This document shows, in pieces, positions 1 through 64,000 of a stretch of 64,000 bases of DNA. Under the pieces are notes generated by a model that did not search any database, was not told where the DNA came from, and saw only the letters and a program-made list of their open reading frames with translations. The stretch's first letter is position 1, and each line of letters begins with the position of its first letter. Source of the DNA: Anaerolinea thermophila (GTDB lineage: Bacteria; Chloroflexota; Anaerolineae; Anaerolineales; Anaerolineaceae); the NCBI RefSeq assembly GCF_020723905.1, contig NZ_DYHZ01000005.1, positions 186,001 through 250,000 on the forward strand, written 5' to 3'. The position numbers and the translations under genes were made by a program.

Positions 1-237
1 CCCGCGCCAGTCTTCTTGAGAGAAGACTCCGTCTCTGGTTCGGTATTGCCTGGCAGTGTTATGTCCAAACGAACCGGATCCATGCCCGATAATCAACTTC
101 ATTTCAGGATTTTCTTGCAGGGCCTGGTAAATTTCATCTGCAACTTGCTGGATGATTTTTATCCGGGGCGTACGAGGTTTATCTTTTTCTGTAATTAGAG
201 AACCGCCGAGTTTCAAGAACGTTAGATTGGGAAACAT
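1..237 (-). CDS. isopentenyl phosphate kinase, N-terminal 79 residues (cut by window edge)
   Basis: The reading frame begins at the ATG at 237 on the minus strand and runs off the left edge, so only the first 79 residues are visible. They start with FLKLGGSLIT (residues 7-16), the lysine and glycine loop of amino acid kinase fold enzymes, followed by GHGSGSFGH (51-59). In isopentenyl phosphate kinases a histidine at the end of this loop contacts the substrate phosphate; here it would be His59. The family phosphorylates isopentenyl phosphate to IPP in the archaeal-type mevalonate pathway. Mevalonate kinase lies 22 bases upstream in the same direction, which supports the call. A related kinase such as FomA is less likely in this context. 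The C-terminal half cannot be judged. Confidence 0.85.
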   Translation of the reverse strand, partial: MFPNLTFLKLGGSLITEKDKPRTPRIKIIQQVADEIYQALQENPEMKLIIGHGSGSFGHNTARQYRTRDGVFSQEDWRG

Positions 238-259
238 GGTTGAGTGGATACCTTATGTA

Positions 260-1201
260 TTACCGGATTTCTGTAGCAATTACCAGAGTAGCGCCGGCAT
301 CGCGAAGGGCTTGAGTGATTTCGGGAATTCTTTCGGGGGTTGCCAGTGCAATCATGTTTCCCCCTTTCCCTCCTCCACTTAACTTGGCACCCAGTGCCCC
401 GGTGTGGATTGCCGTCTCTACCAGACGATCCAGTTCATGACAGGAGACACCCATTTCCTGAAGGAGTTTGTGATTCTCTGTGAGTAAGGGACCTAACTCA
501 TTAACATTCCCCTTTTCAATAAATTCCCTTGCCTGGTAAACGATTCGACTGATATTTTCGAAAATAGAATTGTATTTTTCCGGATTTTGTTCTCGGTTTC
601 TTCTTACCTCCGCAACAACTTCACCCGTAGGACTTGCGATTCCTGTATTTCCAATCAAAATCCTGAAAGGCTTTTCAACGTTTAATAATTGATAGGGCTT
701 TTCTTTTTGAAAGAATATGGGTTGGTTGTAGGTGATCACCGTGTTGTCAATGCCAGAGGGAGTGCCGTGGTAACTGTGCTCTGCCCGAAAAGCAATAGCG
801 CAGAGGGTTTCATCAGGCAGAGGATGTCCAAGAAAGTTGGATAAAGCCCTGGCTAATGCAACGCTAACTGCTGCACCAGATCCCAATCCTGCAGCTACAG
901 GAATGGTTGAAGTGATTCGAATCTTCATTGGGGGGAGGTAAGAGAGACGCAGGGCATTTTGCACTTCTTCGATGACTATTCTCAAGGGATTCTTAAAAGG
1001 GAGTTGGTTTAAGTGGGAATTCAGGTGAATATCGGGGGCTTCAATATACACCTCATCGGGCTTGTTCTCCGGTATGGGCATGATGAGCGCTTTGGCGCGC
1101 ACCTGGCTTACCGGGACTGCAATAGCGGGGTGACCATAAACTACGGCGTGTTCGCCGAATAAAATGACTTTTCCTGGTGCGGTTGCAAAAATCCCGGCCA
1201 T
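260..1201 (-). CDS. mvk: mevalonate kinase
   Basis: A 313-residue GHMP kinase, the normal length for prokaryotic mevalonate kinase. It makes 5-phosphomevalonate from mevalonate and ATP in the cytoplasm. The N-terminus APGKVILFGEHAVVYG (8-23) is the mevalonate kinase signature, the ATP loop PVAAGLGSGAA lies at 101-111, the acid-rich substrate segment EHSYHGTPSGIDN at 141-153 carries the catalytic aspartate (152), and the glycine-rich C-terminal GHMP motif KLSGGGKGG is near 273-281. It sits between the prenyltransferase gene (2 bases upstream) and the isopentenyl phosphate kinase (22 bases downstream), forming an isoprenoid operon. Decarboxylase and upstream mevalonate enzymes are not in the window. 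Confidence 0.95.
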   Translation of the reverse strand: MAGIFATAPGKVILFGEHAVVYGHPAIAVPVSQVRAKALIMPIPENKPDEVYIEAPDIHLNSHLNQLPFKNPLRIVIEEVQNALRLSYLPPMKIRITSTIPVAAGLGSGAAVSVALARALSNFLGHPLPDETLCAIAFRAEHSYHGTPSGIDNTVITYNQPIFFQKEKPYQLLNVEKPFRILIGNTGIASPTGEVVAEVRRNREQNPEKYNSIFENISRIVYQAREFIEKGNVNELGPLLTENHKLLQEMGVSCHELDRLVETAIHTGALGAKLSGGGKGGNMIALATPERIPEITQALRDAGATLVIATEIR

Positions 1202-1203
1202 GT

Positions 1204-2082
1204 TTACCTTAAGAAATAGAAAATAATGAGAACTGCAAGACCGTAAAGAAGTAAATCTATCTGCAATGGACGATCACTTAATAGCATTTCTTCAGGTGCT
1301 CCCCCCTCCTGTTTAATCTGAATTAAGTAAAGATACCGGAAAATCCCGTACATGACAAATGGAATTGTCAGCATCATGGTGTGATTATCCGGCAGATTTG
1401 GGGCTGAGAAGGTATACAGGCTATAAGCCAGAATCGTTGATGAGGAAACAATTGTGATAAGTTGATCCAGAAGGGGAAGATTGTAACCATCTAAAACTTT
1501 TCGATGTGAGTTTGCATTTTCCTCCAGTAAGGTGAGTTCTGCTCTTCTTTTCCCGAATCCCAGATACAAAGAAAGAAGGGTTGTGACTACGTAAAGCCAG
1601 GGGGAAAAACGTTGCACCTCGATGACCGTAACACCCCCAGCCACTCTCAAAACGAATCCTGTGGCAATAATCATGACGTCAATTAGAGGAATGTGCTTGA
1701 GCCATCCTGAATAAGCCAGGTTTATCACAAAGTACAGAACTGTGATAATGCCAAAGTCCTTTGAAAGAAGAAATGCTAGAGGGATGACAATGAGTACAAT
1801 TCCAATTGCCGTGGTGATGGCAACACTTACTGGAAGTTTTCCCGATGCTATGGGACGGTTCCGTTTGGTGGGATGTGCACGATCGGCTTCCAGGTCGATT
1901 AAATCATTTATCAGGTAAACACTGCTGGATAACAGACAAAAAATGACAAAAGCCCCAATAGATCTGAGGAGCGGGTCAAAATTATGGAGACTCAATTGAC
2001 GGTCAAAGACAACCGCAGCGAAAACGAAAATGTTTTTTGTCCATTGACGAGGGCGCATGGCTTTGAGAAGTGAGAACATCAT
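1204..2082 (-). CDS. UbiA-family prenyltransferase (decaprenyl-phosphate phosphoribosyltransferase-like)
   Basis: An integral membrane protein of 292 residues with about eight hydrophobic segments. After the start it reads MRPRQWTKNIFVFAAVVFDR, and the first Asp-rich motif is NDLIDLEADRAHPTKRNRPI (around residue 70), a Mg-diphosphate site of the UbiA superfamily. The MRPRQWTKN opening and the NDxxDxxxD-HPxKxxRPI pattern fit the branch that transfers phosphoribose to a polyprenyl phosphate, although the substrate is inferred. The longer open frame back to 2433 is rejected because it lies antisense over tlyA. I use the ATG at 2082; the ATGs at 2079 and 2058 are alternatives and no start has a strong ribosome site. 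It ends 2 bases before mevalonate kinase, linking polyprenyl supply and use. Confidence 0.85.
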   Translation of the reverse strand: MMFSLLKAMRPRQWTKNIFVFAAVVFDRQLSLHNFDPLLRSIGAFVIFCLLSSSVYLINDLIDLEADRAHPTKRNRPIASGKLPVSVAITTAIGIVLIVIPLAFLLSKDFGIITVLYFVINLAYSGWLKHIPLIDVMIIATGFVLRVAGGVTVIEVQRFSPWLYVVTTLLSLYLGFGKRRAELTLLEENANSHRKVLDGYNLPLLDQLITIVSSSTILAYSLYTFSAPNLPDNHTMMLTIPFVMYGIFRYLYLIQIKQEGGAPEEMLLSDRPLQIDLLLYGLAVLIIFYFLR

Positions 2083-2161
2083 AAATAAAATGATAGCATA
2101 AAAACTTCTCCACTTTGGGAAGATAAGATGAAATGATTCGGACAATGATAAAATCATAAAC

Positions 2162-2956
2162 ATGGCAAAGGCTCGTTTGGATGTTTTGCTTGTGCACCGA
2201 GGGCTGGCTGAAAGTCGTACAGCGGCACAGCGTCTTATTATGGCGGGAAAAATCCGCGTAGCCGGCGAACTCATAACAGAACCATCTCGCCGGGTTGATG
2301 AAAATATCCCCATTGAACTTGATTCGGGTCCGAAATATGTATCCAGAGGAGGTGAAAAATTAGAACCTGCATTACACGCCTTTGGATTGGAAAATTTACA
2401 GGGGTTTGTCTGTGCAGATGTAGGCGCATCCACCGGAGGATTTACCGATTGTCTGCTTCAGCATGGCGCTCAGAAAGTCTATGCCATTGATGTGGGATAT
2501 GGAATTTTGCACTGGCGCATTCGTCAGGACCCTCGTGTAATTGTTATGGAGCGGACAAACGCTCGCCATGTTGAGTCTCTGCCTGAAGCCATTCATTTAG
2601 TCACGGTTGACGCCTCTTTTATTTCTCTGAAAATTTTACTTCCCGTTATAAAGAAGTGGCTTGCTTCTCCCATGGGACACGTTATTGCTTTGATCAAACC
2701 ACAATTTGAAGCAGGTAGAGAAGAAGTAAGCAAAGGTGAGGGGGTGATCAGGGATGAAGCAGTTCATCAAAAAGTGATAAAAGAGGTGTTACAAAATGCT
2801 ATTGAACTGGGGTATCAAGTAGAGGGATTGATCCAGTCCCCACTTAGAGGTCCCAAAGGAAACATTGAATTCCTGGTTCATCTAACACCTGGAAAGGGAG
2901 ACCCGTCCGTTATCGATTGTCTGATTCAGGGTGTCTTTGTGAAACCAGGGAATTGA
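2162..2956 (+). CDS. tlyA: TlyA family rRNA 2'-O-methyltransferase / hemolysin A
   Basis: 264 residues. An S4 RNA-binding domain covers roughly 1-62 (RLDVLLVHRGLAESRTAAQR onward) and an FtsJ/RrmJ-like methyltransferase domain follows. The SAM loop is VGASTGGFTD (87-96). The K-D-K-E tetrad of 2'-O-methyltransferases is visible as GGEKLEP, VDASF, ALIKPQFE and NIEFLV. The known family methylates cytidines in 16S and 23S rRNA; hemolysin activity is an older label. It is transcribed divergently from the prenyltransferase, with 79 bases between the two starts, and lies upstream of lepA, a translation gene. Confidence 0.93.
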   Translation: MAKARLDVLLVHRGLAESRTAAQRLIMAGKIRVAGELITEPSRRVDENIPIELDSGPKYVSRGGEKLEPALHAFGLENLQGFVCADVGASTGGFTDCLLQHGAQKVYAIDVGYGILHWRIRQDPRVIVMERTNARHVESLPEAIHLVTVDASFISLKILLPVIKKWLASPMGHVIALIKPQFEAGREEVSKGEGVIRDEAVHQKVIKEVLQNAIELGYQVEGLIQSPLRGPKGNIEFLVHLTPGKGDPSVIDCLIQGVFVKPGN

Positions 2957-3010
2957 AGATCCGCATTTCATTTAGGAGAAATTTTTTCCAAACAGTTTCA
3001 CTTTTATGGT

Positions 3011-3016
3011 TATAAT
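3011..3016 (+). promoter_or_regulatory. -10 element ahead of lepA
   Basis: A perfect TATAAT lies at 3011-3016, only 23 bases upstream of the ATG at 3039. No clear -35 box is seen at 16-18 bases. If used, transcription would begin near 3023, which places the ATG at 3006 outside the message and supports the internal lepA start. Inference from sequence only. Confidence 0.4.
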
Positions 3017-3038
3017 TCCGAGTCTGGAAGTGAGGGAG

Positions 3039-4838
3039 ATGAGCGCACACATTCGTAACTTTTGCATAATTGCTCATGTTGATCACGGTAAATCAACCTT
3101 GGCAGATCGCCTGTTGCAATTAACAGGGACGATTTCAGATCGAAATATGACCGAACAGGTTCTGGATAGCATGGACCTGGAGCGGGAAAAGGGCGTAACG
3201 ATTAAGGCTTCTGCCGTACGAATGATGTACACCGCTAAAGATGGGCAAACTTATGAATTAAATCTAATTGATACCCCCGGTCATGTTGATTTTAATTATG
3301 AAGTCAGCCGGGCACTGGCTGCCTGCGAAGGTGCATTGCTGGTCGTAGATGCCACTCAAGGAATTGAAGCCCAAACCCTGGCAAATCTGTATTTAGCATT
3401 GGAGTCAGATTTAACTATCATTCCAGTTATTAACAAAATTGATTTAGTTTCGGCTCGTCCAGATGAAGTGGCTGAAGAACTGGAAAACTTGCTGGGTATT
3501 CCCGCTCATCAAATCCTGCGCATTTCAGCAAAAGAAGGAATCAATGTAGATCAGGTTCTTGAAGCCATTGTGCAGTATGTTCCACCTCCCAGAGGAGACA
3601 TCCAATCCCCATTACGTGCGTTGATTTTTGACTCACATTATGACTCCTATAAGGGAGTGGTTGCATATGTGCGTGTAGTCGAAGGAGTGGTGAAGCCCAG
3701 TGATATGTTGCGATTGATGTCCACCGGGGTAGATGTCAAGCCCATAGAAATAGGCTACTTTGCTCCTGAACTCAAACCAACCGATCATCTTGAAGCGGGT
3801 GATGTGGGCTATATTGCCACAGGATTAAAAACGGTGCGAGAGTGCCGGGTAGGTGACACGATTACACACAGCCAACGTCCTGCTGATGAACCATTGCCTG
3901 GTTACCAGCATGCCAAGCCAATGGTTTTTGCAGGGATTTACCCGACAGAAGGGGAGGATTATCCCAACTTAAGGGATGCCCTGGAAAAACTGCAGTTGAA
4001 CGACGCATCCCTGGTGTTTGAACCTGAAACTTCCCAGGCTCTAAATTTTGGCTTCCGTTGCGGATTTTTAGGCCTTTTTCACATGGAAATTATTCAGGAG
4101 CGTCTGGAGCGGGAATACGATTTGGATATTGTTGTTACCGCACCATCTGTGGAATATGAAGTTGTGATGCGCAGTGGTGAGGTAATTCGGATTGATTCTC
4201 CCGCTCAGTTACCCGATGAAGGACTAATTGAGGAAATTCGTGAGCCCTGGATGCTGTTGCAAATTTTCAGCCCCACCGAGTTTTATGGGGCGATTATGGA
4301 TCTGGTTACGAAACGCAGAGGTATTTTCAAGGATCAGGAATATCCTGCCACAAATCGGGTGCAACTGAACTTTGAAATCCCTTTATCCGAAATCATCGTA
4401 GATTTTTTTGATGAACTGAAATCTCGAACGCGCGGCTTCGCTTCCATGGATTATCATTTCCTTGATTACCGCCCTGGCAATCTTGTCAAACTGGAAGTTC
4501 TGGTAAATGGCGAGCCGGTTGATGCATTAGCCACTATTGTTCATCGAGAAGAGGCTTATCACAAGGGACAAGCCCTGGTGAGCAAATTGAAGGAACTCAT
4601 CCCTCGCCAGTTGTTTGATGTTGCTATTCAAGCCTCTGCTTCAGGAAGAGTGATCTCCCGGGCAAATGTTAAAGCCTTGAGGAAAGATGTTTTGGCAAAG
4701 TGTTATGGAGGAGACATAACCAGAAAGAAGAAATTGCTGGAGAAACAGAAAAAAGGCAAGAAACGCATGAAGATGGTGGGAATGGTTGAAATTCCCCAGG
4801 ATGCCTTTTTTGCTGTATTGAGATTGAGGGAAGAGTGA
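3039..4838 (+). CDS. lepA: elongation factor 4 (LepA) GTPase
   Basis: 599 residues from the ATG at 3039, exactly the usual LepA length. It begins [20 protein letters not shown], the family N-terminus with the P-loop AHVDHGKST at 12-20. Further GTPase motifs are DTPGH (G3) and NKID (G4), and the C-terminus has the LepA-specific basic [16 protein letters not shown] segment. LepA acts on stalled or slow ribosomes by back-translocation. The start is supported by GGAAG at 3025-3029 and by TATAAT at 3011; the ATG at 3006 and GTG at 3030 would only add a few unconserved residues. Its stop overlaps the next start by four bases (GTGA), so translation is likely coupled. Confidence 0.97.
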
Positions 4839-5872
4839 GCACTACAACAAATTCATCCGGTTCAAAAATTTCATGGCTTTTCCAGTGGGGTGTTGGGATT
4901 CTTCTGACCGGGGTTGCCATATTTATCCTTTCCCGAGTTATCGACTTGAAAGAGTTTGTAACGGTTTTCCGGTCACTACCCTTAGAGACCCTACTGATTG
5001 TCTGGTTAATTTATCTGGTTTCTATGGTTATTCGCGCCTGGGGGTGGCAAAATTTGCTTCAGCGGCGTGTTGGGTTATGGCGCGCTGTTTTGCTTATGAA
5101 TGAAGGCTATTTCCTGAATAACATTTTACCTTTTCGTCTGGGTGAATTTGGACGGGCTTATCTGGCAGGTAAACATGGAAAATCTGGTACTTTTAGCGCG
5201 TTTTCCACAGTGGTAGTGGAACGGGCTTATGATCTGGCCTTCGCTTCTTTTCTTTTACTTGCTTCATTGCCTTTTGCTTTGCAAATGCAATGGGCACAAA
5301 ACGCTGCATTGATTCTTTTTGGGGGAATTGTTGCTGGTTTGGTGGTGTTGTATCTAGCCGCGCATCGCAGAGAGAATATTGAGCAAAAAGTTATCCGGAT
5401 TTCAGAAAGATCAGCCTTTGTAAAGAGATGGATTTACCCGACCATCCATGGGATGCTGGATGGATTTGCAGTCCTCACTCGTTTTGAATTCTTTATTTTC
5501 AGTTTGCTAGGAATTGGATTTTCCTGGTTTCTGGCTATTTTCAGGGATTTTTTTGTGCTTCGTGCATTGAGCCCCGATATCCCGTTTTGGGTTACTTTGC
5601 TGGCGATCAGTTCATCCAACCTGGGTGGCGCTTTACCTTCCATGGCGGCTTCTCTTGGAACTTTCGAAGGGGCTGCTACTGGAGCCCTGTCGCTGATTGG
5701 TTTGAAACCTGAACTGGGTCTGGTTTATGCCCTTGTGATTCATATTATTCATCTTGTGTCCACCACAATCATTGGCGGAATTGGAATTTCTCAAGAAGGG
5801 AAAACCATTCAGCAGTTAATCACTGAATTACGCACCTCTCAACGGAGTTCATTGAATGCGAATTCTGATTAG
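4835..5872 (+). CDS. UPF0104 / lysylphosphatidylglycerol synthase-type TM protein, flippase-like
   Basis: 345 residues with about eight transmembrane segments. The pattern is that of the UPF0104/AglD2-like family: [10 protein letters not shown] near 70, [18 protein letters not shown] near 90-107 and [21 protein letters not shown] near 260. These membrane domains are found alone or fused to lysyl-phosphatidylglycerol synthase, and several are thought to act in lipid flipping or lipid-linked sugar transfer. The biochemical role is not established. The GTG start at 4835 overlaps the lepA stop, and the gene overlaps the glycosyltransferase behind it by 17 bases, so it opens the surface-glycan operon. 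Cytoplasmic membrane. Confidence 0.85.
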
Positions 5873-7004
5873 CCTGACTTATTACCGCCCTCATTATTCT
5901 GGTTTGACAATTTATACCGAGCGGCTTGCAAGGGCTTTGGTATCCAAAGGACATGAAGTGACAGTGTTGACTTCTCGATTTAGCCCTGAGTTGCCTACGG
6001 AAGAATATCGGGATGGAGTTAGGGTTGTTCGTTCATCGGTTGCTTTCCGGCTAAGCAAAGGGGTGATAATGCCCAGCATGCCATTAAAAGGTTGGAAGTT
6101 GATTCAGGAAACAGACATCCTCAATGTCCATGTGCCTCAAATGGATGCTGCTTATCTGGCGGTGATGGCGCGCTTATCGGGGAAAAAAGTCCTTATGACC
6201 TATCACTGTGATTTGTTGCTTCCCCGAGGAATTATTCACTGGATGGCTAACTGGGGTTCAACGATTGCAAATGAGATTACCGCGCGAGCCTCTCATTTGA
6301 TTGTAACAAATACCCAGGATTACGCCCTTCATTCCCCTTTTCTAAAGCGCCATATCAAGAAAGTTCATCCTGTTCTGCCCCCCATTGAAATGCCGTCTGT
6401 ACAGGATGGCGAAGTAGCACGGTTTCGAGAGAAGTATCAAATTCGGGATGATGAAAAAATTATCGGTATCAGCGCTCGCATGGCAACCGAAAAAGGGGTG
6501 GAATATCTGGTTCAGGCAATGCCGATTATTTTAAAGCGTTTCCCGAATGCACGGGTTTTGTACAATGGTCAATATGAAAATGTGCTGGGTGAAGAAGAAT
6601 ATGCCCAACGGCTGATGCCCCAAATTCGTTCGTTAGGAGATCGATGGACTTTCCTCGGAATCATTCCTCCGGTTGAGCAGGCAGCCTTTTTCTCTGTGTG
6701 TGACGTTACGGTATTACCAAGCATTAACTCCACCGAATCATATGGAATGGTACAGGTGGAATCTATGGTGTGCGGTACCCCTGTTGTCGCCAGTGATCTT
6801 CCCGGAGTTCGACACGCCGTTCAGACAAGCGGGATGGGGATTGTAGTTCCTCCAAGAGATGCCCGGTCGCTTGCCGAAGCCATTATCAAAATTCTGGAGA
6901 CTCCCTCTAATTATTGCGGAAATATCTTTGAGATCAAATCACGCTATGCTTCTGAAACGATTGCCAGCCAGTATGAAACGCTTTTCAATAAACTCTTTGA
7001 GTAA
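5856..7004 (+). CDS. GT4-family glycosyltransferase
   Basis: 382 residues with the two-Rossmann GT-B layout. The N-terminal acceptor domain contains the PHYSGLTIYTERLARAL opening typical of GT4 enzymes. The C-terminal donor domain has GISARMATEKGVEYLVQAMP (about 202-221), the E-x7-E motif in ESYGMVQVE followed by CGTPVVASDLPGVRHAV. It would transfer a sugar from a nucleotide donor onto a lipid or glycan on the cytoplasmic side; donor and acceptor are unknown. No transmembrane segment is visible. It is translationally coupled to the upstream flippase-like gene (17-base overlap) and 15 bases from the methyltransferase downstream. Confidence 0.9.
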   Translation: MRILISLTYYRPHYSGLTIYTERLARALVSKGHEVTVLTSRFSPELPTEEYRDGVRVVRSSVAFRLSKGVIMPSMPLKGWKLIQETDILNVHVPQMDAAYLAVMARLSGKKVLMTYHCDLLLPRGIIHWMANWGSTIANEITARASHLIVTNTQDYALHSPFLKRHIKKVHPVLPPIEMPSVQDGEVARFREKYQIRDDEKIIGISARMATEKGVEYLVQAMPIILKRFPNARVLYNGQYENVLGEEEYAQRLMPQIRSLGDRWTFLGIIPPVEQAAFFSVCDVTVLPSINSTESYGMVQVESMVCGTPVVASDLPGVRHAVQTSGMGIVVPPRDARSLAEAIIKILETPSNYCGNIFEIKSRYASETIASQYETLFNKLFE

Positions 7005-7019
7005 GAGAGCGACTTCCAT

Positions 7020-7817
7020 ATGAATGATAAAAGAGATGAGCAAATTCTCTGGAGACATTTGAACAGTTTGCCGTATTTTCGTGCTATGGTCAGGGCGATA
7101 GAAGATAGTTTTTATCAGGGGGTGGATCTCCCTCGTCCAGTTCTGGATTTAGGCAGTGGGGATGGGCATTTTACTTCGGTTGCCTTTACTCAGCCACTGG
7201 ATGTGGGAATTGACCCCTGGTGGGGACCTCTTTATGAGTCTAAAAGGTATCATGCATATCGGTTACTGATTCTGGGAGACGGTGGTATCCTTCCGTTTGC
7301 CCCCCATTCGTTTTCCAGCGTGATCAGCAATTCTGTATTAGAGCATATTCCTCATGTGGACAAGGTGATCGGAGAAATCTCCAGAGTGCTTCGCCCTGGT
7401 GGACGCTTTGTGTTTTGTGTACCCAATCATCGGTTTCCAGAACTTTTGTTGGGAAAGCAGGTATTGAGTAAAGTGGGTTTTTCGAGGTTTGCTGACCAAT
7501 ATGCGCATTTTTTCAACCGCATTTCTCGACATCATCATTGCGATTCGCCGGATGTGTGGAAGCAAAGGCTGTCATCTGCAGGATTGATGATCGAGAAAAC
7601 CTGGGATTATTTTTCTCCAGAGGCTTTACATAGAATGGAAATCGGGCATGTGTTGGGGCTTCCAGCCCTTTTCTGGAAAAAAATCCTCGGGCGCTGGATT
7701 CTTGTGCCAGAGAAATGGAATTTATGGTTTGCGTATCAGATTGCAAGGAAGTCCTTTGAAAACCCATTCTCTCCAGAAGGTGTTTATAGTTTCTACATCA
7801 CCCGAAAAGCAGAATAA
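7020..7817 (+). CDS. class I SAM-dependent methyltransferase (Methyltransf_11 type)
   Basis: 265 residues. Motif I VLDLGSGDGHFTSVAF lies near residue 42. The SNSVLEHIPHVDKVIGEISR and VLRPGGRFVFCVPN segments are those of the Methyltransf_11 family. The substrate cannot be read from sequence. Its position between a GT4 and a GT-C glycosyltransferase suggests methylation of a sugar or a lipid-linked intermediate, which is inference. It starts 15 bases after the upstream gene, in the same operon. Confidence 0.85.
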   Translation: MNDKRDEQILWRHLNSLPYFRAMVRAIEDSFYQGVDLPRPVLDLGSGDGHFTSVAFTQPLDVGIDPWWGPLYESKRYHAYRLLILGDGGILPFAPHSFSSVISNSVLEHIPHVDKVIGEISRVLRPGGRFVFCVPNHRFPELLLGKQVLSKVGFSRFADQYAHFFNRISRHHHCDSPDVWKQRLSSAGLMIEKTWDYFSPEALHRMEIGHVLGLPALFWKKILGRWILVPEKWNLWFAYQIARKSFENPFSPEGVYSFYITRKAE

Positions 7818-7846
7818 TCATTCAGTCCAAAACAGGTGCAGTGCGT

Positions 7847-9979
7847 ATGATGGAAGAACCAAGCGTTTGGGATTATGTAAAAGCAAAAGTCCAATTTTGG
7901 AAAAAATCAAACCTGGACTTTTCTTTCCAAGAAACCGCAGAAACATCTGTCGTTTCTGAAGAAAGAAAAGAAAGCCCCAATTTATTGACTTTGTCATCTA
8001 TTCCCTGGCTGTCTCTGTTGCCATTCGTTGTTTTATTGGTCGGTCAGTTCATGTTGGAACCGCCTGATCGGTTACCCCTTTGGGGTGGGTTATTCTATCT
8101 TGTCGGTGGCATCCTGCTCATTTTTGCTGTTCGGTTTGGATATCTGGTGATTCCTGCTGTCCCTGATGATTCTACTCGGGTGGAAAATATTCAGATTCGC
8201 TGGAATTGGCTGCTGGCAGCGGGAACTGGCATGGTGATTTCTTTTGTTCTTTTTGGCGGGAATCGGTTTAACTCCCTGAATGTGTTAATCTGGTTGTTTG
8301 CAATCATCTCACTGTTCATTGCCATCCTCTCGCCAACTACGTATTCCCGGTGGTTGGCATGGATTACCGCTGCAGGAAAGTGGATTCGTGCTCCGAAGGT
8401 AAACTTCTCCATTTCTATATGGGGAATAGTCCTGATTCTGGCTCTGATTGTTGTAGGATATTTTCGATTGGCAAATCTCGAACAAATTCCTTCAGAAATG
8501 GTATCTGACCATGCCGAAAAATTGTACGATGTTCGAGATGTGTTGAATGGACAATACAAGATCTTTTTTGAACGTAACACAGGACGAGAGGCATTTCAGT
8601 TCTACTGGACAGCGCTCATCGCCGTTCTCTTTAATACAGGTATCTCTTTCATGAGCCTGAAAATCGGTACGGTGATTGTGGGTTTGATTACTCTATACTA
8701 CATGGCCCGGTTAGGAAACTTGCTTGGGGGGAAATGGCTGGCTTTATTTGTGTTGGTATTTGCAGGAATAGGGTATTGGCCCAACATCATTTCAAGAATA
8801 GGCTTGAGATTTCCCCTCTACCCGTTTTGTGTAGCCCCCCTCATGTTTTACTTGATTCGCGGATTGATCAATCGTGATCGAAATGATTTTATCTGGGCTG
8901 GAATTGCGTTAGGAATAGGGTTGCATGGTTATACCTCCAGTCGAATGGTTCCATTCTTAGTCATTGTGGCTTTCATCATTTACGGTCTCCATTTGAAAAC
9001 AAAAGCAGAGCGCATCCAGACTGCCTACTGGCTGGGTTTTGTCATAATCGTTTCGTTCTTCATCTTCTTGCCATTATTCCGATATGCTCTGGAAAATCCG
9101 CAGATATTCGCTTACCGGGCATTAACCCGAGTAGGGTATTTCGAACGATCTTTGCCAGCACCGGTACTGGCGGTTTTCCTCAACAACCTATGGAATGCAT
9201 TAACCATGTTCTTCTGGAGTAATGGAAATGTTTGGGTGCATTCTATTCCTTATCGGCCTGCGTTAGATCCAGTTACGGCTGTGCTGTTTTTTATTGGTAT
9301 GGTAGTAGTGTTGATCCGCTACATTCAAAAACGCCATTGGGTGGATTTGTTATTGCTTTTATCGATACCATTGTTGTTAATGCCTTCTGTTCTGTCTCTG
9401 GCTTTTCCAGATGAAAATCCAAATCTGAACCGAACCGCTGGAGCCTATGTTCCTGTCTTTTTACTGGTGGCAATTGGTTTTGACTCGCTTATTCAGGGAA
9501 TTCGAAATGTCTTATCAGAGAAAAACGCCATAAAAGGTGTGAGTATTATTGGGGTTATTATTTTCCTGATGGCATTGCTCTTTAATTACGAATTGTTTTT
9601 CGTTCAGTATAACCGGTTGTACCGGCAATCTGCATGGAATACGAGCGAAATGGGTGGGATTATGCGAGGTTTTTCCCGAATTACTGGTTCACCTGATACT
9701 GTTTACGTGGTGGGATATCCATACTGGGTAGATACTCGTCTGGTAGGGATCAATGCCGGTTTTGTTAATCGGAATCCTGAAATCTTTAAGGATCAGTTCT
9801 TTGAAACAACAGCCGATCCTCGAGCGAAGTTATTTATGCTTAATCCGGCAGATGTTGAATCGCTTGAGGCGCTGAGAACTTTATATCCTCAAGGAAGAGC
9901 ATCCTGGTATGATTCCTCCGTTGAGGGGAAGGATTTCATCTTGTTCATGGTTCCTGCGGATCAGGATCAATTACCGTAG
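7847..9979 (+). CDS. GT39-like membrane glycosyltransferase (GT-C fold)
   Basis: About 710 residues with a short cytoplasmic N-terminus and about twelve hydrophobic segments, followed by a soluble C-terminal tail of about 130 residues. The first large loop contains SEMVSDHAEKLYDVRDVL, which supplies the acidic residues expected in the first loop of dolichyl-phosphate-mannose-type GT-C enzymes. LYDVRDVLNGQYKIFFERN and GREAFQFYW resemble the ArnT/PMT-like family in Chloroflexi. It would use a polyprenyl-phosphate sugar on the outer face of the membrane. I prefer the ATG at 7847 with AGG at 7834-7836; the GTG at 7841 is possible. The next gene starts 16 bases after its stop. Confidence 0.82.
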   Translation: MMEEPSVWDYVKAKVQFWKKSNLDFSFQETAETSVVSEERKESPNLLTLSSIPWLSLLPFVVLLVGQFMLEPPDRLPLWGGLFYLVGGILLIFAVRFGYLVIPAVPDDSTRVENIQIRWNWLLAAGTGMVISFVLFGGNRFNSLNVLIWLFAIISLFIAILSPTTYSRWLAWITAAGKWIRAPKVNFSISIWGIVLILALIVVGYFRLANLEQIPSEMVSDHAEKLYDVRDVLNGQYKIFFERNTGREAFQFYWTALIAVLFNTGISFMSLKIGTVIVGLITLYYMARLGNLLGGKWLALFVLVFAGIGYWPNIISRIGLRFPLYPFCVAPLMFYLIRGLINRDRNDFIWAGIALGIGLHGYTSSRMVPFLVIVAFIIYGLHLKTKAERIQTAYWLGFVIIVSFFIFLPLFRYALENPQIFAYRALTRVGYFERSLPAPVLAVFLNNLWNALTMFFWSNGNVWVHSIPYRPALDPVTAVLFFIGMVVVLIRYIQKRHWVDLLLLLSIPLLLMPSVLSLAFPDENPNLNRTAGAYVPVFLLVAIGFDSLIQGIRNVLSEKNAIKGVSIIGVIIFLMALLFNYELFFVQYNRLYRQSAWNTSEMGGIMRGFSRITGSPDTVYVVGYPYWVDTRLVGINAGFVNRNPEIFKDQFFETTADPRAKLFMLNPADVESLEALRTLYPQGRASWYDSSVEGKDFILFMVPADQDQLP

Positions 9980-9995
9980 ACCTGGATGGAGTAAT

Positions 9996-12900
9996 ATGGA
10001 AATTCGTAACCAACAGTCCAGTTCATTAAATCAACGTTTTGTTTGGGTTTGGGATGTTTTGTTGATCGGAATAATAATTCTGGGAGCCTATTTCCGCACG
10101 GTTGGGCTTAATTGGGATGAAAACACTCATATGCATCCGGATGAGCGTTTTCTGACCATGGTGGCGACCTCTATTGAACCTGTAAAAAATCTTTCTGAAT
10201 ATTTTGATACTGAAAATTCTACGTTGAATCCTCATAACCGGGGTTATGGTTTTTATGTATACGGTACACTACCCATGTTTATTGTGCGATATATTGCTGA
10301 ATGGGTAGGACAAACCGGTTACGACCAGATTCATCTGGTGGGCAGACAGGTTTCTGCAATTTTTGACCTGGGAACAGTTCTGGTTGTTTTTCTTATCGCA
10401 TCGCGTTTATATCGTAAACCTCGCCTGGCATTGATTGCTGCATTGTTCTATGCATTTGCTGTTTTGCCTATTCAACTTTCCCATTTCTTCAAAGAAGATA
10501 CATTCATGACGTTCTTTGCAACGTTATCGGTGTATTTTGCCATTCGTATCCTGCCTTTAGATGGAGAAAAATGGGAAGATCACTTTGATTTGGCTTCCAT
10601 AAATTTTTCCTGGTTACGTTTTTGGGAGAGCGCCATCCCGTTTATCTTCTTTGGGTTATCTTTGGGTATGGCAATGGCTTCAAAAATTAACTCTGCTCCG
10701 CTGGCATTGCTCTTACCTGTGGCGCTGGGTATTCGTTACTTTTCGTTCACCGAAGAAAAAAGAGAGCAGATCCTCGGCATTTATATCAGAGATTTAGTTT
10801 TTGCCGCTATCATTGCTTTCATTACTTTCAGAGTTTTCCAGCCATATGCTTTTTCTGGACCCGGATTTTTTAATGTTTCAATTAATCCGAAATGGCTGGC
10901 GAACATGAAGGAACTTGCAAGCCAAAACAGCGGTGATGTGGATTTCCCGCCACAACTTCAATGGGCTCGTCGTCCTTTCTGGTTTGCTTTGCAAAATATG
11001 GTTCTGTGGGGTTTGGGTGCTCCTTTAGGGGTATGGGCTTGGGTGAGTTTTTTACTGATGGGATGGATGATAATAAAAGGGGAATGGCGTAAGCATCTTC
11101 TCCTGTGGGGCTGGACGGGAATTTACTTTCTCTGGCAATCATCCAGTGCTACTCCGTCAATGCGCTATCTAATGCCTATTTATCCCACGATGAGTATTAT
11201 TGCCTCCTGGGGGATATTCTCGTTATGGGAATACTTCAAATCTAAACCATTACCTTTGAGAGGATTTAAGACACTTGTTGCAGGATTGGGCGGCTTAGTG
11301 GTTATTTCAACTTTTCTGTGGGCGGTTGCGTTTATTCAAATTTATCGTTCTCCGTTTACACGTGTTGAGGCTAGCCGTTGGATTTACCAGAATGTTCCTG
11401 GACCGATTAATCTCCAGATTCAAACCGATCAAAATCTGATCAACCAACCGGTGAGTTTTGATTATGGGTATTCTCTGACACCCAATCCGATGAAGGTTCT
11501 TGTGACTCCCTTCCAATCTGGAAACCTGGTGACTCTGGAAATCCCGCATGTTAAAGATCGAAGGGCAGATCCAGACATGGCTACCCTCATCATCCACGTT
11601 CTGGATGCAGAGAGTGGCGATCTTCTCTCGTCCGGTTTGATTACGGATGTGTTTAAACCAGAAGGAGATCCGCGGGGCAAAAGTTATACTGTTACATTGG
11701 ACTCTCCCGTTTATTTGGAGAGCGATCATTCGTATTTTATTGAATTTATCTCTGCAATACCGGAAGCAGAATTAGAACTGGCTGGTCCAACACTTCTGGT
11801 GATACAAAATCAAAATGGAACATACCGCCAGCCATTGCCTGAACCAGTTCGAGTCATTCGGGAAGGACAACAATTTGTCACTGGTTTTCGTCCAATAAAA
11901 AATGGAACACTGACAAATATTTATTTCCATCATGTCGTAGATTGGGAAGCAGGATCAGGTAATAAAACGATTAGAGTGGTTGTTCGCTCGAATGAAGACC
12001 CCCCCCAAATATCTTCCGGGAGAATCACAGGGACGTTTTTACCGGTTAAAGATTACAGAGGAGAAGGGTATTGGGTGACCCTGGATTCTCCAGTAAACCT
12101 TTCGATTGATAAAAGTTACTCGCTTGAAATTGCTCTGGAGAGCGGTTCCGGACAAATTGCTATTTACGGCAGTAAACAAGCCATTGAGACTTCATGGGAT
12201 GATGCTCTACCTTTGGGGGTGGATGGATACAGCCCATATGATTTCAATTCCGGGGTCTACCGTAGCGATTTGAATTTTGAAATGTATTGGGACGATAACC
12301 CCGAAAAACTTCAACGTTTCCTGACCATTCTTGAACAGGCAGACTACATTTTTATCAGTTCGAACCGTCAATGGGGCACAACCATTCGAGTTCCAGAACG
12401 TTACCCGTTGACAACGAAATATTATCAAAAATTATTAGGTTGTCCGGAGACAGAGGACCTCTTTACCTGCTATGCCAATGCTCAACCCGGAATGTATGAT
12501 GGAGAGTTAGGGTTTGAACTGGTCAAAGTGGTTCAATCTGAACCCAGACTTGGAAATCTCTGGTTCAACTCACAATTCGCTGAAGAAGCCTTTTCCGTTT
12601 ATGACCATCCCAAAGTATTAATTTTCCAAAAGAGCGCTAAGTATGACCGGAACAAAGTGAAGGAAATCCTCAGCGCGGTGGATCTAAGTCTGGTTGTGCA
12701 TCTTACACCCAAACAAGCCGGAAAATACCCGGGAAATTTGCTGTTACCGCCGGACCGTTTGGCTGCTCAACTTGAGAGCGGCACCTGGCAGGAACTGTTT
12801 AACAGACAGTCCTGGATTAACCGCTACCCGATATTGACTGTCTTGGTTTGGTATCTGTTCATTGCAGTTCTGGGGTGGATTACTTATCCTGTTGTTAGAG

Positions 12901-15245
12901 TGGTTTTTAAAACCCTGCCTGATAAAGGTTTTCCTCTTTCGCGATTAACCGGATTGTTGTTACTGGCTTACCTGGTCTGGCTGGGTGGAAGCCATAAAAT
13001 CCCTGTGTCCAGAGAGATGATCACGATTGTGATGCTTTCTCTTCTGACCATCGGGCTCATATCTGGTTTTCTTCAAAGAAAATCTATTCTTCAGGAACTC
13101 CGAGAGAATGGCAGACATTATTTAATCGTTGAAGGAGTATTTGCCACCTTTTTCTTGTTGTTTTTACTGGTTCGTTTGGGCAACCCGGATTTATGGCATC
13201 CCTGGAAGGGTGGTGAGAAGCCGATGGATTTTTCCTACTTCAACGCCATCTTAAAAAGCATTTACTTCCCTCCCTACGATCCGTGGTTTGCCGGTGGTTA
13301 CATCAATTATTACTACTATGGTTTTGTGCTGGTGGGGATTCCTGTGAAATGGCTGGGAATCGTTCCATCTGTTGCCTATAACCTGATCTTACCTACTTTG
13401 TACGGTTTACTTGCGTTGGGCGCGTTCAGTTTTATCTGGAATACTTTGGTGAAAATTAACCAAAAGCATGGCTTGAACACTTCGCCATATGGATATTCGT
13501 TTTTGGGAGTTCTATTGCTTCAGGTGGTCGGAAATCTGGGCACGCTCCGAATGATCTGGCATGGATTGATGAGGCTTGCATCTCCTGACCCACAATTTCT
13601 TGAGGCAAATCTTATTCAAAAAATAACCTGGACGATCCAGGGATTGGGTAAGTACCTTACAGGTGCTGTTTTGCCTTACCCAAGAGGAGAATGGTACTGG
13701 ATCCCCAGCCGGGCTTTCCCAGCCAACACAGGGGATCCCATTACGGAATTTCCGGCATTTACCTTTCTGTATGCGGATTTGCATGCCCACATGATTGCGC
13801 TTCCGGTTACTGTGTTAGCTCTGTGCTGGGCACTTTCAATTCTGTTCAAACGTTGGGAGGATGAAGAACGCCTATCGCTTCGCAATTTCCTGGACTTTGT
13901 CTTTTCTCTCTTTATCGGCGGATTGATTGTAGGTGCCTTGAAAACCACGAATACTTGGGATTATCCAACGTATCTGGCATTAGGAAGTTTGGCAGTCATT
14001 TATAATCTGTTTAAATCTAACTCTGTTAACTGGATAAGAGGGAATCTGTCAATTCTTGTTAGAAAAGGAATATTTGCTCTTGTATCGCTGGGCCTCTTTG
14101 TCGGGTTCTCTTTCGTTTTATATGCCCCGTTTTCTCAGTGGTACGGACAGGGCTACAGTGAACTCATTCCGTATCAGGGTTTAAGAACTCCGTCCTGGTC
14201 ATATTTGACCCATTGGGGGCTTTTCTTTTTCCTGATTATTGCCTGGATGGGATGGGAAAGCATCGACTGGATGGCATCTACACCAGTTTCTGCCCTGAGA
14301 AAATTATCCCCATATAAGGATGTACTCTACCTGGGTTTATTAGTGTTCCTTGGTGCCTTAATCGGTTTGTTATTGATGAAAGTGCACATTGCCTGGCTTG
14401 CATTTCCGCTCGCAATCTGGGCAGGAATTTTAATGTTGAGACCGGGAATTCCTGATGCAAAAAGGGCGGTTTATTTCATGATTGGTACTGCCCTTGTGTT
14501 GACCCTCTTTGTGGAATTATTTACATTAAGAGGGGATATCAATCGGATGAATACCGTGTTCAAGTTCTATCTTCAAGCCTGGACGTTGCTTTCCCTGGCG
14601 TCTGCAATAGCATTGGGTGTGAGTCATCCGCATGTGGAGACCGGGTGGAACCCTTCCTGGAGAACTGCCTGGTACCTGCTGGGTACATTCCTGTTTGCCA
14701 GTGCCCTTCTTTTCCCGCTGATGGGCGGCATGGATAAAATTAGAGATCGGATGAGTCCATTTGCCCCTCACACCTTAGATGGAATGGCATACATGCCATA
14801 CAGCACGTATAACGAAAGTGGCGTTGATCTGGTTTTGAAAGAAGATTATCAGGCGATTATCTGGATGCAGGAGAATATCTCCGGAACGCCAGTTATTGTG
14901 GAAGGGCATGTGCCAGAGTATCGCTGGGGGAATCGATATGCAATCTATACAGGATTGCCTGCCGTGGTCGGATGGAATTGGCATCAGCGTCAGCAACGTG
15001 CGCTGACGCCTGAATCATGGGTAACCGATCGTGTTCGAGCCGTTGCGGATTTTTATACGCTTTCGGATGAACAGTTTGCTGAAGCCTTCATCAAAAAGTA
15101 TCAGGTCCGGTATATCATCGTAGGTGTCTTGGAACGGGCTATTTATCCACCGGAAGGTTTAGCGAAATTTGAACGTCTTAACGGCATCCTGTGGGATGAA
15201 GTTTATCGAAACGGGCAAACGGTGATTTATCAAGTCCGGGATTAA
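9996..15245 (+). CDS. giant GT-C / Chlor_Arch_YYY (DUF2298) fusion membrane protein
   Basis: 1749 residues. The N-terminal third is GT39-like, with WDENTHMHPDERFL in the first loop and SHFFKEDTFMTFFATLSVYF. Residues about 495-730 (11480-12190) form an extracytoplasmic insert with two copies of a beta-rich module; each copy has the pattern SSG-IT-F-P-D-RG-Y-VTLDSPV-L-SY-EI. The C-terminal half matches the YYY domain: FAGGYINYYYYGFVLVG near 1102, YADLHAHMIALP, NTWDYPTYLALG and INRMNTVFKFYLQAW. That domain was named for Chloroflexi and archaea and is tied to polyprenyl-linked sugar handling, function unproven. The start at 9996 has TGGATGGAG just upstream; the extension to 9909 overlaps the previous gene. 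Confidence 0.85.
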   Translation: MEIRNQQSSSLNQRFVWVWDVLLIGIIILGAYFRTVGLNWDENTHMHPDERFLTMVATSIEPVKNLSEYFDTENSTLNPHNRGYGFYVYGTLPMFIVRYIAEWVGQTGYDQIHLVGRQVSAIFDLGTVLVVFLIASRLYRKPRLALIAALFYAFAVLPIQLSHFFKEDTFMTFFATLSVYFAIRILPLDGEKWEDHFDLASINFSWLRFWESAIPFIFFGLSLGMAMASKINSAPLALLLPVALGIRYFSFTEEKREQILGIYIRDLVFAAIIAFITFRVFQPYAFSGPGFFNVSINPKWLANMKELASQNSGDVDFPPQLQWARRPFWFALQNMVLWGLGAPLGVWAWVSFLLMGWMIIKGEWRKHLLLWGWTGIYFLWQSSSATPSMRYLMPIYPTMSIIASWGIFSLWEYFKSKPLPLRGFKTLVAGLGGLVVISTFLWAVAFIQIYRSPFTRVEASRWIYQNVPGPINLQIQTDQNLINQPVSFDYGYSLTPNPMKVLVTPFQSGNLVTLEIPHVKDRRADPDMATLIIHVLDAESGDLLSSGLITDVFKPEGDPRGKSYTVTLDSPVYLESDHSYFIEFISAIPEAELELAGPTLLVIQNQNGTYRQPLPEPVRVIREGQQFVTGFRPIKNGTLTNIYFHHVVDWEAGSGNKTIRVVVRSNEDPPQISSGRITGTFLPVKDYRGEGYWVTLDSPVNLSIDKSYSLEIALESGSGQIAIYGSKQAIETSWDDALPLGVDGYSPYDFNSGVYRSDLNFEMYWDDNPEKLQRFLTILEQADYIFISSNRQWGTTIRVPERYPLTTKYYQKLLGCPETEDLFTCYANAQPGMYDGELGFELVKVVQSEPRLGNLWFNSQFAEEAFSVYDHPKVLIFQKSAKYDRNKVKEILSAVDLSLVVHLTPKQAGKYPGNLLLPPDRLAAQLESGTWQELFNRQSWINRYPILTVLVWYLFIAVLGWITYPVVRVVFKTLPDKGFPLSRLTGLLLLAYLVWLGGSHKIPVSREMITIVMLSLLTIGLISGFLQRKSILQELRENGRHYLIVEGVFATFFLLFLLVRLGNPDLWHPWKGGEKPMDFSYFNAILKSIYFPPYDPWFAGGYINYYYYGFVLVGIPVKWLGIVPSVAYNLILPTLYGLLALGAFSFIWNTLVKINQKHGLNTSPYGYSFLGVLLLQVVGNLGTLRMIWHGLMRLASPDPQFLEANLIQKITWTIQGLGKYLTGAVLPYPRGEWYWIPSRAFPANTGDPITEFPAFTFLYADLHAHMIALPVTVLALCWALSILFKRWEDEERLSLRNFLDFVFSLFIGGLIVGALKTTNTWDYPTYLALGSLAVIYNLFKSNSVNWIRGNLSILVRKGIFALVSLGLFVGFSFVLYAPFSQWYGQGYSELIPYQGLRTPSWSYLTHWGLFFFLIIAWMGWESIDWMASTPVSALRKLSPYKDVLYLGLLVFLGALIGLLLMKVHIAWLAFPLAIWAGILMLRPGIPDAKRAVYFMIGTALVLTLFVELFTLRGDINRMNTVFKFYLQAWTLLSLASAIALGVSHPHVETGWNPSWRTAWYLLGTFLFASALLFPLMGGMDKIRDRMSPFAPHTLDGMAYMPYSTYNESGVDLVLKEDYQAIIWMQENISGTPVIVEGHVPEYRWGNRYAIYTGLPAVVGWNWHQRQQRALTPESWVTDRVRAVADFYTLSDEQFAEAFIKKYQVRYIIVGVLERAIYPPEGLAKFERLNGILWDEVYRNGQTVIYQVRD

Positions 15246-15299
15246 TGTTGTGGGGATTTTCATTTTACCCAGCAATAATATTTAATTCAGCGAGGATCT

Positions 15300-17033
15300 A
15301 TGAGCGCAATCATTTCCTCTGATGTGGAAAAGAAAGCCTGGTATAACCGCCCTTATTTTTGGGTTTTAATCGTGATTATAGGAGCCCTCTTACGATTGAT
15401 TGGCTTGGGTTCATCTCCGTTAGGAGAAAATGAAGCCAGACTTGCTTATCAGGTGATTGATCTACAAAGCGTCTCTGGGTCCTCATCTCCCTTATACATC
15501 AGTTTCACCTCTATTTTCTTCTGGCTTTTTGGGCCAAACAATTTCCTTGCTCGTTTCTTCCCCGCACTCATGGGGATTAGCCTTATTCTATTACCCTTTT
15601 TTTTGGATCAAGAACGAAAAAATGGACTGGCATTGTGGATTGCTTTATGGCTGGCGATTGATCCTGCACTTGTGGCGGTTTCCCGTCAGGTAAATACTCA
15701 AATCATCTTGCTGACTACATTGTTCTATGCTTTTGTTTTTCTTTGGAAAAAAGATTATTTCAAAGGCTTGTTGTTTGGTTGCCTATCTTTTTTTTCGAGC
15801 CCATTAATATTCCATTTTCTTGTTCCTGTACTGCTGACCGGTTGGCTTGCAACAGTTTTCTGGAAGGTAAACCTACCAGATATCCATATAAAAAGGCTTG
15901 AAAAAAGGCATTTTTGGCTGGCAGTCGTTCTTGCGCTATTATTCATGACCTGTTTCATGGTGATTCCTCAAAATATAGGAGTATGGGCAAACTTTTTGCC
16001 CCATTATCTTGAGACATGGCGATCATCTACTGGAATGCATTTTATGCAGTTCCTGTTTGGAATGTTGGGCTATGAGTTGGGGTTGGTGTTTTTTGCGGTT
16101 TTGGGAGCCGTGTATTTTCTGAAAAATAATCAGACCATAAAAATAATTACTCTATGGATAACATTATGGTTGGTCTGGATTTTGATTTTCCCGGGAAAAG
16201 AAGTCTTCGATTTGATTTTTATAATCCCCCCGCTTGCTTACCTCGCTGGTTTACAGATTCAAAACATGGTTAAACAGTCAGGTGAAGGGGCAAAGGGTTC
16301 TCTACTTTTAGGCGTGGTTTTATTAGGAATTCTGGCATACCTCACTCAAATCATTTTTCGAATGGGCGGAATAGGGGATAATGAAAACCTTCTGTTGAAA
16401 ATTTTGCCCATTGCCATACCCATCATCATGGCAATGATTTTAACTTTGCTTGTTTCGTGGGAAAGATCATTGTCCACGGCATTGCATGGGATCTATTGGG
16501 CATTGGGAACTTTCCTGGTCATCTTAAGCGTGTTTTCTCTTTTCCGAATCACTTCTCCTCAAAGCGATCAAGAGATCTGGAAAATGCCAGGGCGGATCCA
16601 GGAAGAAAAGGCAATATTCTCATTTATCCAGAATGTAAATGAGTGGAGGAAATCCCATACAAAACCACTGACAATTGTAGCCCCTTCCGAAAGATACGTA
16701 TGGCGTTGGGCTTTTCGTGATCGTTTAAATGTTTCCTATATCTCAGGAGAGTATGATGGGTTTAATCCTGATGTGGTCATTGCATTCAATACGCTGGGTT
16801 TCAATGAGTCCAACGCGTATCGGGGAAGGGCGTTTTTAGTGGATCAAAGGATTGCCTGGGAACTTCTTTCACCGCCTGAGTGGTTTGATTGGATGTTTTC
16901 ACGCAGTCTTCCCGAAGCGGTGATACAAAAACAGGAAGCCATCTTGTGGGTAAGGAATGATATCCTGCCAGAAGGTTTGGTAGGGAATGAAAGTCTAAAT
17001 TTGAATTCGGAATTAGACAATCCGGCGAACTGA
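15300..17033 (+). CDS. GT39-like membrane glycosyltransferase (TIGR03663/Agl23-like)
   Basis: 577 residues with about twelve transmembrane segments and a soluble tail of about 130 residues. The first loop holds GLGSSPLGENEARLAYQV, the acidic motif position of GT-C enzymes, followed by LYISFTSIFFWLFGPNNFLARFFPAL. Family naming to Agl23/TIGR03663 rests on general pattern and on the neighbouring YYY protein, with which these proteins often pair. The C-terminal tail contains no recognised domain. GAGGATCT precedes the ATG. The function is probably sugar transfer from a lipid carrier at the outer face of the membrane. Gap to the YYY gene is 54 bases. Confidence 0.75.
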   Translation: MSAIISSDVEKKAWYNRPYFWVLIVIIGALLRLIGLGSSPLGENEARLAYQVIDLQSVSGSSSPLYISFTSIFFWLFGPNNFLARFFPALMGISLILLPFFLDQERKNGLALWIALWLAIDPALVAVSRQVNTQIILLTTLFYAFVFLWKKDYFKGLLFGCLSFFSSPLIFHFLVPVLLTGWLATVFWKVNLPDIHIKRLEKRHFWLAVVLALLFMTCFMVIPQNIGVWANFLPHYLETWRSSTGMHFMQFLFGMLGYELGLVFFAVLGAVYFLKNNQTIKIITLWITLWLVWILIFPGKEVFDLIFIIPPLAYLAGLQIQNMVKQSGEGAKGSLLLGVVLLGILAYLTQIIFRMGGIGDNENLLLKILPIAIPIIMAMILTLLVSWERSLSTALHGIYWALGTFLVILSVFSLFRITSPQSDQEIWKMPGRIQEEKAIFSFIQNVNEWRKSHTKPLTIVAPSERYVWRWAFRDRLNVSYISGEYDGFNPDVVIAFNTLGFNESNAYRGRAFLVDQRIAWELLSPPEWFDWMFSRSLPEAVIQKQEAILWVRNDILPEGLVGNESLNLNSELDNPAN

Positions 17034-17106
17034 TATTGTATATTAATTAGATTATAATAAGAATAATAATCCGAGGGTAAACAAAAATCTTCTTGAAGTC
17101 GGTGAT

Positions 17107-17604
17107 ATGAAACGAATAACGATTTACACAGATGGAGCATGTATCGGTAATCCCGGCACGGGGGGGTATGCTGCCATTTTAATCAATGAAAACCATAGAA
17201 AAGAAATTACCGGAGGTTTTCAATATACGACCAACAATCGAATGGAACTCATGGCTGCCATTGCAGCATTGGAAGCATTGAAAATGACCTGCGAAGTAGA
17301 TTTGTATTCGGATTCAAAATATCTGGTCGAAAACTTTAACTCTGGAGCAGTATTCCGCTGGCGGGAGAAAGGGTGGAAGAGAAACAAAAAGGAACCGGCG
17401 GAGAATGTTGATTTATGGGAGAAGTTCCTGACACTGTGTGAAAAGCATCGGGTTCGGTTACACTGGGTAATGGGGCATCAGGGAAATCCCGAAAATGAAA
17501 GATGCGATTTTCTTGCTCATCAGATGGCACGCAGAAAAGACTTACCCAGGGATATTGCTTTTGAAGAAGGATCCACCAGGTCTTTTGAACCTTCCTTGTT
17601 TTAA
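17107..17604 (+). CDS. rnhA: ribonuclease HI
   Basis: 165 residues with all catalytic acids of RNase HI: Asp9 in YTDGACIGNPG, Glu47 in NRMELMA, Asp69 in YSDSKYLV, the flexible-loop His124 in VMGHQGNPENE, and Asp134. The basic handle region is present as RWREKGWKRNKKEPAEN. It cleaves RNA in RNA-DNA hybrids during replication and R-loop removal. It is a housekeeping gene inserted between glycan genes. A TATAAT lies at 17053-17058 in the 73-base gap before it, so it may have its own promoter. Confidence 0.96.
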   Translation: MKRITIYTDGACIGNPGTGGYAAILINENHRKEITGGFQYTTNNRMELMAAIAALEALKMTCEVDLYSDSKYLVENFNSGAVFRWREKGWKRNKKEPAENVDLWEKFLTLCEKHRVRLHWVMGHQGNPENERCDFLAHQMARRKDLPRDIAFEEGSTRSFEPSLF

Positions 17605-17628
17605 AACCAATTGTAGAAAAGAGGAAAA

Positions 17629-18555
17629 ATGAAAATATTAGTCACCGGAGGGGCTGGTTTCATTGGGTCTCATGTGGTTGACCTGATGATTGAGGCTGGG
17701 CATGATGTTGTTGTGGTTGACAATCTCTCAACAGGACGGCAAAGGAATCTCAACCCTAAAGCAAGATTTTATCAGGTGGATATCCGGGAGCCCGAACTAC
17801 GGTATGTATTTGAACAAGAAAAGCCCGATGTAGTGGATCATCACGCTGCCCAGATGAATGTCAGGCGTTCTGTTACCGATCCACTATATGATGCGGATGT
17901 CAATATTCGAGGTTCGGTGCACTTATTGGAACTTTGTAGAGAATTTCATGTTCGCAAGATAATTTATATTTCAAGTGGTGGGGCTGTTTACGGGGAACCT
18001 GTTTATCTTCCATGTGATGAGGAACATCCAGTTCGTCCCTTGTGTCCGTATGGTTTAACGAAGTATGCGTTTGAACTGTATTTATATATTTATCAACAGA
18101 ATTACGGAATTGATTACACAGTGTTTCGATATCCGAATGTTTATGGACCCCGTCAAGATCCTTTAGGTGAGGCGGGCGTCATTGCCATTTTCACTGGTCA
18201 AATGTTACGGGGACAGCCTGTGACCATTTACGGTAGTGGTGAACAGGTTCGGGATTATGTTCATGTCCATGATTGCGCGCTGGCAAATTTGCTTGCTTTA
18301 GAGAACGGTAGTGGTCGTGTTTATAACCTTGGTAGTGGGCAGGGAACATCAGTAAAGGAATTGTTCAGACGCTTGAAATCCATTACAGGATATGCGGGCG
18401 AGCCCGTTTATGCGCCTGCAAAGGTTGGAGAAACCTTTAAAATTTACCTGAATGCTCAAAGGGCTAAAGAAGAGTTAGGATGGTCGCAAACCATTTCTCT
18501 GGATGAAGGGTTAAGCCAAACGGTGGAATATACAAAGAAGAGTGAGATGGCTTAA
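17629..18555 (+). CDS. NAD-dependent sugar-nucleotide epimerase/dehydratase (UDP-glucose 4-epimerase-like)
   Basis: 308 residues of the extended short-chain dehydrogenase family. The Rossmann loop TGGAGFIGS lies at 6-14, DNLSTG at 31-36, the catalytic serines in YISSGGAVYGE at 113-123 and the Tyr141-x3-Lys145 pair in YGLTKYAFE. FRYPNVYGPRQDP is the usual substrate-loop segment of GalE-like enzymes. The product is probably a UDP-hexose epimer for the surrounding glycosyltransferases; specificity cannot be fixed. It follows rnhA by 24 bases, and a long regulatory gap separates it from the next gene. Confidence 0.9.
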   Translation: MKILVTGGAGFIGSHVVDLMIEAGHDVVVVDNLSTGRQRNLNPKARFYQVDIREPELRYVFEQEKPDVVDHHAAQMNVRRSVTDPLYDADVNIRGSVHLLELCREFHVRKIIYISSGGAVYGEPVYLPCDEEHPVRPLCPYGLTKYAFELYLYIYQQNYGIDYTVFRYPNVYGPRQDPLGEAGVIAIFTGQMLRGQPVTIYGSGEQVRDYVHVHDCALANLLALENGSGRVYNLGSGQGTSVKELFRRLKSITGYAGEPVYAPAKVGETFKIYLNAQRAKEELGWSQTISLDEGLSQTVEYTKKSEMA

Positions 18556-18559
18556 TTTG

Positions 18560-18579
18560 AATTGAATTGCAATTCAATT
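18560..18579. repeat. 20-bp perfect palindrome, candidate operator
   Basis: The half-site AATTGAATTG is followed directly by its exact reverse complement, 5 bases after the epimerase stop codon and 18 bases upstream of a TTGACA box. With no spacer and no T-run it is a poor terminator. Its place just upstream of a promoter suggests a homodimeric regulator site. No binding protein is known from the sequence. Confidence 0.4.
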
Positions 18580-18597
18580 ACGATCCTTCCAGAGAGA

Positions 18598-18627
18598 TTG
18601 ACATTTGGTGACTTTTTAGATTAATAT
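18598..18627 (+). promoter_or_regulatory. sigma70-type promoter ahead of acyltransferase leader
   Basis: A perfect -35 box TTGACA is at 18598-18603. A -10 candidate TAATAT lies at 18622-18627 after an 18-base spacer. Transcription would start near 18634, giving a leader of about 180 bases before the acyltransferase start at 18817. Confidence 0.5.
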
Positions 18628-18633
18628 TCTCCA

Positions 18634-18792
18634 AGGAGAAATTGCAGAATAAATTTTGGGAACAGAATATTGTTAGATTTGTGGAGGCGTTGACTCAGAA
18701 CCAGGGAATTGGTCGCTTTCCCGAAAGTGTGGGAAGTGTTCTGACGAGCCAATAGCGAAACCGACCACAAAAAGCGGTCGGTTTCGCTTTTT
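18634..18792 (+). ncRNA. candidate structured leader RNA or small RNA, unassigned
   Basis: Between the promoter and the terminator lie several complementary segments. TCAGAAC near 18689 matches GTTCTGA near 18738 (7 pairs). GGTCGCTTTC near 18706 can pair with GAAACCGACC at 18757-18766 with one mismatch, which would open the terminator stem. The layout of promoter, folded leader, terminator and gene start 25 bases later is typical of attenuation or a riboswitch. I do not recognise a known riboswitch or T-box motif, and a free small RNA is equally possible. Confidence 0.3.
18755..18792 (+). terminator. intrinsic terminator or attenuator hairpin
   Basis: A 12-bp perfect stem, GCGAAACCGACC (18755-18766) with GGTCGGTTTCGC (18776-18787), has a 9-base loop and is followed by TTTTT. 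It lies 24 bases before the acyltransferase ATG, with the ribosome site (AAAGGA) just downstream of the T-run. Confidence 0.85.
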
Positions 18793-18816
18793 AAAAAGGA
18801 TATTTTTGCCAGCCAT

Positions 18817-19599
18817 ATGGAAACAAATTACCAAATTGAAAGTATGAAAATCCCTAACCGTTCATCTGAAAAAGGAAATGGCGTAAGTTTGTATTTGCAA
18901 CGTCAGGCGGATTCGCTCGCCCGATATTTCCTTGAACAATTAATTTACTTCCTCTTTGGCTGGATTCCAACGATTGCAGGAATTGGCATAAGAGCCATAG
19001 TGTACCGGCTCATCTTATCAATGAAAGGGCTGGTTGCCATTGAGTCTGGCGTGCGATTGCGATTTGCAAATCACATTGTGCTGCATCATGGCGTTTACCT
19101 GGATCAGGGGGTTTATCTACATGCTTGCCCAAATGGGATTGAAATTGGTCAGAATTCCATTGTAATGCATGGCGCGGTTTTGCATGTTTACAATTTCCGA
19201 TCGTTACCTAATGCCGGAATTCGCATAGGAAATAATTGTTTGATTGGAGAGTATTCTGTAATTCGTGGTCAGGGTGGGGTATGGATTGGGGATAGAGTTT
19301 ATACCTCTCCCTTTACACAGATTCTGGCTGTAAATCACGTCTTTCGTGACCCAGAGGAGCCTTTTATTTATCAGGGAATTACAGCCGAAGGAATTGTAAT
19401 TGAAGATGATGTTTGGCTGGGGGCTGGTTGCATTGTAACCGACGGGGTGAAAATTGGAAAAGGGTCTGTTGTTGCTGCCGGCTCGGTAGTAACCCATGAT
19501 GTTCCTCCCCATACCCTCGTTGGTGGAGTCCCGGCAAAGATTATTCGGGAAATTAGCAAGGAAAATTTCCCCGAAGATCACCGGAAAATTTATTTCTAA
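18817..19599 (+). CDS. hexapeptide-repeat (left-handed beta-helix) acyltransferase
   Basis: 260 residues. The first 80 residues include a hydrophobic stretch ([21 protein letters not shown]) that may anchor it to the membrane. From about 85 onward it is built of hexapeptide turns such as [42 protein letters not shown] and [15 protein letters not shown]. The [13 protein letters not shown] segment carries the conserved histidine of the WcaF/xenobiotic acetyltransferase type, and [21 protein letters not shown] is the standard C-terminus. It probably acetylates a sugar in the surface glycan. Expression may be controlled by the leader and terminator just upstream. Confidence 0.88.
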
Positions 19600-19618
19600 C
19601 ACCTATTAGAGATGTGTT

Positions 19619-20839
19619 ATGTCAATGTTGTCAATTGTGATCCCTGCATACAATGAAGAGCACGGTATTGCAGAAATAATGAATAGGGTCTTACAAATTC
19701 GAGATGAATTGAAAAAAGTAGGCATCTTTGAAATGGAACTCCTGGTTGTTAATGATGGCAGCCGGGATAGGACAGCAGAAGAAGCCAGCAAGGTTGCCGA
19801 ACAATTTGATTGCGTGCGTGTGCTTTCTCATCCGAAAAACCGGGGGTATGGAGCAGCCTTAAAAACAGGGTTTAATGAAGCCCGCGGAGAACTCATTGGA
19901 TTTCTGGATGCAGATGGTACTTATCCACCAGAATACTTCCCACAGTTATGCCTGGCGGCTTTGAATGGTGCCGATCTGGTCATTGGGTCTCGTATGGCAG
20001 GGGCAGAAAGCAAAATGCCCTTAACACGCAGGATTGGCAACATTATTTTTGCAAATCTCCTAAATGTTTTAGGATGGCAAAGAATTACCGATAGTGCTTC
20101 TGGTATGCGTGTATTTCGCAAAGAAATTTTGAGGAGACTTTCGCCGCTACCCGATGGTTTGAATCTTACTCCCGTAATGAGCACAAGGGCAGTTCACGAA
20201 GGAATCAAGATGGTGGAAGTACCCATTCCTTACAGCGAAAGGGTAGGACGCTCAAAACTCAGTGTAATTCGAGACGGGACCAGATTTTTCCAGTCCATGG
20301 TTTGGACTGTTTTAGGATATAACCCTGTTCGTGTTTTGGGCATACTTGGGTTGGCTGGGGTGATACCTGCAGGATTAATAGGACTTGGACTGGTTGTTGC
20401 TCGATTGATGGGAATCACTACTTTAGGCCCCTGGGGCGTGGTAGCGGTTTTTACCGCGCTGGTTTTAGGCGTGACTGGTGTAAGCCTTTTTGCTTTGGGA
20501 GCGACTTTTAACTACATTGTGTCTTTGTTTTACAAGATCCCAATCCGGCAAGGTTTGTTTGGTAAACCCATTTTTAAGAAACCTTTGGAGCAGCAGTTTG
20601 GATGGATGGGACTGCTCTCTGTTCTGGGTGGTTTAATCATTGGAGTAGTCAGTCTGGTTCTGGGATTATCAGGATGGGAAATTACTCGACTATGGCTGTA
20701 TTTACTCGGTGGAGCACTGTTGACATTGGTAGGAGTTCAACTGATGATTTACTGGATTTTGATTCGCATTTTAGGTGAATTAAGCCAGAGGGAACTGCTC
20801 ACTGAGAAGGATCTTAACGGTGATTTTCTTGAGGAATGA
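19619..20839 (+). CDS. GT2-family membrane glycosyltransferase
   Basis: 406 residues. The N-terminal GT-A domain has IPAYNEE (8-14), VNDGSRDRT (44-52) and the metal-binding DAD at 97-99 in [14 protein letters not shown]. The C-terminal third has four hydrophobic segments in two pairs (about 240-305 and 335-390), the layout of polyprenyl-phosphate sugar synthases of the DPM1-like group. It could make the lipid-linked sugar donor used by the three GT-C enzymes in this locus, which is inference. It starts 20 bases after the acyltransferase and is 13 bases ahead of the radical SAM gene. Confidence 0.88.
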
Positions 20840-20851
20840 AAGGAGTTAGAA

Positions 20852-22486
20852 ATGGAACAACAACAACGAGAATTTAAAAATCTTGGTACCGCGCGCATTG
20901 CGAAACTTCGCGAATCCAATTTCCCAAATGCAGATGAGATCGTGAGGGACTCTATACACAATCGAGAGCGATCTGCAGATGCCGTTGATATTTTACTGGT
21001 AAACCCTCCATCTCCTGATGGAGGAATCTGGATTCGTTCTCAACACCGGGTTGGCAGACGTTCCCGCGAGAACATGGTCTGGCCACAGGTATCTCTTGCT
21101 CAAATGGCAGCCATTCTACGAGATGCCTATACAGTCAAAGTGATAGATTGCATTGGTTCACGAATCGGGTGGAAGGAATTTAAGGCGTTACTTGACCGTT
21201 ATCAGCCCAAATACTACCTGACACAGGTTACTGCACCGACGCTGGAAAATGATATGTATGGAGTTTTCCTGGCAAAAAACCGTGGTGCAAAGACCATGGC
21301 ATTTGGCACTCACGTCACTCCCATCCCTGTGGAAACTATGAGAGGATTCGTTTCATTGGATTATGTGCTGTATGGTGAACCTGACCTGACCATTAGGGAT
21401 TTACTCGATCATCTGGAAAACAAAGTTAACCAGCGCCCTCCAGAAATTCAAGTGATGTTTGATAAGGAAATGGGATACAAGCCTTCTATTGAAGAGGGCG
21501 TGTTGAACATGGCTGGCATTCGGGGCATTGTCTGGAGAAGAGGAGAAGAAATCATAAAAAACCCTCCCAGACCGTTTATTGCCGACCTGGATGATTTGCC
21601 TATTCCTGCACATGAACTCTTGCCGTTGAAGAGTTACCGGATGCCAATGATGAAAGGACCATTTACTTTTATTGTTACCAGCCGGGGTTGTACAGCGGGA
21701 TGTACTTACTGTATCAAACATGTTTCCTATCAATACACAGTAAGGTTGCGCTCCCCTGAAAAGATTGTGGAAGAACTTTGGGTCTTAAAGAACCTGGGGA
21801 TTAATAATATTCACATGTACGCTGATCTTTTCACTGTGAGTCGTGATCAGGTTGTTGAGTTGTGTCGGCTAATTATTGATCAGGGATTGAAAATCAAGTG
21901 GACTTGCAATAGCCGTGTGGATTATGTGGATGAAGAGATGCTTAATCTCATGGCTAAAGCCGGTTGCTGGTTTATTTCCTGGGGCATTGAAAGCGGAAAT
22001 GAGCAAATCCTCCGACACGCTCGTAAAGGAGCATATCCCGAAAGAGCCATTCATTCCCTCACACTTGCCAGGAAGGCGGGTATTCGCAACTGGGGATATT
22101 TCATCATTGGTTTACCCGGTGAAACTGAAGAGACAATCCGTCAGACGATTGATTTTGCTAAAGCGCTTCCTTTGGACCTGGCTCTTTTCCATATCGCTGC
22201 CCCGTATCCGGGAACGCCATTTTTCTTCGAGGTTGTCCGAGAAGGCTGGTTCCGAAAAGGAACTCGTTGGGAACAGGTGGATATGGACAAAGAAACCGTT
22301 TTGGATTACCCGCATTTATCTGCAGAGCGAATGATGTACTGGCAGCGAAGGGCATTCCGCGAATGGGCTTTTCGTCCAGGTCCTATGTTGACTTACTTGA
22401 AAATGTTATTGTCGGATGTTCACACATTTAAGATCGCCCTTGACGTTGGCATACAAACCTTGCGCTGGCAGATAAAGGGCTCGTAA
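20852..22486 (+). CDS. radical SAM protein with cobalamin-binding-like N-terminal domain
   Basis: 544 residues. Residues about 45-190 resemble the B12-binding Rossmann domain (VDILLVNPPSPDGG, a later GEPD segment), but the DxHxxG ligand motif is not visible. The radical SAM cluster cysteines are C280, C284 and C287 in SRGCTAGCTYCIKH. The core continues with WGIESGNEQILRHARKGA and GYFIIGLPGETEETI, typical of the BchE/HpnJ-like class E group. The substrate is unknown. AAAGGAGTT precedes the ATG. It lies between a GT2 and the SIS-GAF gene, so a role in modifying a surface sugar or lipid is a reasonable guess, no more. Confidence 0.8.
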   Translation: MEQQQREFKNLGTARIAKLRESNFPNADEIVRDSIHNRERSADAVDILLVNPPSPDGGIWIRSQHRVGRRSRENMVWPQVSLAQMAAILRDAYTVKVIDCIGSRIGWKEFKALLDRYQPKYYLTQVTAPTLENDMYGVFLAKNRGAKTMAFGTHVTPIPVETMRGFVSLDYVLYGEPDLTIRDLLDHLENKVNQRPPEIQVMFDKEMGYKPSIEEGVLNMAGIRGIVWRRGEEIIKNPPRPFIADLDDLPIPAHELLPLKSYRMPMMKGPFTFIVTSRGCTAGCTYCIKHVSYQYTVRLRSPEKIVEELWVLKNLGINNIHMYADLFTVSRDQVVELCRLIIDQGLKIKWTCNSRVDYVDEEMLNLMAKAGCWFISWGIESGNEQILRHARKGAYPERAIHSLTLARKAGIRNWGYFIIGLPGETEETIRQTIDFAKALPLDLALFHIAAPYPGTPFFFEVVREGWFRKGTRWEQVDMDKETVLDYPHLSAERMMYWQRRAFREWAFRPGPMLTYLKMLLSDVHTFKIALDVGIQTLRWQIKGS

Positions 22487-22520
22487 TGGTGCAGTTAAGC
22501 AAACATGGAGGTTTATAGTT

Positions 22521-23663
22521 ATGGGACACTTAGATGAGTACATGAAAGACCTAAAAAGTGTAATTGACAGAATTCCCCTTGAAAAAGTTGAAGAGATTAT
22601 CCAGTTGCTGCATCAAACCCGGATGAATGGGAAGCAGGTTTTTATTCTAGGAAATGGGGGTAGCGCTTCGACAGCCTCTCATATGGTTTGTGATCTGGCT
22701 AAAAATACCAGGAAACAGGGTTTACCTCATTTCCGTGTTTTTGGCTTGACCGATAACATGGCAATCATGACTGCTTATGCCAATGATGAAGGGTATGATA
22801 CGGTTTTTGCAAATCAACTGGATAATTTAATTGAGGCTGGGGATCTGGTCATTGCCATTTCGGCGAGTGGAAATTCTCCAAACGTAATAAAAGCAGTGGA
22901 GTTAGCCAACCAGAGACGAGCCATTACTGTTGGCTTTACGGGAATGACGGGGGGAAAACTGATACATCTTGCACAAATATCGATTCATGTTCCAAGCATG
23001 CGAATTGAACAGGTTGAGGATGTTCATCTCATGTTAGAGCATATGATTTGTAGTGCCATAAAGAACCTTGAAATTCCTGTTCAGACCGGAGAAATTATCA
23101 CTCAAGAACCTCTAGATAAGGCAGAACAGTTATTTGGATTCCCGGTGGCTACTGAAAGTCAATTTCAGTTTGATCAATCGGAATTGCTTGAGGTCATTAC
23201 CAGAGAATTTTCCGAAAAACTGGACCTTCACGAATTTTTACCGAAAATTTTAGATTTCACCGTACAATCCGTGGGGGCGACCAGTGGTTCCATTGTTGTG
23301 CTTGATGAGAATGGGGAAGTGATTGAGGGAGCCATTACCTATGCCGGGGAAGTTCTTCGAAAGTCTACAAACACCTTAAATCGCGCCACCCAGGAAGGTT
23401 TGGCTAACTGGGTGATTGAAAATCGTCAACCGGCTCTGGTAGAAAACACTATGAGAGATCCACGTTGGATGAAGTCTGAACCGCAAAAAGTCCAGACAGA
23501 TGTAGCGCGTTCAGCCATTTGTGTTCCCTTGATGGTGCAGGATCGTGTGGCAGGAGTGTTAACACTCAGTCGTACTTCACCTTATCATTTCACCATGGAA
23601 GATTTAGCCATGCTGACAACGATAACTGTTGCAATTTCTTATTCTTTCAGGCGAAAAGCCTGA
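22521..23663 (+). CDS. SIS-domain sugar isomerase (GmhA-like) fused to a GAF domain
   Basis: 380 residues. Residues 1-190 are a SIS domain close to phosphoheptose isomerase: LGNGGSASTASHMVCDLAKN (43-62), the phosphate loop IAISASGNSPNVIKA and the C-terminal EDVHLMLEHMI with the conserved Glu and His. After a linker, residues about 215-378 form a GAF domain (DLHEFLPKILDFTVQSVGAT, then CVPLMVQDRVAGVLTLSR). GmhA makes D-glycero-D-manno-heptose 7-phosphate from sedoheptulose 7-phosphate, and stands alone at about 190 residues. A GAF fusion suggests ligand control of the isomerase. GGAGG precedes the ATG. It ends the plus-strand glycan locus. Confidence 0.85.
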   Translation: MGHLDEYMKDLKSVIDRIPLEKVEEIIQLLHQTRMNGKQVFILGNGGSASTASHMVCDLAKNTRKQGLPHFRVFGLTDNMAIMTAYANDEGYDTVFANQLDNLIEAGDLVIAISASGNSPNVIKAVELANQRRAITVGFTGMTGGKLIHLAQISIHVPSMRIEQVEDVHLMLEHMICSAIKNLEIPVQTGEIITQEPLDKAEQLFGFPVATESQFQFDQSELLEVITREFSEKLDLHEFLPKILDFTVQSVGATSGSIVVLDENGEVIEGAITYAGEVLRKSTNTLNRATQEGLANWVIENRQPALVENTMRDPRWMKSEPQKVQTDVARSAICVPLMVQDRVAGVLTLSRTSPYHFTMEDLAMLTTITVAISYSFRRKA

Positions 23664-23682
23664 GAAAATTTTGATAAAACCA

Positions 23683-23710
23683 TTGCCAACATCAAAAATT
23701 GCGGTATAAT
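23683..23710 (+). promoter_or_regulatory. tRNA-Pro promoter
   Basis: TTGCCA at 23683-23688 and a perfect TATAAT at 23705-23710 with a 16-base spacer, ending 12 bases before the tRNA 5' end. Confidence 0.75.
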
Positions 23711-23722
23711 TACAACAGCAAT

Positions 23723-23797
23723 CGGGGCGTGGCGCAGCCCGGCTAGCGCGCTTGCATGGGGTGCAAGAGGTCGAAGGTTCAAATCCTTTCGCCCCGA
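23723..23797 (+). tRNA. tRNA-Pro (anticodon GGG)
   Basis: A 75-base cloverleaf. The acceptor stem CGGGGCG pairs with CGCCCCG (23790-23796) with discriminator A. The anticodon stem CTTGC/GCAAG encloses the loop ATGGGGT, giving anticodon GGG. The T-arm is GAAGG-TTCAAAT-CCTTT. CCA is not encoded. It reads codons CCC and CCT. Confidence 0.95.
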
Positions 23798-23798
23798 C

Positions 23799-23832
23799 AA
23801 GAACCACCTTTAGGGGGGTGGTTCTTTTGTTT
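23799..23832 (+). terminator. intrinsic terminator after tRNA-Pro
   Basis: A 10-bp stem AAGAACCACC (23799-23808) with GGTGGTTCTT (23817-23826), an 8-base loop and a T-rich tail TTGTTTT. Confidence 0.85.
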
Positions 23833-23834
23833 TC

Positions 23835-23863
23835 TTGTAGTGTTTAGAGTAGGTGCATATAAT
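23835..23863 (+). promoter_or_regulatory. promoter ahead of the broken glycosyltransferase
   Basis: TTGTAG at 23835-23840 and TATAAT at 23858-23863 with a 17-base spacer. The promoter is intact although the gene behind it is not, and it may now drive the L,D-transpeptidase at 24264. Confidence 0.55.
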
Positions 23864-23899
23864 CAGACATTATGATGAGACAAATAATTGCAGTGACAC

Positions 23900-24249
23900 T
23901 TGAGGGTGCTTATTTATCGATCAATATGGTTTTTAGCGATGTTCAGTATTCATTTGCTGATACTCATTTTGCTCTTTTTTGTCCGTTCAGATCGAAAACG
24001 CCCTGTTACCGGAAACCTTAACCAGTTTCCACGGTTGCTTGTCCAATTGCCGATTTATAATGAAAGATATGTTGTACTACGTGGGGAGAACTAATCCTCT
24101 CTTTATATGGTATCTCTGCAGCAATCTTGGTGTTTCATAAATTGCCGGCTGCAGTTCCGTTGTTTATTAGTCTGGCGTTTACAATGAACGCTTTTTCAGA
24201 GATGGTTTATGCCCTGCGGAAAAGGGCAAAAGTTTATCAGTTGGTATAG
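23900..24249 (+). pseudogene. GT2 (cellulose-synthase-like) glycosyltransferase remnant with internal deletion
   Basis: The 5' part (TTG at 23900) encodes a transmembrane segment followed by FPRLLVQLPIYNERYVV, the start of the catalytic domain in roughly 490-residue Chloroflexi GT2 enzymes, and then stops at 24094. From about 24082 another frame encodes a hydrophobic C-terminal piece (GISAAILVFHKLPAAVPLF, then FTMNAFSEMVYALRKR) ending at 24249. The middle of roughly 380 residues, with the DXD and QxxRW region, is absent, and the two pieces are in different frames. I read this as one deletion plus frame loss. The exact joint, between about 24070 and 24110, is uncertain. The promoter remains. 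Confidence 0.7.
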
Positions 24250-24263
24250 CACTGAGCTTTGAG

Positions 24264-25307
24264 ATGAAGAAATACGAGATGAATCGTCGGGAATTCCTCA
24301 AATTAATCGGGTTGGGATTAGGCTCGTTGGCGTTCCGTCCCTTACTTTATTACCCTGAATCGGGATATAGCGGGGATATTTTGCGTGTAGCCACATACTC
24401 GGTTTCCGTTTACAAAGAGCCAAACGACAAAAGTCCCATTTTATACCAGCGATATAGGGATGAATTAATCAATGTGTATGAAGAAGTCATTTCTCCCCAT
24501 GGACCCGGCTATAATCCGATATGGTATCGGGTATGGAGAGGTTATATACACAGTGCCAGATTGCAAAAAGTAAAATTCCAACTTAATTCTGTAATTAACG
24601 AGATTCCTGAAGGCGGAAAACTTGCAGAAGTAACCGTTCCTTTTACTCAGTCTTTCCGTTATATCCCATGGCGAAAGAAATGGGAACCCGTATATCGCCT
24701 TTATTTTGAATCCACTCATTGGGTAACGGGAATTGAGCAGGGACCCGATGGAAAAGCCTGGTACCGCATTCATGATGAATTACTGGAATTCCATTATTTT
24801 GTTCCTGCTGAGCATCTTCGGTTGATTCCGGATGAGGAATTTTCTCCAATCTCTCCGGAAGTAAAACCATGGGAGAAAACCATAGATGTGTCCATTGCCA
24901 GACAGGAACTTATCTGCTATGAGGGAGCGAAAGAAGTTCTTCGTTCTCGCGTTTCCACCGGGGTTTCGCGATGGAATCCAGATCCCAATGCCGTCCCGAC
25001 AGAAACGCCCACCGGAGAGTTCCATATTTTTTCCAAAATGCCCTCCAAACATATGGGGAATGGGCAGGTGACTGCGGATATCGAGGCATATGAACTGGTA
25101 GGAGTTCCATGGACCTGTTTCTTTGTTGAGACCGGAGTTGCCATTCACGGTACATTCTGGCATCGTAACTGGGGGACCCCTATGAGTAGAGGATGTGTGA
25201 ATGTGCCTACGGAGATTGCGAAATGGATTTTTCGGTGGACAACCCCTGTGTGTGCCCCAGGGGTATGGGAGCAGAATGGTTATGGAACTCTGGTTGTGGT
25301 TCATTAG
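24264..25307 (+). CDS. Tat-exported L,D-transpeptidase (YkuD family)
   Basis: 347 residues. The N-terminus NRREFLKLIGLGLGSLAF is a twin-arginine signal. An SH3-like segment follows (about 38-95: LRVATYSVSVYKEPNDKS, then YIHSARLQKV). The catalytic YkuD domain starts near 208 (KTIDVSIARQELICYEG) and carries His295 in HGTFWHRN and the nucleophile Cys311 in SRGCVNVP. The family makes 3-3 cross-links in peptidoglycan or attaches proteins to it outside the membrane. The start is uncertain: ATG at 24264 or at 24279, neither with a good ribosome site. Its stop overlaps the end of convergent hemW by four bases. Confidence 0.92.
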   Translation: MKKYEMNRREFLKLIGLGLGSLAFRPLLYYPESGYSGDILRVATYSVSVYKEPNDKSPILYQRYRDELINVYEEVISPHGPGYNPIWYRVWRGYIHSARLQKVKFQLNSVINEIPEGGKLAEVTVPFTQSFRYIPWRKKWEPVYRLYFESTHWVTGIEQGPDGKAWYRIHDELLEFHYFVPAEHLRLIPDEEFSPISPEVKPWEKTIDVSIARQELICYEGAKEVLRSRVSTGVSRWNPDPNAVPTETPTGEFHIFSKMPSKHMGNGQVTADIEAYELVGVPWTCFFVETGVAIHGTFWHRNWGTPMSRGCVNVPTEIAKWIFRWTTPVCAPGVWEQNGYGTLVVVH

Positions 25308-26485
25308 ACAAAGTGGATAAATACCTGATTTCCCAATAATTTCCCTTTTCTGGTCAGGCGAAGGTTCCTTTGGTTGTTGCACCATTCAATCAAATCACGA
25401 GAAAGTAGAAAGTTAATTTCTTTTTTAAAAATTTCAAGCAAAGAAACTCCAAACCGTGAATAGAAATCTTCTAACTGTACTCCATTGTGGGTTAGTCGGA
25501 GTCCCACCATCATATATTCTTTCATTTGTTCCTGAAAATCTAATTTGAGCACCCGATCATTTGCCGGACTGGTGGGAAATGCTTGCGCAATTAAGTGGTT
25601 GATCTGATGGATATATTTTGGAATTGCACGCACGTTCTCTGTTCTGATGTTTTCAAAAAAACCATGTGCTCCAGCACCAAAACCCAAATAAGGTAAATAA
25701 TTCCAGTATTGCAGATTATGACGGCACATTTGCCATTCTCCATTTTTGCCTGGTTTTGCCCAGTTAGATATTTCGTATTGTAAAAACCCGAATTCTGCCA
25801 GATAATCCATGGAAAATTCATACATCTCTGCTGTTTCATCTTCCGATGGCATGATGGTTTTTCCTTTTTCCACCCATTGATGAAGAGGCGTGCCTTCTTC
25901 TACTGTAAGGCAGTACAGGGATAAATGTTCTGGGTCAAGGGATAGGGCAAAGTCAAGAGAATATTTCCAGGTATCCATTGTTTGACCCGGAATGCCAAAC
26001 ATTAAATCCAGATTGATATTTTCGAAACCTGCTTGTCTGGCAAATCGTATAGATTGTTTTACATCATCTGGGGTATGTGTTCTTGTCAGAAGACTTAATT
26101 CTTCCTGGACAGCGCTTTGCATCCCAATCGATAGCCGGTTTACCCCTGCCAGCCTTAACGTTTCCAATAATTCTGGCTCTACACTCCCTGGATTGGCTTC
26201 CAGCGTAATTTCCGCTTCTTCCAGAATGAGAAATTGGGATCTTATGGCGGTCAGAATTTTTTGAATAAAAATTGCCGGAATAAAAGAGGGTGTGCCTCCA
26301 CCAAAAAAAATAGTATGAACTGGGAACATTTGTGGAGCGGCATTACCGACCAGGGTAATTTCTTTGCACAAGGCATCTACATATGATGGAATCCACTTTT
26401 CCATCCCGGCGTATGTGTTGAAATCGCAGTAAGCGCAACGATGGACGCAAAAGGGGATATGAATATAAATACTGACCGGAATCAT
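25304..26485 (-). CDS. hemW: HemW-like radical SAM protein (heme chaperone / coproporphyrinogen oxidase family)
   Basis: 393 residues from the ATG at 26485. The cluster cysteines are C13, C17 and C20 in FCVHRCAYCDF. The family markers FFGGGTPSFIP, NRLSIGMQS and CRHNLQYWNY follow; the HNxxYW motif and the short N-terminus favour HemW over true HemN. HemW is regarded as a heme-trafficking protein. A longer frame from the TTG at 26521 has no ribosome site and runs ahead of the conserved N-terminus. It is the last gene of the minus-strand unit carrying the Cys-Ala tail protein, but its presence there may be coincidence. The 44 bases to the methyltransferase stop suggest one transcript. Confidence 0.85.
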   Translation of the reverse strand: MIPVSIYIHIPFCVHRCAYCDFNTYAGMEKWIPSYVDALCKEITLVGNAAPQMFPVHTIFFGGGTPSFIPAIFIQKILTAIRSQFLILEEAEITLEANPGSVEPELLETLRLAGVNRLSIGMQSAVQEELSLLTRTHTPDDVKQSIRFARQAGFENINLDLMFGIPGQTMDTWKYSLDFALSLDPEHLSLYCLTVEEGTPLHQWVEKGKTIMPSEDETAEMYEFSMDYLAEFGFLQYEISNWAKPGKNGEWQMCRHNLQYWNYLPYLGFGAGAHGFFENIRTENVRAIPKYIHQINHLIAQAFPTSPANDRVLKLDFQEQMKEYMMVGLRLTHNGVQLEDFYSRFGVSLLEIFKKEINFLLSRDLIEWCNNQRNLRLTRKGKLLGNQVFIHFV

Positions 26486-26529
26486 TGGTGTGAAGATATC
26501 ATAATAGGAGAGTAATTGCAATACAGGTT

Positions 26530-27306
26530 TTAATCTGGAACCTGACCGTATGCATAAAAAGTGGGCACAAATGAAATGCGCCGACCGGATATGAAATGCC
26601 GGAAGTCACGTTGGCGATAAGACTGAACCTCGTCCATTGAAAGGTAATAAAGAAGATCCTTCTCAATCGTTTCCCATTCTTGCTCAAATTGTGTTGGTTC
26701 TTGTGGAAAATTCCACTCGCCGCTGTACACTCCTGTAGTGATGTGTGTAAGTCCACATTTGCTAAACAATGCCGATAATTGCCTTCCCATGGTTGGGATA
26801 ATACCTCTTTGAACCAGTGATTGTGTCTGCATCTTTCCGATGTCAGCCGTATCTTGTGGAAAGTCAATCCTTGCTTCGTAATCAGGTTCTGCAATGGCAA
26901 CAATCCACCCTGAAGGCATGGTGACTCGAATCATTTCCTTCAATGCGTCTTCAGGGGATTTTAACCAGAGAAAGACAAAGTGAGTCATTACGCAGTGGAA
27001 ATACTTTGAAGGGAATGGGAGATGATATATATCTGCCTGAGCGTGAAAATAAACAGCAGGATGCTGATAATGGCTATAACGTACCATATCAAAGTCAATA
27101 TCTATAGAGTGAACTTGAGCCCCATAGGAAATGGTTATATCTTCACTCAGGACCCCAGTTCCACAGCCGGCATCCAGAATACGAAAATGTTCTGGAAAAC
27201 GATGACGGAAAAAGAAATCCCGGAAAGGACGCGTCCATTTCGATTGACGCTGGAACAAACGGTCAAGATATTCTATTGACGATTTTTCGTCTCTCAATGG
27301 CGGCAT
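26530..27306 (-). CDS. class I SAM-dependent methyltransferase, cassette member
   Basis: 258 residues. Motif I RILDAGCGTGVLSEDI is near residue 43, followed by HSIDIDFDMVRYS (motif II) and AQADIYHLPFPSKYFHCVMTHFVFLWL (motif III/IV region), VTMPSGWIVAIAEPDYEARID. The substrate is unknown. Its start overlaps the end of the degenerate radical SAM gene by 44 bases, so the two are translationally coupled and probably work in one pathway. This makes it a candidate methylating enzyme or chaperone-like partner in the Cys-Ala tail system, by inference. HemW lies 44 bases downstream. Confidence 0.8.
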   Translation of the reverse strand: MPPLRDEKSSIEYLDRLFQRQSKWTRPFRDFFFRHRFPEHFRILDAGCGTGVLSEDITISYGAQVHSIDIDFDMVRYSHYQHPAVYFHAQADIYHLPFPSKYFHCVMTHFVFLWLKSPEDALKEMIRVTMPSGWIVAIAEPDYEARIDFPQDTADIGKMQTQSLVQRGIIPTMGRQLSALFSKCGLTHITTGVYSGEWNFPQEPTQFEQEWETIEKDLLYYLSMDEVQSYRQRDFRHFISGRRISFVPTFYAYGQVPD

Positions 27307-28450
27307 TCCAAATGGTTTCCCAGGAGTCTTTTAGAAAGTTTCCTAAAACTTGAAATTCGCCTTGTGAAAGCAATACATCTCCGTCCGGTTCTACGTAAAG
27401 CGATGAATATCCGGTGATCGTTTCTTTGTTCTCTTCAGATAGCGCAATCTCCAGTGCAACCGGATGGAGACGAGAATAAGGGACAGGGATATCCCAAATC
27501 AGGGAAATTCCCATTTCAGCAATTTTATCTCTCGCCCAAAAGACTTCGTCCCTGAAATCCAGGGAATTTGTGGATAGAGATAAGTTTCGGATGCCTTTCT
27601 GTTGAAGATGTTCGAACAAGTCTATGTATTCATGGCGTTTCTGATGAGTAATAGTAATGTGGACAGCTATGGAAATATCCTGCCTGATCAGGATATCCAG
27701 TTTTTCCCAGATCTCTTGATCACCTTCCTGGAAAATGATCATGATGTGATCCAATCCGCAATCATTAATCAGGTGTTGAGCGGTTTGCTCTGTCAGAGAG
27801 TAACCTGTAGAGAGCAAACCCGTCACCATTCCTAATTTACTGGCATACAGGATCAATTCCGGGCATTCTTCTCGCAGCAAAGGTTCACCACCGGTAAAAA
27901 TGACATGAGGTATTCCTGCATCCCATGCTTTTTTCAGAATAGTTTTCCATTCTTCGGCACGAAGATCAGTCTTAACCCGTTCCACCGGCGCAGAACGAAG
28001 ATAAGAAAGATCGGGATGACGATAGGTCAATGCACAATCTAGCCGATAAGGAGCAGACATTGCTCCGGTGTTTACTTCTACTCTTTCAATCCCCAGATAA
28101 GCAACAGGATCCACATCGGGAAGATTTAAAAGATTTTCTAGTTGACCGGTAAAGGCATTAAGATCAGCCGCTGCTTGTTCTCTGGAAATCCCATATCGCT
28201 TTTGTATCGTTTTAATGATTTGATCGTCTGTCCGATTTTCAAGTAAATGGTAAGTCAGTTCTGTCGCGGTTTGATTTAAGTGTAAAACAATGCTTCCATT
28301 CAGGATCATGATTCCAGTCCCATTTTTTTCTACCCTGAGGTGGACCTTGTTGGGAATGGAAGATTGTAATCTGAGAGTCCCACTGTAATTCCCTGCGGGG
28401 ATGGGCTGATAGGCAGGAAAAAATCGGTTGAAAATTTCAGGAAAGTTCAT
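27263..28450 (-). CDS. degenerate radical SAM paralogue with PqqD-like N-domain, all cluster cysteines lost
   Basis: 395 residues. It aligns over its length with the neighbouring radical SAM enzyme: a PqqD-like domain (about 30-110), then LTYRHPDLSYLR where the neighbour has ITYRCNNQCAHCYN. The three ligand cysteines are replaced by His145, Ser149 and Arg152 without any gap. The SAM-binding FTGGEP (185-190) is kept. The SPASM part (SSLYVEPDGDVLLSQGEF, LGNFLKDSWETIWN) has no cysteine and the protein ends before the usual CGGGCP. It cannot bind the radical SAM cluster in the normal way, so I read it as a pseudoenzyme, perhaps a substrate-binding partner. It overlaps the active copy by 14 bases and the methyltransferase by 44. 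Confidence 0.85.
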   Translation of the reverse strand: MNFPEIFNRFFPAYQPIPAGNYSGTLRLQSSIPNKVHLRVEKNGTGIMILNGSIVLHLNQTATELTYHLLENRTDDQIIKTIQKRYGISREQAAADLNAFTGQLENLLNLPDVDPVAYLGIERVEVNTGAMSAPYRLDCALTYRHPDLSYLRSAPVERVKTDLRAEEWKTILKKAWDAGIPHVIFTGGEPLLREECPELILYASKLGMVTGLLSTGYSLTEQTAQHLINDCGLDHIMIIFQEGDQEIWEKLDILIRQDISIAVHITITHQKRHEYIDLFEHLQQKGIRNLSLSTNSLDFRDEVFWARDKIAEMGISLIWDIPVPYSRLHPVALEIALSEENKETITGYSSLYVEPDGDVLLSQGEFQVLGNFLKDSWETIWNAAIERRKIVNRIS

Positions 28451-29852
28451 ATGATGTCCTCTCAGAACAGGAGATTCTGGTTATTTCATCAAGGATTGGC
28501 GAAGGTTTGAAAGAAGGGTCGAGTCCCCTTGCTAAAGGACATCCTCCACCGCAAACATCCAGAATTTGGCATTGTTTGCATTCTTCTGAAATTATTTGAC
28601 GATTTCGAATGGAAACGGCAAGAGGATGGTTCCAGATGGATTCCCATGACTGGGATAATAAGTTCCCCAGTGGAGAATAATAAGATTGACATGGGATGAC
28701 ATCGCCATTGGGCTCTATCGCCATTGCATACAGTGCAGCAGTACAGCCTTTAATTCCCAGTCCCATCTCTAAGGGGTTGAAATCACAATAATGGGTAGGA
28801 GTGTACCAGATCAACTTTTGCCCCGTTTGTTGAATCGCCTGGTTGACATGTTCCAGAAGTTCAGGCAGTCTGGATTCGGGTAGTCCTGTCCGGGCAGATT
28901 TTCCATGTCCCGAGTATATGAGAGCGTTCATTCCGATAGTTGGAACTCCTAACTCATGCAGGAACTGGATTGTATCCAGAATGAAAGGGGAATTTTGCTG
29001 TAATAAAGTTGTATTGGTCATTACGTATAAAGAAGACTTCAAAGCATTACGAATACCTTCTACTGTCAGCCGCCACGCCCCTCGATGAGCAACCATTTCA
29101 TCATGGATGAATTCAATGTGAGACTCAAGAGTAATTTGAACATGATCTAATCCAGCATCAACCAACTGTTTGAGATAATCGGGGTTAGCAAGGCGCATGC
29201 CGTTTGTGTTTAACCCGGTGATCATACCGGTCTTCTCGGCAAATTCTATTAATTCTGGCAAATCGTTCCTGAGGGTGGGTTCTCCACCGGTAAACACCAG
29301 ATGAGGAATACCAATATCCCATAATTTTTGAATGATAGATTTCCATTTTTCTGTTGATAGTTCCTGAAAATCCCGAGGACGCGCATTATAGCAATGTGCG
29401 CACTGGTTATTGCACCGGTAGGTTATTGCCAGATCCATACGATAGGGAGCAAGGGGTACAGAACGAAAAGGTAAAATTGGCTCTAGTTCCAACTCACATA
29501 TTGGACAATGGCTTAAAGGACTGGTCAGAACCTGGATTTGTGAAGCGATTTCTTTGTAATCTTTCTCTACAGTCACTTTGTCCATTGAGTACCAGTCTGC
29601 AAGTATCTCAATAGCCTTTTCTGAAGAATTGCCTTCCAGTGTCAGATAACACATCAGTGTGGCGCTTGAATTGAGATGAAAGATTCGGTTGGCGTTTACC
29701 ACTAAAATACCACTCCTGTCCGGATTTATCCGCAGGTGTATGCGGATCCTGGAATTCCCATCGTTTTTTTGATAATGATAAAGTCCAGGATCTGGCAGGG
29801 GTGAGGTAACCTTACCAGCAAATATTCGTTTCAATAAACCGGGAATAGCCAT
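28437..29852 (-). CDS. radical SAM/SPASM peptide-modifying-type enzyme with PqqD-like (RRE) N-domain
   Basis: 471 residues from the ATG at 29852, three bases after the stop of the Cys-Ala tail gene; a TTG at 29855 would add one residue. Residues about 30-110 are a PqqD-like domain, the peptide-recognition element of RiPP enzymes. C147, C151 and C154 (YRCNNQCAHCYN) bind the SAM cluster and FTGGEP (187-192) binds SAM. The C-terminal SPASM region has GCTAALYAMAIEPNGDVIPC and ECKQCQILDVCGGGCP for auxiliary clusters. Related enzymes (AlbA, PqqE, heme D1 biosynthesis) act on peptides or cofactors. The likely substrate is the tail of the gene it directly follows, by inference. Confidence 0.9.
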   Translation of the reverse strand: MAIPGLLKRIFAGKVTSPLPDPGLYHYQKNDGNSRIRIHLRINPDRSGILVVNANRIFHLNSSATLMCYLTLEGNSSEKAIEILADWYSMDKVTVEKDYKEIASQIQVLTSPLSHCPICELELEPILPFRSVPLAPYRMDLAITYRCNNQCAHCYNARPRDFQELSTEKWKSIIQKLWDIGIPHLVFTGGEPTLRNDLPELIEFAEKTGMITGLNTNGMRLANPDYLKQLVDAGLDHVQITLESHIEFIHDEMVAHRGAWRLTVEGIRNALKSSLYVMTNTTLLQQNSPFILDTIQFLHELGVPTIGMNALIYSGHGKSARTGLPESRLPELLEHVNQAIQQTGQKLIWYTPTHYCDFNPLEMGLGIKGCTAALYAMAIEPNGDVIPCQSYYSPLGNLLSQSWESIWNHPLAVSIRNRQIISEECKQCQILDVCGGGCPLARGLDPSFKPSPILDEITRISCSERTSYELS

Positions 29853-29855
29853 CAA

Positions 29856-31550
29856 TTACCTTCCTCCACCAGCACAGGCGCAGGCGCAGCCTGCACATGC
29901 ACAGGCACAGGCGCAGGCACAAGAACTTCCCCCGCCGCCACTTCTACCTCCCGATGATGATGAAGTTGTGGATTTGGGAACAGGATTGGTTTTTTCTGTA
30001 ATCCCGGAGGTGAATGATGTCACATCCCCAATTACTGAGGAAGCAAAGGATTGTACCCCGCCCACAATTGAAGCCGCAAAATCTGCTCCAGGAAGTGAAG
30101 GGAGAGAGGATCTTCCAGGTGCCTGCCCAACCTGAGAGGGTTTAGGTGAAACTGTTGAAGCCTTTCCAAACCCCGGATCGTATCTTCCCCACCATGAAGG
30201 AACGATAACTGGCCGGTTTGTAAAGACCTCGCGAGAACGGTCTTCAAATCTTCGATCGAGCATGGTCCAATCCATGGCTTTTTCGAATAAATCGCTTTGG
30301 ACTTCAGGAGTGTCTGCGGCTTCCACCTGTTCCCAGGCTCGTCGAATGATGTCCTGGTAGTATTCGATGGTTTCTTTTCTGCTGAAACCTCTCATCTTCT
30401 CGCTGACTTCTTTGACGAGATTAACCATCAAATCTTGAAGCATTTTTCTTTTGGTGCTTAATTTTTCTTGTTTCATTGCTTCAAGGAAATCTTTCTCATA
30501 ACTGCGCAGTTCTACGTTTTCAGGAACTGGTAGGACCTTAATTTTTAAGGGATTTCTGGAAATGACCTCAGCGGCTCCTTTGCGAACAACCGAGAAGAGG
30601 ATCATGGTAAGGACCTTTTCCAGAGGCTGTTCCATCACAATTGCTGCTTCAACAGCCGTGAGGCCGCGCTTAATTCCGTTCCCTTCAATAGAGATCTTGG
30701 GAGGAAGGTATTGCAATTTTCGTTTCTTTTCTGCTTGAGAAACTCCCCAAATGACGAGTACAAAGAACCCGATGAAAGTAATTAAAATGATAGAAAAGCA
30801 GATTGCTCCTCCAGCCTCCTCGCTAATGACAGGCTCAGATACCAGCGCGGTACTATCAACCAGCCTGGCTGGAAATGCTGCCCCAAAAATATATTGGGTA
30901 TAACTGTTGGCTTGAGAGGATTTCCAGCGGTAGAAGACGTTTCCATTTTGATCAAATCCGCTTTCAGGTTGAGGATTGTCGGGCCATCCCTTTGGAGTAA
31001 ACCATCTTGGTTCTTCAGGCTTCAATCCTGGGGGCAGATGCAGAGTAACGCTGAAATTGGTGCTGCCAATAACGTACTCTTTACCAAAGGAGTTCGGCGA
31101 AAATTGAAAACTGGCATAGGCTTCGCCCACATCTTTTACCCGATTGGTTTTATACAACATGTTATAGATTTCGGGAATCCATACCTGTACTGTGCCACTT
31201 TCCCCGGGTTGGATGATTTGTTCAGGACTTAATTCCAGTGCGATTCCTGGAGACACATAGGGAGATTCCACAATTCGAAAAATAGGAGCACCATTGATCT
31301 GCGCTGTAATGTTAGACAATGCGTAATCATTTGTGGGAAGGCCGATATCTATTGCATCAATAGGCGCTCCAAAAGGCGAATTCTTAAATACAATCACATA
31401 TTGTATTGAAACAACCCCGTTTGGAGAGACATATAAATCAACAATGTTTTCTGTTACCTCAAACTGCAAAGATTGTGCATTTCCTTGAGTATTAAGAAAA
31501 AGTAAAAATAGAAGGAATAAAAGACTCGCACGATAGAAAAGTCTTTTCAT
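29856..31550 (-). CDS. DUF2207-like exported membrane protein with C-terminal Cys-Ala repeat tail
   Basis: 564 residues from the ATG at 31550, which has AAAGGA upstream and gives a clean signal peptide (MKRLFYRASLLFLLFLLFL). Residues about 30-225 are an extracytoplasmic beta-rich domain, then one transmembrane segment (AICFSIILITFIGFFVLVIWG) and a cytoplasmic region of about 300 residues. The general plan is that of DUF2207 proteins. The end is remarkable: a Ser/Gly-rich stretch, then five Cys-Ala pairs, a Gly, three more Cys-Ala pairs and GGGR. DUF2207 relatives usually end in Gly/Ser without cysteine. Cys and Ala codons are mixed, so it is not a simple DNA repeat. A radical SAM gene follows at once. 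Confidence 0.85.
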   Translation of the reverse strand: MKRLFYRASLLFLLFLLFLNTQGNAQSLQFEVTENIVDLYVSPNGVVSIQYVIVFKNSPFGAPIDAIDIGLPTNDYALSNITAQINGAPIFRIVESPYVSPGIALELSPEQIIQPGESGTVQVWIPEIYNMLYKTNRVKDVGEAYASFQFSPNSFGKEYVIGSTNFSVTLHLPPGLKPEEPRWFTPKGWPDNPQPESGFDQNGNVFYRWKSSQANSYTQYIFGAAFPARLVDSTALVSEPVISEEAGGAICFSIILITFIGFFVLVIWGVSQAEKKRKLQYLPPKISIEGNGIKRGLTAVEAAIVMEQPLEKVLTMILFSVVRKGAAEVISRNPLKIKVLPVPENVELRSYEKDFLEAMKQEKLSTKRKMLQDLMVNLVKEVSEKMRGFSRKETIEYYQDIIRRAWEQVEAADTPEVQSDLFEKAMDWTMLDRRFEDRSREVFTNRPVIVPSWWGRYDPGFGKASTVSPKPSQVGQAPGRSSLPSLPGADFAASIVGGVQSFASSVIGDVTSFTSGITEKTNPVPKSTTSSSSGGRSGGGGSSCACACACACAGCACACAGGGR

Positions 31551-31575
31551 ATTTTCATCCTTTGGCATTCTCTTT

Positions 31576-31929
31576 TTACCATTTTGGGTCTTCGGTCAAT
31601 TGATATACGGTTGAACAGTAAGGACAGGTGACAACTGGCGCCCCATTAATCACCTTGATATTCTCTGCGGAAAGGGTTCCGCCACACGATCGACACTTTA
31701 TTGTGTCAAGATTGACATTTGCTGGCAAGTCTAACTTTAAGGTGATATTTGAATCTGCTGTGGTCTTGGGCTTTTTAGATGTAAAGTAAAAAAGAACCAG
31801 TCCTATACTAACTGTAATGATTCCAATGACGATCCATCCTGGCTGTCCTTGAGCGCCAAAAGCCCCCCATATGAACAACACGCCAAAGAAAATCAATATG
31901 CTTGCGACAATATAGCCTATTGTTCTCAT
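31576..31929 (-). CDS. small membrane protein with C-terminal zinc ribbon
   Basis: 117 residues. Two transmembrane helices (about 3-25 and 32-50) are followed by a charged linker and a C4 zinc ribbon, CRSCGG then CPYC (about 79-105). The cytoplasmic ribbon could bind metal or a partner. I do not recognise a named family. The ATG at 31929 has AGGAG 9 bases upstream; the ATG at 31935 is only 3 bases from it. It is the first gene behind the promoter at 31951-31980 and lies 25 bases ahead of the Cys-Ala tail gene, so it belongs to that unit. Confidence 0.75.
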   Translation of the reverse strand: MRTIGYIVASILIFFGVLFIWGAFGAQGQPGWIVIGIITVSIGLVLFYFTSKKPKTTADSNITLKLDLPANVNLDTIKCRSCGGTLSAENIKVINGAPVVTCPYCSTVYQLTEDPKW

Positions 31930-31950
31930 TTGCATTTTCTCCTAAGACAG

Positions 31951-31980
31951 TTTATAGCATTGATTATGATACCGGTTCAA
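31951..31980 (-). promoter_or_regulatory. promoter of the Cys-Ala tail / radical SAM unit
   Basis: Read on the minus strand: TTGAAC (31980-31975), an 18-base spacer and TATAAA (31956-31951). It lies about 20 bases upstream of the zinc-ribbon gene, just behind the terminator of the preceding gene. Confidence 0.55.
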
Positions 31981-31999
31981 GTTTAAAATGTCATAATTT

Positions 32000-32033
32000 T
32001 GTCAAAAATAAACCCCGGATTTATCCGGGGTTT
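32000..32033 (-). terminator. intrinsic terminator after the NBR1-like gene
   Basis: An 11-bp perfect stem, AAACCCCGGAT (32010-32020) and ATCCGGGGTTT (32023-32033), with a T-rich stretch following on the minus strand (TTTATTTTTGAC). It separates the NBR1-like gene from the next unit. Confidence 0.8.
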
Positions 32034-32056
32034 GAAAGTAAGGGAAAAAAAGGACG

Positions 32057-32722
32057 TTATTTTTCTACAAAAATTTCAATGTAGAAAGTGCATTTTACCG
32101 TTGACCCGGCCGATAGTGTCCAATATGTGATCTGATAGCCGGCTTTTTCCGGCGCTTTCATGGTAATGGTTATGTCAATTGTACCGTCAGGGGGAACGGA
32201 CTTGGGCAAATCGATAATATCGTTGCTTGTATGCATTGGTACGCCACCCTTAAATCGTACATCAATGCTGTCTGAACGCCATGGTTCCGTGCTGGTGTTC
32301 TGTAAAGTCCACGAAACTCTAAATGTTTCGCCTGCCTTAATGGTTTTCCCATCTTCTGGACTCTGTGCAAGCAATTTACATTTACCTTCCAATGGTAAAC
32401 GTGCGTTGGTGGGATAGACTGTCTTTAGCATGGGTGTGGGTGATGGTAAGACAAAAGGAGTATTTGTCGGTGAAGGGGTAAAGGTGGGGCGCCTGGTAAT
32501 CTCACTGAGAGCCGTGGGCTGTGCGGTTGGTGTCCATGTTGGTGGTAGTGCTTTGGGGGTAGAGGTGAAAGTTGGGACAAAAATTGTAGGTACAGGAGGG
32601 GGTGGGGGAAACGGATTCATGAAAAGGTATGGATTTTGGAATAACAAAAGGACCACAATAGCCACCAACACAATACCAATGAGCAGGATAATTGATAGAA
32701 AGTCCCAGATGGATTGTTTCAT
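32057..32722 (-). CDS. membrane-anchored protein with Pro/Thr linker and NBR1-type Ig-like domain
   Basis: 221 residues from the ATG at 32722, preceded by AAAGGA; the TTG at 32737 is rejected. A short cytoplasmic start is followed by one transmembrane segment (about 11-31), then a Pro/Thr/Ser-rich linker (PTFTPSPTNTPF and similar) to about 110. The C-terminal 110 residues are an Ig-like domain of the NBR1 central type, with GETFRVSWTLQNTSTEPW, the S-P-P-DGTIDITITMKAPEKAG segment and YWTLSAGS. This fold is known from autophagy receptors and is frequent in Chloroflexi exported proteins. It is outside the cell and its role is unknown, probably adhesion or carbohydrate contact. Confidence 0.8.
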   Translation of the reverse strand: MKQSIWDFLSIILLIGIVLVAIVVLLLFQNPYLFMNPFPPPPPVPTIFVPTFTSTPKALPPTWTPTAQPTALSEITRRPTFTPSPTNTPFVLPSPTPMLKTVYPTNARLPLEGKCKLLAQSPEDGKTIKAGETFRVSWTLQNTSTEPWRSDSIDVRFKGGVPMHTSNDIIDLPKSVPPDGTIDITITMKAPEKAGYQITYWTLSAGSTVKCTFYIEIFVEK

Positions 32723-32758
32723 GTCCTTTGTCCTCAATTGTTATGATGTATAAAGTCC

Positions 32759-32786
32759 ATTTTACACTTAATAAAAAGTGATGCAA
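32759..32786 (-). promoter_or_regulatory. promoter ahead of the NBR1-like gene
   Basis: Minus strand: TTGCAT (32786-32781), a 16-base spacer and TAAAAT (32764-32759), about 37 bases before the ATG at 32722. Confidence 0.45.
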
Positions 32787-32800
32787 AAAATATGCTAGGT

Positions 32801-33814
32801 TCAGGATTTTTCTTCAATGGCTTGCCAGTAGCCACGATCTAATTCATCATCACTTAAGTGGGCGTATCGTTGAGTAACAGCAATATTACGATGGCGGGCG
32901 AGTTCCTGTGCCAATTTTAAATTTCCAGACGAAGTAAGCACGCGGGTGACAAAATAGTGGCGAAAAGAGTGAGGTGTTATTTCGAGTGCAATGTTTTCAT
33001 CAAGGAATTCCTTAACCCGCTCCTTGACAATATTCCTTCCGGTTGTAGTAGTAATGGGTTTTACTTTTTTGCCGCTTCCTTTATCGTGACGTGCAAAGAT
33101 GGGAAGAGAGGACAAAGGTTTGCCACTATTCGAGTCTAAAAAGGCTCTCTTTGATAAATATTCCTTAATGGCTTCAATGGCGCGAGTAGAAAAACGTACT
33201 ACAGCCTCCCGGTTACCTTTTCCAATAATTACTGCTTTGCCTTCATTCCAATCAATATCTCCGCGTCGTAAATTGCATGCTTCATGGACACGCAATCCTG
33301 TATCCGCTAGAGTCAATAAAAAAGCCCGATCTCGTAAAAAACGGAGTCTCTCAATTTCTTCAAGAGGTGTATCAGAGGGGAGCGCGTTAATTTTTTCTAT
33401 CAACACTTCAATGTAATCTTTTGGAAATTGTGGTAGCCTTTGTCCTGGTTTACGGCTTCTTTGTCTGATTAAAAGTTTGACTCTCGGCAAATTGATATCA
33501 GCCAGTTTCTCGGCAGCGAGGAATTCGTAAAAATTTTTCAAAGCCGCAAGATACAAGGCCTCTGTCGCCGGGCTATGATATTTCAGGTACGTCGCAAACC
33601 ATGCTACCGGTGTTTCGTCGAATTCTTTGATTGGCAAGGTGGTTGGATTAAGTCCATGTTCAATGATACATAGAATAAATGCGTTAAGGGCATTTTTGTA
33701 GGTCCGAAAGGTATGAGCACTACGAGATAATGATACGTTTTCCAGATACCGGGAAATGCTGTTCGATAAAGTGCTATCTTTTTTAGTGGATGATGTGAGA
33801 TTTCCACTCTCCAT
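32801..33814 (-). CDS. tyrosine recombinase (XerC/XerD-type)
   Basis: 337 residues. The N-terminal SAM-like core-binding domain covers about 15-110 and the catalytic domain 130-337. All catalytic residues are visible: Arg175 in DTGLRVHEAC, Lys199 in GKGNR, His282 and Arg285 in PHSFRHY, His308 in LARHRN and nucleophile Tyr317 in QRYAHL. Length and motifs fit XerC/D and related chromosomal or integron-like recombinases. I see no excisionase, att repeats or element genes around it, so a host Xer protein or a lone integrase are both possible. It lies 28 bases after the sensor kinase stop. Confidence 0.87.
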   Translation of the reverse strand: MESGNLTSSTKKDSTLSNSISRYLENVSLSRSAHTFRTYKNALNAFILCIIEHGLNPTTLPIKEFDETPVAWFATYLKYHSPATEALYLAALKNFYEFLAAEKLADINLPRVKLLIRQRSRKPGQRLPQFPKDYIEVLIEKINALPSDTPLEEIERLRFLRDRAFLLTLADTGLRVHEACNLRRGDIDWNEGKAVIIGKGNREAVVRFSTRAIEAIKEYLSKRAFLDSNSGKPLSSLPIFARHDKGSGKKVKPITTTTGRNIVKERVKEFLDENIALEITPHSFRHYFVTRVLTSSGNLKLAQELARHRNIAVTQRYAHLSDDELDRGYWQAIEEKS

Positions 33815-33842
33815 GATTTTGATTATACGACACTATTTATTA

Positions 33843-36029
33843 TCAATTTTCTTGCGGAGACGTTTGAACCGCTGGAAGCAATACGTGGAATTTACTTCCT
33901 GGCAAAGAAGTTTCATCACGTCCCGCGCTTTCTGCCCAAATACGTCCATGATGGGCTTCAACAATCCCTTTAGCAATTGTCAAGCCCAATCCTGGCCCAG
34001 CGCCCTTGAATTTTATATCTCCTGTGCTGTGAAGCAGGACATCTCCAATGCGATAAAATTTCTCAAAAATTTTCTCTGTATCTTCAGGTGCGATTCCTAT
34101 GCCTGTATCTGCCACAGTAATTTGAACAAAAGTTTGCTGGGAAACTGGATCTTGAATTGTTTTCCCAGTAATAAAAATCTCTCGGTGATCTGGGGTTGAC
34201 TTAATAGCATTTTGAAGGAGCTCAGAAAATACCTGTACCATTCTCTGGCTATCAGCCTGAATTAGAGGTAAATTACTAAGATCTGCAACATGGAGGGTTA
34301 GATTTCTTTCGTCCAATGCATTGCGCCATTTATCCACTGCAGCGCGAATAATAGTCGCCGGTTTGACTGGAGTGGGGTGAATTTCAAAGATCTGGGTCTC
34401 CAATTTGGAAATATCCAGCATTATACCGATAATTTCTTCAAGCCGCCTGGCTGCTTTTTTTATCCCCCCTACCATGTGTTCTAATGAACTTTGCGGCAAA
34501 GGTCCACTTTGTAACATTTCCCCAAGAAAATCGTTAAACCCCATGATTTGGGTAAGAGGCGTTCTCAACTCATGGGATGCAATGTTGATAAAATCAGTTT
34601 TTGCTTTATCCAGTCTGGATAACTCTTTGTTAGCCAGAGTTAATTCCAGGTTCAGTCTTTCGTTTTCTCGATTTCGTTTCAATAAATCTTCATATAAAAG
34701 GGCATTCTTCAGGGCCACTGCAGTTTGATCAGCGATGGCTTGAAGGAATAATATTTCTTCCTCGAAAAATCGATCTCCAGAGGGTTTGGCACCGATAATC
34801 AATAAACCAAGCCATTCAGATTGAAACAGGATGGGAATAATAACATCTCCCTTATAGGAACGTATGGTGTTTTTTTCTTCTTCGGGCACCTCTGCAAAAA
34901 TATCGGAAAAATCAAGAACATACTGGAGGATTGGGCTTTTATGTTCTTGCAAATGAATTAAAAATGGACTTTGTTTTGAAACGATCAGAGGAGTACTGAG
35001 TGGATTCAGATTGTTTTGAAATTCGATAGTATCCTCTTTATCGCTGGCGGTAAGCAACAAAATATGATCAATTGAAAAGGTCTGATGAAGTAATTCTGAG
35101 AGGTGATTGAAAAGGGTTTCCAGATTACTTAATGAGGCAATTGTTCTTGAATAATTGGATAATAGTGAAGTGTAATTTTTTTTACTTTGCCATAAGCGTC
35201 TGCGAATGTATTTTCGAGTTGTACCAATCAATGGGTAAATCAGGACAGAAAATAACAACCCTCCACCCAGAAGTATCACAATAATTTGGCTCAAGCCAGA
35301 GTTAAGGCTGATCAGGAGAAAGAAACCCAGCGCAAGAGTGAACAGTAAATAAACCACAAGGGTTTCAAGAACTAAGGATAAACCTCTACGGACAAGCAGG
35401 ATTAAATCGGGAAGATCGGTTCTCCATTGAATGTAAATTACGCAAGTAAAAGTCAGGGTAAGAAAAACAATGGACAGGAGAGGATAATTCAGCAAAAAAC
35501 ATGGAATGGATAAACCAAAAAGAAGATTTACAGCAAACCAAAAAAGAATGCGATTTCTGTATAAGGCTGTGGGGTTTTTCTTATATAGGGTAGCAAGATA
35601 GACGAAAGAAACTCCCAACAGAAGAAAAGGCAGAACCCAAAGTAGAATTATTATCGCCTGGGGGAGAAGTGGAGGGAGAGCAATTACACCTTTCAATGAG
35701 GCAGTGTAAAACAATAACAGAACAATACCTGTCAGGTATCCTGCAAGATACCAAAAAACATTTTCATGATAACGTGGGTAAGCATAACGGGATAACCTTA
35801 CAATAGCAAGTGCGCTCCAAAAGAATAAAAACGGAGGAATACTTGATAATATTTCACCGTTTAAGTATTCTGAAAAAATTTCTAGTAGTCCCATTAAGAG
35901 GATGGGGGAGAACAGATAGAAAACTTTCGTGATTCGCTCTTTCCTTTTCTCAATTTTTGTCCATAAAATAAATAATAGCGTAGATGCAATAATGAGCGAA
36001 CCCAATGAAATTTGTTCTATTGTTGACAT
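33843..36029 (-). CDS. membrane sensor histidine kinase with GAF domain
   Basis: 728 residues. About nine or ten hydrophobic segments fill residues 1-275 (7TM/histidine-kinase N-terminal type). A GAF domain lies at about 310-455, a short coiled coil at 455-485, then the HisKA dimerisation box with the phospho-acceptor in INIASHELRTPLTQIMGF (about 489-506). The ATPase domain has QVFSELLQNAIKSTP (N box), TVADTGIGIAPED (G1) and KGAGPGLGLTIAKGI (G2). No response regulator gene is next to it, so its partner is elsewhere. The signal is unknown. It reads in the same direction as the ECF cluster upstream, 36 bases after the solenoid-like gene. Confidence 0.9.
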   Translation of the reverse strand: MSTIEQISLGSLIIASTLLFILWTKIEKRKERITKVFYLFSPILLMGLLEIFSEYLNGEILSSIPPFLFFWSALAIVRLSRYAYPRYHENVFWYLAGYLTGIVLLLFYTASLKGVIALPPLLPQAIIILLWVLPFLLLGVSFVYLATLYKKNPTALYRNRILFWFAVNLLFGLSIPCFLLNYPLLSIVFLTLTFTCVIYIQWRTDLPDLILLVRRGLSLVLETLVVYLLFTLALGFFLLISLNSGLSQIIVILLGGGLLFSVLIYPLIGTTRKYIRRRLWQSKKNYTSLLSNYSRTIASLSNLETLFNHLSELLHQTFSIDHILLLTASDKEDTIEFQNNLNPLSTPLIVSKQSPFLIHLQEHKSPILQYVLDFSDIFAEVPEEEKNTIRSYKGDVIIPILFQSEWLGLLIIGAKPSGDRFFEEEILFLQAIADQTAVALKNALLYEDLLKRNRENERLNLELTLANKELSRLDKAKTDFINIASHELRTPLTQIMGFNDFLGEMLQSGPLPQSSLEHMVGGIKKAARRLEEIIGIMLDISKLETQIFEIHPTPVKPATIIRAAVDKWRNALDERNLTLHVADLSNLPLIQADSQRMVQVFSELLQNAIKSTPDHREIFITGKTIQDPVSQQTFVQITVADTGIGIAPEDTEKIFEKFYRIGDVLLHSTGDIKFKGAGPGLGLTIAKGIVEAHHGRIWAESAGRDETSLPGSKFHVLLPAVQTSPQEN

Positions 36030-36065
36030 AAATTCTATGGTTTGATGAACATTGGGAGAACGGTT

Positions 36066-36593
36066 TTATTTTTTTCTTCTAAAGAATATTCTTGAAAAAG
36101 AAAAGATAATACCACTGACAATCCCGGCAACTATTCCAAACAGGATGGATTCTTTCGTGCCAAAAGCCGATTGGACATTCCCATGAACATGTTGCCCAAA
36201 CAGAAAGACTGTATTTATGTTTTCTCCACGAATTTCTTTTCCCGCTAATACCACACTGCCAGATTGATCCAGAGTTGTGTTCCCATTTACGATAAGCACT
36301 TTAGCCCCACTTTGATCCAGACTGGCATTTCCGTTGATGATTGCCAGATTGGTAGCAGAACTGGAAAAACTGGCTTGTTGAGCCTGAGAAAACACAATAC
36401 CGCTGTTTTGTGTTGAAAGGGTTGATGTTTTTGAAAAAACAACTCCGCCCTGACGAATAACCACCTCATTGGCTTCAAGGGATGTTACGGCTCCCTGTTT
36501 GACAACCACACGATCTCCGATAACTCGCTTCTCAACCCCTTGAATTTCGATTGCGGGAGATTCCCTTTTTTCTTGTGCATCAATTTCCGACAT
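36066..36593 (-). CDS. beta-solenoid-like (bactofilin-like) membrane protein of unknown function
   Basis: 175 residues from the ATG at 36593 with AAGGAG upstream; the longer frame to 36635 overlaps ecfT. Residues about 15-140 are short strand-turn units such as DRVVVKQGAV, NEVVIRQGGVVF, NLAIINGNASLDQSG, KVLIVNGNTTLDQSG and SVVLAGKEIRG, consistent with a right-handed beta-helix as in bactofilins. One transmembrane helix ends the chain (about 151-170) followed by FFRRKK. It could form a membrane-bound scaffold. No catalytic motif is seen. It sits 10 bases after the ecfT stop. Confidence 0.7.
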   Translation of the reverse strand: MSEIDAQEKRESPAIEIQGVEKRVIGDRVVVKQGAVTSLEANEVVIRQGGVVFSKTSTLSTQNSGIVFSQAQQASFSSSATNLAIINGNASLDQSGAKVLIVNGNTTLDQSGSVVLAGKEIRGENINTVFLFGQHVHGNVQSAFGTKESILFGIVAGIVSGIIFSFSRIFFRRKK

Positions 36594-36603
36594 GGACCGC
36601 TCC

Positions 36604-37455
36604 TTATGACATTCCCGGCATCCAGAAATCGCCAAGGTTTAATCCAAAGCGAAGATAAAGAGAAACGACCAGGATCAGGATAGAAAAACCGATCAGCACA
36701 AAATCGCCTGTCTTGAAATGTAAATTTTCAATCCAGGATCGTTTTTTCAATCCAAAACACCTCAAATCCATTGCATTAGCAATGTCTTCTCCAGCGAGGA
36801 TGGAATTCATGGTTACCGGCACCATCAACGGAGCCATTCGGCGAATTCTCTGAAAGATGTTCATTTTCCCTTTGTCAATCTCAAAACCTCGCGCTCGTTG
36901 TGCGTCAAGAGTGACGTTGAAATCTCGAGCAATTGTGGGGATAAACCGGAATGCAAGGTCCATCGTATAAGCAAGTTTATCCGGAAAGCCCAACCCTTTG
37001 AAAGTAACGCCATATAATCGAGGATCCATTGTGAATGGGAGAATGATGAACAAACTGGCAATGGAAATAATGCGAAGATACTGAGTAAGGGCAAACCACA
37101 GACGTTCAACTGTAAGCACATAAAAAGTTTCAAATAGAGGAATTTTCAGGGAGAATAAGGGCGTTCCGCCACGGATTGTCCCGCCTACAGTCTCTACTCC
37201 TGTGATGATGGTGTTGATAAAAATCATAATGCTAGAGAGTACCAGGATAAAAATCCAGGCTCTTTTGGTCTCCTGCCAGGTCACTTTACTGACAAAAAAT
37301 TGGATAAGAGTGATTACAAAGAAAACGGATAATATACGTAAATCCCAAAACAACACAATTGAAAATAGCATACAAAAGGCAAAAATCCATCTTGCCCTTG
37401 GGTCTATTTTCTCAAGAATGCTTTGATGTGGACGGTAACCGAAATTAGCAATCAT
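36604..37455 (-). CDS. ecfT: ECF transporter transmembrane component (EcfT)
   Basis: 283 residues with five or six hydrophobic segments and the cytoplasmic coupling helices of EcfT. The first Ala-Arg-Gly motif is in DAQRARGFEID (about 184-194) and a variant second motif in AMDLRCFGLKKR, both contact the ATPases. It couples ATP hydrolysis to toppling of the S component for vitamin or metal uptake. It follows the S-component gene by 51 bases, a gap filled by a strong hairpin. All four domains of an ECF transporter are encoded here in order. Confidence 0.9.
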   Translation of the reverse strand: MIANFGYRPHQSILEKIDPRARWIFAFCMLFSIVLFWDLRILSVFFVITLIQFFVSKVTWQETKRAWIFILVLSSIMIFINTIITGVETVGGTIRGGTPLFSLKIPLFETFYVLTVERLWFALTQYLRIISIASLFIILPFTMDPRLYGVTFKGLGFPDKLAYTMDLAFRFIPTIARDFNVTLDAQRARGFEIDKGKMNIFQRIRRMAPLMVPVTMNSILAGEDIANAMDLRCFGLKKRSWIENLHFKTGDFVLIGFSILILVVSLYLRFGLNLGDFWMPGMS

Positions 37456-37469
37456 AGGTTTTGTAAGGT

Positions 37470-37500
37470 CTTGAGGGGAGAGTTTTACTCTCCCCTCAAG
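37470..37500 (-). repeat. intercistronic hairpin between ecfS and ecfT
   Basis: A 14-bp perfect inverted repeat, CTTGAGGGGAGAGT (37470-37483) and its complement (37487-37500), with a 3-base loop. On the minus strand it is followed by ACCTTACAAAACC, with no T-run, so it is not a standard terminator. It may protect or process the upstream message. Confidence 0.6.
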
Positions 37501-37506
37501 AATAAA

Positions 37507-38052
37507 TTATCTTCCTGAGCGGGCCTGGATTGCACTGTAGGCAACCATAAGAATGGGGACAAGGATCAAACCATTCACCAGGTTAGTGGTCACTGAAGGA
37601 ATGAAATTCATGGAGACGGTTGTGGCAAAATCTACGCCGGAAACCCACAATTCGGAGATCGCCGCGACACCGATACCGACCAGCACACCAACAATTACCA
37701 TTCCTTCGGCTTTCAGAATATCTGAAGTATCTTTGAAGTTTTTAATTCCCAGGTAAATCAAACCGGGGAAGAAGCCCATTAGGCCATTGGCTAAATCCCA
37801 CCAGGGCCAAAAGCCGTAACCCGAGAGCAGGTCGCCAATGATGTTCCCCAAGATTCCGGAAATGAATCCCACGATAGGCCCGAAGGCAACACCAAAAAAC
37901 ATTGGAATTGCTACGGCAGGGCGGATTGCAACATTTCCTGCTCCGGGAATTTGAAGCATGTTTGTTGCGTAGGACAGAACCCCGTACAACGCCGCGCCAA
38001 TGGCGGCAAAGACAACTTCACGAGTCCCAAAACTCCACAAAGATTTTTTCAT
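37507..38052 (-). CDS. ECF transporter substrate-binding S component
   Basis: 181 residues with six hydrophobic segments. The small glycine-rich helices at the N-terminus (EVVFAAIGAALYGVLSYAT) hold an alanine pattern like the AxxxA motif that contacts EcfT. GFISGILGNIIGDLLSG and WWDLANGLMGFFPGLIYLGIK are typical of S components in this family. The substrate is not readable; possible ligands include a thiamin precursor or another vitamin. GAAAGGAGTAGG precedes the ATG. Its position next to ecfA, ecfT and a SAM-hydrolysing enzyme might point to a SAM-related metabolite, which is a guess. Confidence 0.85.
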   Translation of the reverse strand: MKKSLWSFGTREVVFAAIGAALYGVLSYATNMLQIPGAGNVAIRPAVAIPMFFGVAFGPIVGFISGILGNIIGDLLSGYGFWPWWDLANGLMGFFPGLIYLGIKNFKDTSDILKAEGMVIVGVLVGIGVAAISELWVSGVDFATTVSMNFIPSVTTNLVNGLILVPILMVAYSAIQARSGR

Positions 38053-38075
38053 CTTCCTACTCCTTTCAATGAATA

Positions 38076-39695
38076 TTATATGAAATTTGCAAGCAATTCT
38101 GCCCGCAAAAATTTCTTCGTTTTAGGTAGCAGTTTCAGATTGAGAGATAAAAGAGATGTGGGTAGCACATGGGCTTTCTCTAAGGTACTGATATCTTTTA
38201 ACACCTCTTCCGGGGCACCGTCGCGAATAATTTGCCCATTCGCCATCAAGATCACTCTGTTTGCGTAAGCAATTGCCAGATCCAGATCATGGGTGATGAA
38301 GAGAATGGCATCATATCCGGGCATATCAAGGATGGAAGACATGAAAGAGTGGTAATTCCAGTAATCCTGACCGGCAGTAGGTTCATCCATCATAAGGATG
38401 CGTGATTTCATAGAAAGAACAGAGGCAATGCTGACTCGTTTCTGCTGTCCAAAAGACAATGCCAGAGGGGGAGTTTGTTTTTCTCCTTCAAGATGGACGG
38501 TTTGGATTGCCCAATCTACATTTTTTTGGATTTCTTCCTTGGAGAATCCCAGATTTTGTGGACCAAAGGTTAATTCCTGCTCGACCGTTGGGGCAAATAG
38601 CATCTGGGTTGGGCTTTGAAAAACATACCCTATTGTATGAGCCGCCTCAGCAATAGTCATTTTTCTCGTATCTTTTCCGTCCAGATAAACCGTTCCACTG
38701 GTAGGTTTTAACAATCCCAGCGCGTGTTTCACCAAAGTGGTTTTGCCAGCGCCGTTATGCCCAAGTATAGCGGTGATTTCTCCCTTATGAATTGAAAAAT
38801 TGATATTTTTTAGTGTCAAAGGTAAATCCTGGCGATATTGGAAAGAAACATTTTCAAAGCGGAGGAGTTCTGAAGAAGTATCTGGTTCAAAACTCCGAGT
38901 CCTTTGAGGAAATTGGATTGATTTTGCTCTCTGAGCGACAATTTCTGCAGGGAGTTTTACCTTTGAAAAATCCGCAATTTCCAGAAATCCTTTCACATCT
39001 CCCTGGTATGTGATTTCACCGTCTTCCATGAACATGATTAAATCTGGTTCAATAGCGAGGACGTCTTCAACACGGTGTTCAACCAGTAATATTGAAATCC
39101 CATCTTCGGCAAGGCGTTTAAATAACTTCAATGCTTCTGCAGCAGAGGCGGGATCGAGGCTCGCCAGAGGTTCATCCAGCAATAGTAATTTGGGTTCCAT
39201 CACAAGAACACCTGCAAGGGCGACTTTTTGCTTTTCGCCGCCTGATAATTTAAAAGTTTCCTTGTACTTGAGATGGTCAATTCCCAAATATTCTAAAGTT
39301 TTGTCCACTCGTTGAAGAATGCGGAGGCGCGGTACACCAAGATTTTCTAATCCGAATGCCACTTCATTAAGAACGTGGCTTGCGACGATTTGCCTTTCAG
39401 GATCCTGTAACAATGTTCCTACATGCTGAGAGAGTTGAAGCAATGAGAGTTGAGTTACATCATGACCAAAAACACTGATCTTGCCAGACATTTCCCCTTT
39501 GTAAATTGTGGGGGCTAAACCGTTAATACAACGCATAAGGGTAGTTTTACCGCAACCACTTGAGCCGGCAAGTAAAATGATCTGTCCAGGTTGTATAGAA
39601 AAAGAGATATTTTTAATTGCAGGTAATTCCCGCCTTTCATAACGGAAAGTCAGGTTTTCGACAACAAGGGGAAGAGGTGAATGAGGTGTCTGCAT
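38076..39695 (-). CDS. ecfA: ECF transporter ATPase, fused EcfA-EcfA' double ABC domain
   Basis: 539 residues carrying two ABC ATPase domains in one chain. The first has Walker A AGSSGCGKTT (38-47) and signature LSGGEKQKVALAG with Walker B LLLLDEPLASLDP. The second, from about 275, has Walker A GHNGAGKTT, signature LSFGQQKRVSIAS and Walker B ILMMDEPTAGQD. Fused ECF ATPases of this kind occur in several phyla and power vitamin uptake. It lies 11 bases after the SAM hydroxide adenosyltransferase gene and 23 bases before the S component. Confidence 0.93.
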   Translation of the reverse strand: MQTPHSPLPLVVENLTFRYERRELPAIKNISFSIQPGQIILLAGSSGCGKTTLMRCINGLAPTIYKGEMSGKISVFGHDVTQLSLLQLSQHVGTLLQDPERQIVASHVLNEVAFGLENLGVPRLRILQRVDKTLEYLGIDHLKYKETFKLSGGEKQKVALAGVLVMEPKLLLLDEPLASLDPASAAEALKLFKRLAEDGISILLVEHRVEDVLAIEPDLIMFMEDGEITYQGDVKGFLEIADFSKVKLPAEIVAQRAKSIQFPQRTRSFEPDTSSELLRFENVSFQYRQDLPLTLKNINFSIHKGEITAILGHNGAGKTTLVKHALGLLKPTSGTVYLDGKDTRKMTIAEAAHTIGYVFQSPTQMLFAPTVEQELTFGPQNLGFSKEEIQKNVDWAIQTVHLEGEKQTPPLALSFGQQKRVSIASVLSMKSRILMMDEPTAGQDYWNYHSFMSSILDMPGYDAILFITHDLDLAIAYANRVILMANGQIIRDGAPEEVLKDISTLEKAHVLPTSLLSLNLKLLPKTKKFLRAELLANFI

Positions 39696-39706
39696 AGATT
39701 GTCAAC

Positions 39707-40504
39707 CTATGACGAAAGGATAACTTTAATCGGGGTGCGCGTATTGCATTGCGCTCTGGATGCGGCATTCCCATTGACAATAGCAATAGCGAGATAATGG
39801 TCAGAATCAATGAAAGCAACCCATTCTCCTGGTTGTCGTTCGCCAAAGGTCTTATTCAGTCCTTTGATGGTGATATCCTTAAACGAAAAGGTTAATTGAT
39901 GGGGTGGGTATTGTAAGAGCCATTCACCTGGAATATTGGTGCTCAAATTCCCAAAATGGTCAATGTCAATAATTTCGCCAACGATTTGATCTGCCAGTAC
40001 CTGGGGTTGAGGAAGATCTAACATAACCGGGTTTTCGATATAACTACCCAGTTCAGAAAGAGGCACTCCGTTTGCGAGGTGCGCAGCAACCGGTGCGAAA
40101 ATATCTCTGCCGTGGAACACATGACTTACATTTTCTAACCAGTATTGTGGTTGATTTAATTCCACACACTCGAAGGGGATGCCCTTTTCTATAACTGCTA
40201 ACAAAGGAAAAGTGAAGAGTCCGTTATCAGGACCCACAAAATAATGTTCTCCAATTTTAGCCGCAACTGGACGACGCCTGGTGCCTACTCCAGGGTCAAC
40301 AACTGCAATGTGAATAGTGCCTTGTGGAAAGTAAGGATAAGATCGTTCGAGAATTCGCGCCCCCCGGTAAATATCTTGGGGTGGGATAAGATGGGTAATA
40401 TCAACAATTTTTACCTCAGGGGCGATTCGATAAATCACCCCCTTCATGATACCTGGATATCCATCTTGTAGGCCAAAATCTGTGAGAATTGTGATAAGTT
40501 TCAT
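39707..40504 (-). CDS. S-adenosyl-L-methionine hydroxide adenosyltransferase (DUF62 family)
   Basis: 265 residues from the ATG at 40504 (ATG at 40513 is an alternative). It begins MKLITILTDFGLQDGYPGIMKG, the DUF62 N-terminus with the catalytic Asp, continues VVDPGVGTRRRPVA and FVGPDNGLFTFP, and ends in the C-terminal beta barrel. The family hydrolyses SAM to adenosine and methionine, and is related to SAM fluorinase and chlorinase. The halogenase-specific insertion is not evident. A TATAAT is at 40541-40536 on the minus strand, 31 bases ahead of the start. Genes of this family are often next to ECF transporter genes, as here; the reason is unknown. Confidence 0.9.
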   Translation of the reverse strand: MKLITILTDFGLQDGYPGIMKGVIYRIAPEVKIVDITHLIPPQDIYRGARILERSYPYFPQGTIHIAVVDPGVGTRRRPVAAKIGEHYFVGPDNGLFTFPLLAVIEKGIPFECVELNQPQYWLENVSHVFHGRDIFAPVAAHLANGVPLSELGSYIENPVMLDLPQPQVLADQIVGEIIDIDHFGNLSTNIPGEWLLQYPPHQLTFSFKDITIKGLNKTFGERQPGEWVAFIDSDHYLAIAIVNGNAASRAQCNTRTPIKVILSS

Positions 40505-40759
40505 GGAAAACATTCGTCTGTGGTAGATTTTTATTATTATAACATGCAGGTTTTTTTTACTCCCTGCTTTTACTTCAAAATTCTAAAAAAAACCTTCAAT
40601 TAATTATCGGCTATGAACTACAGCGATAATACTCCCTTTGAAGGATTGAAGTTCATGCTCAATATGACACTTTACTATTCAGGAAGTGATGAAGACGAAT
40701 AGACTTGAAGAATAGAAACCTGTATAAAATAGACAAATCACCCTTTTAAGAGGAGAATT

Positions 40760-42859
40760 ATGCATCCCCTTCTTCCTTTTTTTAAACCCCAAGGCGTGGC
40801 AATTATTGGAGCGTCTTCTAATCCAACGAAACTCAGTTTTGGGATATTCAGAAATTTGCTTCAATATGGCTATCAGGGAAAAATCTATCCTGTAAACCCA
40901 AATGCCAGTGAGATTTTAGGGTTAACTTGCTACCCGGATATTCACAGTGTTCCTGATCCTGTTGATTTGGCAGTCTCTGTTGTAGCGTCTCACTTGACGC
41001 CTTCCGTTGTTGAGGCGTGCGGTCAGCGGGGGATAAAAGCGGTTACGATTATCTCTGGCGGATTTCGTGAAATTGGTCCGGAAGGGGAAAAGTTAGAAAG
41101 GCAGTGCTTGGAAATTGCCGGCAAGTATGGGATGCGTTTGGTTGGTCCCAATTGTGTGGGAACGATGGATTTGTACTCAGGTTTAAATACTACCTTCATT
41201 CATGGAGTTCCTGAGAAAGGGCATATAGGATTCCTTTCTCAGTCCGGTGCCATCTGCGGGGGGATTGTGGACTATGTGAGAGGAAAACACATTGGCTTCT
41301 CCAACTTTGTCAGTTTAGGGAATGAAGCGGATGTCACAGAAACAGATATGATTGAATACCTGGCAGAAGATCCGGACACGCGAGTAATCGCCCTTTATGT
41401 AGAAGCCATTAAGGACGGAGCCCGTTTCATGAGAGTATGTGAAGAGGTGGGAAAAACCAAGCCTGTTGTCCTGTTAAAAGCAGGAAAAACTCAGGCTGGT
41501 GCAAAAGCAGTCTCATCCCATACAGGTTCCATTGCAGGCGCGATCACAGCATACAAAACGGCCTTTAAGCAATCTGGCGTCATTGAAGTTGACACTGTGA
41601 TTGACCTCTTTGATATTGCCCATGCGCTTACCTGTCAGATGTTACCTCGGGGAAACCGTGCAGTGATTCTCACAAATTCCGGAGGTCCTGCGGCATTAGC
41701 CTCTGATAGTCTGGGACTGCATGGGTTCGCTCTGGCGACTCTGGCTCAAGAGACGCAGAATAATTTGCGGAAATTCCTGAATCCCAGCGCTCAGGTGGCA
41801 AATCCGGTGGATATGCTGGGAGGTGCAGAACCCGAAGATTATGAGCGGTCATTTCGAGAGATTGCTGGAGACCCAAATGTCGATATTCTAATACCGATCC
41901 TGGTTCCACAGGCTTTGATAAAGGCTGAAAAAGTGGCAGAGGCTATTGTCAATGCCAGCAGAGGGGTAAACAAACCAGTCCTTTGCTGCTTCATGGGGGA
42001 TGAGGCTGTGCAGGAAGCTCGTCGTGTCCTGCATGGAAACGGTATTCCGATGTTTACCTTTCCCGATTCTATAGGACGGGTGTTGGCTTCCATGAGGTTT
42101 TATTCTCAATGGATCGAAAAGTCCGGTAAAAAAGTGAACATAGAAATCTCCCGGGATCAGAAAGTCGTAGAAAAAATTTTAGAAAGTTATAGAGATCTTT
42201 TATCCATTGGGGAGATAGATACTCGGCCAGTTCTTGAGGCTTATGGGATTCCCGTTGTGGAAGGTGGTTTCGCTGCCTCATTGGAAGAAGCGAAGTTGTT
42301 GTATCGGCAGATTGGACCTTCCGTTGTCATCAAAGTTGTTTCTCCTCAAATCCTGCACAAATCTGATGTTGGGGGAATTCGTGTAGGTATTAACAGTGTA
42401 GCGGAACTGGAAAGCGCATTTTCCAGTATGATGGAAGATGTAAGAAAGAAATGTCCTGAAGCCCAAATTATGGGTGTTCTGATTGAAAAAATGGCTCCCA
42501 AAGGACAGGAGATTATTATTGGAATGAAGCGTGATCCAGTATTTGGTCCTTTGATGATGTTTGGCTTTGGAGGTATTTTTGTTGAGGTGTTTCAAGATGT
42601 AGCCTTTCGGGTTGCTCCCATGGATTTACAGGATGCTAAAGATATGATTTTTGAAACAAAATCAGGGAAACTGCTCCAGGGATATCGCAATCTTCCTGAA
42701 TTCGATGTAGATTCGATCGTCAGTTGTATTCAAAAGTTGGGACAATTGGCTTTAGATTTTCCGCAAATAGCAGAAGTAGAAATTAATCCCTGTCTGGTTT
42801 TACCGAAAGGGCATGGTGTTCTGGCATTGGACGGGCGAATCGTGCTGGCTAAGGAGTAG
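40760..42859 (+). CDS. ADP-forming acyl-CoA synthetase, fused alpha-beta (acetate--CoA ligase)
   Basis: 699 residues. The alpha part has a CoA-binding Rossmann domain (VAIIGASSNPTKLSFG, 13-28) and a succinyl-CoA ligase-like domain with the phospho-histidine His254 in VSSHTGSIAG. The beta part from about 460 is an ATP-grasp domain (GPSVVIKVVSPQILHKSDVGGI). It makes ATP from acyl-CoA, ADP and phosphate, giving the free acid. The gene is followed 3 bases later by iorA, so the likely job is to conserve energy from aryl-acetyl-CoA made by that oxidoreductase. TATAAAAT is near 40721 and AGAGGAG precedes the ATG. Confidence 0.93.
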   Translation: MHPLLPFFKPQGVAIIGASSNPTKLSFGIFRNLLQYGYQGKIYPVNPNASEILGLTCYPDIHSVPDPVDLAVSVVASHLTPSVVEACGQRGIKAVTIISGGFREIGPEGEKLERQCLEIAGKYGMRLVGPNCVGTMDLYSGLNTTFIHGVPEKGHIGFLSQSGAICGGIVDYVRGKHIGFSNFVSLGNEADVTETDMIEYLAEDPDTRVIALYVEAIKDGARFMRVCEEVGKTKPVVLLKAGKTQAGAKAVSSHTGSIAGAITAYKTAFKQSGVIEVDTVIDLFDIAHALTCQMLPRGNRAVILTNSGGPAALASDSLGLHGFALATLAQETQNNLRKFLNPSAQVANPVDMLGGAEPEDYERSFREIAGDPNVDILIPILVPQALIKAEKVAEAIVNASRGVNKPVLCCFMGDEAVQEARRVLHGNGIPMFTFPDSIGRVLASMRFYSQWIEKSGKKVNIEISRDQKVVEKILESYRDLLSIGEIDTRPVLEAYGIPVVEGGFAASLEEAKLLYRQIGPSVVIKVVSPQILHKSDVGGIRVGINSVAELESAFSSMMEDVRKKCPEAQIMGVLIEKMAPKGQEIIIGMKRDPVFGPLMMFGFGGIFVEVFQDVAFRVAPMDLQDAKDMIFETKSGKLLQGYRNLPEFDVDSIVSCIQKLGQLALDFPQIAEVEINPCLVLPKGHGVLALDGRIVLAKE

Positions 42860-42862
42860 CAA

Positions 42863-44689
42863 ATGAAGCGATTATTATCCGGTAATGAAGCAGTGGCAAG
42901 GGGGGCTTGGACTGCAGGGGCAGTTGTGGGGTCAGGTTATCCAGGCACTCCCAGTACAGAGATTCTGGAGACTTTTGCTCTGTATCCTGGTGTATATGCG
43001 GAATGGGCTCCGAACGAGAAAGTTGCTCTGGATGTAGCCATCGGTGCGGCTTATGCCGGGCGCAGAGCCTTTGCGACCATGAAACATGTTGGTTTGAACG
43101 TGGCTGCAGATTCCCTTTTTTATGCTGCGATGACGGGGATTGAAGCGGGGTTAGTCATTGTCTCTGCGGACGATCCCTCCATGCATTCTTCTCAAAATGA
43201 ACAGGATAATCGTCAGTACGCTAAATTTGCTCGCATTCCGTGTTTAGACCCTGCAGATAGCCAGGAGGCGCATGATTTTACTATTTCTGCATTCAACTTG
43301 AGTGAGCAATTTGATACCCCGGTTTTGTTGAGATTGACTACCCGAGTTTGCCATACCAGCACCACAGTAGAAATAACAGAACAGCGTTTTACCCCTTCAG
43401 AACGTATCAAATACCCCCGGAATATTGCAAAATACGTCATGGTTCCGGCAAATGCGCGCCGGCGGCATGGTGTAATTGAGCACCGTATTCAGGAAGTCTC
43501 TCAGTATGCAGAAACCTTTCCCCACAATCGAATGGAGATGCGATCTCCCAGGTTGGGAATCATCACCGGTGGGATTGCTTACCAGTATGCCAGAGAAGTC
43601 TTTCCAGATGCCAGCATCTTGAAGTTGGGTATGGTTTATCCAGTACCTTCCAAGATGATTAAACAATTTGCGTCTATGGTGGAGCGATTAATTGTATTGG
43701 AAGAACTGGATCCTTTTATTGAGCATCAGGTGCGTTTATTGGGGATTGATGTATATCGCGGAAATCAGGACTTGGATTCGTCGAAGAGTATTTTTCCGGT
43801 CGTTGGAGAATTGAATGCACAAATTGTCCGCGTTTCTGCTATTGAGGCAGGATTGATTCAAGATATTCATGACCATGAAGGTTTCCAAATCTCTGGTGTG
43901 GAATTGCCTCAACGTCCTCCCGTATTGTGTCCCGGTTGTCCTCACAGAGGGGCTTTTTTTGTTTTGAGCAAATTAAAAGTTCCTGTCAATGGGGATATTG
44001 GTTGTTATACCCTGGGGCTTACCGAGCCGCTAAACGCGATTCATACCTGTGGTTGCATGGGAGCAAGTATAGGAGTTGCCCATGGGGCTGCTGTAGCGGG
44101 CGATCAGGAACGGCATGTGGCAGTCGTTGGGGATTCGACTTTTTTCCATACAGGCATTCCGGCACTTATCAATGTGCTTTACAACCGCAGTAACGTGATC
44201 ACCATTATCATGGATAATCGGGTTACGGGTATGACCGGGCATCAAGATAATCCCGGTACGGGAAAAACCTTACAGGGAAAAGAGACGGTTGAAGTAGATA
44301 TTGAGAAGGTAGTTAAGGCGCTTGGTTTTACCCATGTAAAAACTGTGAATGGCTATGATGTTGAGAACATCGAAAAAACTTTAAAGGAATGGATGAAAAT
44401 GACTGAACCGGCAGTGCTAATCACCCGTGAAGAATGCGCTTTATTGCCTGAAGCCAGAATGAAATATGTACCTTTAGAGGTTATTGAGGAAAAATGTAAT
44501 GGTTGCACCATGTGTTTTCGGGTAGGATGCCCTGCTATTTCAAAGTCTGAAAAATTGGATCCTCAATACCAGCGTCCCCTGGCAGTTATTGATCCTGCTT
44601 TATGCACAGGTTGTGAAATTTGTGCTCAGGTTTGTCCAAGGGATGCTATCTTATTCCGGAATCAGGTTCTTCCAAAAGCAGAAGTCTAA
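42863..44689 (+). CDS. iorA: indolepyruvate:ferredoxin oxidoreductase, alpha subunit
   Basis: 608 residues. Order of parts: pyrimidine-binding domain (GSGYPGTPSTEILETF, 25-40), the thiamin-diphosphate domain from about 350 (CPGCPHRGAFF, then GDIGCYTLGLTEPL and VVGDSTFFHTGIPALINVLYN), and a C-terminal ferredoxin domain with two 4Fe-4S motifs, CNGCTMCFRVGCP and CTGCEICAQVCP. With IorB it oxidises aryl pyruvates from aromatic amino acids to aryl-acyl-CoA, reducing ferredoxin, a strict anaerobe's enzyme. It lies 3 bases after the acyl-CoA synthetase gene. Cytoplasmic. Confidence 0.96.
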   Translation: MKRLLSGNEAVARGAWTAGAVVGSGYPGTPSTEILETFALYPGVYAEWAPNEKVALDVAIGAAYAGRRAFATMKHVGLNVAADSLFYAAMTGIEAGLVIVSADDPSMHSSQNEQDNRQYAKFARIPCLDPADSQEAHDFTISAFNLSEQFDTPVLLRLTTRVCHTSTTVEITEQRFTPSERIKYPRNIAKYVMVPANARRRHGVIEHRIQEVSQYAETFPHNRMEMRSPRLGIITGGIAYQYAREVFPDASILKLGMVYPVPSKMIKQFASMVERLIVLEELDPFIEHQVRLLGIDVYRGNQDLDSSKSIFPVVGELNAQIVRVSAIEAGLIQDIHDHEGFQISGVELPQRPPVLCPGCPHRGAFFVLSKLKVPVNGDIGCYTLGLTEPLNAIHTCGCMGASIGVAHGAAVAGDQERHVAVVGDSTFFHTGIPALINVLYNRSNVITIIMDNRVTGMTGHQDNPGTGKTLQGKETVEVDIEKVVKALGFTHVKTVNGYDVENIEKTLKEWMKMTEPAVLITREECALLPEARMKYVPLEVIEEKCNGCTMCFRVGCPAISKSEKLDPQYQRPLAVIDPALCTGCEICAQVCPRDAILFRNQVLPKAEV

Positions 44690-44708
44690 TAGAAAAAGGT
44701 GCACAAGC

Positions 44709-45296
44709 ATGGAAAATCACCGGTTTGTACTGGTTGGGGTTGGCGGCCAGGGGACGATTCTGGCGAGTAATCTACTCGCAGAAATTGGTTTGCTTCTGGG
44801 GCTGGATGTGAAAAAAGCAGAGATTCATGGTATGTCCCAACGAGGTGGAAGTGTGGTTTCCAATGTGGTTTGGGGTAATCCTGTTTATTCTCCTGTAATT
44901 GGACAGGGTGAAGCGGACACCTTAATTGCCTTTGAAAAACTGGAAGCCCTTCGATATTTGCCTTTGTTGAAACTATCTGGACGAGTGTTTATCAATTGTC
45001 ATAAAATTGAACCAATAACAGTATCCTCCGGAAAACAGGTTTATCCGGGAGACACTGTCATTGAAAATGCTCTCAGACAGCGTGCGTCAATGATTCTCTG
45101 GATTCCAGCCAATGAAATTGCAGAAAAAATTGGCAATATCCGGGTTGCCAACAGTGTTATGATCGGGGCGGTATTAAAGACGTTAGAAATCGATTTTGAG
45201 TACGGAATTAAAGCCTTAGAAAAAGTGATTCAGCCCCAGTACCGGGAGCTGAATCTCCAGGCGTTAACAGCAGGTTTTGAGTGGCAACCAGAATAA
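44709..45296 (+). CDS. iorB: indolepyruvate:ferredoxin oxidoreductase, beta subunit
   Basis: 195 residues from the ATG at 44709, which has AAAGGTG 8 bases upstream. It begins VLVGVGGQGTILASNLLAEIG, the pyruvate ferredoxin oxidoreductase gamma domain, and contains KKAEIHGMSQRGGSVVSNVVWG, typical of IorB. It pairs with the alpha subunit upstream (19-base gap). The longer frame from 44589 overlaps iorA and is rejected. It ends the three-gene fermentation operon; the convergent pyrophosphatase gene ends 22 bases away and no terminator hairpin is evident between them. Confidence 0.95.
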   Translation: MENHRFVLVGVGGQGTILASNLLAEIGLLLGLDVKKAEIHGMSQRGGSVVSNVVWGNPVYSPVIGQGEADTLIAFEKLEALRYLPLLKLSGRVFINCHKIEPITVSSGKQVYPGDTVIENALRQRASMILWIPANEIAEKIGNIRVANSVMIGAVLKTLEIDFEYGIKALEKVIQPQYRELNLQALTAGFEWQPE

Positions 45297-45318
45297 CAGG
45301 GATAAGGGTCAAAGTGGT

Positions 45319-45927
45319 TCAGCCATACATTTGTGTGTAATCTTCAATGGCTGCCTGGACGATTTGCATGGCTTTTTCGTTGTTGTAAACGTCTTCAATG
45401 TAAGTTAAGTTTTCTTTGCCGGGAACAAGTTTATACGTACTGAAATAATGTCTCAATCTTTCAACAAGGACCGGTGGTAATTGTGAAATGTCATTAACGT
45501 TTTCCCAATAACTGTCATTTGCAAGAATGGCAATGATTTTATCGTCGGCTTCATCATTATCAATCATGCGCAAGCCACCAACCACCCGAGCGTTCAAGAC
45601 GACCTCTGATTTGGTAATAGGGCGTTCGCTGATGACGCAAATATCCAGAGGGTCACCATCGCCTTTATATTTATTGGGAAAAATAGATCCAACTGTAGTG
45701 CCACAGTAGGTTCGTGGAATAAACCCATATAGAGTAGGTGGCTGTGAGGAGGAACGTTGTGGGCGATCCACCCGAAGGTACCCTGTGACCTTATCAACCT
45801 CGTATTTAACCAGGTCAAAAGGGGTAATTTCAATATAAGCATGAACAATCTGGGGAGGGTTTGGCCCAATTTCAAGTCCATGCCAGGGATGAGGACGCCA
45901 GCGGTAAAATGGTTTTGGAAAAGTCAC
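45319..45927 (-). CDS. ppa: inorganic pyrophosphatase, family I
   Basis: 202 residues with a GTG start at 45927 behind a strong GGAGG site. Active-site segments of soluble family I enzymes are present: [27 protein letters not shown], and the metal-binding [10 protein letters not shown] (three aspartates). It hydrolyses pyrophosphate to drive biosynthesis. The start region is divergent from the threonine-synthase-like gene with 50 bases between them, where ATTATA can serve as a -10 box on the minus strand. Confidence 0.93.
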
Positions 45928-45977
45928 AATGTTCCTCCTTGCCAGTTTTCTATATTATAACTGTTCCAGGAGTTATG

Positions 45978-47108
45978 ATGAAACCGGTTTTGATATGTGG
46001 TCAGTGTAAAACGAAATTTCCTCTTGACTTCCCTATTTGGAAATGTAATTGCGGTGGAATGCTCGATATTTCCATGGAACTGACTGACAAAAATCAATGG
46101 AAGACATCGAAATTGCCAGGTTTGTGGAGGTATCTGCCTTTGATACCCCTTCCTGATAACGAGTGCATTGTTACTCTTGGAGAAGGGTTAACACCGATTA
46201 CCCACTTCTCTGATAAAAATTATGACATATTGATAAAACAAGAACAATTATTCCCTACAGGATCATATAAAGATCGGGGAGCGGCTGTGATGGTTTCTGC
46301 CATTAAAGCCCTGGGCATTGATTCTGTCGTAGAAGACTCTTCAGGAAATGCAGGTTGCGCCATTGCAGCGTATTGTGCAAGGGCAAAGGTAGAATGTTCA
46401 ATTTACGTTCCCTCATCTACTTCTCCCGCAAAACTCATGCAAATTGCTTCTTATGGTGCCAGGATTGTCAAGGTTGATGGGACCAGGGAAGATACTGCTC
46501 GAGCGGCCTGGGAAGCGGCTCAAACCGCTTATTATGCCAGTCATTCATGGAATCCGTTCTTTTTCCAGGGGACAAAAACTTTTGCCTATGAAATTTGGGA
46601 ACAAACGGAAGGAAATGTTCCCGATGTGATTATTTTACCGGTTGGAAATGGGACATTGTTCTTAGGAGCATATTTTGGATTTTGGGAATTATTAAGCATG
46701 GGGTTGATTCAAAAAATTCCTCGCCTGGTTGGGGTGCAAGCCAGTCGTTGTGCTCCACTATTTCACTGGGATGAACACATGGTTTCGGAAGAGATTATAA
46801 AAGGACCAACAATTGCAGAAGGGATAGCCATTGTAAAGCCAGTTCGAGGAAAGCAAATTCTTGAGGCAGTTCATGAAACCAATGGATTAATCATTACAGT
46901 CGAAGAGGAGGAGATCGTTGGGGCATTGCAGATAGCGGTGAATCATGGTTTCTTTGTAGAACCAACGGGCATAGTCGGGTTAGCAGGCGCTTTGAGGTAC
47001 TTCAGAGAATACGGTCAATCCGAAACAGTCCTTACTGCATTCACCGGCCATGGGTTGAAATCTCCAGAGAAAATTCAGAGCCTGTTAGATCATGGATTGG
47101 TCTTGTAA
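45978..47108 (+). CDS. thrC: threonine synthase-like PLP enzyme
   Basis: 376 residues from the ATG at 45978; the ATG at 45975 is two bases from AGGAG (45968-45972), so the second is favoured. A CGQC...CNCGG zinc-finger-like N-terminus is typical of archaeal-type threonine synthases. The PLP lysine is in FPTGSYKDRGAAVM, followed by EDSSGNAGCAIAAYCAR, and PVGNGTLFLG for phosphate binding. It converts O-phosphohomoserine to threonine, although other fold-type II activities cannot be ruled out. The next gene is convergent and overlaps it by 24 bases. Confidence 0.85.
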   Translation: MKPVLICGQCKTKFPLDFPIWKCNCGGMLDISMELTDKNQWKTSKLPGLWRYLPLIPLPDNECIVTLGEGLTPITHFSDKNYDILIKQEQLFPTGSYKDRGAAVMVSAIKALGIDSVVEDSSGNAGCAIAAYCARAKVECSIYVPSSTSPAKLMQIASYGARIVKVDGTREDTARAAWEAAQTAYYASHSWNPFFFQGTKTFAYEIWEQTEGNVPDVIILPVGNGTLFLGAYFGFWELLSMGLIQKIPRLVGVQASRCAPLFHWDEHMVSEEIIKGPTIAEGIAIVKPVRGKQILEAVHETNGLIITVEEEEIVGALQIAVNHGFFVEPTGIVGLAGALRYFREYGQSETVLTAFTGHGLKSPEKIQSLLDHGLVL

Positions 47109-48584
47109 TACGTTTTTCTCGAAAATCTGACGGAAATGATACCCGTAAATTGAGAAAGTAATGGCGAGAGGGAATTTTCGGGGATATTTTAGCAATGTCC
47201 AGAAAAACAACTTCCAGAATTCTTTCCGCTCTTTTCCCATAATACCCAGTTCCCAAATAGATCGAAAGAATGCAAGGATTTCTTCTAGATGAATTTGAGT
47301 GGAACCTGCTTCGGGAAGACTATAGTTTTCCAGAAACGTTCGTACTCGCATATAAAACCCTTCAGGTTTATACAATTCTTCCAGAAGACTCCGGTATCCA
47401 GATTGAAGTGCATTCAGTCCCATTTTGGGAATAATATTCGTCGTGCCGTTAGTATTGTCACCGGAGAGATCCTTGACGATTCTGCCTTGCTTTTCCATGC
47501 GTTCATAAAGTTTTGTGCCATAAGGGGCCTGTAGTAATCCCACCATCGCTGTGACGATTCCGCTTTTCTGAATGAACTCAATTTGCTTTTGGAAAATATT
47601 AGGAGGGTCGTTATCAAATCCTACAATGAATCCTCCCATCACCTGAAGCCCGTTTTTCTGAAGCGTATGAATGGCTGTAAGCAAATCTCTCTTCAGGTTC
47701 TGTTTTTTATTACACTCGTTTAGACTATCTTCTACGGGTGTCTCGATACCAACGAAAACAGAAACAAATCCTGCCTCTCGCATTAAATTCATTAATTCCG
47801 GGTCGTCGGCAAGGTTTATGGATGCCTCGGTAATGAAATGGCAACCCTTTTTGTCCTTACGCCATTGAATCAATGCTGGAAGGATTTCTTCTTTAAGGTG
47901 TTTTCGATTTCCAATAAAATTGTCGTCCACAAAAAAAATGTTCCTTCGCCATCCCAGTTCGTACATTTTGTCCAGTTCTGCAAGTATTTGTGAGGCACTT
48001 TTTGTCCTGGGTTTGTGCCCCAGCATGGCTGTTACATTGCAAAATTCGCAATTGAATGGACATCCTCTCGAATACTGGATACTGAGAGAGTCGTACGCTT
48101 TGAGTTCAATTAATTCCCATTTGGGTACAGGAGATAATGCCATTTCTGCAAAGTCGGCTGTTTGATAAATTCGCCTGGCATTTCCGGAAAGAAAATCTTC
48201 CAAAAAAAGAGGCAGGGTAATTTCTCCTTCGTTTAAAACAAAATGATCTACCAGAGGAAATTGTTGCCATTCTCCGAGGAAGAGAGGTCCACCTGCAACA
48301 ATGATTTTCCCGAGATTTTTACAACGTTGAATGACCTCGTGGGCAGATTTCTTTTGCACCACCATGGCGCTGACCATGACAATATCTGCCCATTGAATGT
48401 CCTGTATGGTTAGGGGGGAAATGTTTAAATCCAGTATTCGGATTTTCCAGTCTGAAGGCAATAAAGCCGCTATTGTGGCCAGACCTAAAGGAGGGGATGA
48501 GGCTTTTTTATGAATGAATTTCAATGCGTGTTTGAAACTCCAAAAAGTTTCAGGAAACTCTGGATACACCAGCAAGGCATTCAT
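47085..48584 (-). CDS. B12-binding domain / radical SAM protein with DUF4070-like C-terminus
   Basis: 499 residues. The N-terminal 150 residues are a B12-binding Rossmann-like domain (LLVYPEFPETFW, then IVAGGPLF and LNEGEITLPLFLEDF). The radical SAM cysteines are C175, C179 and C182 in SRGCPFNCEFCNV. FFVDDNFIGNRKHLKEEILP and VGIETPVEDSLNECNKKQN follow, and the C-terminal 120 residues (GTKLYERMEKQGRI onward) match the DUF4070 region. Substrate unknown; relatives modify lipids, tetrapyrroles or natural products. AAGGAGAAG precedes the ATG. It is alone on this strand here, with ctaA divergent. Confidence in family is high, in role low. Confidence 0.85.
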   Translation of the reverse strand: MNALLVYPEFPETFWSFKHALKFIHKKASSPPLGLATIAALLPSDWKIRILDLNISPLTIQDIQWADIVMVSAMVVQKKSAHEVIQRCKNLGKIIVAGGPLFLGEWQQFPLVDHFVLNEGEITLPLFLEDFLSGNARRIYQTADFAEMALSPVPKWELIELKAYDSLSIQYSRGCPFNCEFCNVTAMLGHKPRTKSASQILAELDKMYELGWRRNIFFVDDNFIGNRKHLKEEILPALIQWRKDKKGCHFITEASINLADDPELMNLMREAGFVSVFVGIETPVEDSLNECNKKQNLKRDLLTAIHTLQKNGLQVMGGFIVGFDNDPPNIFQKQIEFIQKSGIVTAMVGLLQAPYGTKLYERMEKQGRIVKDLSGDNTNGTTNIIPKMGLNALQSGYRSLLEELYKPEGFYMRVRTFLENYSLPEAGSTQIHLEEILAFFRSIWELGIMGKERKEFWKLFFWTLLKYPRKFPLAITFSIYGYHFRQIFEKNVLQDQSMI

Positions 48585-48657
48585 ATAATCTTCTCCTTTT
48601 CTCCCTATCAGGTTAACTCTGTAACACCTTTTATACTGGTGAAAGAAGTAGCATTTG

Positions 48658-48692
48658 AGGTAATATATGCGGGTAGGTATGTCATATTACCT
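48658..48692. repeat. 9-bp inverted repeat upstream of ctaA
   Basis: AGGTAATAT (48658-48666) and ATATTACCT (48684-48692) with a 17-base spacer, ending 16 bases before the ctaA start. It could be a regulator site or a hairpin covering the start region. A TATACT box lies upstream near 48632. Confidence 0.4.
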
Positions 48693-48708
48693 GTTTTCTG
48701 GAGGAATA

Positions 48709-49668
48709 ATGCGGAAATTTCAACGATTTGCATGGGGGGTTCTTTTTTACAATGTGTTAGTCATTGTGTTTGGGGCTTTTGTGCGAGCAACAGGCTCAGG
48801 TGCTGGTTGTGGTTCGCATTGGCCTCTTTGCAATGGGGAAGTTGTCCCTCGCGCTCCTCAGGTTGAGACGTTAATTGAGTGGACCCACCGCTTGACTAGC
48901 GGAATTTCGGTAATTTTCATTTTGATGTTGGTGTTTTGGGTTTGGAGAAATGTCTGGCAAGAGAAAAACTTACGTTATGCTGTCCTTGCTTCTATGTTTT
49001 TCATTTTTACTGAGTCACTGATTGGGGCTGGCTTGGTTCTTTTTGGCTTGGTGGGAGATAATGCATCGGTTGGCAGAGCCATTTCTATGATGGCTCATCT
49101 GGTGAACACATTCTTATTGCTGGCAAGTCTGACATGTGTTGCCTGGTTTGCAACTTTTCATACCACAATGAGTGAGAAAAATTACAAAAAAAGGGGAGGA
49201 TGGCTTGTTGGGGCACTGGGCATGCTGGCACTGGGAGCCTCTGGGGCAATTGCTGCACTTGGCGATACATTATTCCCTTCCAGTTCGTTAATGGAAGGAA
49301 TTATGATGGATTTTGATCCTTTAGCCCATTTTTTGATCAGGTTAAGAGTTTTTCATCCTGCGATTGCCATAATCGTTGGAGGATATGTAATTATTTTGAT
49401 TCGGTTTCTAATTAAATCTTTCCGAAGCGCTCAATTTACAAAGATCGGTTATGGTGTCATTGCTTTAATTATCGGGCAATGGCTCTTAGGGATTGTCAAT
49501 GTGATTACCCTTGCTCCTGTAGGGATACAACTGATTCACTTGCTGTTAACCACTCTGATCTGGATTGGATACGTTATCGTGGGAATATTTTGCTGGGTTG
49601 GAAGCGACTTTTCTCTCCGCATCACGGAGCGTCCAATCCATAATTGGATAAACGGGACCCCAACCTAA
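48709..49668 (+). CDS. ctaA: heme A synthase (CtaA/Cox15)
   Basis: 319 residues from the ATG at 48709, which has GGAGG upstream; the frame from 48667 is longer but lacks a ribosome site. Eight hydrophobic segments form two four-helix halves. In the first half are the Cys34-Cys41 pair in GAGCGSHWPLC and the EWTHR motif with Glu57 and heme ligand His60. The second half has HFLIRLRVFHPAIAI and IHLLLTTLIWIG with further histidines. It oxidises heme O to heme A for cytochrome oxidase. Its presence is notable beside strict-anaerobe enzymes. Its 3' end overlaps the convergent SDR gene by 123 bases. Confidence 0.9.
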   Translation: MRKFQRFAWGVLFYNVLVIVFGAFVRATGSGAGCGSHWPLCNGEVVPRAPQVETLIEWTHRLTSGISVIFILMLVFWVWRNVWQEKNLRYAVLASMFFIFTESLIGAGLVLFGLVGDNASVGRAISMMAHLVNTFLLLASLTCVAWFATFHTTMSEKNYKKRGGWLVGALGMLALGASGAIAALGDTLFPSSSLMEGIMMDFDPLAHFLIRLRVFHPAIAIIVGGYVIILIRFLIKSFRSAQFTKIGYGVIALIIGQWLLGIVNVITLAPVGIQLIHLLLTTLIWIGYVIVGIFCWVGSDFSLRITERPIHNWINGTPT

Positions 49669-50433
49669 AAAACCTGCCAGGAAGTGCAAAAGCGCAGTGT
49701 CTTTCCCTGGGGTGATGACATAGCGTTTCTTTCCAATACCTTGAATAATGGCTTTGGCAACCTCTTCTGGGCTTACCGGGGCTGCTGCCTCGGAAATTGC
49801 TTTGACCACCGGCGGCTTGATTTTATTTTCTTCTTCCAGCATGGGGGTCTCAGTATCTGGAGGATAAACAATCGAGATATTAACGCCGGTGTTCTTCAAT
49901 TCGAGCCTTAGAGCATCCGATAAGCCTTTAATGGCGAATTTGCTGGCTCCATATGCCGTATATCCGGGTGTTCCAATGAAACCGGCAACAGATGAAATGT
50001 TTACAATATATCCCGATTTTCGTTTCAACATGTGAGGGAGTACTGCTTTAATAGTGGCTACAGTCCCCAAATAATTAACGCGAGCAATTTTTTCAAATTC
50101 CTCCATGCTGATGTCATTAAAAAACGCCGGCTTTGTAATTCCAGCCGAATTGACGACAATATCTGGAACTCCGAAAGACTCTATCGCTTGTTCAAGCAAA
50201 GGAATGTAAACCTCATACTGACTGACATCTGCCTGGATGGGGTTAATAGTTTGGCTGGTAGAAATACATTTTTTTGAAATTTCATTGACTGCCTGGTTTA
50301 ATTTTTCTTGGTTTCTACCAACGATCACGAGGTTAGAACCCTGTTGGGCGAATGCCTTTGCCAACGCAAGCCCAATTCCACTTGATCCGCCTGTTATTAA
50401 AACAAAATGACTTTTATTTGTTTTTGTGTCCAT
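49546..50433 (-). CDS. short-chain dehydrogenase/reductase (3-ketodihydrosphingosine reductase-like)
   Basis: 295 residues. Cofactor loop TGGSSGIGLALA (14-25), NSAG (about 91), and catalytic Tyr-x3-Lys in YTAYGASKFAIKG (about 158-170). VYPPDTETPMLEEENKIKPPV and the C-terminal membrane-like segment LLHFLAGFLGWGPVYPIMDW fit the KDSR/FVT1-like SDRs, which reduce 3-ketosphinganine, though the substrate here is unproven. The last 41 codons are antisense to ctaA. The start has weak ribosome sequence. The FmdB gene is upstream by 9 bases. Confidence 0.88.
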   Translation of the reverse strand: MDTKTNKSHFVLITGGSSGIGLALAKAFAQQGSNLVIVGRNQEKLNQAVNEISKKCISTSQTINPIQADVSQYEVYIPLLEQAIESFGVPDIVVNSAGITKPAFFNDISMEEFEKIARVNYLGTVATIKAVLPHMLKRKSGYIVNISSVAGFIGTPGYTAYGASKFAIKGLSDALRLELKNTGVNISIVYPPDTETPMLEEENKIKPPVVKAISEAAAPVSPEEVAKAIIQGIGKKRYVITPGKDTALLHFLAGFLGWGPVYPIMDWTLRDAERKVASNPAKYSHDNVSNPDQSG

Positions 50434-50442
50434 ACTGGAAAC

Positions 50443-50667
50443 TTAATGGTGACCACAAGAAGAACACGAACCGCCACCGCAGTTACTGCATCCGGAAGAC
50501 CCTGTAACCTGACGACCGTCCGATTGCGCAAAAAATACTGATAATACTCTGTTTGTGTTTTGACTTTGACAGTACTTACATGAAATGGGATTGTCTGCCT
50601 CCTTCAAAGATCGGAGAGCATCAAATCGTTTTCCACAATCTTTACATTGATATTCGTACAAAGGCAT
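50443..50667 (-). CDS. FmdB-family zinc ribbon protein
   Basis: 74 residues from the ATG at 50667, with AAGGAG upstream; the frame to 50694 is longer and unneeded. It starts MPLYEYQCKDCGKRFDAL and has a C-x2-C...C-x2-C zinc ribbon (CKDC, CKYC), the FmdB regulatory protein pattern. The C-terminus is an extra cysteine- and glycine-rich tail, GCSNCGGGSCSSCGHH. Function is not established. It is probably cotranscribed with the SDR gene. Confidence 0.88.
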   Translation of the reverse strand: MPLYEYQCKDCGKRFDALRSLKEADNPISCKYCQSQNTNRVLSVFFAQSDGRQVTGSSGCSNCGGGSCSSCGHH

Positions 50668-50705
50668 GGCTATTCTCTCCTTGAATACAAACAATCATTC
50701 CCCAT

Positions 50706-50711
50706 TATAAT
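50706..50711 (+). promoter_or_regulatory. -10 element of the two-component operon (possible leaderless start)
   Basis: TATAAT lies at 50706-50711, eight bases before the ATG at 50720; TTGAAT at 50681-50686 is a -35 candidate with a long 19-base spacer. With no ribosome site visible, the message may start at or near the start codon. Confidence 0.5.
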
Positions 50712-50719
50712 AACCCGTG

Positions 50720-51904
50720 ATGAAAACGGAAACCCCATTCGTCAGAACCGGGACAGGAGTAGACCTTGCATTTGCTGTGATGGTCCTGGCAGGATATTTT
50801 ACTACATTCACCCTGGTTCGCGATTTGTCTTTTGAATGGCTTATCCTGATGATTTTATTGGGTATTGCCTATTTGACCATGGGGGTATATGGTTATGCCC
50901 GCGCCGCAAAAGACTCCCGACTTTTAGTGAGATTGGTTTACTTTGGTGTTCAGATTGTTCTTGGCTCTGCATCCATCATTTTTTCAAGGCAGGCAGGTTT
51001 TAACGCCATCATTTTGTTGCCCTTAGTTGGCCATAGTGTTTTTTTGCTTCCAGATTTGTGGAAATACGGCATTAATTTTCTGATTGCTATATCCTATGGA
51101 TTAATTGTTCATATCATCACCTCCTCATGGGATGTAGTATGGTCCAGTCTTCCTGTTTTTGGAGCAGGGCAGGTTTTTATCCTCGTTTTTACTCAAATGA
51201 TGTTGAATGAGGAGAATGCTCGTCGGGAAATTGAAACGCTGGTTGTACAACTCAAGGAAGCCAATGAGCGATTAAGAGAATTTGCTCTCCAGGCGGAAGA
51301 GTTAGCGGTTGTAAAAGAACGTAACCGCTTAGCGAGAGAAATCCATGATGGGTTAGGGCATTACCTGACAACGTTAAATATGCAAATTAAAGCCATAAAA
51401 GCAGTTATGGATACTGATCTTGAATCTGCCCATCAATTATTGTCAAAAGCAGAAGGTGTAACACACAAAGCCTTGCTGGATATTCGGCAATCTGTGAGGG
51501 CACTGAGGGATCCGGGTTTGCCAATAAAAAATATTGAAGAAGTTATCAGAGATTTGCTTCAAGAATGCGAGCATTCGGGGATTCAAACCAGGATGGAGGT
51601 TAAGGGGACATCTCGAAAAATTGATCAGGAATTAAAAGCAGCATTGATTCGCCTTGTTCAAGAAAGCATCAGTAACACTCTGAAACATTCCCGGGCGACT
51701 ATCTATCAATTGGTTTTGGACTTTCAACCAGATTGTATTGTCCTGGAAATTTATGATAATGGAGTCGGAGTAGATGGAGAGTGTTTAAAGGGAGGATTTG
51801 GTATTATTGGAATGCAAGAACGTGTTGCTTTGCTAAAAGGTAAAATGGAAATCTCAACGGCCCCTGGGGCTGGCTTTTCCATAAAAATTGTCCTTCCGGG
51901 GTAA
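50720..51904 (+). CDS. NarL-type sensor histidine kinase
   Basis: 394 residues. Five or six hydrophobic segments in residues 10-165, a coiled coil (about 170-210, EENARREIETLVVQLKEANE), then HisKA_3 with the phospho-acceptor in REIHDGLGHYLTTLN and a HATPase_c domain (VQESISNTLKHSRA, DNGVGVD, GGFGIIGMQERV). This architecture pairs with LuxR/NarL-type regulators such as the one two bases downstream. The signal is unknown. A GTG at 50717 is an alternative start. Confidence 0.92.
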   Translation: MKTETPFVRTGTGVDLAFAVMVLAGYFTTFTLVRDLSFEWLILMILLGIAYLTMGVYGYARAAKDSRLLVRLVYFGVQIVLGSASIIFSRQAGFNAIILLPLVGHSVFLLPDLWKYGINFLIAISYGLIVHIITSSWDVVWSSLPVFGAGQVFILVFTQMMLNEENARREIETLVVQLKEANERLREFALQAEELAVVKERNRLAREIHDGLGHYLTTLNMQIKAIKAVMDTDLESAHQLLSKAEGVTHKALLDIRQSVRALRDPGLPIKNIEEVIRDLLQECEHSGIQTRMEVKGTSRKIDQELKAALIRLVQESISNTLKHSRATIYQLVLDFQPDCIVLEIYDNGVGVDGECLKGGFGIIGMQERVALLKGKMEISTAPGAGFSIKIVLPG

Positions 51905-51906
51905 AA

Positions 51907-52560
51907 ATGGCTATTCGAGTCTTGATTGTTGACGATCAATCCTTGTTTCGTGAAGGGTTGAGAACATTGCTTTCTGCCCAGAAAGATTTTGAGGTGACTG
52001 GAGAAGCCTCTAACGGGGAGGAAGCTTTACGGTTCATCGCCAGTCATCGTCCTCACGTTGTCTTGATGGACTTAAGGATGCCTGTACTGGATGGTGTCCA
52101 AGCCACCAGGAGAATTCGCGAGTTGTATCCTGATGTAAGGGTGATTATCCTTACTACTTTTGATGATGATGATCTGGTGTTTGACGGGCTGAGAGCAGGA
52201 GCCATTGGTTATTTACTGAAAGATGTTTCGTCCGAAAATTTGTTTGAGGCTGTTCGCGCGGCGTATCGGGGAGAGTATTTCCTTCAGCCTTCCATTACGG
52301 CAAAGGTGGTAGCAGAATTTGCTCGTTCCCCAAAATCCCCTGGTACAAAAGTGTCCGATCTGGCTGAACCATTATCGCCACGGGAAATTGAGGTGCTCTT
52401 TCTGGTGGCAGAAGGCAAAAGCAATCGAGAAATTGCTGAACAACTGGTCATTACTGAAGGCACTGTCAAGAATCATCTATCCAGTATTTTGAGCAAATTA
52501 GGGGCTAAAGATCGTCTGCAGGCAGTTATCCGTGCCAGAGAAGTGGGCATCTTACGATAA
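51907..52560 (+). CDS. NarL/LuxR-type response regulator
   Basis: 217 residues. The receiver has VDDQSLFREG, the phospho-acceptor Asp in VVLMDLRMPVLDG (about residue 55) and the Lys in YLLKDVS. The C-terminal LuxR-type helix-turn-helix is SPREIEVLFLVAEGKSNREIAEQLVITEGTV-like, around 155-200. It is the DNA-binding partner of the sensor kinase immediately upstream (gap of 2 bases). Target genes are unknown; the membrane protein that follows is a candidate. Confidence 0.95.
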   Translation: MAIRVLIVDDQSLFREGLRTLLSAQKDFEVTGEASNGEEALRFIASHRPHVVLMDLRMPVLDGVQATRRIRELYPDVRVIILTTFDDDDLVFDGLRAGAIGYLLKDVSSENLFEAVRAAYRGEYFLQPSITAKVVAEFARSPKSPGTKVSDLAEPLSPREIEVLFLVAEGKSNREIAEQLVITEGTVKNHLSSILSKLGAKDRLQAVIRAREVGILR

Positions 52561-52623
52561 ATGTGTCATAAAGTATTACTTCAGGCACATTTGAAATCGC
52601 TGAATATTCAATATGCTCTATTT

Positions 52624-53493
52624 ATGAGTTTATGGTTTATGATGAGTGAATTTAAAGATCAGGTAAGAGCAGAAATTTCCAACCGTCCAGTTTGGGAAAA
52701 GATAAATGGCGCAGGATTCCTTGTGCTTGGATTGATGGCTTTGGTTGCGCAAATCTTTCATATCCCCGTTTTTTGGGGAATTGCTATACTGAGTATGGGG
52801 GTGATCTTTTTTACTGGAGGCTGGCGATTTGAGATACCTGTATATGTGTATTTAGGTAGTCTGATTGTAGCAACAGGAGTTGCGATCAGTATTTTGCTGG
52901 TTTCGGATCCTGCGTTTCTTCAAACATGGGGGATTAGTTCTGGTGTACTTTCGATCGGGTTTTTAATTTCACCGGTAATGGTTTTTGCCCGATTCAGACG
53001 TGTTTTCTGGTGGAGTCTTTTCCCTGCAGCGGTGTTAGGTGGTGGGACTATTGTTCTTTTATTTACATCCTTACAATGGACGGATTTCATTTTTTGGCTT
53101 GGTCTCTTTTTGGGCATTGCTTTTATTCTATCGGGTGGATATCTTCGGTTATTGGGGTTAATCATTCCAGGGTGTTTGTTGAGTTCGTTGGGAGTGGGCA
53201 CTTATTTTGCCTTTGATATGGCTATAAAATCTCCTGTTGTGAGCAGAGTGGGGATATTGCTTGTTTGGTTTGCGGTGGGATGGGCGGTTATCTCGTTTCT
53301 TTCCCGTCTGTGGTGTAGCCGCCTGATCTGGTGGCCTCTCATCCCTGCAGGGGTCATTGGAATTGTGGGTTTAGGATTATTTATCGGGGGGGATCCTGAC
53401 AACGCAGCGTTCTTTATTGGGAACACCAGTGCGGTACTATTCGTTGCTATTGGTTTGTATTTATTTTTAATACGAAAGGGAATGCATTCTTAA
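52624..53493 (+). CDS. multi-pass membrane protein of unknown function
   Basis: About 289 residues with roughly ten hydrophobic segments after a short polar start (MSEFKDQVRAEISNRPVW). I do not recognise a named family; it is glycine-rich and has no charged catalytic cluster. The start is unsettled. The frame opens at 52561 just after the response regulator stop, and ATGs at 52624, 52639 and 52642 are all possible, none with a ribosome site. TTGAAA (52591) and TATGCT (52612) six bases before 52624 could make a leaderless message. It is likely part of the two-component operon. Confidence 0.6.
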   Translation: MSLWFMMSEFKDQVRAEISNRPVWEKINGAGFLVLGLMALVAQIFHIPVFWGIAILSMGVIFFTGGWRFEIPVYVYLGSLIVATGVAISILLVSDPAFLQTWGISSGVLSIGFLISPVMVFARFRRVFWWSLFPAAVLGGGTIVLLFTSLQWTDFIFWLGLFLGIAFILSGGYLRLLGLIIPGCLLSSLGVGTYFAFDMAIKSPVVSRVGILLVWFAVGWAVISFLSRLWCSRLIWWPLIPAGVIGIVGLGLFIGGDPDNAAFFIGNTSAVLFVAIGLYLFLIRKGMHS

Positions 53494-53506
53494 AATATTT
53501 TCCCTC

Positions 53507-53534
53507 TTGTAATACCGAAAATCTCTGGTAAGAT
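53507..53534 (+). promoter_or_regulatory. typA promoter
   Basis: TTGTAA (53507-53512), a 16-base spacer and TAAGAT (53529-53534). The following leader contains a short GC hairpin, CCCCGG/CCGGGG (53542-53561), before the ribosome site. Confidence 0.5.
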
Positions 53535-53586
53535 TAGTGCGCCCCGGAAACAGTGCCGGGGTGTCTTGTGTGTACAGGAAGGTTGT

Positions 53587-55437
53587 ATGTTGGTTAGTAG
53601 AGATGATATCAGAAATATTGCGATTATTGCTCATGTTGATCATGGGAAAACCACTTTAGTGGATGGATTGCTTCGCCAGGCAAGGGTTTTTCGAGAAAAT
53701 CAGTTTGTTATGGAAAGGGTTCTCGATTCAAATGCTTTGGAGAGAGAACGAGGAATCACTATCTTAGCAAAGCATACCGCCGTAGAAATTCCAGACAAGA
53801 ATGGCAAACTGGTAAAAATTAACATTGTAGATACCCCAGGTCATGCTGACTTTGGCGGTGAAGTTGAACGGGTGATGAACATGGTTGATGGGGTGCTGCT
53901 TCTGGTAGACGCCGCCGAGGGTCCCATGCCCCAGACAAGATTTGTTTTGAAAAAGGCTTTAGAAATGGGACACCGCGCCATTGTTGTAATCAATAAAATG
54001 GATCGGAAGGATGCTGAGCCGGATCGAGCACTTAATCAAACCTTTGATCTGTTTATCGAATTAGGGGCTTCGGAAGAACAGGCTGAATTTCCAGTCATTT
54101 ATGCCAATGGATTAACGGGACAGGCGGGTTTAACACCGGAAATGAGTCCTGATCTCCGTCCACTTTTTGATGCAATTTTGGAACATATCCCGGGTCCAAA
54201 GGTGGATAATGAAGCCCCATTCCAGTTATTGGTGACAAATCTTTTCTATGATGAATATCGTGGGATGAGTGCGATTGGGAGAATAAACGCCGGCAATATC
54301 AATGCCGGGCAATCAATTGCTCGTATCAAACGAAATGGGGAAATTGTTCCTGAAAAGGCACGCTATTTATTTGTCTATCAAGGTTTGGAAAAACGTGAAG
54401 TTTCACGAGCAGAAGCAGGGGATATTGTTGTGATTTCCGGGTTGGAAAATATTGAAATTGGAGAAACCCTTGCCGATCCCAATAACCCCATTCCTCTTCC
54501 CCCGATTGAAGTAGAAGAGCCAACCGTTCGAATGACATTCGGAGTAAACACTTCACCTTTCGCTGGGAAGGAAGGAAAATGGGGGACTTCACGAAAGTTG
54601 AGAGAACGGTTGTTTGAAGAAGCCCGCAATAATGTTGCTCTTCGAGTAGAAGAAACAGATACTTCAGATGCTTTCCTGGTTTCGGGAAGAGGAGAGTTGC
54701 AACTGGCAATCTTAATCGAAACCATGCGTAGAGAAGGCTATGAATTTCAGGTGTCTCGTCCTGAAGTCATTTTCCGCCAGGGCCCAAATGGGGAAACGCT
54801 CGAACCTTATGAGGAATTGCACATTGATACCAGTCCGGAGACGGTAGGTACAGTAGTTGAGATGCTTGGGGCGCGGCGTGGAAAGATGATTGATATGTCG
54901 GATAACTCTGACAATTCAGTTCACCTTACCTATCTTATCCCAACAAGAGGACTCCTTGGCTTCAGATATCAATTTCTGACTGCCACAAAGGGAATGGGGG
55001 TGATGAACACGCTCTTCCATGGGTATGAAGAACTGGCTGGCCCTATTCCATCCCGCACGACAAATTCGATTGTGGCGTGGGAAACTGGAGTGACCACAAA
55101 TTACGGACTAAAAAATGCCGAAGAACGAGGCACCTTATTCGTTGGGCCTGGCGTTCCGGTGTATGAAGGTATGGTGGTTGGAGAAACACAAAGAGGGTCT
55201 GAGGTTGTGGTGAATGTCTGTAAGAAAAAGCATCTGACCAATATGCGATCCTCAAATAAAGATATAGAAGTACGGCTTACTCCACCACGAGTTATGAGTC
55301 TGGATGAGGCGATTGAATTTCTGGCAGATGATGAATTGCTTGAAGTTACCCCGTTAAATTTTCGAATACGTAAGAAGATTTTGGATACTGAAGAACGCGG
55401 AAAACAAGCCAAGAGAGATAAAGAACTGTTTGATTGA
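53587..55437 (+). CDS. typA: translational GTPase TypA/BipA
   Basis: 616 residues, the usual length. The start at 53587 has AGGAAGG upstream, and the frame from 53566 is rejected. The P-loop is AHVDHGKTT (residues 15-23), then [15 protein letters not shown] (G3), NKMDR (G4), and the BipA-specific C-terminus ([29 protein letters not shown] region, [12 protein letters not shown]). TypA acts on ribosome assembly and translation under stress. It is the first gene of the right-hand housekeeping block. Confidence 0.97.
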
Positions 55438-55443
55438 GATGCA

Positions 55444-55477
55444 ATCGGGAGGTTATTAACCTCCCGATGATTTTTTC
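55444..55477 (+). terminator. intrinsic terminator after typA
   Basis: An 11-bp perfect stem ATCGGGAGGTT (55444-55454) with AACCTCCCGAT (55458-55468), a 3-base loop and a T-run (TTTTTTCTTT) just after. Its right half also encodes the last codons of the convergent small membrane protein. Confidence 0.88.
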
Positions 55478-55698
55478 TTTCGTTTTAAAATTTTTTGTTG
55501 TATTGCTCGCTTAATTTCAGCATAAAGCATAGAAATCAACAGGATTAGAAGGAATCCAGCAAGTGTCCAACCTAGCGGTGGGTGAATGCTGGTTTCTTCG
55601 CCGACAAAGGGGTTCTCAAATGTAGGGGTGGGTTTAAGAAATAAAAAATTCCCCAGAAAACTACGTATTGAATTCAGCAGGTGTTCAATAAGCGCCAT
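55456..55698 (-). CDS. small single-pass membrane protein, hypothetical
   Basis: 80 residues. A soluble amphipathic start (1-40) is followed by one transmembrane helix (PLGWTLAGFLLILLISMLY, about 42-60) and a basic tail ending KRKKKSSGG. No known family. It is convergent to typA and the typA terminator overlaps its stop codon and final codons. It is divergent from ligA, with 85 bases between. A real gene is likely because no other use of the frame is apparent, but confidence is moderate. Confidence 0.5.
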   Translation of the reverse strand: MALIEHLLNSIRSFLGNFLFLKPTPTFENPFVGEETSIHPPLGWTLAGFLLILLISMLYAEIKRAIQQKILKRKKKSSGG

Positions 55699-55780
55699 GA
55701 ATAAATTTTACCAGAATCTTGAAATCAACTTTTTGATGTCTGATAAAATGAGTGGGGAAAAAGATACCAGTGGAGGGTAA

Positions 55781-57814
<2,034 letters not shown>

Positions 57815-57824
57815 AGGTGCCATT

Positions 57825-59018
57825 GTGAAAAAAATCTTTCTTAAGCCAGGTCGAGAAAAGAGTCTCCTCCAGCGTCATCCCTGGGTATTTTCTGGGGCGA
57901 TTGAGAAGGTTTCAGGTAATCCCGGGATGGGGGAGACGGTGGCGGTATGTGATCAAAATGGGAATTTCCTTGCATGGGGGGCATACAGCCCTGCTTCTCA
58001 AATCCGAGTTCGCCTGTGGTCCTTTAACGAAGAAGAAAAAATTAACGCTGAATTTTTTTATCATCGTATTAAGAATGCGATGTTGGTGAGAGAGAGAACG
58101 GTCCCCTTAAGTGAGACAAACGCATTTCGTTGTGTGCATGCTGAATCGGATGGTTTGCCGGGGTTAGTGGTGGATCGATATGCAGACTGGATGGTGGTTC
58201 AGTTATTATCAGCCGGGGCGAATTATTGGAAGCAGGAAATCATCTCCATACTATCAGAATTCAATGTAAAGGGAATCTATGAACGCTCGGATGTGGATGT
58301 TCGTAGATTGGAAGGTTTGATTGAAACAACGGGAGTACTATGGGGTGAAGATCCACCGTCAAAAGTCTTGATAAAAGAGAACAATTATCAATTTTTTGTG
58401 GATATTCAAAAAGGGCAAAAAACCGGTTTTTATCTGGATCAACGGGTGAATCGGGAAAAGGTGAAAAAATATTGCTCGGGAAAAGAAATTCTGAATTGTT
58501 TTTGTTATACAGGTGGCTTCACGGTCTATGCACTGGCAGGGGGAGCAAAGCATGTTATCTCGATAGACTCTTCTGAAACCGCTCTCTTATCGGTAACCGA
58601 AAATCTACAAATAAATGGACTTCCAACGGAAAAGAATCAATGCCTTGAAGCAGATGTCTTTCTTGCTTTACGTAAGTTTCGTGACGAGGGCCGTGCTTTT
58701 GATGTAATAATTCTGGATCCACCCAAATTTGCTTCCACGGCTTCTCAGGCACAGCGAGCAGCAAGAGGATACAAGGATATCAACTTATTAGCGATGAAGT
58801 TACTTAATCCCGGAGGAATTTTGGCAACTTTTTCCTGTTCGGGTGGAATATCTCCCGAACTTTTCCAAAAAATTGTTGCCGGCGCTGCAATCGATGCTAA
58901 AGCCGATATGCAAGTAATCGAAAGGCTTCATCAAAGTCCTGATCATCCGGTTTCTTTGACCTTCCCGGAAGGTGAGTATCTCAAAGGTTTGATTTGTATG
59001 AAAAATCCCACAAACTGA
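57825..59018 (+). CDS. class I SAM-dependent rRNA methyltransferase (RlmI/RlmK-like, PUA domain)
   Basis: 397 residues with a GTG start. An N-terminal PUA-like domain covers about 1-75 (RHPWVFSGAIEKVSG), a central domain follows (VHAESDGLPGLVVDRYADW), and a methyltransferase domain starts near 190 with KTGFYLDQRVNR, ILNCFCYTGGFTVYAL (motif I), DVIILDPPKFA (the DPPK motif) and ATFSCSGGISPELF. E. coli RlmI methylates C1962 of 23S rRNA. It is 10 bases after ligA in the same direction. The tmRNA terminator lies at its 3' end on the opposite strand. Confidence 0.92.
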   Translation: MKKIFLKPGREKSLLQRHPWVFSGAIEKVSGNPGMGETVAVCDQNGNFLAWGAYSPASQIRVRLWSFNEEEKINAEFFYHRIKNAMLVRERTVPLSETNAFRCVHAESDGLPGLVVDRYADWMVVQLLSAGANYWKQEIISILSEFNVKGIYERSDVDVRRLEGLIETTGVLWGEDPPSKVLIKENNYQFFVDIQKGQKTGFYLDQRVNREKVKKYCSGKEILNCFCYTGGFTVYALAGGAKHVISIDSSETALLSVTENLQINGLPTEKNQCLEADVFLALRKFRDEGRAFDVIILDPPKFASTASQAQRAARGYKDINLLAMKLLNPGGILATFSCSGGISPELFQKIVAGAAIDAKADMQVIERLHQSPDHPVSLTFPEGEYLKGLICMKNPTN

Positions 59019-59033
59019 TAAAGTCTGTGGGAT
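59001..59033 (-). terminator. intrinsic terminator of ssrA
   Basis: On the minus strand: ATCCCACA (59033-59026), a 13-base loop, TGTGGGAT (59012-59005), then TTTT. It starts 3 bases after the tmRNA 3' end and covers the stop codon of the convergent methyltransferase. Confidence 0.8.
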
Positions 59034-59035
59034 AG

Positions 59036-59421
59036 TGGAGATGGCGGGAATTGAACCCGCGTCCGAAAGATTCGACCCTCGGACATCTACGAGCGTAGCT
59101 GGTCCTCTATTTCGTCGAGGCCTCAGGATCAGCAGGAAAGGCGCTCGACCAGTCACTAAGGCCCGAAAGCCCTCTTTCGTTCAGTCCGTGACCTTCCTGA
59201 ACGGCACCCTGACTTTCTTACGCCTACTCAATCTCCGGTCAGGGAGCGGGATTGGTAGACGTCACCCCGTAGGGTGATGAGCCATCGCTGACTAAATTAG
59301 GCAGCCAGCGGGAGGGCAGAGTATGTGCGATTGGCACTTTTTTGTGTACTGATTTTACGAGTTCGGTACCTCTCGGCTCGCAGTCCGGGACCAGCCTCTT
59401 CCGTCGAAGCCGATCATCCCC
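59036..59421 (-). ncRNA. ssrA: transfer-messenger RNA (tmRNA)
   Basis: 386 bases on the minus strand. The 5' end GGGGATGATCGGCTTCGACG pairs with the 3' CATCTCC plus discriminator A to form the tRNA-like domain. The T-arm GCGGGTTCAATTCCCGC ends the molecule, and CCA is not encoded. The tag frame (59335-59297) starts at a GCC and reads ANRTYSALPLAA then TAA. Several pseudoknot-like paired segments lie between. With SmpB it rescues stalled ribosomes. It is a one-piece tmRNA. Confidence 0.96.
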
Positions 59422-59432
59422 AAGGCATTACT

Positions 59433-59440
59433 ATTATAAT
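59433..59440. promoter_or_regulatory. shared -10 region for ssrA and corA
   Basis: ATTATAAT provides TATAAT on both strands: 59438-59433 on the minus strand, 12 bases before the tmRNA 5' end, and 59435-59440 on the plus strand ahead of corA. Clear -35 boxes were not found. Confidence 0.5.
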
Positions 59441-59501
59441 GCATTTTCTTCCTAAACGGATTAAAATGTCCTTGTGTCATAATCTCTGCTCTGGAGGAAC
59501 T

Positions 59502-60434
59502 ATGCTGGTTATTTATAAAAATACTGAAGCAGGATTAGAAGAAATTTCTGAGGCTGTAACTGGCTGCTGGATCAATGTGGTTGATCCAGAGCAAGAGGAA
59601 ATTGAACAATTGATTGAATTGGGTGTCCCACAGGATTTTATTACCTATGCTTTAGACCTGGACGAACAATCCAGAGCAGAAAAGGAAGATGATGGCACTT
59701 TACTGGTTTTATTGCGTATTCCTTATTTTCAAGGCTCAAAAATGGATGTACCATACCGTACAATCCCTTTAGGGATCGTTTTGACCTCTCGCTTTATAGT
59801 CACTATTTGCAAACTACAAAACGACATCCTGCAAGAATTTTCCTCAGGTCGAATTAAGGGGCTTTCCACAGCAAAGAGAAATAGATTTACATTGCGGGTT
59901 TTGCTTTCGACAGCAAGCAAGTTTTTACTCTACCTCAAGGAAATTAACCGGGTGGTGGATACACTGGAAGATTTAATCACCCTGTCTTCCAGAAATCGAG
60001 ATATTTTGGAGTTGCTAAAATATCAGAAGAGTCTGGTGTATTTTACTACTGCCTTAAGAGCAAATGAATTAATGATGGAACGCCTTCAACGCTGGCAAAT
60101 TTTCAAGGCCTATCCGGACGACGAGGATTTATTGGAAGACGTCATTACCGAAAATCGTCAGGCTCTTGAAATGGTCGAAATATCAAGCAACATCTTGAGT
60201 TCCATGATGGATGCTTTTGCATCTATGATCTCCAATAATTTGAATGAGGTGATGAAATTTTTAGCATCTATTACTATTGTTTTGAGCATTCCCACCATTG
60301 TAACCAGTTATTTTGGAATGAATGTTGCGCTGCCCTTTCAAGATCATCCGTTAGCAGCCTTGTTTATTATTCTGATTTTTATTACCATCTCTTTCATCGT
60401 TATTAATATCTTTAGAAAACGAGATTGGTTTTAA
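59502..60434 (+). CDS. corA: CorA-family Mg2+/divalent metal transporter
   Basis: 310 residues from the ATG at 59502 with GGAGGAACT upstream. A cytoplasmic N-terminal domain fills about 1-245, then two C-terminal transmembrane helices. The family signature YFGMN follows the first helix (VLSIPTIVTSYFGMNVALP), and the end is FRKRDWF. It forms a pentameric channel for Mg2+ or Co2+. The frame extension to 59325 overlaps the tmRNA gene and is rejected. The promoter may share the divergent -10 region near 59435. Confidence 0.93.
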   Translation: MLVIYKNTEAGLEEISEAVTGCWINVVDPEQEEIEQLIELGVPQDFITYALDLDEQSRAEKEDDGTLLVLLRIPYFQGSKMDVPYRTIPLGIVLTSRFIVTICKLQNDILQEFSSGRIKGLSTAKRNRFTLRVLLSTASKFLLYLKEINRVVDTLEDLITLSSRNRDILELLKYQKSLVYFTTALRANELMMERLQRWQIFKAYPDDEDLLEDVITENRQALEMVEISSNILSSMMDAFASMISNNLNEVMKFLASITIVLSIPTIVTSYFGMNVALPFQDHPLAALFIILIFITISFIVINIFRKRDWF

Positions 60435-60495
60435 ACGTTTGGTAGTGGAATGTAAATCATCTTAAGAACAAGTTTTAAGGAGAAAATTTACAGTT

Positions 60496-62001
60496 ATGCC
60501 GAACGCATTGATTTCTGTGACAGATAAATCTGGATTGGTGAATTTTTCCCGTGCTCTTCTTGATCTCGGGTGGACGATTTGGGCTTCGGGGGGAACGGCA
60601 AGAGAGTTAAGCAGGAATGGTATTGAGGTAAAGGACCTATCAGCATATACAGGAATGCCGGAAATGCTCGGAGGAAGGGTGAAAACGCTTCACCCTGCTA
60701 TTTTTGCAGGTATTCTTGCAAGGGATAACCCGGAAGACTGTGCTGTTCTTGCACAGAATCATTGGGTTCAATTTGATCTGGTTGTTGTAAATTTATATCC
60801 GTTTGAGAAAGTATCTCATGAAAAGGATGTGGATTTATCTATAGCGGTAGAAAACATTGATATTGGAGGAGTTTCTTTACTTCGAGCAGCAGCCAAAAAT
60901 TTCAGCCGGGTACTTGTTGTAAGTGACCCAAAAGATTATCCACTGGTAATTGATGCTTTAAGAAACCATCAAAACACGGAAGAATTTCGCCGGACTATGG
61001 CGTGGAAGGCATTCTGGCGGACCAGTCAATATGATGCGGCTATCACAGGTTTTTTAAGTTCCAGTGAGATGCATATACTCACTCTGTATGTGTCTCAAGA
61101 ACTTCGATATGGAGAGAATCCTCATCAAAAGGCATTACTTTATACATTTACCCCAGCAAGCAAGCCTTTTGGAGGAAACGTTCTTCAGGGAAAAGAGTTA
61201 TCTTACAATAACTTGCTTGATATTGATGCAGCGTGGCGGACGGTTTCTTCTTTTGATGAACCTACAGTAGCCATTATCAAACATCTTTCTCCCTGTGGAA
61301 TTGCCAGTGCAGATGCAATTTCTGAAGCGTATCAAATGGCTTTAGAATGTGATCCGGTTTCTGCGTTTGGGGGCATTGTTGCCAGCAACCGGGAAATTGA
61401 TGAAGAAACAGCGTCTAGAATGAAGGACTTGTTTATTGAGTGTATTGCATGTCCGAAATTTACCGAAGAAGCAATAAAGATTCTATCCAGGAAAAAGAAT
61501 TGCCGTCTGGTGGAAATCCCTGCTTTTCCAAAAGCAGCAGATCAGCATGGGGAGTATCGCTCCATTTTTCAGGGAATGCTATACCAGGATGTGGATTATG
61601 GTGACCCCGCAGGGACACAATGGAGTGTAGTGACTTCGATACACCCCACGCTTGAACAAATGGAATCACTTCGGTTTGCCTGGAAAGCCTGCCAGCACGT
61701 AAAATCAAATGCGATTGTATTGGTGAAGGGAAAATCAACGATTGGAATTGGAGGCGGTCAACCTAATCGAGTGCAAAGTGTTCGCGTAGCCATAGAAAAT
61801 GCGGGTAAAAAGGCCGAAGGTTCCGTAATGGCTTCAGATGCCTTCTTTCCTTTTCCTGATTCAATTGAGATTGCCGCAAGAGCAGGGGTTAAAGCAATCA
61901 TTCAACCGGGAGGTTCAGTAAGAGATCAAGAGGTGATTCGTGCTGCAGAAAGCGCGGGAATAGCCATGGTTTTTACTGGAATTAGACATTTCAGGCATTA
62001 A
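60496..62001 (+). CDS. purH: bifunctional AICAR formyltransferase / IMP cyclohydrolase
   Basis: 501 residues covering both domains. IMP cyclohydrolase (MGS-like) covers about 1-185: SVTDKSGLVNFSRAL, GGRVKTLHPAIFAGIL, NLYPFEKV and NIDIGGVSLLRAAAKN. AICAR transformylase is from 195 on: RYGENPHQKALL, GKELSYNNLLDIDAAW, KHLSPCGIA and SDAFFPFPDSIEIA. It carries out the last two steps of purine synthesis. AAGGAG is 14 bases before the ATG, a wide spacing. Slightly shorter than E. coli PurH (529) but complete. Confidence 0.97.
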   Translation: MPNALISVTDKSGLVNFSRALLDLGWTIWASGGTARELSRNGIEVKDLSAYTGMPEMLGGRVKTLHPAIFAGILARDNPEDCAVLAQNHWVQFDLVVVNLYPFEKVSHEKDVDLSIAVENIDIGGVSLLRAAAKNFSRVLVVSDPKDYPLVIDALRNHQNTEEFRRTMAWKAFWRTSQYDAAITGFLSSSEMHILTLYVSQELRYGENPHQKALLYTFTPASKPFGGNVLQGKELSYNNLLDIDAAWRTVSSFDEPTVAIIKHLSPCGIASADAISEAYQMALECDPVSAFGGIVASNREIDEETASRMKDLFIECIACPKFTEEAIKILSRKKNCRLVEIPAFPKAADQHGEYRSIFQGMLYQDVDYGDPAGTQWSVVTSIHPTLEQMESLRFAWKACQHVKSNAIVLVKGKSTIGIGGGQPNRVQSVRVAIENAGKKAEGSVMASDAFFPFPDSIEIAARAGVKAIIQPGGSVRDQEVIRAAESAGIAMVFTGIRHFRH

Positions 62002-62071
62002 GTACTCCTCAAAAAGGAATTTTGCAATTTCCATCAACATATAATTTCGCGTAGCCATTAAGGAACAAAAA

Positions 62072-62698
62072 ATGGAAAACTTTGACAGGCAAGCAGAGTC
62101 AATCGATGTGGGGCAAAGATTAAGGACCCTCCGCGAGGAAAGAGATATATCTATTCGAGCACTCGCCCGTATGAGTGGGTTATCAGCAAATGCTTTAAGT
62201 ATGATTGAGAGGGGATTGACCTCACCATCGGTGAGCACTTTGAACAAACTGGCTGCAGCCCTCAAAGTTCCGGTTACTGCCTTTTTCCGTACACTCCCAG
62301 TGAAAGAAGAGATTGTTTTTCGGAAAGCAGGGGAAAGAACCAGGGTTCCTTTCTTGAGGGGAATCATGGAGGGTTTGGGCGGAGAGCATTTCATTGGAAA
62401 AGTAGAAGCCTTTTTATTAACCTTAGAAAACGGTGGGAATAGTGGTCCAAACTATATCGTTCACAGCGGACATGAACTGGTATTTTGCTTAAGAGGGAAA
62501 CTTGAATACGATGTAGAAGGTAAATCATATTTACTTGAATCTGGAGATAGTCTGATCTTTTCTGCAAACTTGAAACACCGCTGGCGCAATTCTGGTACCT
62601 CTGTGGTAAACGCCTTAATTGTTATCAGTGGTTTTCATGAAGAAGAATCCCCAGCAGAGTATCATCTCTCAATCTTACCTGAAGAAAATCAACCCTGA
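62072..62698 (+). CDS. XRE-family transcriptional regulator with cupin domain
   Basis: 208 residues. An HTH_3 domain (about 12-68, LRTLREERDISIRALARMSG, then LSMIERGLTSPSVSTLNKL) is followed by a cupin_2 domain (about 125-195, HSGHELVFCLRGKLEYDVEG and ESGDSLIFSANLKHRWRNSG). This class senses a small molecule through the cupin and controls nearby metabolic genes. It lies 5 bases ahead of lysA, which suggests a link with lysine or diaminopimelate metabolism, although no operator repeat was found. Confidence 0.92.
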   Translation: MENFDRQAESIDVGQRLRTLREERDISIRALARMSGLSANALSMIERGLTSPSVSTLNKLAAALKVPVTAFFRTLPVKEEIVFRKAGERTRVPFLRGIMEGLGGEHFIGKVEAFLLTLENGGNSGPNYIVHSGHELVFCLRGKLEYDVEGKSYLLESGDSLIFSANLKHRWRNSGTSVVNALIVISGFHEEESPAEYHLSILPEENQP

Positions 62699-62703
62699 TA
62701 AAA

Positions 62704-63999
62704 ATGAAAAATATATATTCTCTTTTACCTGATAGTGCATCCGTTTCTGAGAACGGAGATTTCATCATCTCCCGCTTTACAATAAAGGAACTTGCAGAAA
62801 AGTATGGCACACCTTTGTATATATATGATGCCGTGACTGTTCAAAGAAACATCCAGATTTTAAGGAATTGTTTGAGTAGATATTATCCTGGAGATAGTAC
62901 TATAACCTACGCAGCAAAAGCCTATTTCTCTTACCCGTTTGCTCAGCATATTGCAAAAATGGGAATAGGAGTTGATATTGTCTCGGAAAATGAACTTCTA
63001 TTCGCTTTAAAAGCGGGAATCTCACCCCATAAAATTCATCTCCACGGGAATAACAAAACCGATTCAGAACTTGATGGTGCGATTCAATCCAATATTCATG
63101 CAATTGTGCTGGATAATTTTGATGATTTAAACAGACTTACCCATTTGTCGACCAGGAATTATTCCGTACCAGTCTGGATCAGAATTAATCCGGAAATTGA
63201 CGTTAATACACACCCGTATCGCCAGACCGGTCATGCCTTAAGCAAATTTGGATTTACTATCAGCGATGGGCAGGCAGAAAATGCTATTCGTGAACTTCTT
63301 TCCAATCCGAAATTTCAATTAAGAGGCATTCATACCCATATCGGGTCTCAGATATTTGATCCGCACACCTATTCAGAAGCAATTCACAAGATGCTTGCGG
63401 TAGCTAAGAAAAGCCAGTGGCTGCCAGTTGAAGTTTGTCCCGGGGGTGGGTGGGGTGTTCCATATCATCTTGAAGAAATTGATCTCGACACCGGGATTGA
63501 GCACTGGATAAAGGAAATTTCTAAGACTATTCAGGAAGAATATCAAGACACCTCTTTTATCCCACACTTATTTTTAGAACCAGGCAGATGGATTGTTGCG
63601 CGCGCAGGAATTGCTGTATACCGGGTGGGAGGTATAAAGTCACTTCCCAATGGAGAGAAATTGCTTGCCATTGATGGGGGGATGGGAGATAATATTCGTC
63701 CTTCCCTATATCAGGCAAAATATGAAGCCCTGTTAGCAGAAAATCCTTTAGGAAAACCCGTAACCCGGTATAAGGTAGTGGGAAGGTACTGTGAATCTGG
63801 GGATACTCTTTTAGAAGAAATTGATTTGCCGGAAGTTCAAGCGGGCAATCATTTGATTATTCCTGTTGCCGGCGCGTATCATCTCAGTATGGCATCCAAC
63901 TATAATCTGGTTCCCCGTCCTGCCGTTCTATGGATTGAAAACGGAGAGGTAACTGTACTTCAAAAACGAGAAAATTTATGGGACAGTTGGTGGTGTTAG
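62704..63999 (+). CDS. lysA: diaminopimelate decarboxylase
   Basis: 431 residues, complete with the stop codon one base before the window edge. The PLP lysine is in TYAAKAYFSYPFA (about 69-81), the histidine in HLHGNNKT, GGGWGVPY for phosphate binding (about 247-254), LFLEPGRWIVARAG, and the cysteine-containing CESGDTL at the active-site partner loop. It forms L-lysine from meso-diaminopimelate. PLP fold type III decarboxylase; other family members are possible but the sequence fits LysA well. It is cotranscribed with the XRE-cupin gene. Confidence 0.92.
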   Translation: MKNIYSLLPDSASVSENGDFIISRFTIKELAEKYGTPLYIYDAVTVQRNIQILRNCLSRYYPGDSTITYAAKAYFSYPFAQHIAKMGIGVDIVSENELLFALKAGISPHKIHLHGNNKTDSELDGAIQSNIHAIVLDNFDDLNRLTHLSTRNYSVPVWIRINPEIDVNTHPYRQTGHALSKFGFTISDGQAENAIRELLSNPKFQLRGIHTHIGSQIFDPHTYSEAIHKMLAVAKKSQWLPVEVCPGGGWGVPYHLEEIDLDTGIEHWIKEISKTIQEEYQDTSFIPHLFLEPGRWIVARAGIAVYRVGGIKSLPNGEKLLAIDGGMGDNIRPSLYQAKYEALLAENPLGKPVTRYKVVGRYCESGDTLLEEIDLPEVQAGNHLIIPVAGAYHLSMASNYNLVPRPAVLWIENGEVTVLQKRENLWDSWWC

Positions 64000-64000
64000 A

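What the first reader, a model, noticed from the sequence alone, without database searches (positions are those of the whole stretch)
26530..31935. Candidate undescribed modification system: Cys-Ala repeat membrane protein plus radical SAM/SPASM pair
Seen: an exported, membrane-anchored DUF2207-like protein ends in five Cys-Ala pairs, Gly, three Cys-Ala pairs and GGGR. Three bases later begins a radical SAM/SPASM enzyme with a PqqD-like peptide-recognition domain, then a cysteine-less paralogue (14-base overlap), then a methyltransferase (44-base overlap); a zinc-ribbon membrane protein lies just upstream behind a promoter. Cys and Ala codons vary (TGT/TGC, GCC/GCA/GCT), so the tail is kept at protein level. 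Known: RRE-radical SAM-SPASM enzymes install thioether, C-C or other cross-links on peptides, often at Cys. Inferred: the tail is the substrate, possibly giving thioether links from Cys to neighbouring Ala and a surface metal-binding or cross-linked patch. I know of no characterised system of this form.
Basis: partly seen in the sequence, partly recalled or inferred. Interest (0 to 1): 0.88.

Follow-up and report, generated by a model that had tools for sequence, protein, structure and literature searches.

The report
Radical enzyme paired with cysteine-alanine tail
A membrane protein ending in a strictly conserved string of cysteine-alanine pairs is found, in many bacteria and some archaea, with a dedicated radical enzyme that very probably rebuilds that string chemically; the reaction and its purpose are still unknown.

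Summary
A 570-aa membrane protein ends in (CA)5-G-(CA)3-GGGR and is followed by a radical SAM/SPASM enzyme (RS1), a dead paralogue (PRS) and a methyltransferase.

The tail is widespread. 114 distinct tails of the strict form fall into six architectures, with free third codon positions. An RS-family gene lies beside the tail gene in 93 of 100 testable loci; the 15 loci showing none lie in genomes that carry one.

Strongest evidence: a sister enzyme clade (about 33% identical) sits beside a homologous membrane protein with an unrelated cysteine tail (CHSAC repeats). Enzyme clade and tail type go together, even within one genome. So the tail is very probably the substrate.

Corrections: the tail is predicted cytoplasmic, not a surface patch; PRS lacks cluster cysteines but has three others; the Pfam DUF2207 threshold is not met. 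Thioether Cys-to-Ala bridging is the likeliest chemistry but untested. My searches found no description of the system.

The parts
31576..31935 (-). ZNR: small membrane protein with C-terminal zinc ribbon, first gene of the unit
   Evidence: ZNR homologue just upstream of the tail gene in 65 of 71 A3 loci with at least 500 bases held upstream
29856..31568 (-). Tail protein: signal helix 5-25, extracytoplasmic beta domain 36-233, transmembrane helix 252-287, cytoplasmic helical domain 305-470, disordered C-terminus 542-570 (predicted)
29859..29921 (-). Cys-Ala tail, residues 550-570: (CA)5-G-(CA)3-GGGR, proposed substrate
   Evidence: residues 554-557 and 561-570 invariant in 62 aligned members (61 of them were found by the tail pattern, so only the GGGR there is free of selection by the scan)
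28437..29855 (-). RS1: radical SAM/SPASM enzyme with RRE-like N-terminal domain (CNNQCAHC; CX12GX4C and CX2CX5CX3C plus C357)
27263..28450 (-). PRS: paralogue of RS1 without CxxxCxxC, keeps PqqD/RRE domain and GGE motif
26530..27306 (-). SAM-dependent methyltransferase (Methyltransf_11), common but not constant member

Best explanation
A dedicated tail-modification system. The membrane protein presents a flexible Cys-Ala tail in the cytoplasm. RS1, a radical SAM/SPASM enzyme with an RRE domain, modifies that tail; in Chloroflexota a catalytically dead paralogue (PRS) probably helps recognise or hold the substrate, and a methyltransferase often adds or completes a modification. The likeliest chemistry is sulfur-to-carbon (thioether) bridging of the cysteines to alanines: in a hairpin folded at the central glycine every Cys of (CA)3-G-(CA)3 faces an Ala, allowing up to six nested links. 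Shown (computationally): the genes, the strict conservation, the coupling of enzyme and tail. Inferred: that the tail is the substrate (about 0.88), thioether chemistry (about 0.5), Ala as partner (about 0.4), roles of PRS and methyltransferase. The cell function is unknown; I think a rigid, protected or metal-binding cytoplasmic structure most likely.
For: (1) Coupling: of 298 class genomes, 39 have tail-A protein (E<=1e-20) and all 39 have RS1 (at least 350 bits); 43 have RS1 (Fisher p 1e-44, not corrected for kinship, thresholds set after seeing the two score groups). (2) Adjacency: RS-family gene on the expected side in 85 of 91 A3, 6 of 7 A4 and 2 of 2 clostridial loci with at least 600 bases held there (in 5 of the 85 only the dead paralogue; some A4 cases rest on the dead paralogue or a cut gene). 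The 15 loci with no RS-family gene in the held stretch lie in genomes with one. (3) Co-diversification: clade RS-B stands immediately beside a homologous membrane protein (profile match 99.8%, E 3e-30, residues 8-442, tails not included) with an unrelated CHSAC tail in 16 of 21 fetched loci; one more has it on another contig, four are at contig ends. Tail type needs 4 changes on the enzyme tree, minimum 3. Genome G331 holds both systems, each enzyme beside its own tail. (4) RS1 has all cluster cysteines and its model matches SkfB (Z 30.0, 346 of 383 residues) and SuiB (28.5, 382 of 425), RRE included. (5) The tail is predicted cytoplasmic; RS1 shows no signal helix. (6) A Cys-Ala thioether exists in ruminococcin C1 (Cys5-Ala12, double hairpin; PMC8172795, passages).
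Against: No product is known. Known enzymes of this kind mostly act on short precursor peptides (recalled). Four of 43 RS1 genomes showed no tail protein even with a profile (G065, G066, G186, G215; 68 to 93% complete). G250 has PRS without RS1 or tail. For L137, cut 180 bases after the tail, the genome search gave only a PRS-like match (36%, residues 95-410). In L086, L095 and L184 an A4-clade (L095) or by score A4-like enzyme stands near an A3 tail, so enzyme and tail subtype are not strictly locked. In 81 of 114 tails the first CA block is longer than the second, so not every Cys can pair across the Gly. The pattern scan preselects (CA)3-X-(CA)3. Topology is a prediction: 15 of 62 members show more than two hydrophobic stretches, and the tail itself scores as hydrophobic in the window protein (548-568).
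Confidence: 0.62

Rival explanations
1. RS1 modifies the tail, but not by thioether bridges: for example epimerisation, C-C bonds, backbone chemistry at Ala, or conversion of the cysteines.
For: SPASM/RRE enzymes carry out several reactions (SuiB makes a C-C bond, recalled); the RS1 model matches SuiB (Z 28.5) nearly as well as SkfB (Z 30.0); a methyltransferase is often present.
Against: The tails are built on Cys in both types A and B; the best structural match is a sactisynthase.
Confidence: 0.28
2. The tail is an unmodified metal or Fe-S ligand, and the radical SAM gene is a neighbour with another substrate.
For: Six to eight closely spaced Cys are a plausible metal site; a zinc-ribbon protein is next door.
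Against: It does not explain why two enzyme clades track two unrelated tails on homologous carriers, or why unlinked cases still co-occur.
Confidence: 0.08
3. Bacteriocin-type RiPP: the tail is cut off and released as a modified peptide.
For: The enzyme is RiPP-maturase-like; in clostridial members the protein continues past GGGR (AGCxxKDFY).
Against: Carrier with signal helix and transmembrane helix, tail predicted on the cytoplasmic side, near-invariance across phyla, and no exporter or protease among the eight window proteins scanned.
Confidence: 0.05

Closest known systems
Sactipeptide and related RiPP maturases (SkfB, CteB; AlbA and RumMC recalled)
   Same: Radical SAM with SPASM domain and N-terminal RRE; Cys-rich substrate coded next to the enzyme; RS1 model matches SkfB at Z 30.0 over 346 residues and CteB at 25.4
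   Different: Substrate is the C-terminal tail of a 570-aa membrane protein, with only Cys, Ala and Gly before the final Arg; dead paralogue alongside; none of the 25 NCBIfam models shown (of 77 matched) is reached at its cutoff (best 132 bits of 381 needed)
TIGR04222 membrane proteins with MNIO enzymes (PMC12452194, passages read)
   Same: Membrane protein with a low-complexity C-terminal Cys tail beside a peptide-modifying enzyme; weak sequence relation (8 of 62 tail-A members at E<=1, best 7.8e-5; one tail-B carrier 26.7 bits, cutoff 43)
   Different: Different enzyme class; that paper infers periplasmic tails, I infer a cytoplasmic one; its tails are Ser/Gly-rich with interspersed Cys rather than a fixed motif
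QhpD and other radical SAM enzymes that act on proteins (recalled, no call)
   Same: Crosslinks inside a larger protein rather than a leader-core peptide
   Different: Other substrate; no Cys-Ala repeat
DUF2207 (PF09972, PF20990)
   Same: General plan of a membrane protein with extracytoplasmic and cytoplasmic parts and a low-complexity C-terminus (recalled); below-threshold matches in 3 and 4 of 62 members
   Different: Gathering scores not reached; the one paper search for DUF2207 with radical SAM gave no paper

Membership tests
Radical SAM/SPASM enzyme | CxxxCxxC core cluster motif | tested here: met
   CNNQCAHC in RS1, Pfam Radical_SAM E 1.2e-25. The 144 of 144 were called active by this motif, so they add nothing
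Radical SAM/SPASM enzyme | SPASM cysteines (CX9-15GX4C ... CX2CX5CX3C; form recalled) | tested here: met
   C371-X12-G384-X4-C389 and C426/429/435/439, plus C357, each in 140 to 143 of 144; Pfam SPASM E 8.9e-11
RRE-containing RiPP maturase | N-terminal PqqD-like peptide-binding domain | tested here: met
   RS1 below the Pfam cutoff (17.1 of 23.4), PRS above (35.2 of 23.4), RS-B above (28.8); RS1 model aligns with 346 of 383 residues of SkfB and 382 of 425 of SuiB from residue 37/28 on
Sactipeptide/ranthipeptide system | Short leader-core precursor | tested here: not met
   Carrier is a 570-aa membrane protein
Sactipeptide/ranthipeptide system | Cys thioether bonds in the product | not testable with these tools
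   needs mass spectrometry
DUF2207 (PF09972/PF20990) | Pfam gathering score | tested here: not met
TIGR04222 | NCBIfam cutoff of 43 bits | tested here: not met
   no match for the window protein at E<=1; tail-B carrier 26.7 bits
TIGR04222 with MNIO | MNIO gene adjacent | not tested
   no search for MNIO genes was made; none among the eight window proteins scanned
Anti-phage viperin | pVip profile over most of its length | tested here: not met
   only the radical SAM core matches, 57 bits over 111 of 262 positions

The most novel reading that the evidence does not exclude
An ancient, cross-domain protein modification: a ladder of Cys-Ala thioethers built on the cytoplasmic tail of a membrane protein by a dedicated radical SAM enzyme, conserved in bacteria and Asgard archaea. 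The same carrier family takes different Cys tails with different enzymes (CA tail, CHSA tail, and by distant relation the MNIO-linked TIGR04222 tails), making it a general scaffold for modified tails.
Probability: 0.35. Interest if true: 0.92.

Novelty: new variant of a known kind. Interest (0 to 1): 0.82.

Why it matters
Radical RiPP-type chemistry is known mainly from small, variable natural products. Here a motif is fixed almost letter by letter over at least 14 bacterial and 6 archaeal phylum-level labels, on a membrane protein, which points to a conserved cellular role rather than a toxin or antibiotic. Named strains (Bellilinea caldifistulae GOMI-1, Ornatilinea apprima P3M-1, Levilinea saccharolytica KIBI-1, Leptolinea sp. 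HRD-7) carry tail and enzyme, so one mass-spectrometry experiment could reveal the modification. Two enzyme clades with two matching tails on one carrier family also give a natural system for how such enzymes choose substrates.

Tried and rejected
Chance repeat: rejected. One of 119 pattern hits looks like chance: L075, a 38-aa frame in Mediterranea. My regex also dropped L110 (Bathyarchaeota), which by eye does carry a tail (...CACACASCACACACVSCACACAGGGVGR) with RS1 beside it; it is counted among the 118 but not among the 100. L161, which my tail profile missed, carries CACACACASCACACAGGGR-stop.

Anti-phage defence: only core matches to viperin profiles. Solved-structure sequence search with the tail protein gave one hit at E 0.28.

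Literature (search listings unless stated); passages read in PMC12452194, PMC8172795, PMC12710340 (nothing relevant). None describes the system. The library holds open-licence PMC papers only, so most subscription papers and bioRxiv were not searched.

Limits: the enzyme tree is a quick tree of 102 chosen rows out of 215, with a long-branch warning (clostridial and B clades). For eight of its loci I set the tail type by hand from another contig of the same genome (L208, L213, L215, L216, L217, L225, L245, L246); six rows without known tail and 17 PRS rows were left out of the count of 4 changes, which has no shuffled control of its own (seven groups together: 11 changes, shuffled mean 50.0, 0 of 200 as low). 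The PRS of A4 loci was not placed on it. Co-occurrence is not corrected for kinship. The class survey used 298 genomes drawn from a larger group. I fetched 21 of the 34 RS-B genomes that I listed. Metagenome bins can be mislabelled. RS-B without tail-B (13) is inflated, because tail B was sought with the tail-A protein; G095, G301, G307 and G331 have it by direct reading.
Full report
OBSERVATION. Searches confirm the gene order and the tail: zinc-ribbon membrane protein, 570-aa tail protein ending (CA)5-G-(CA)3-GGGR, RS1, its paralogue PRS, methyltransferase, all on the minus strand with overlaps as stated. HemW follows (26521-25304). The window lies in a 3.29-Mb genome. Three genomes of its family have contigs of the same lengths as contigs of Ornatilinea, Bellilinea and Levilinea, so I take it to be an Anaerolineaceae (inference).

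CONSERVATION. 49 of 61 near genomes (own included) have a match to the tail protein at E<=0.001, some of them weak or fragmentary; the 30 best-matching loci all carry the full tail and stop. Labels: Chloroflexota (81 of the 117 labelled), Fermentibacterota, Aminicenantes, Planctomycetota, Bacillota, Coatesiibacteriota, Acidobacteriota, Edwardsiibacteriota, Armatimonadota, Zixiibacteriota, Actinomycetota, Myxococcota, Hydrogenedentota, Chrysiogenota; and, in archaea, Hodarchaeota, Promethearchaeota, Heimdallarchaeota, Sigynarchaeota, Hermodarchaeota and Bathyarchaeota (L110). Of 114 distinct tails that match the strict form with the stop right after the Arg, 66 are (CA)4-G-(CA)3-GGGR, 17 are 3/3, 15 are 3/4, 14 are 5/3, one is 2/4, and one 4/3 has five Gly. 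Both Cys codons, all Ala codons and all Arg codons are used. The selection is on protein. The scan fixes the (CA)3-X-(CA)3 core by design; the Gly, the GGGR and the stop are not fixed by it.

COUPLING. With HMMs built here, an RS-family gene lies on the expected side of the tail gene in 85 of 91 A3, 6 of 7 A4 and 2 of 2 clostridial loci with at least 600 bases held there; in 5 of the 85 it is only the dead paralogue (L086, L092, L095, L149, L184), and these five have an active-type gene elsewhere in the locus or a strong RS1 match elsewhere in the genome. The 15 loci without any RS-family gene in the held stretch come from genomes that have one (for L088, L153 and L170 the match is partial); in Hungatella it is directly beside the tail gene, beyond the stretch first held. 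For L137 only a PRS-like match was found. Among 298 class genomes, 39 have tail-A protein and all 39 have RS1; RS1 without tail occurs in 4. In G158 and G231 the tail gene and RS1 lie apart, on different contigs, so the link survives loss of adjacency. G250 has only PRS.

CO-DIVERSIFICATION. The class survey showed a second enzyme clade, RS-B, at about 33% identity to RS1. Of 21 fetched RS-B loci, 16 have a membrane protein with a tail of CHSAC repeats immediately upstream; L189 has it on another contig; L190, L191, L196 and L204 stand at contig ends. The two carriers are homologous over residues 8-442 (99.8%, E 3e-30), but the tails are not alike. In both, nearly every Cys follows an Ala. On a tree of 102 enzyme sequences the tail types need 4 changes against a minimum of 3; the misfit is L095, an A4-clade enzyme near an A3 tail. 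Genome G331 has both systems, each enzyme with its own tail (L244 and L195). Neighbourhood alone would not predict this; enzyme and substrate would.

PARTS. Of 144 active-type enzymes (chosen by CxxxCxxC), 140 to 143 keep each of the seven SPASM cysteines. The RS1 model (pLDDT 87.9) matches SkfB best (Z 30.0, rmsd 3.8, 346 residues), then SuiB (28.5), with CteB at 25.4 and PqqE at 25.0. PRS (55 sequences, chosen by lack of CxxxCxxC): Cys is not among the three commonest residues at any of the three core positions, GGE is kept in 52 to 53, and the SPASM cysteines are almost all lost. It is one clade that branches among RS1 of Anaerolineae and occurs in 33 of 35 Chloroflexota A3 loci with at least 3600 bases downstream but in 0 of 10 others, so it is an accessory. 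The A4 loci have another dead paralogue, which lacks the core region yet keeps CX2CX5CX3C (13 or 14 of 14). The methyltransferase is on the same strand in range in 24 of 37 A3 loci (at least 4200 bases held downstream) and 9 of 15 A4 loci, so it is common but perhaps not required.

TOPOLOGY. The tail protein model (pLDDT 85.8, pTM 0.48) has a signal helix, beta domain, one transmembrane helix 252-287, helical domain and disordered tail. Net charge in 20 residues after the last internal hydrophobic stretch averages +3.4, before it -1.2; after exceeds before in 54 of 62 members. So the tail is most likely cytoplasmic, where RS1 is expected. This corrects the 'surface patch'. It is a prediction: 43 of 62 members show exactly two hydrophobic stretches, 15 more than two and 4 one, by a simple scale.

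MECHANISM. I hold the substrate assignment at about 0.88. For the chemistry, thioethers are likeliest because Cys is the common element of both tail types and the best structural match is a sactisynthase; Ala is a known acceptor in ruminococcin C1 (PMC8172795, passages). Around the central Gly of (CA)3-G-(CA)3 each Cys is opposite an Ala in a hairpin, a pattern that would allow nested links; this is geometry, not evidence. Function in the cell is open.

KNOWN OR NEW. None of the 25 NCBIfam models shown for RS1 (of 77 matched) is reached at its cutoff, and none names the tail protein. The nearest published idea that I saw is that subsets of TIGR04222 membrane proteins with Cys tails are modified by MNIO enzymes (PMC12452194, passages); the present carriers are weakly related to TIGR04222. 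My paper searches found no account of the present system. I file it as a new variant of a known kind: RRE-radical SAM-SPASM maturation on a new kind of substrate.

Noticed in passing
window 29856-31568 (residues 32-235): The extracytoplasmic beta domain matches the OST1/ribophorin I domain of oligosaccharyltransferase (6ezn_A, Z 16.8, rmsd 2.7, 184 residues, 11% identity), above M1 aminopeptidase domains (about 12.6). The carrier also occurs in Asgard archaea (L083, L084, L121); whether it is related to ribophorin I was not tested further.
   Followed up: partly
L086, L095, L184: A3 tail plus PRS, with an A4-type (L095) or by score A4-like enzyme on the opposite strand and a tail-protein paralogue without CA tail: perhaps an enzyme replacement.
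   Followed up: partly
L235:6825-7863, L237:6551-7592: A protein of about 346 aa with a C-terminal hydrophobic stretch stands between RS1 and PRS in these two loci; unidentified.
   Followed up: no
L210:3340-4048, L209:4318-5161: Between RS1 and the dead paralogue of these A4 loci lies a protein with a Cys-bearing C-terminus (CQLCPRE.CPGRR); unidentified.
   Followed up: no
L193:2079-3272 and 3287-3787: After RS-B: a protein of about 398 aa without Pfam match, then a zinc-ribbon protein.
   Followed up: partly
L115, L130, L145 (Clostridia, Bacillota, Hungatella hathewayi): CA tail continues past GGGR into AGCxxKDFY, with the enzyme upstream; a separate arrangement.
   Followed up: partly
L247 (G250): PRS and a weak methyltransferase match remain without RS1 or tail protein, perhaps a decaying locus.
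   Followed up: partly
L166:3369-5004: The RS1 match is split over two open frames (183 and 501 bits) separated by a stop; broken gene or assembly error.
   Followed up: no
window 32057-32737: Protein with an NBR1-type Ig-like domain (PF16158, E 5.7e-17) just before the cluster.
   Followed up: no
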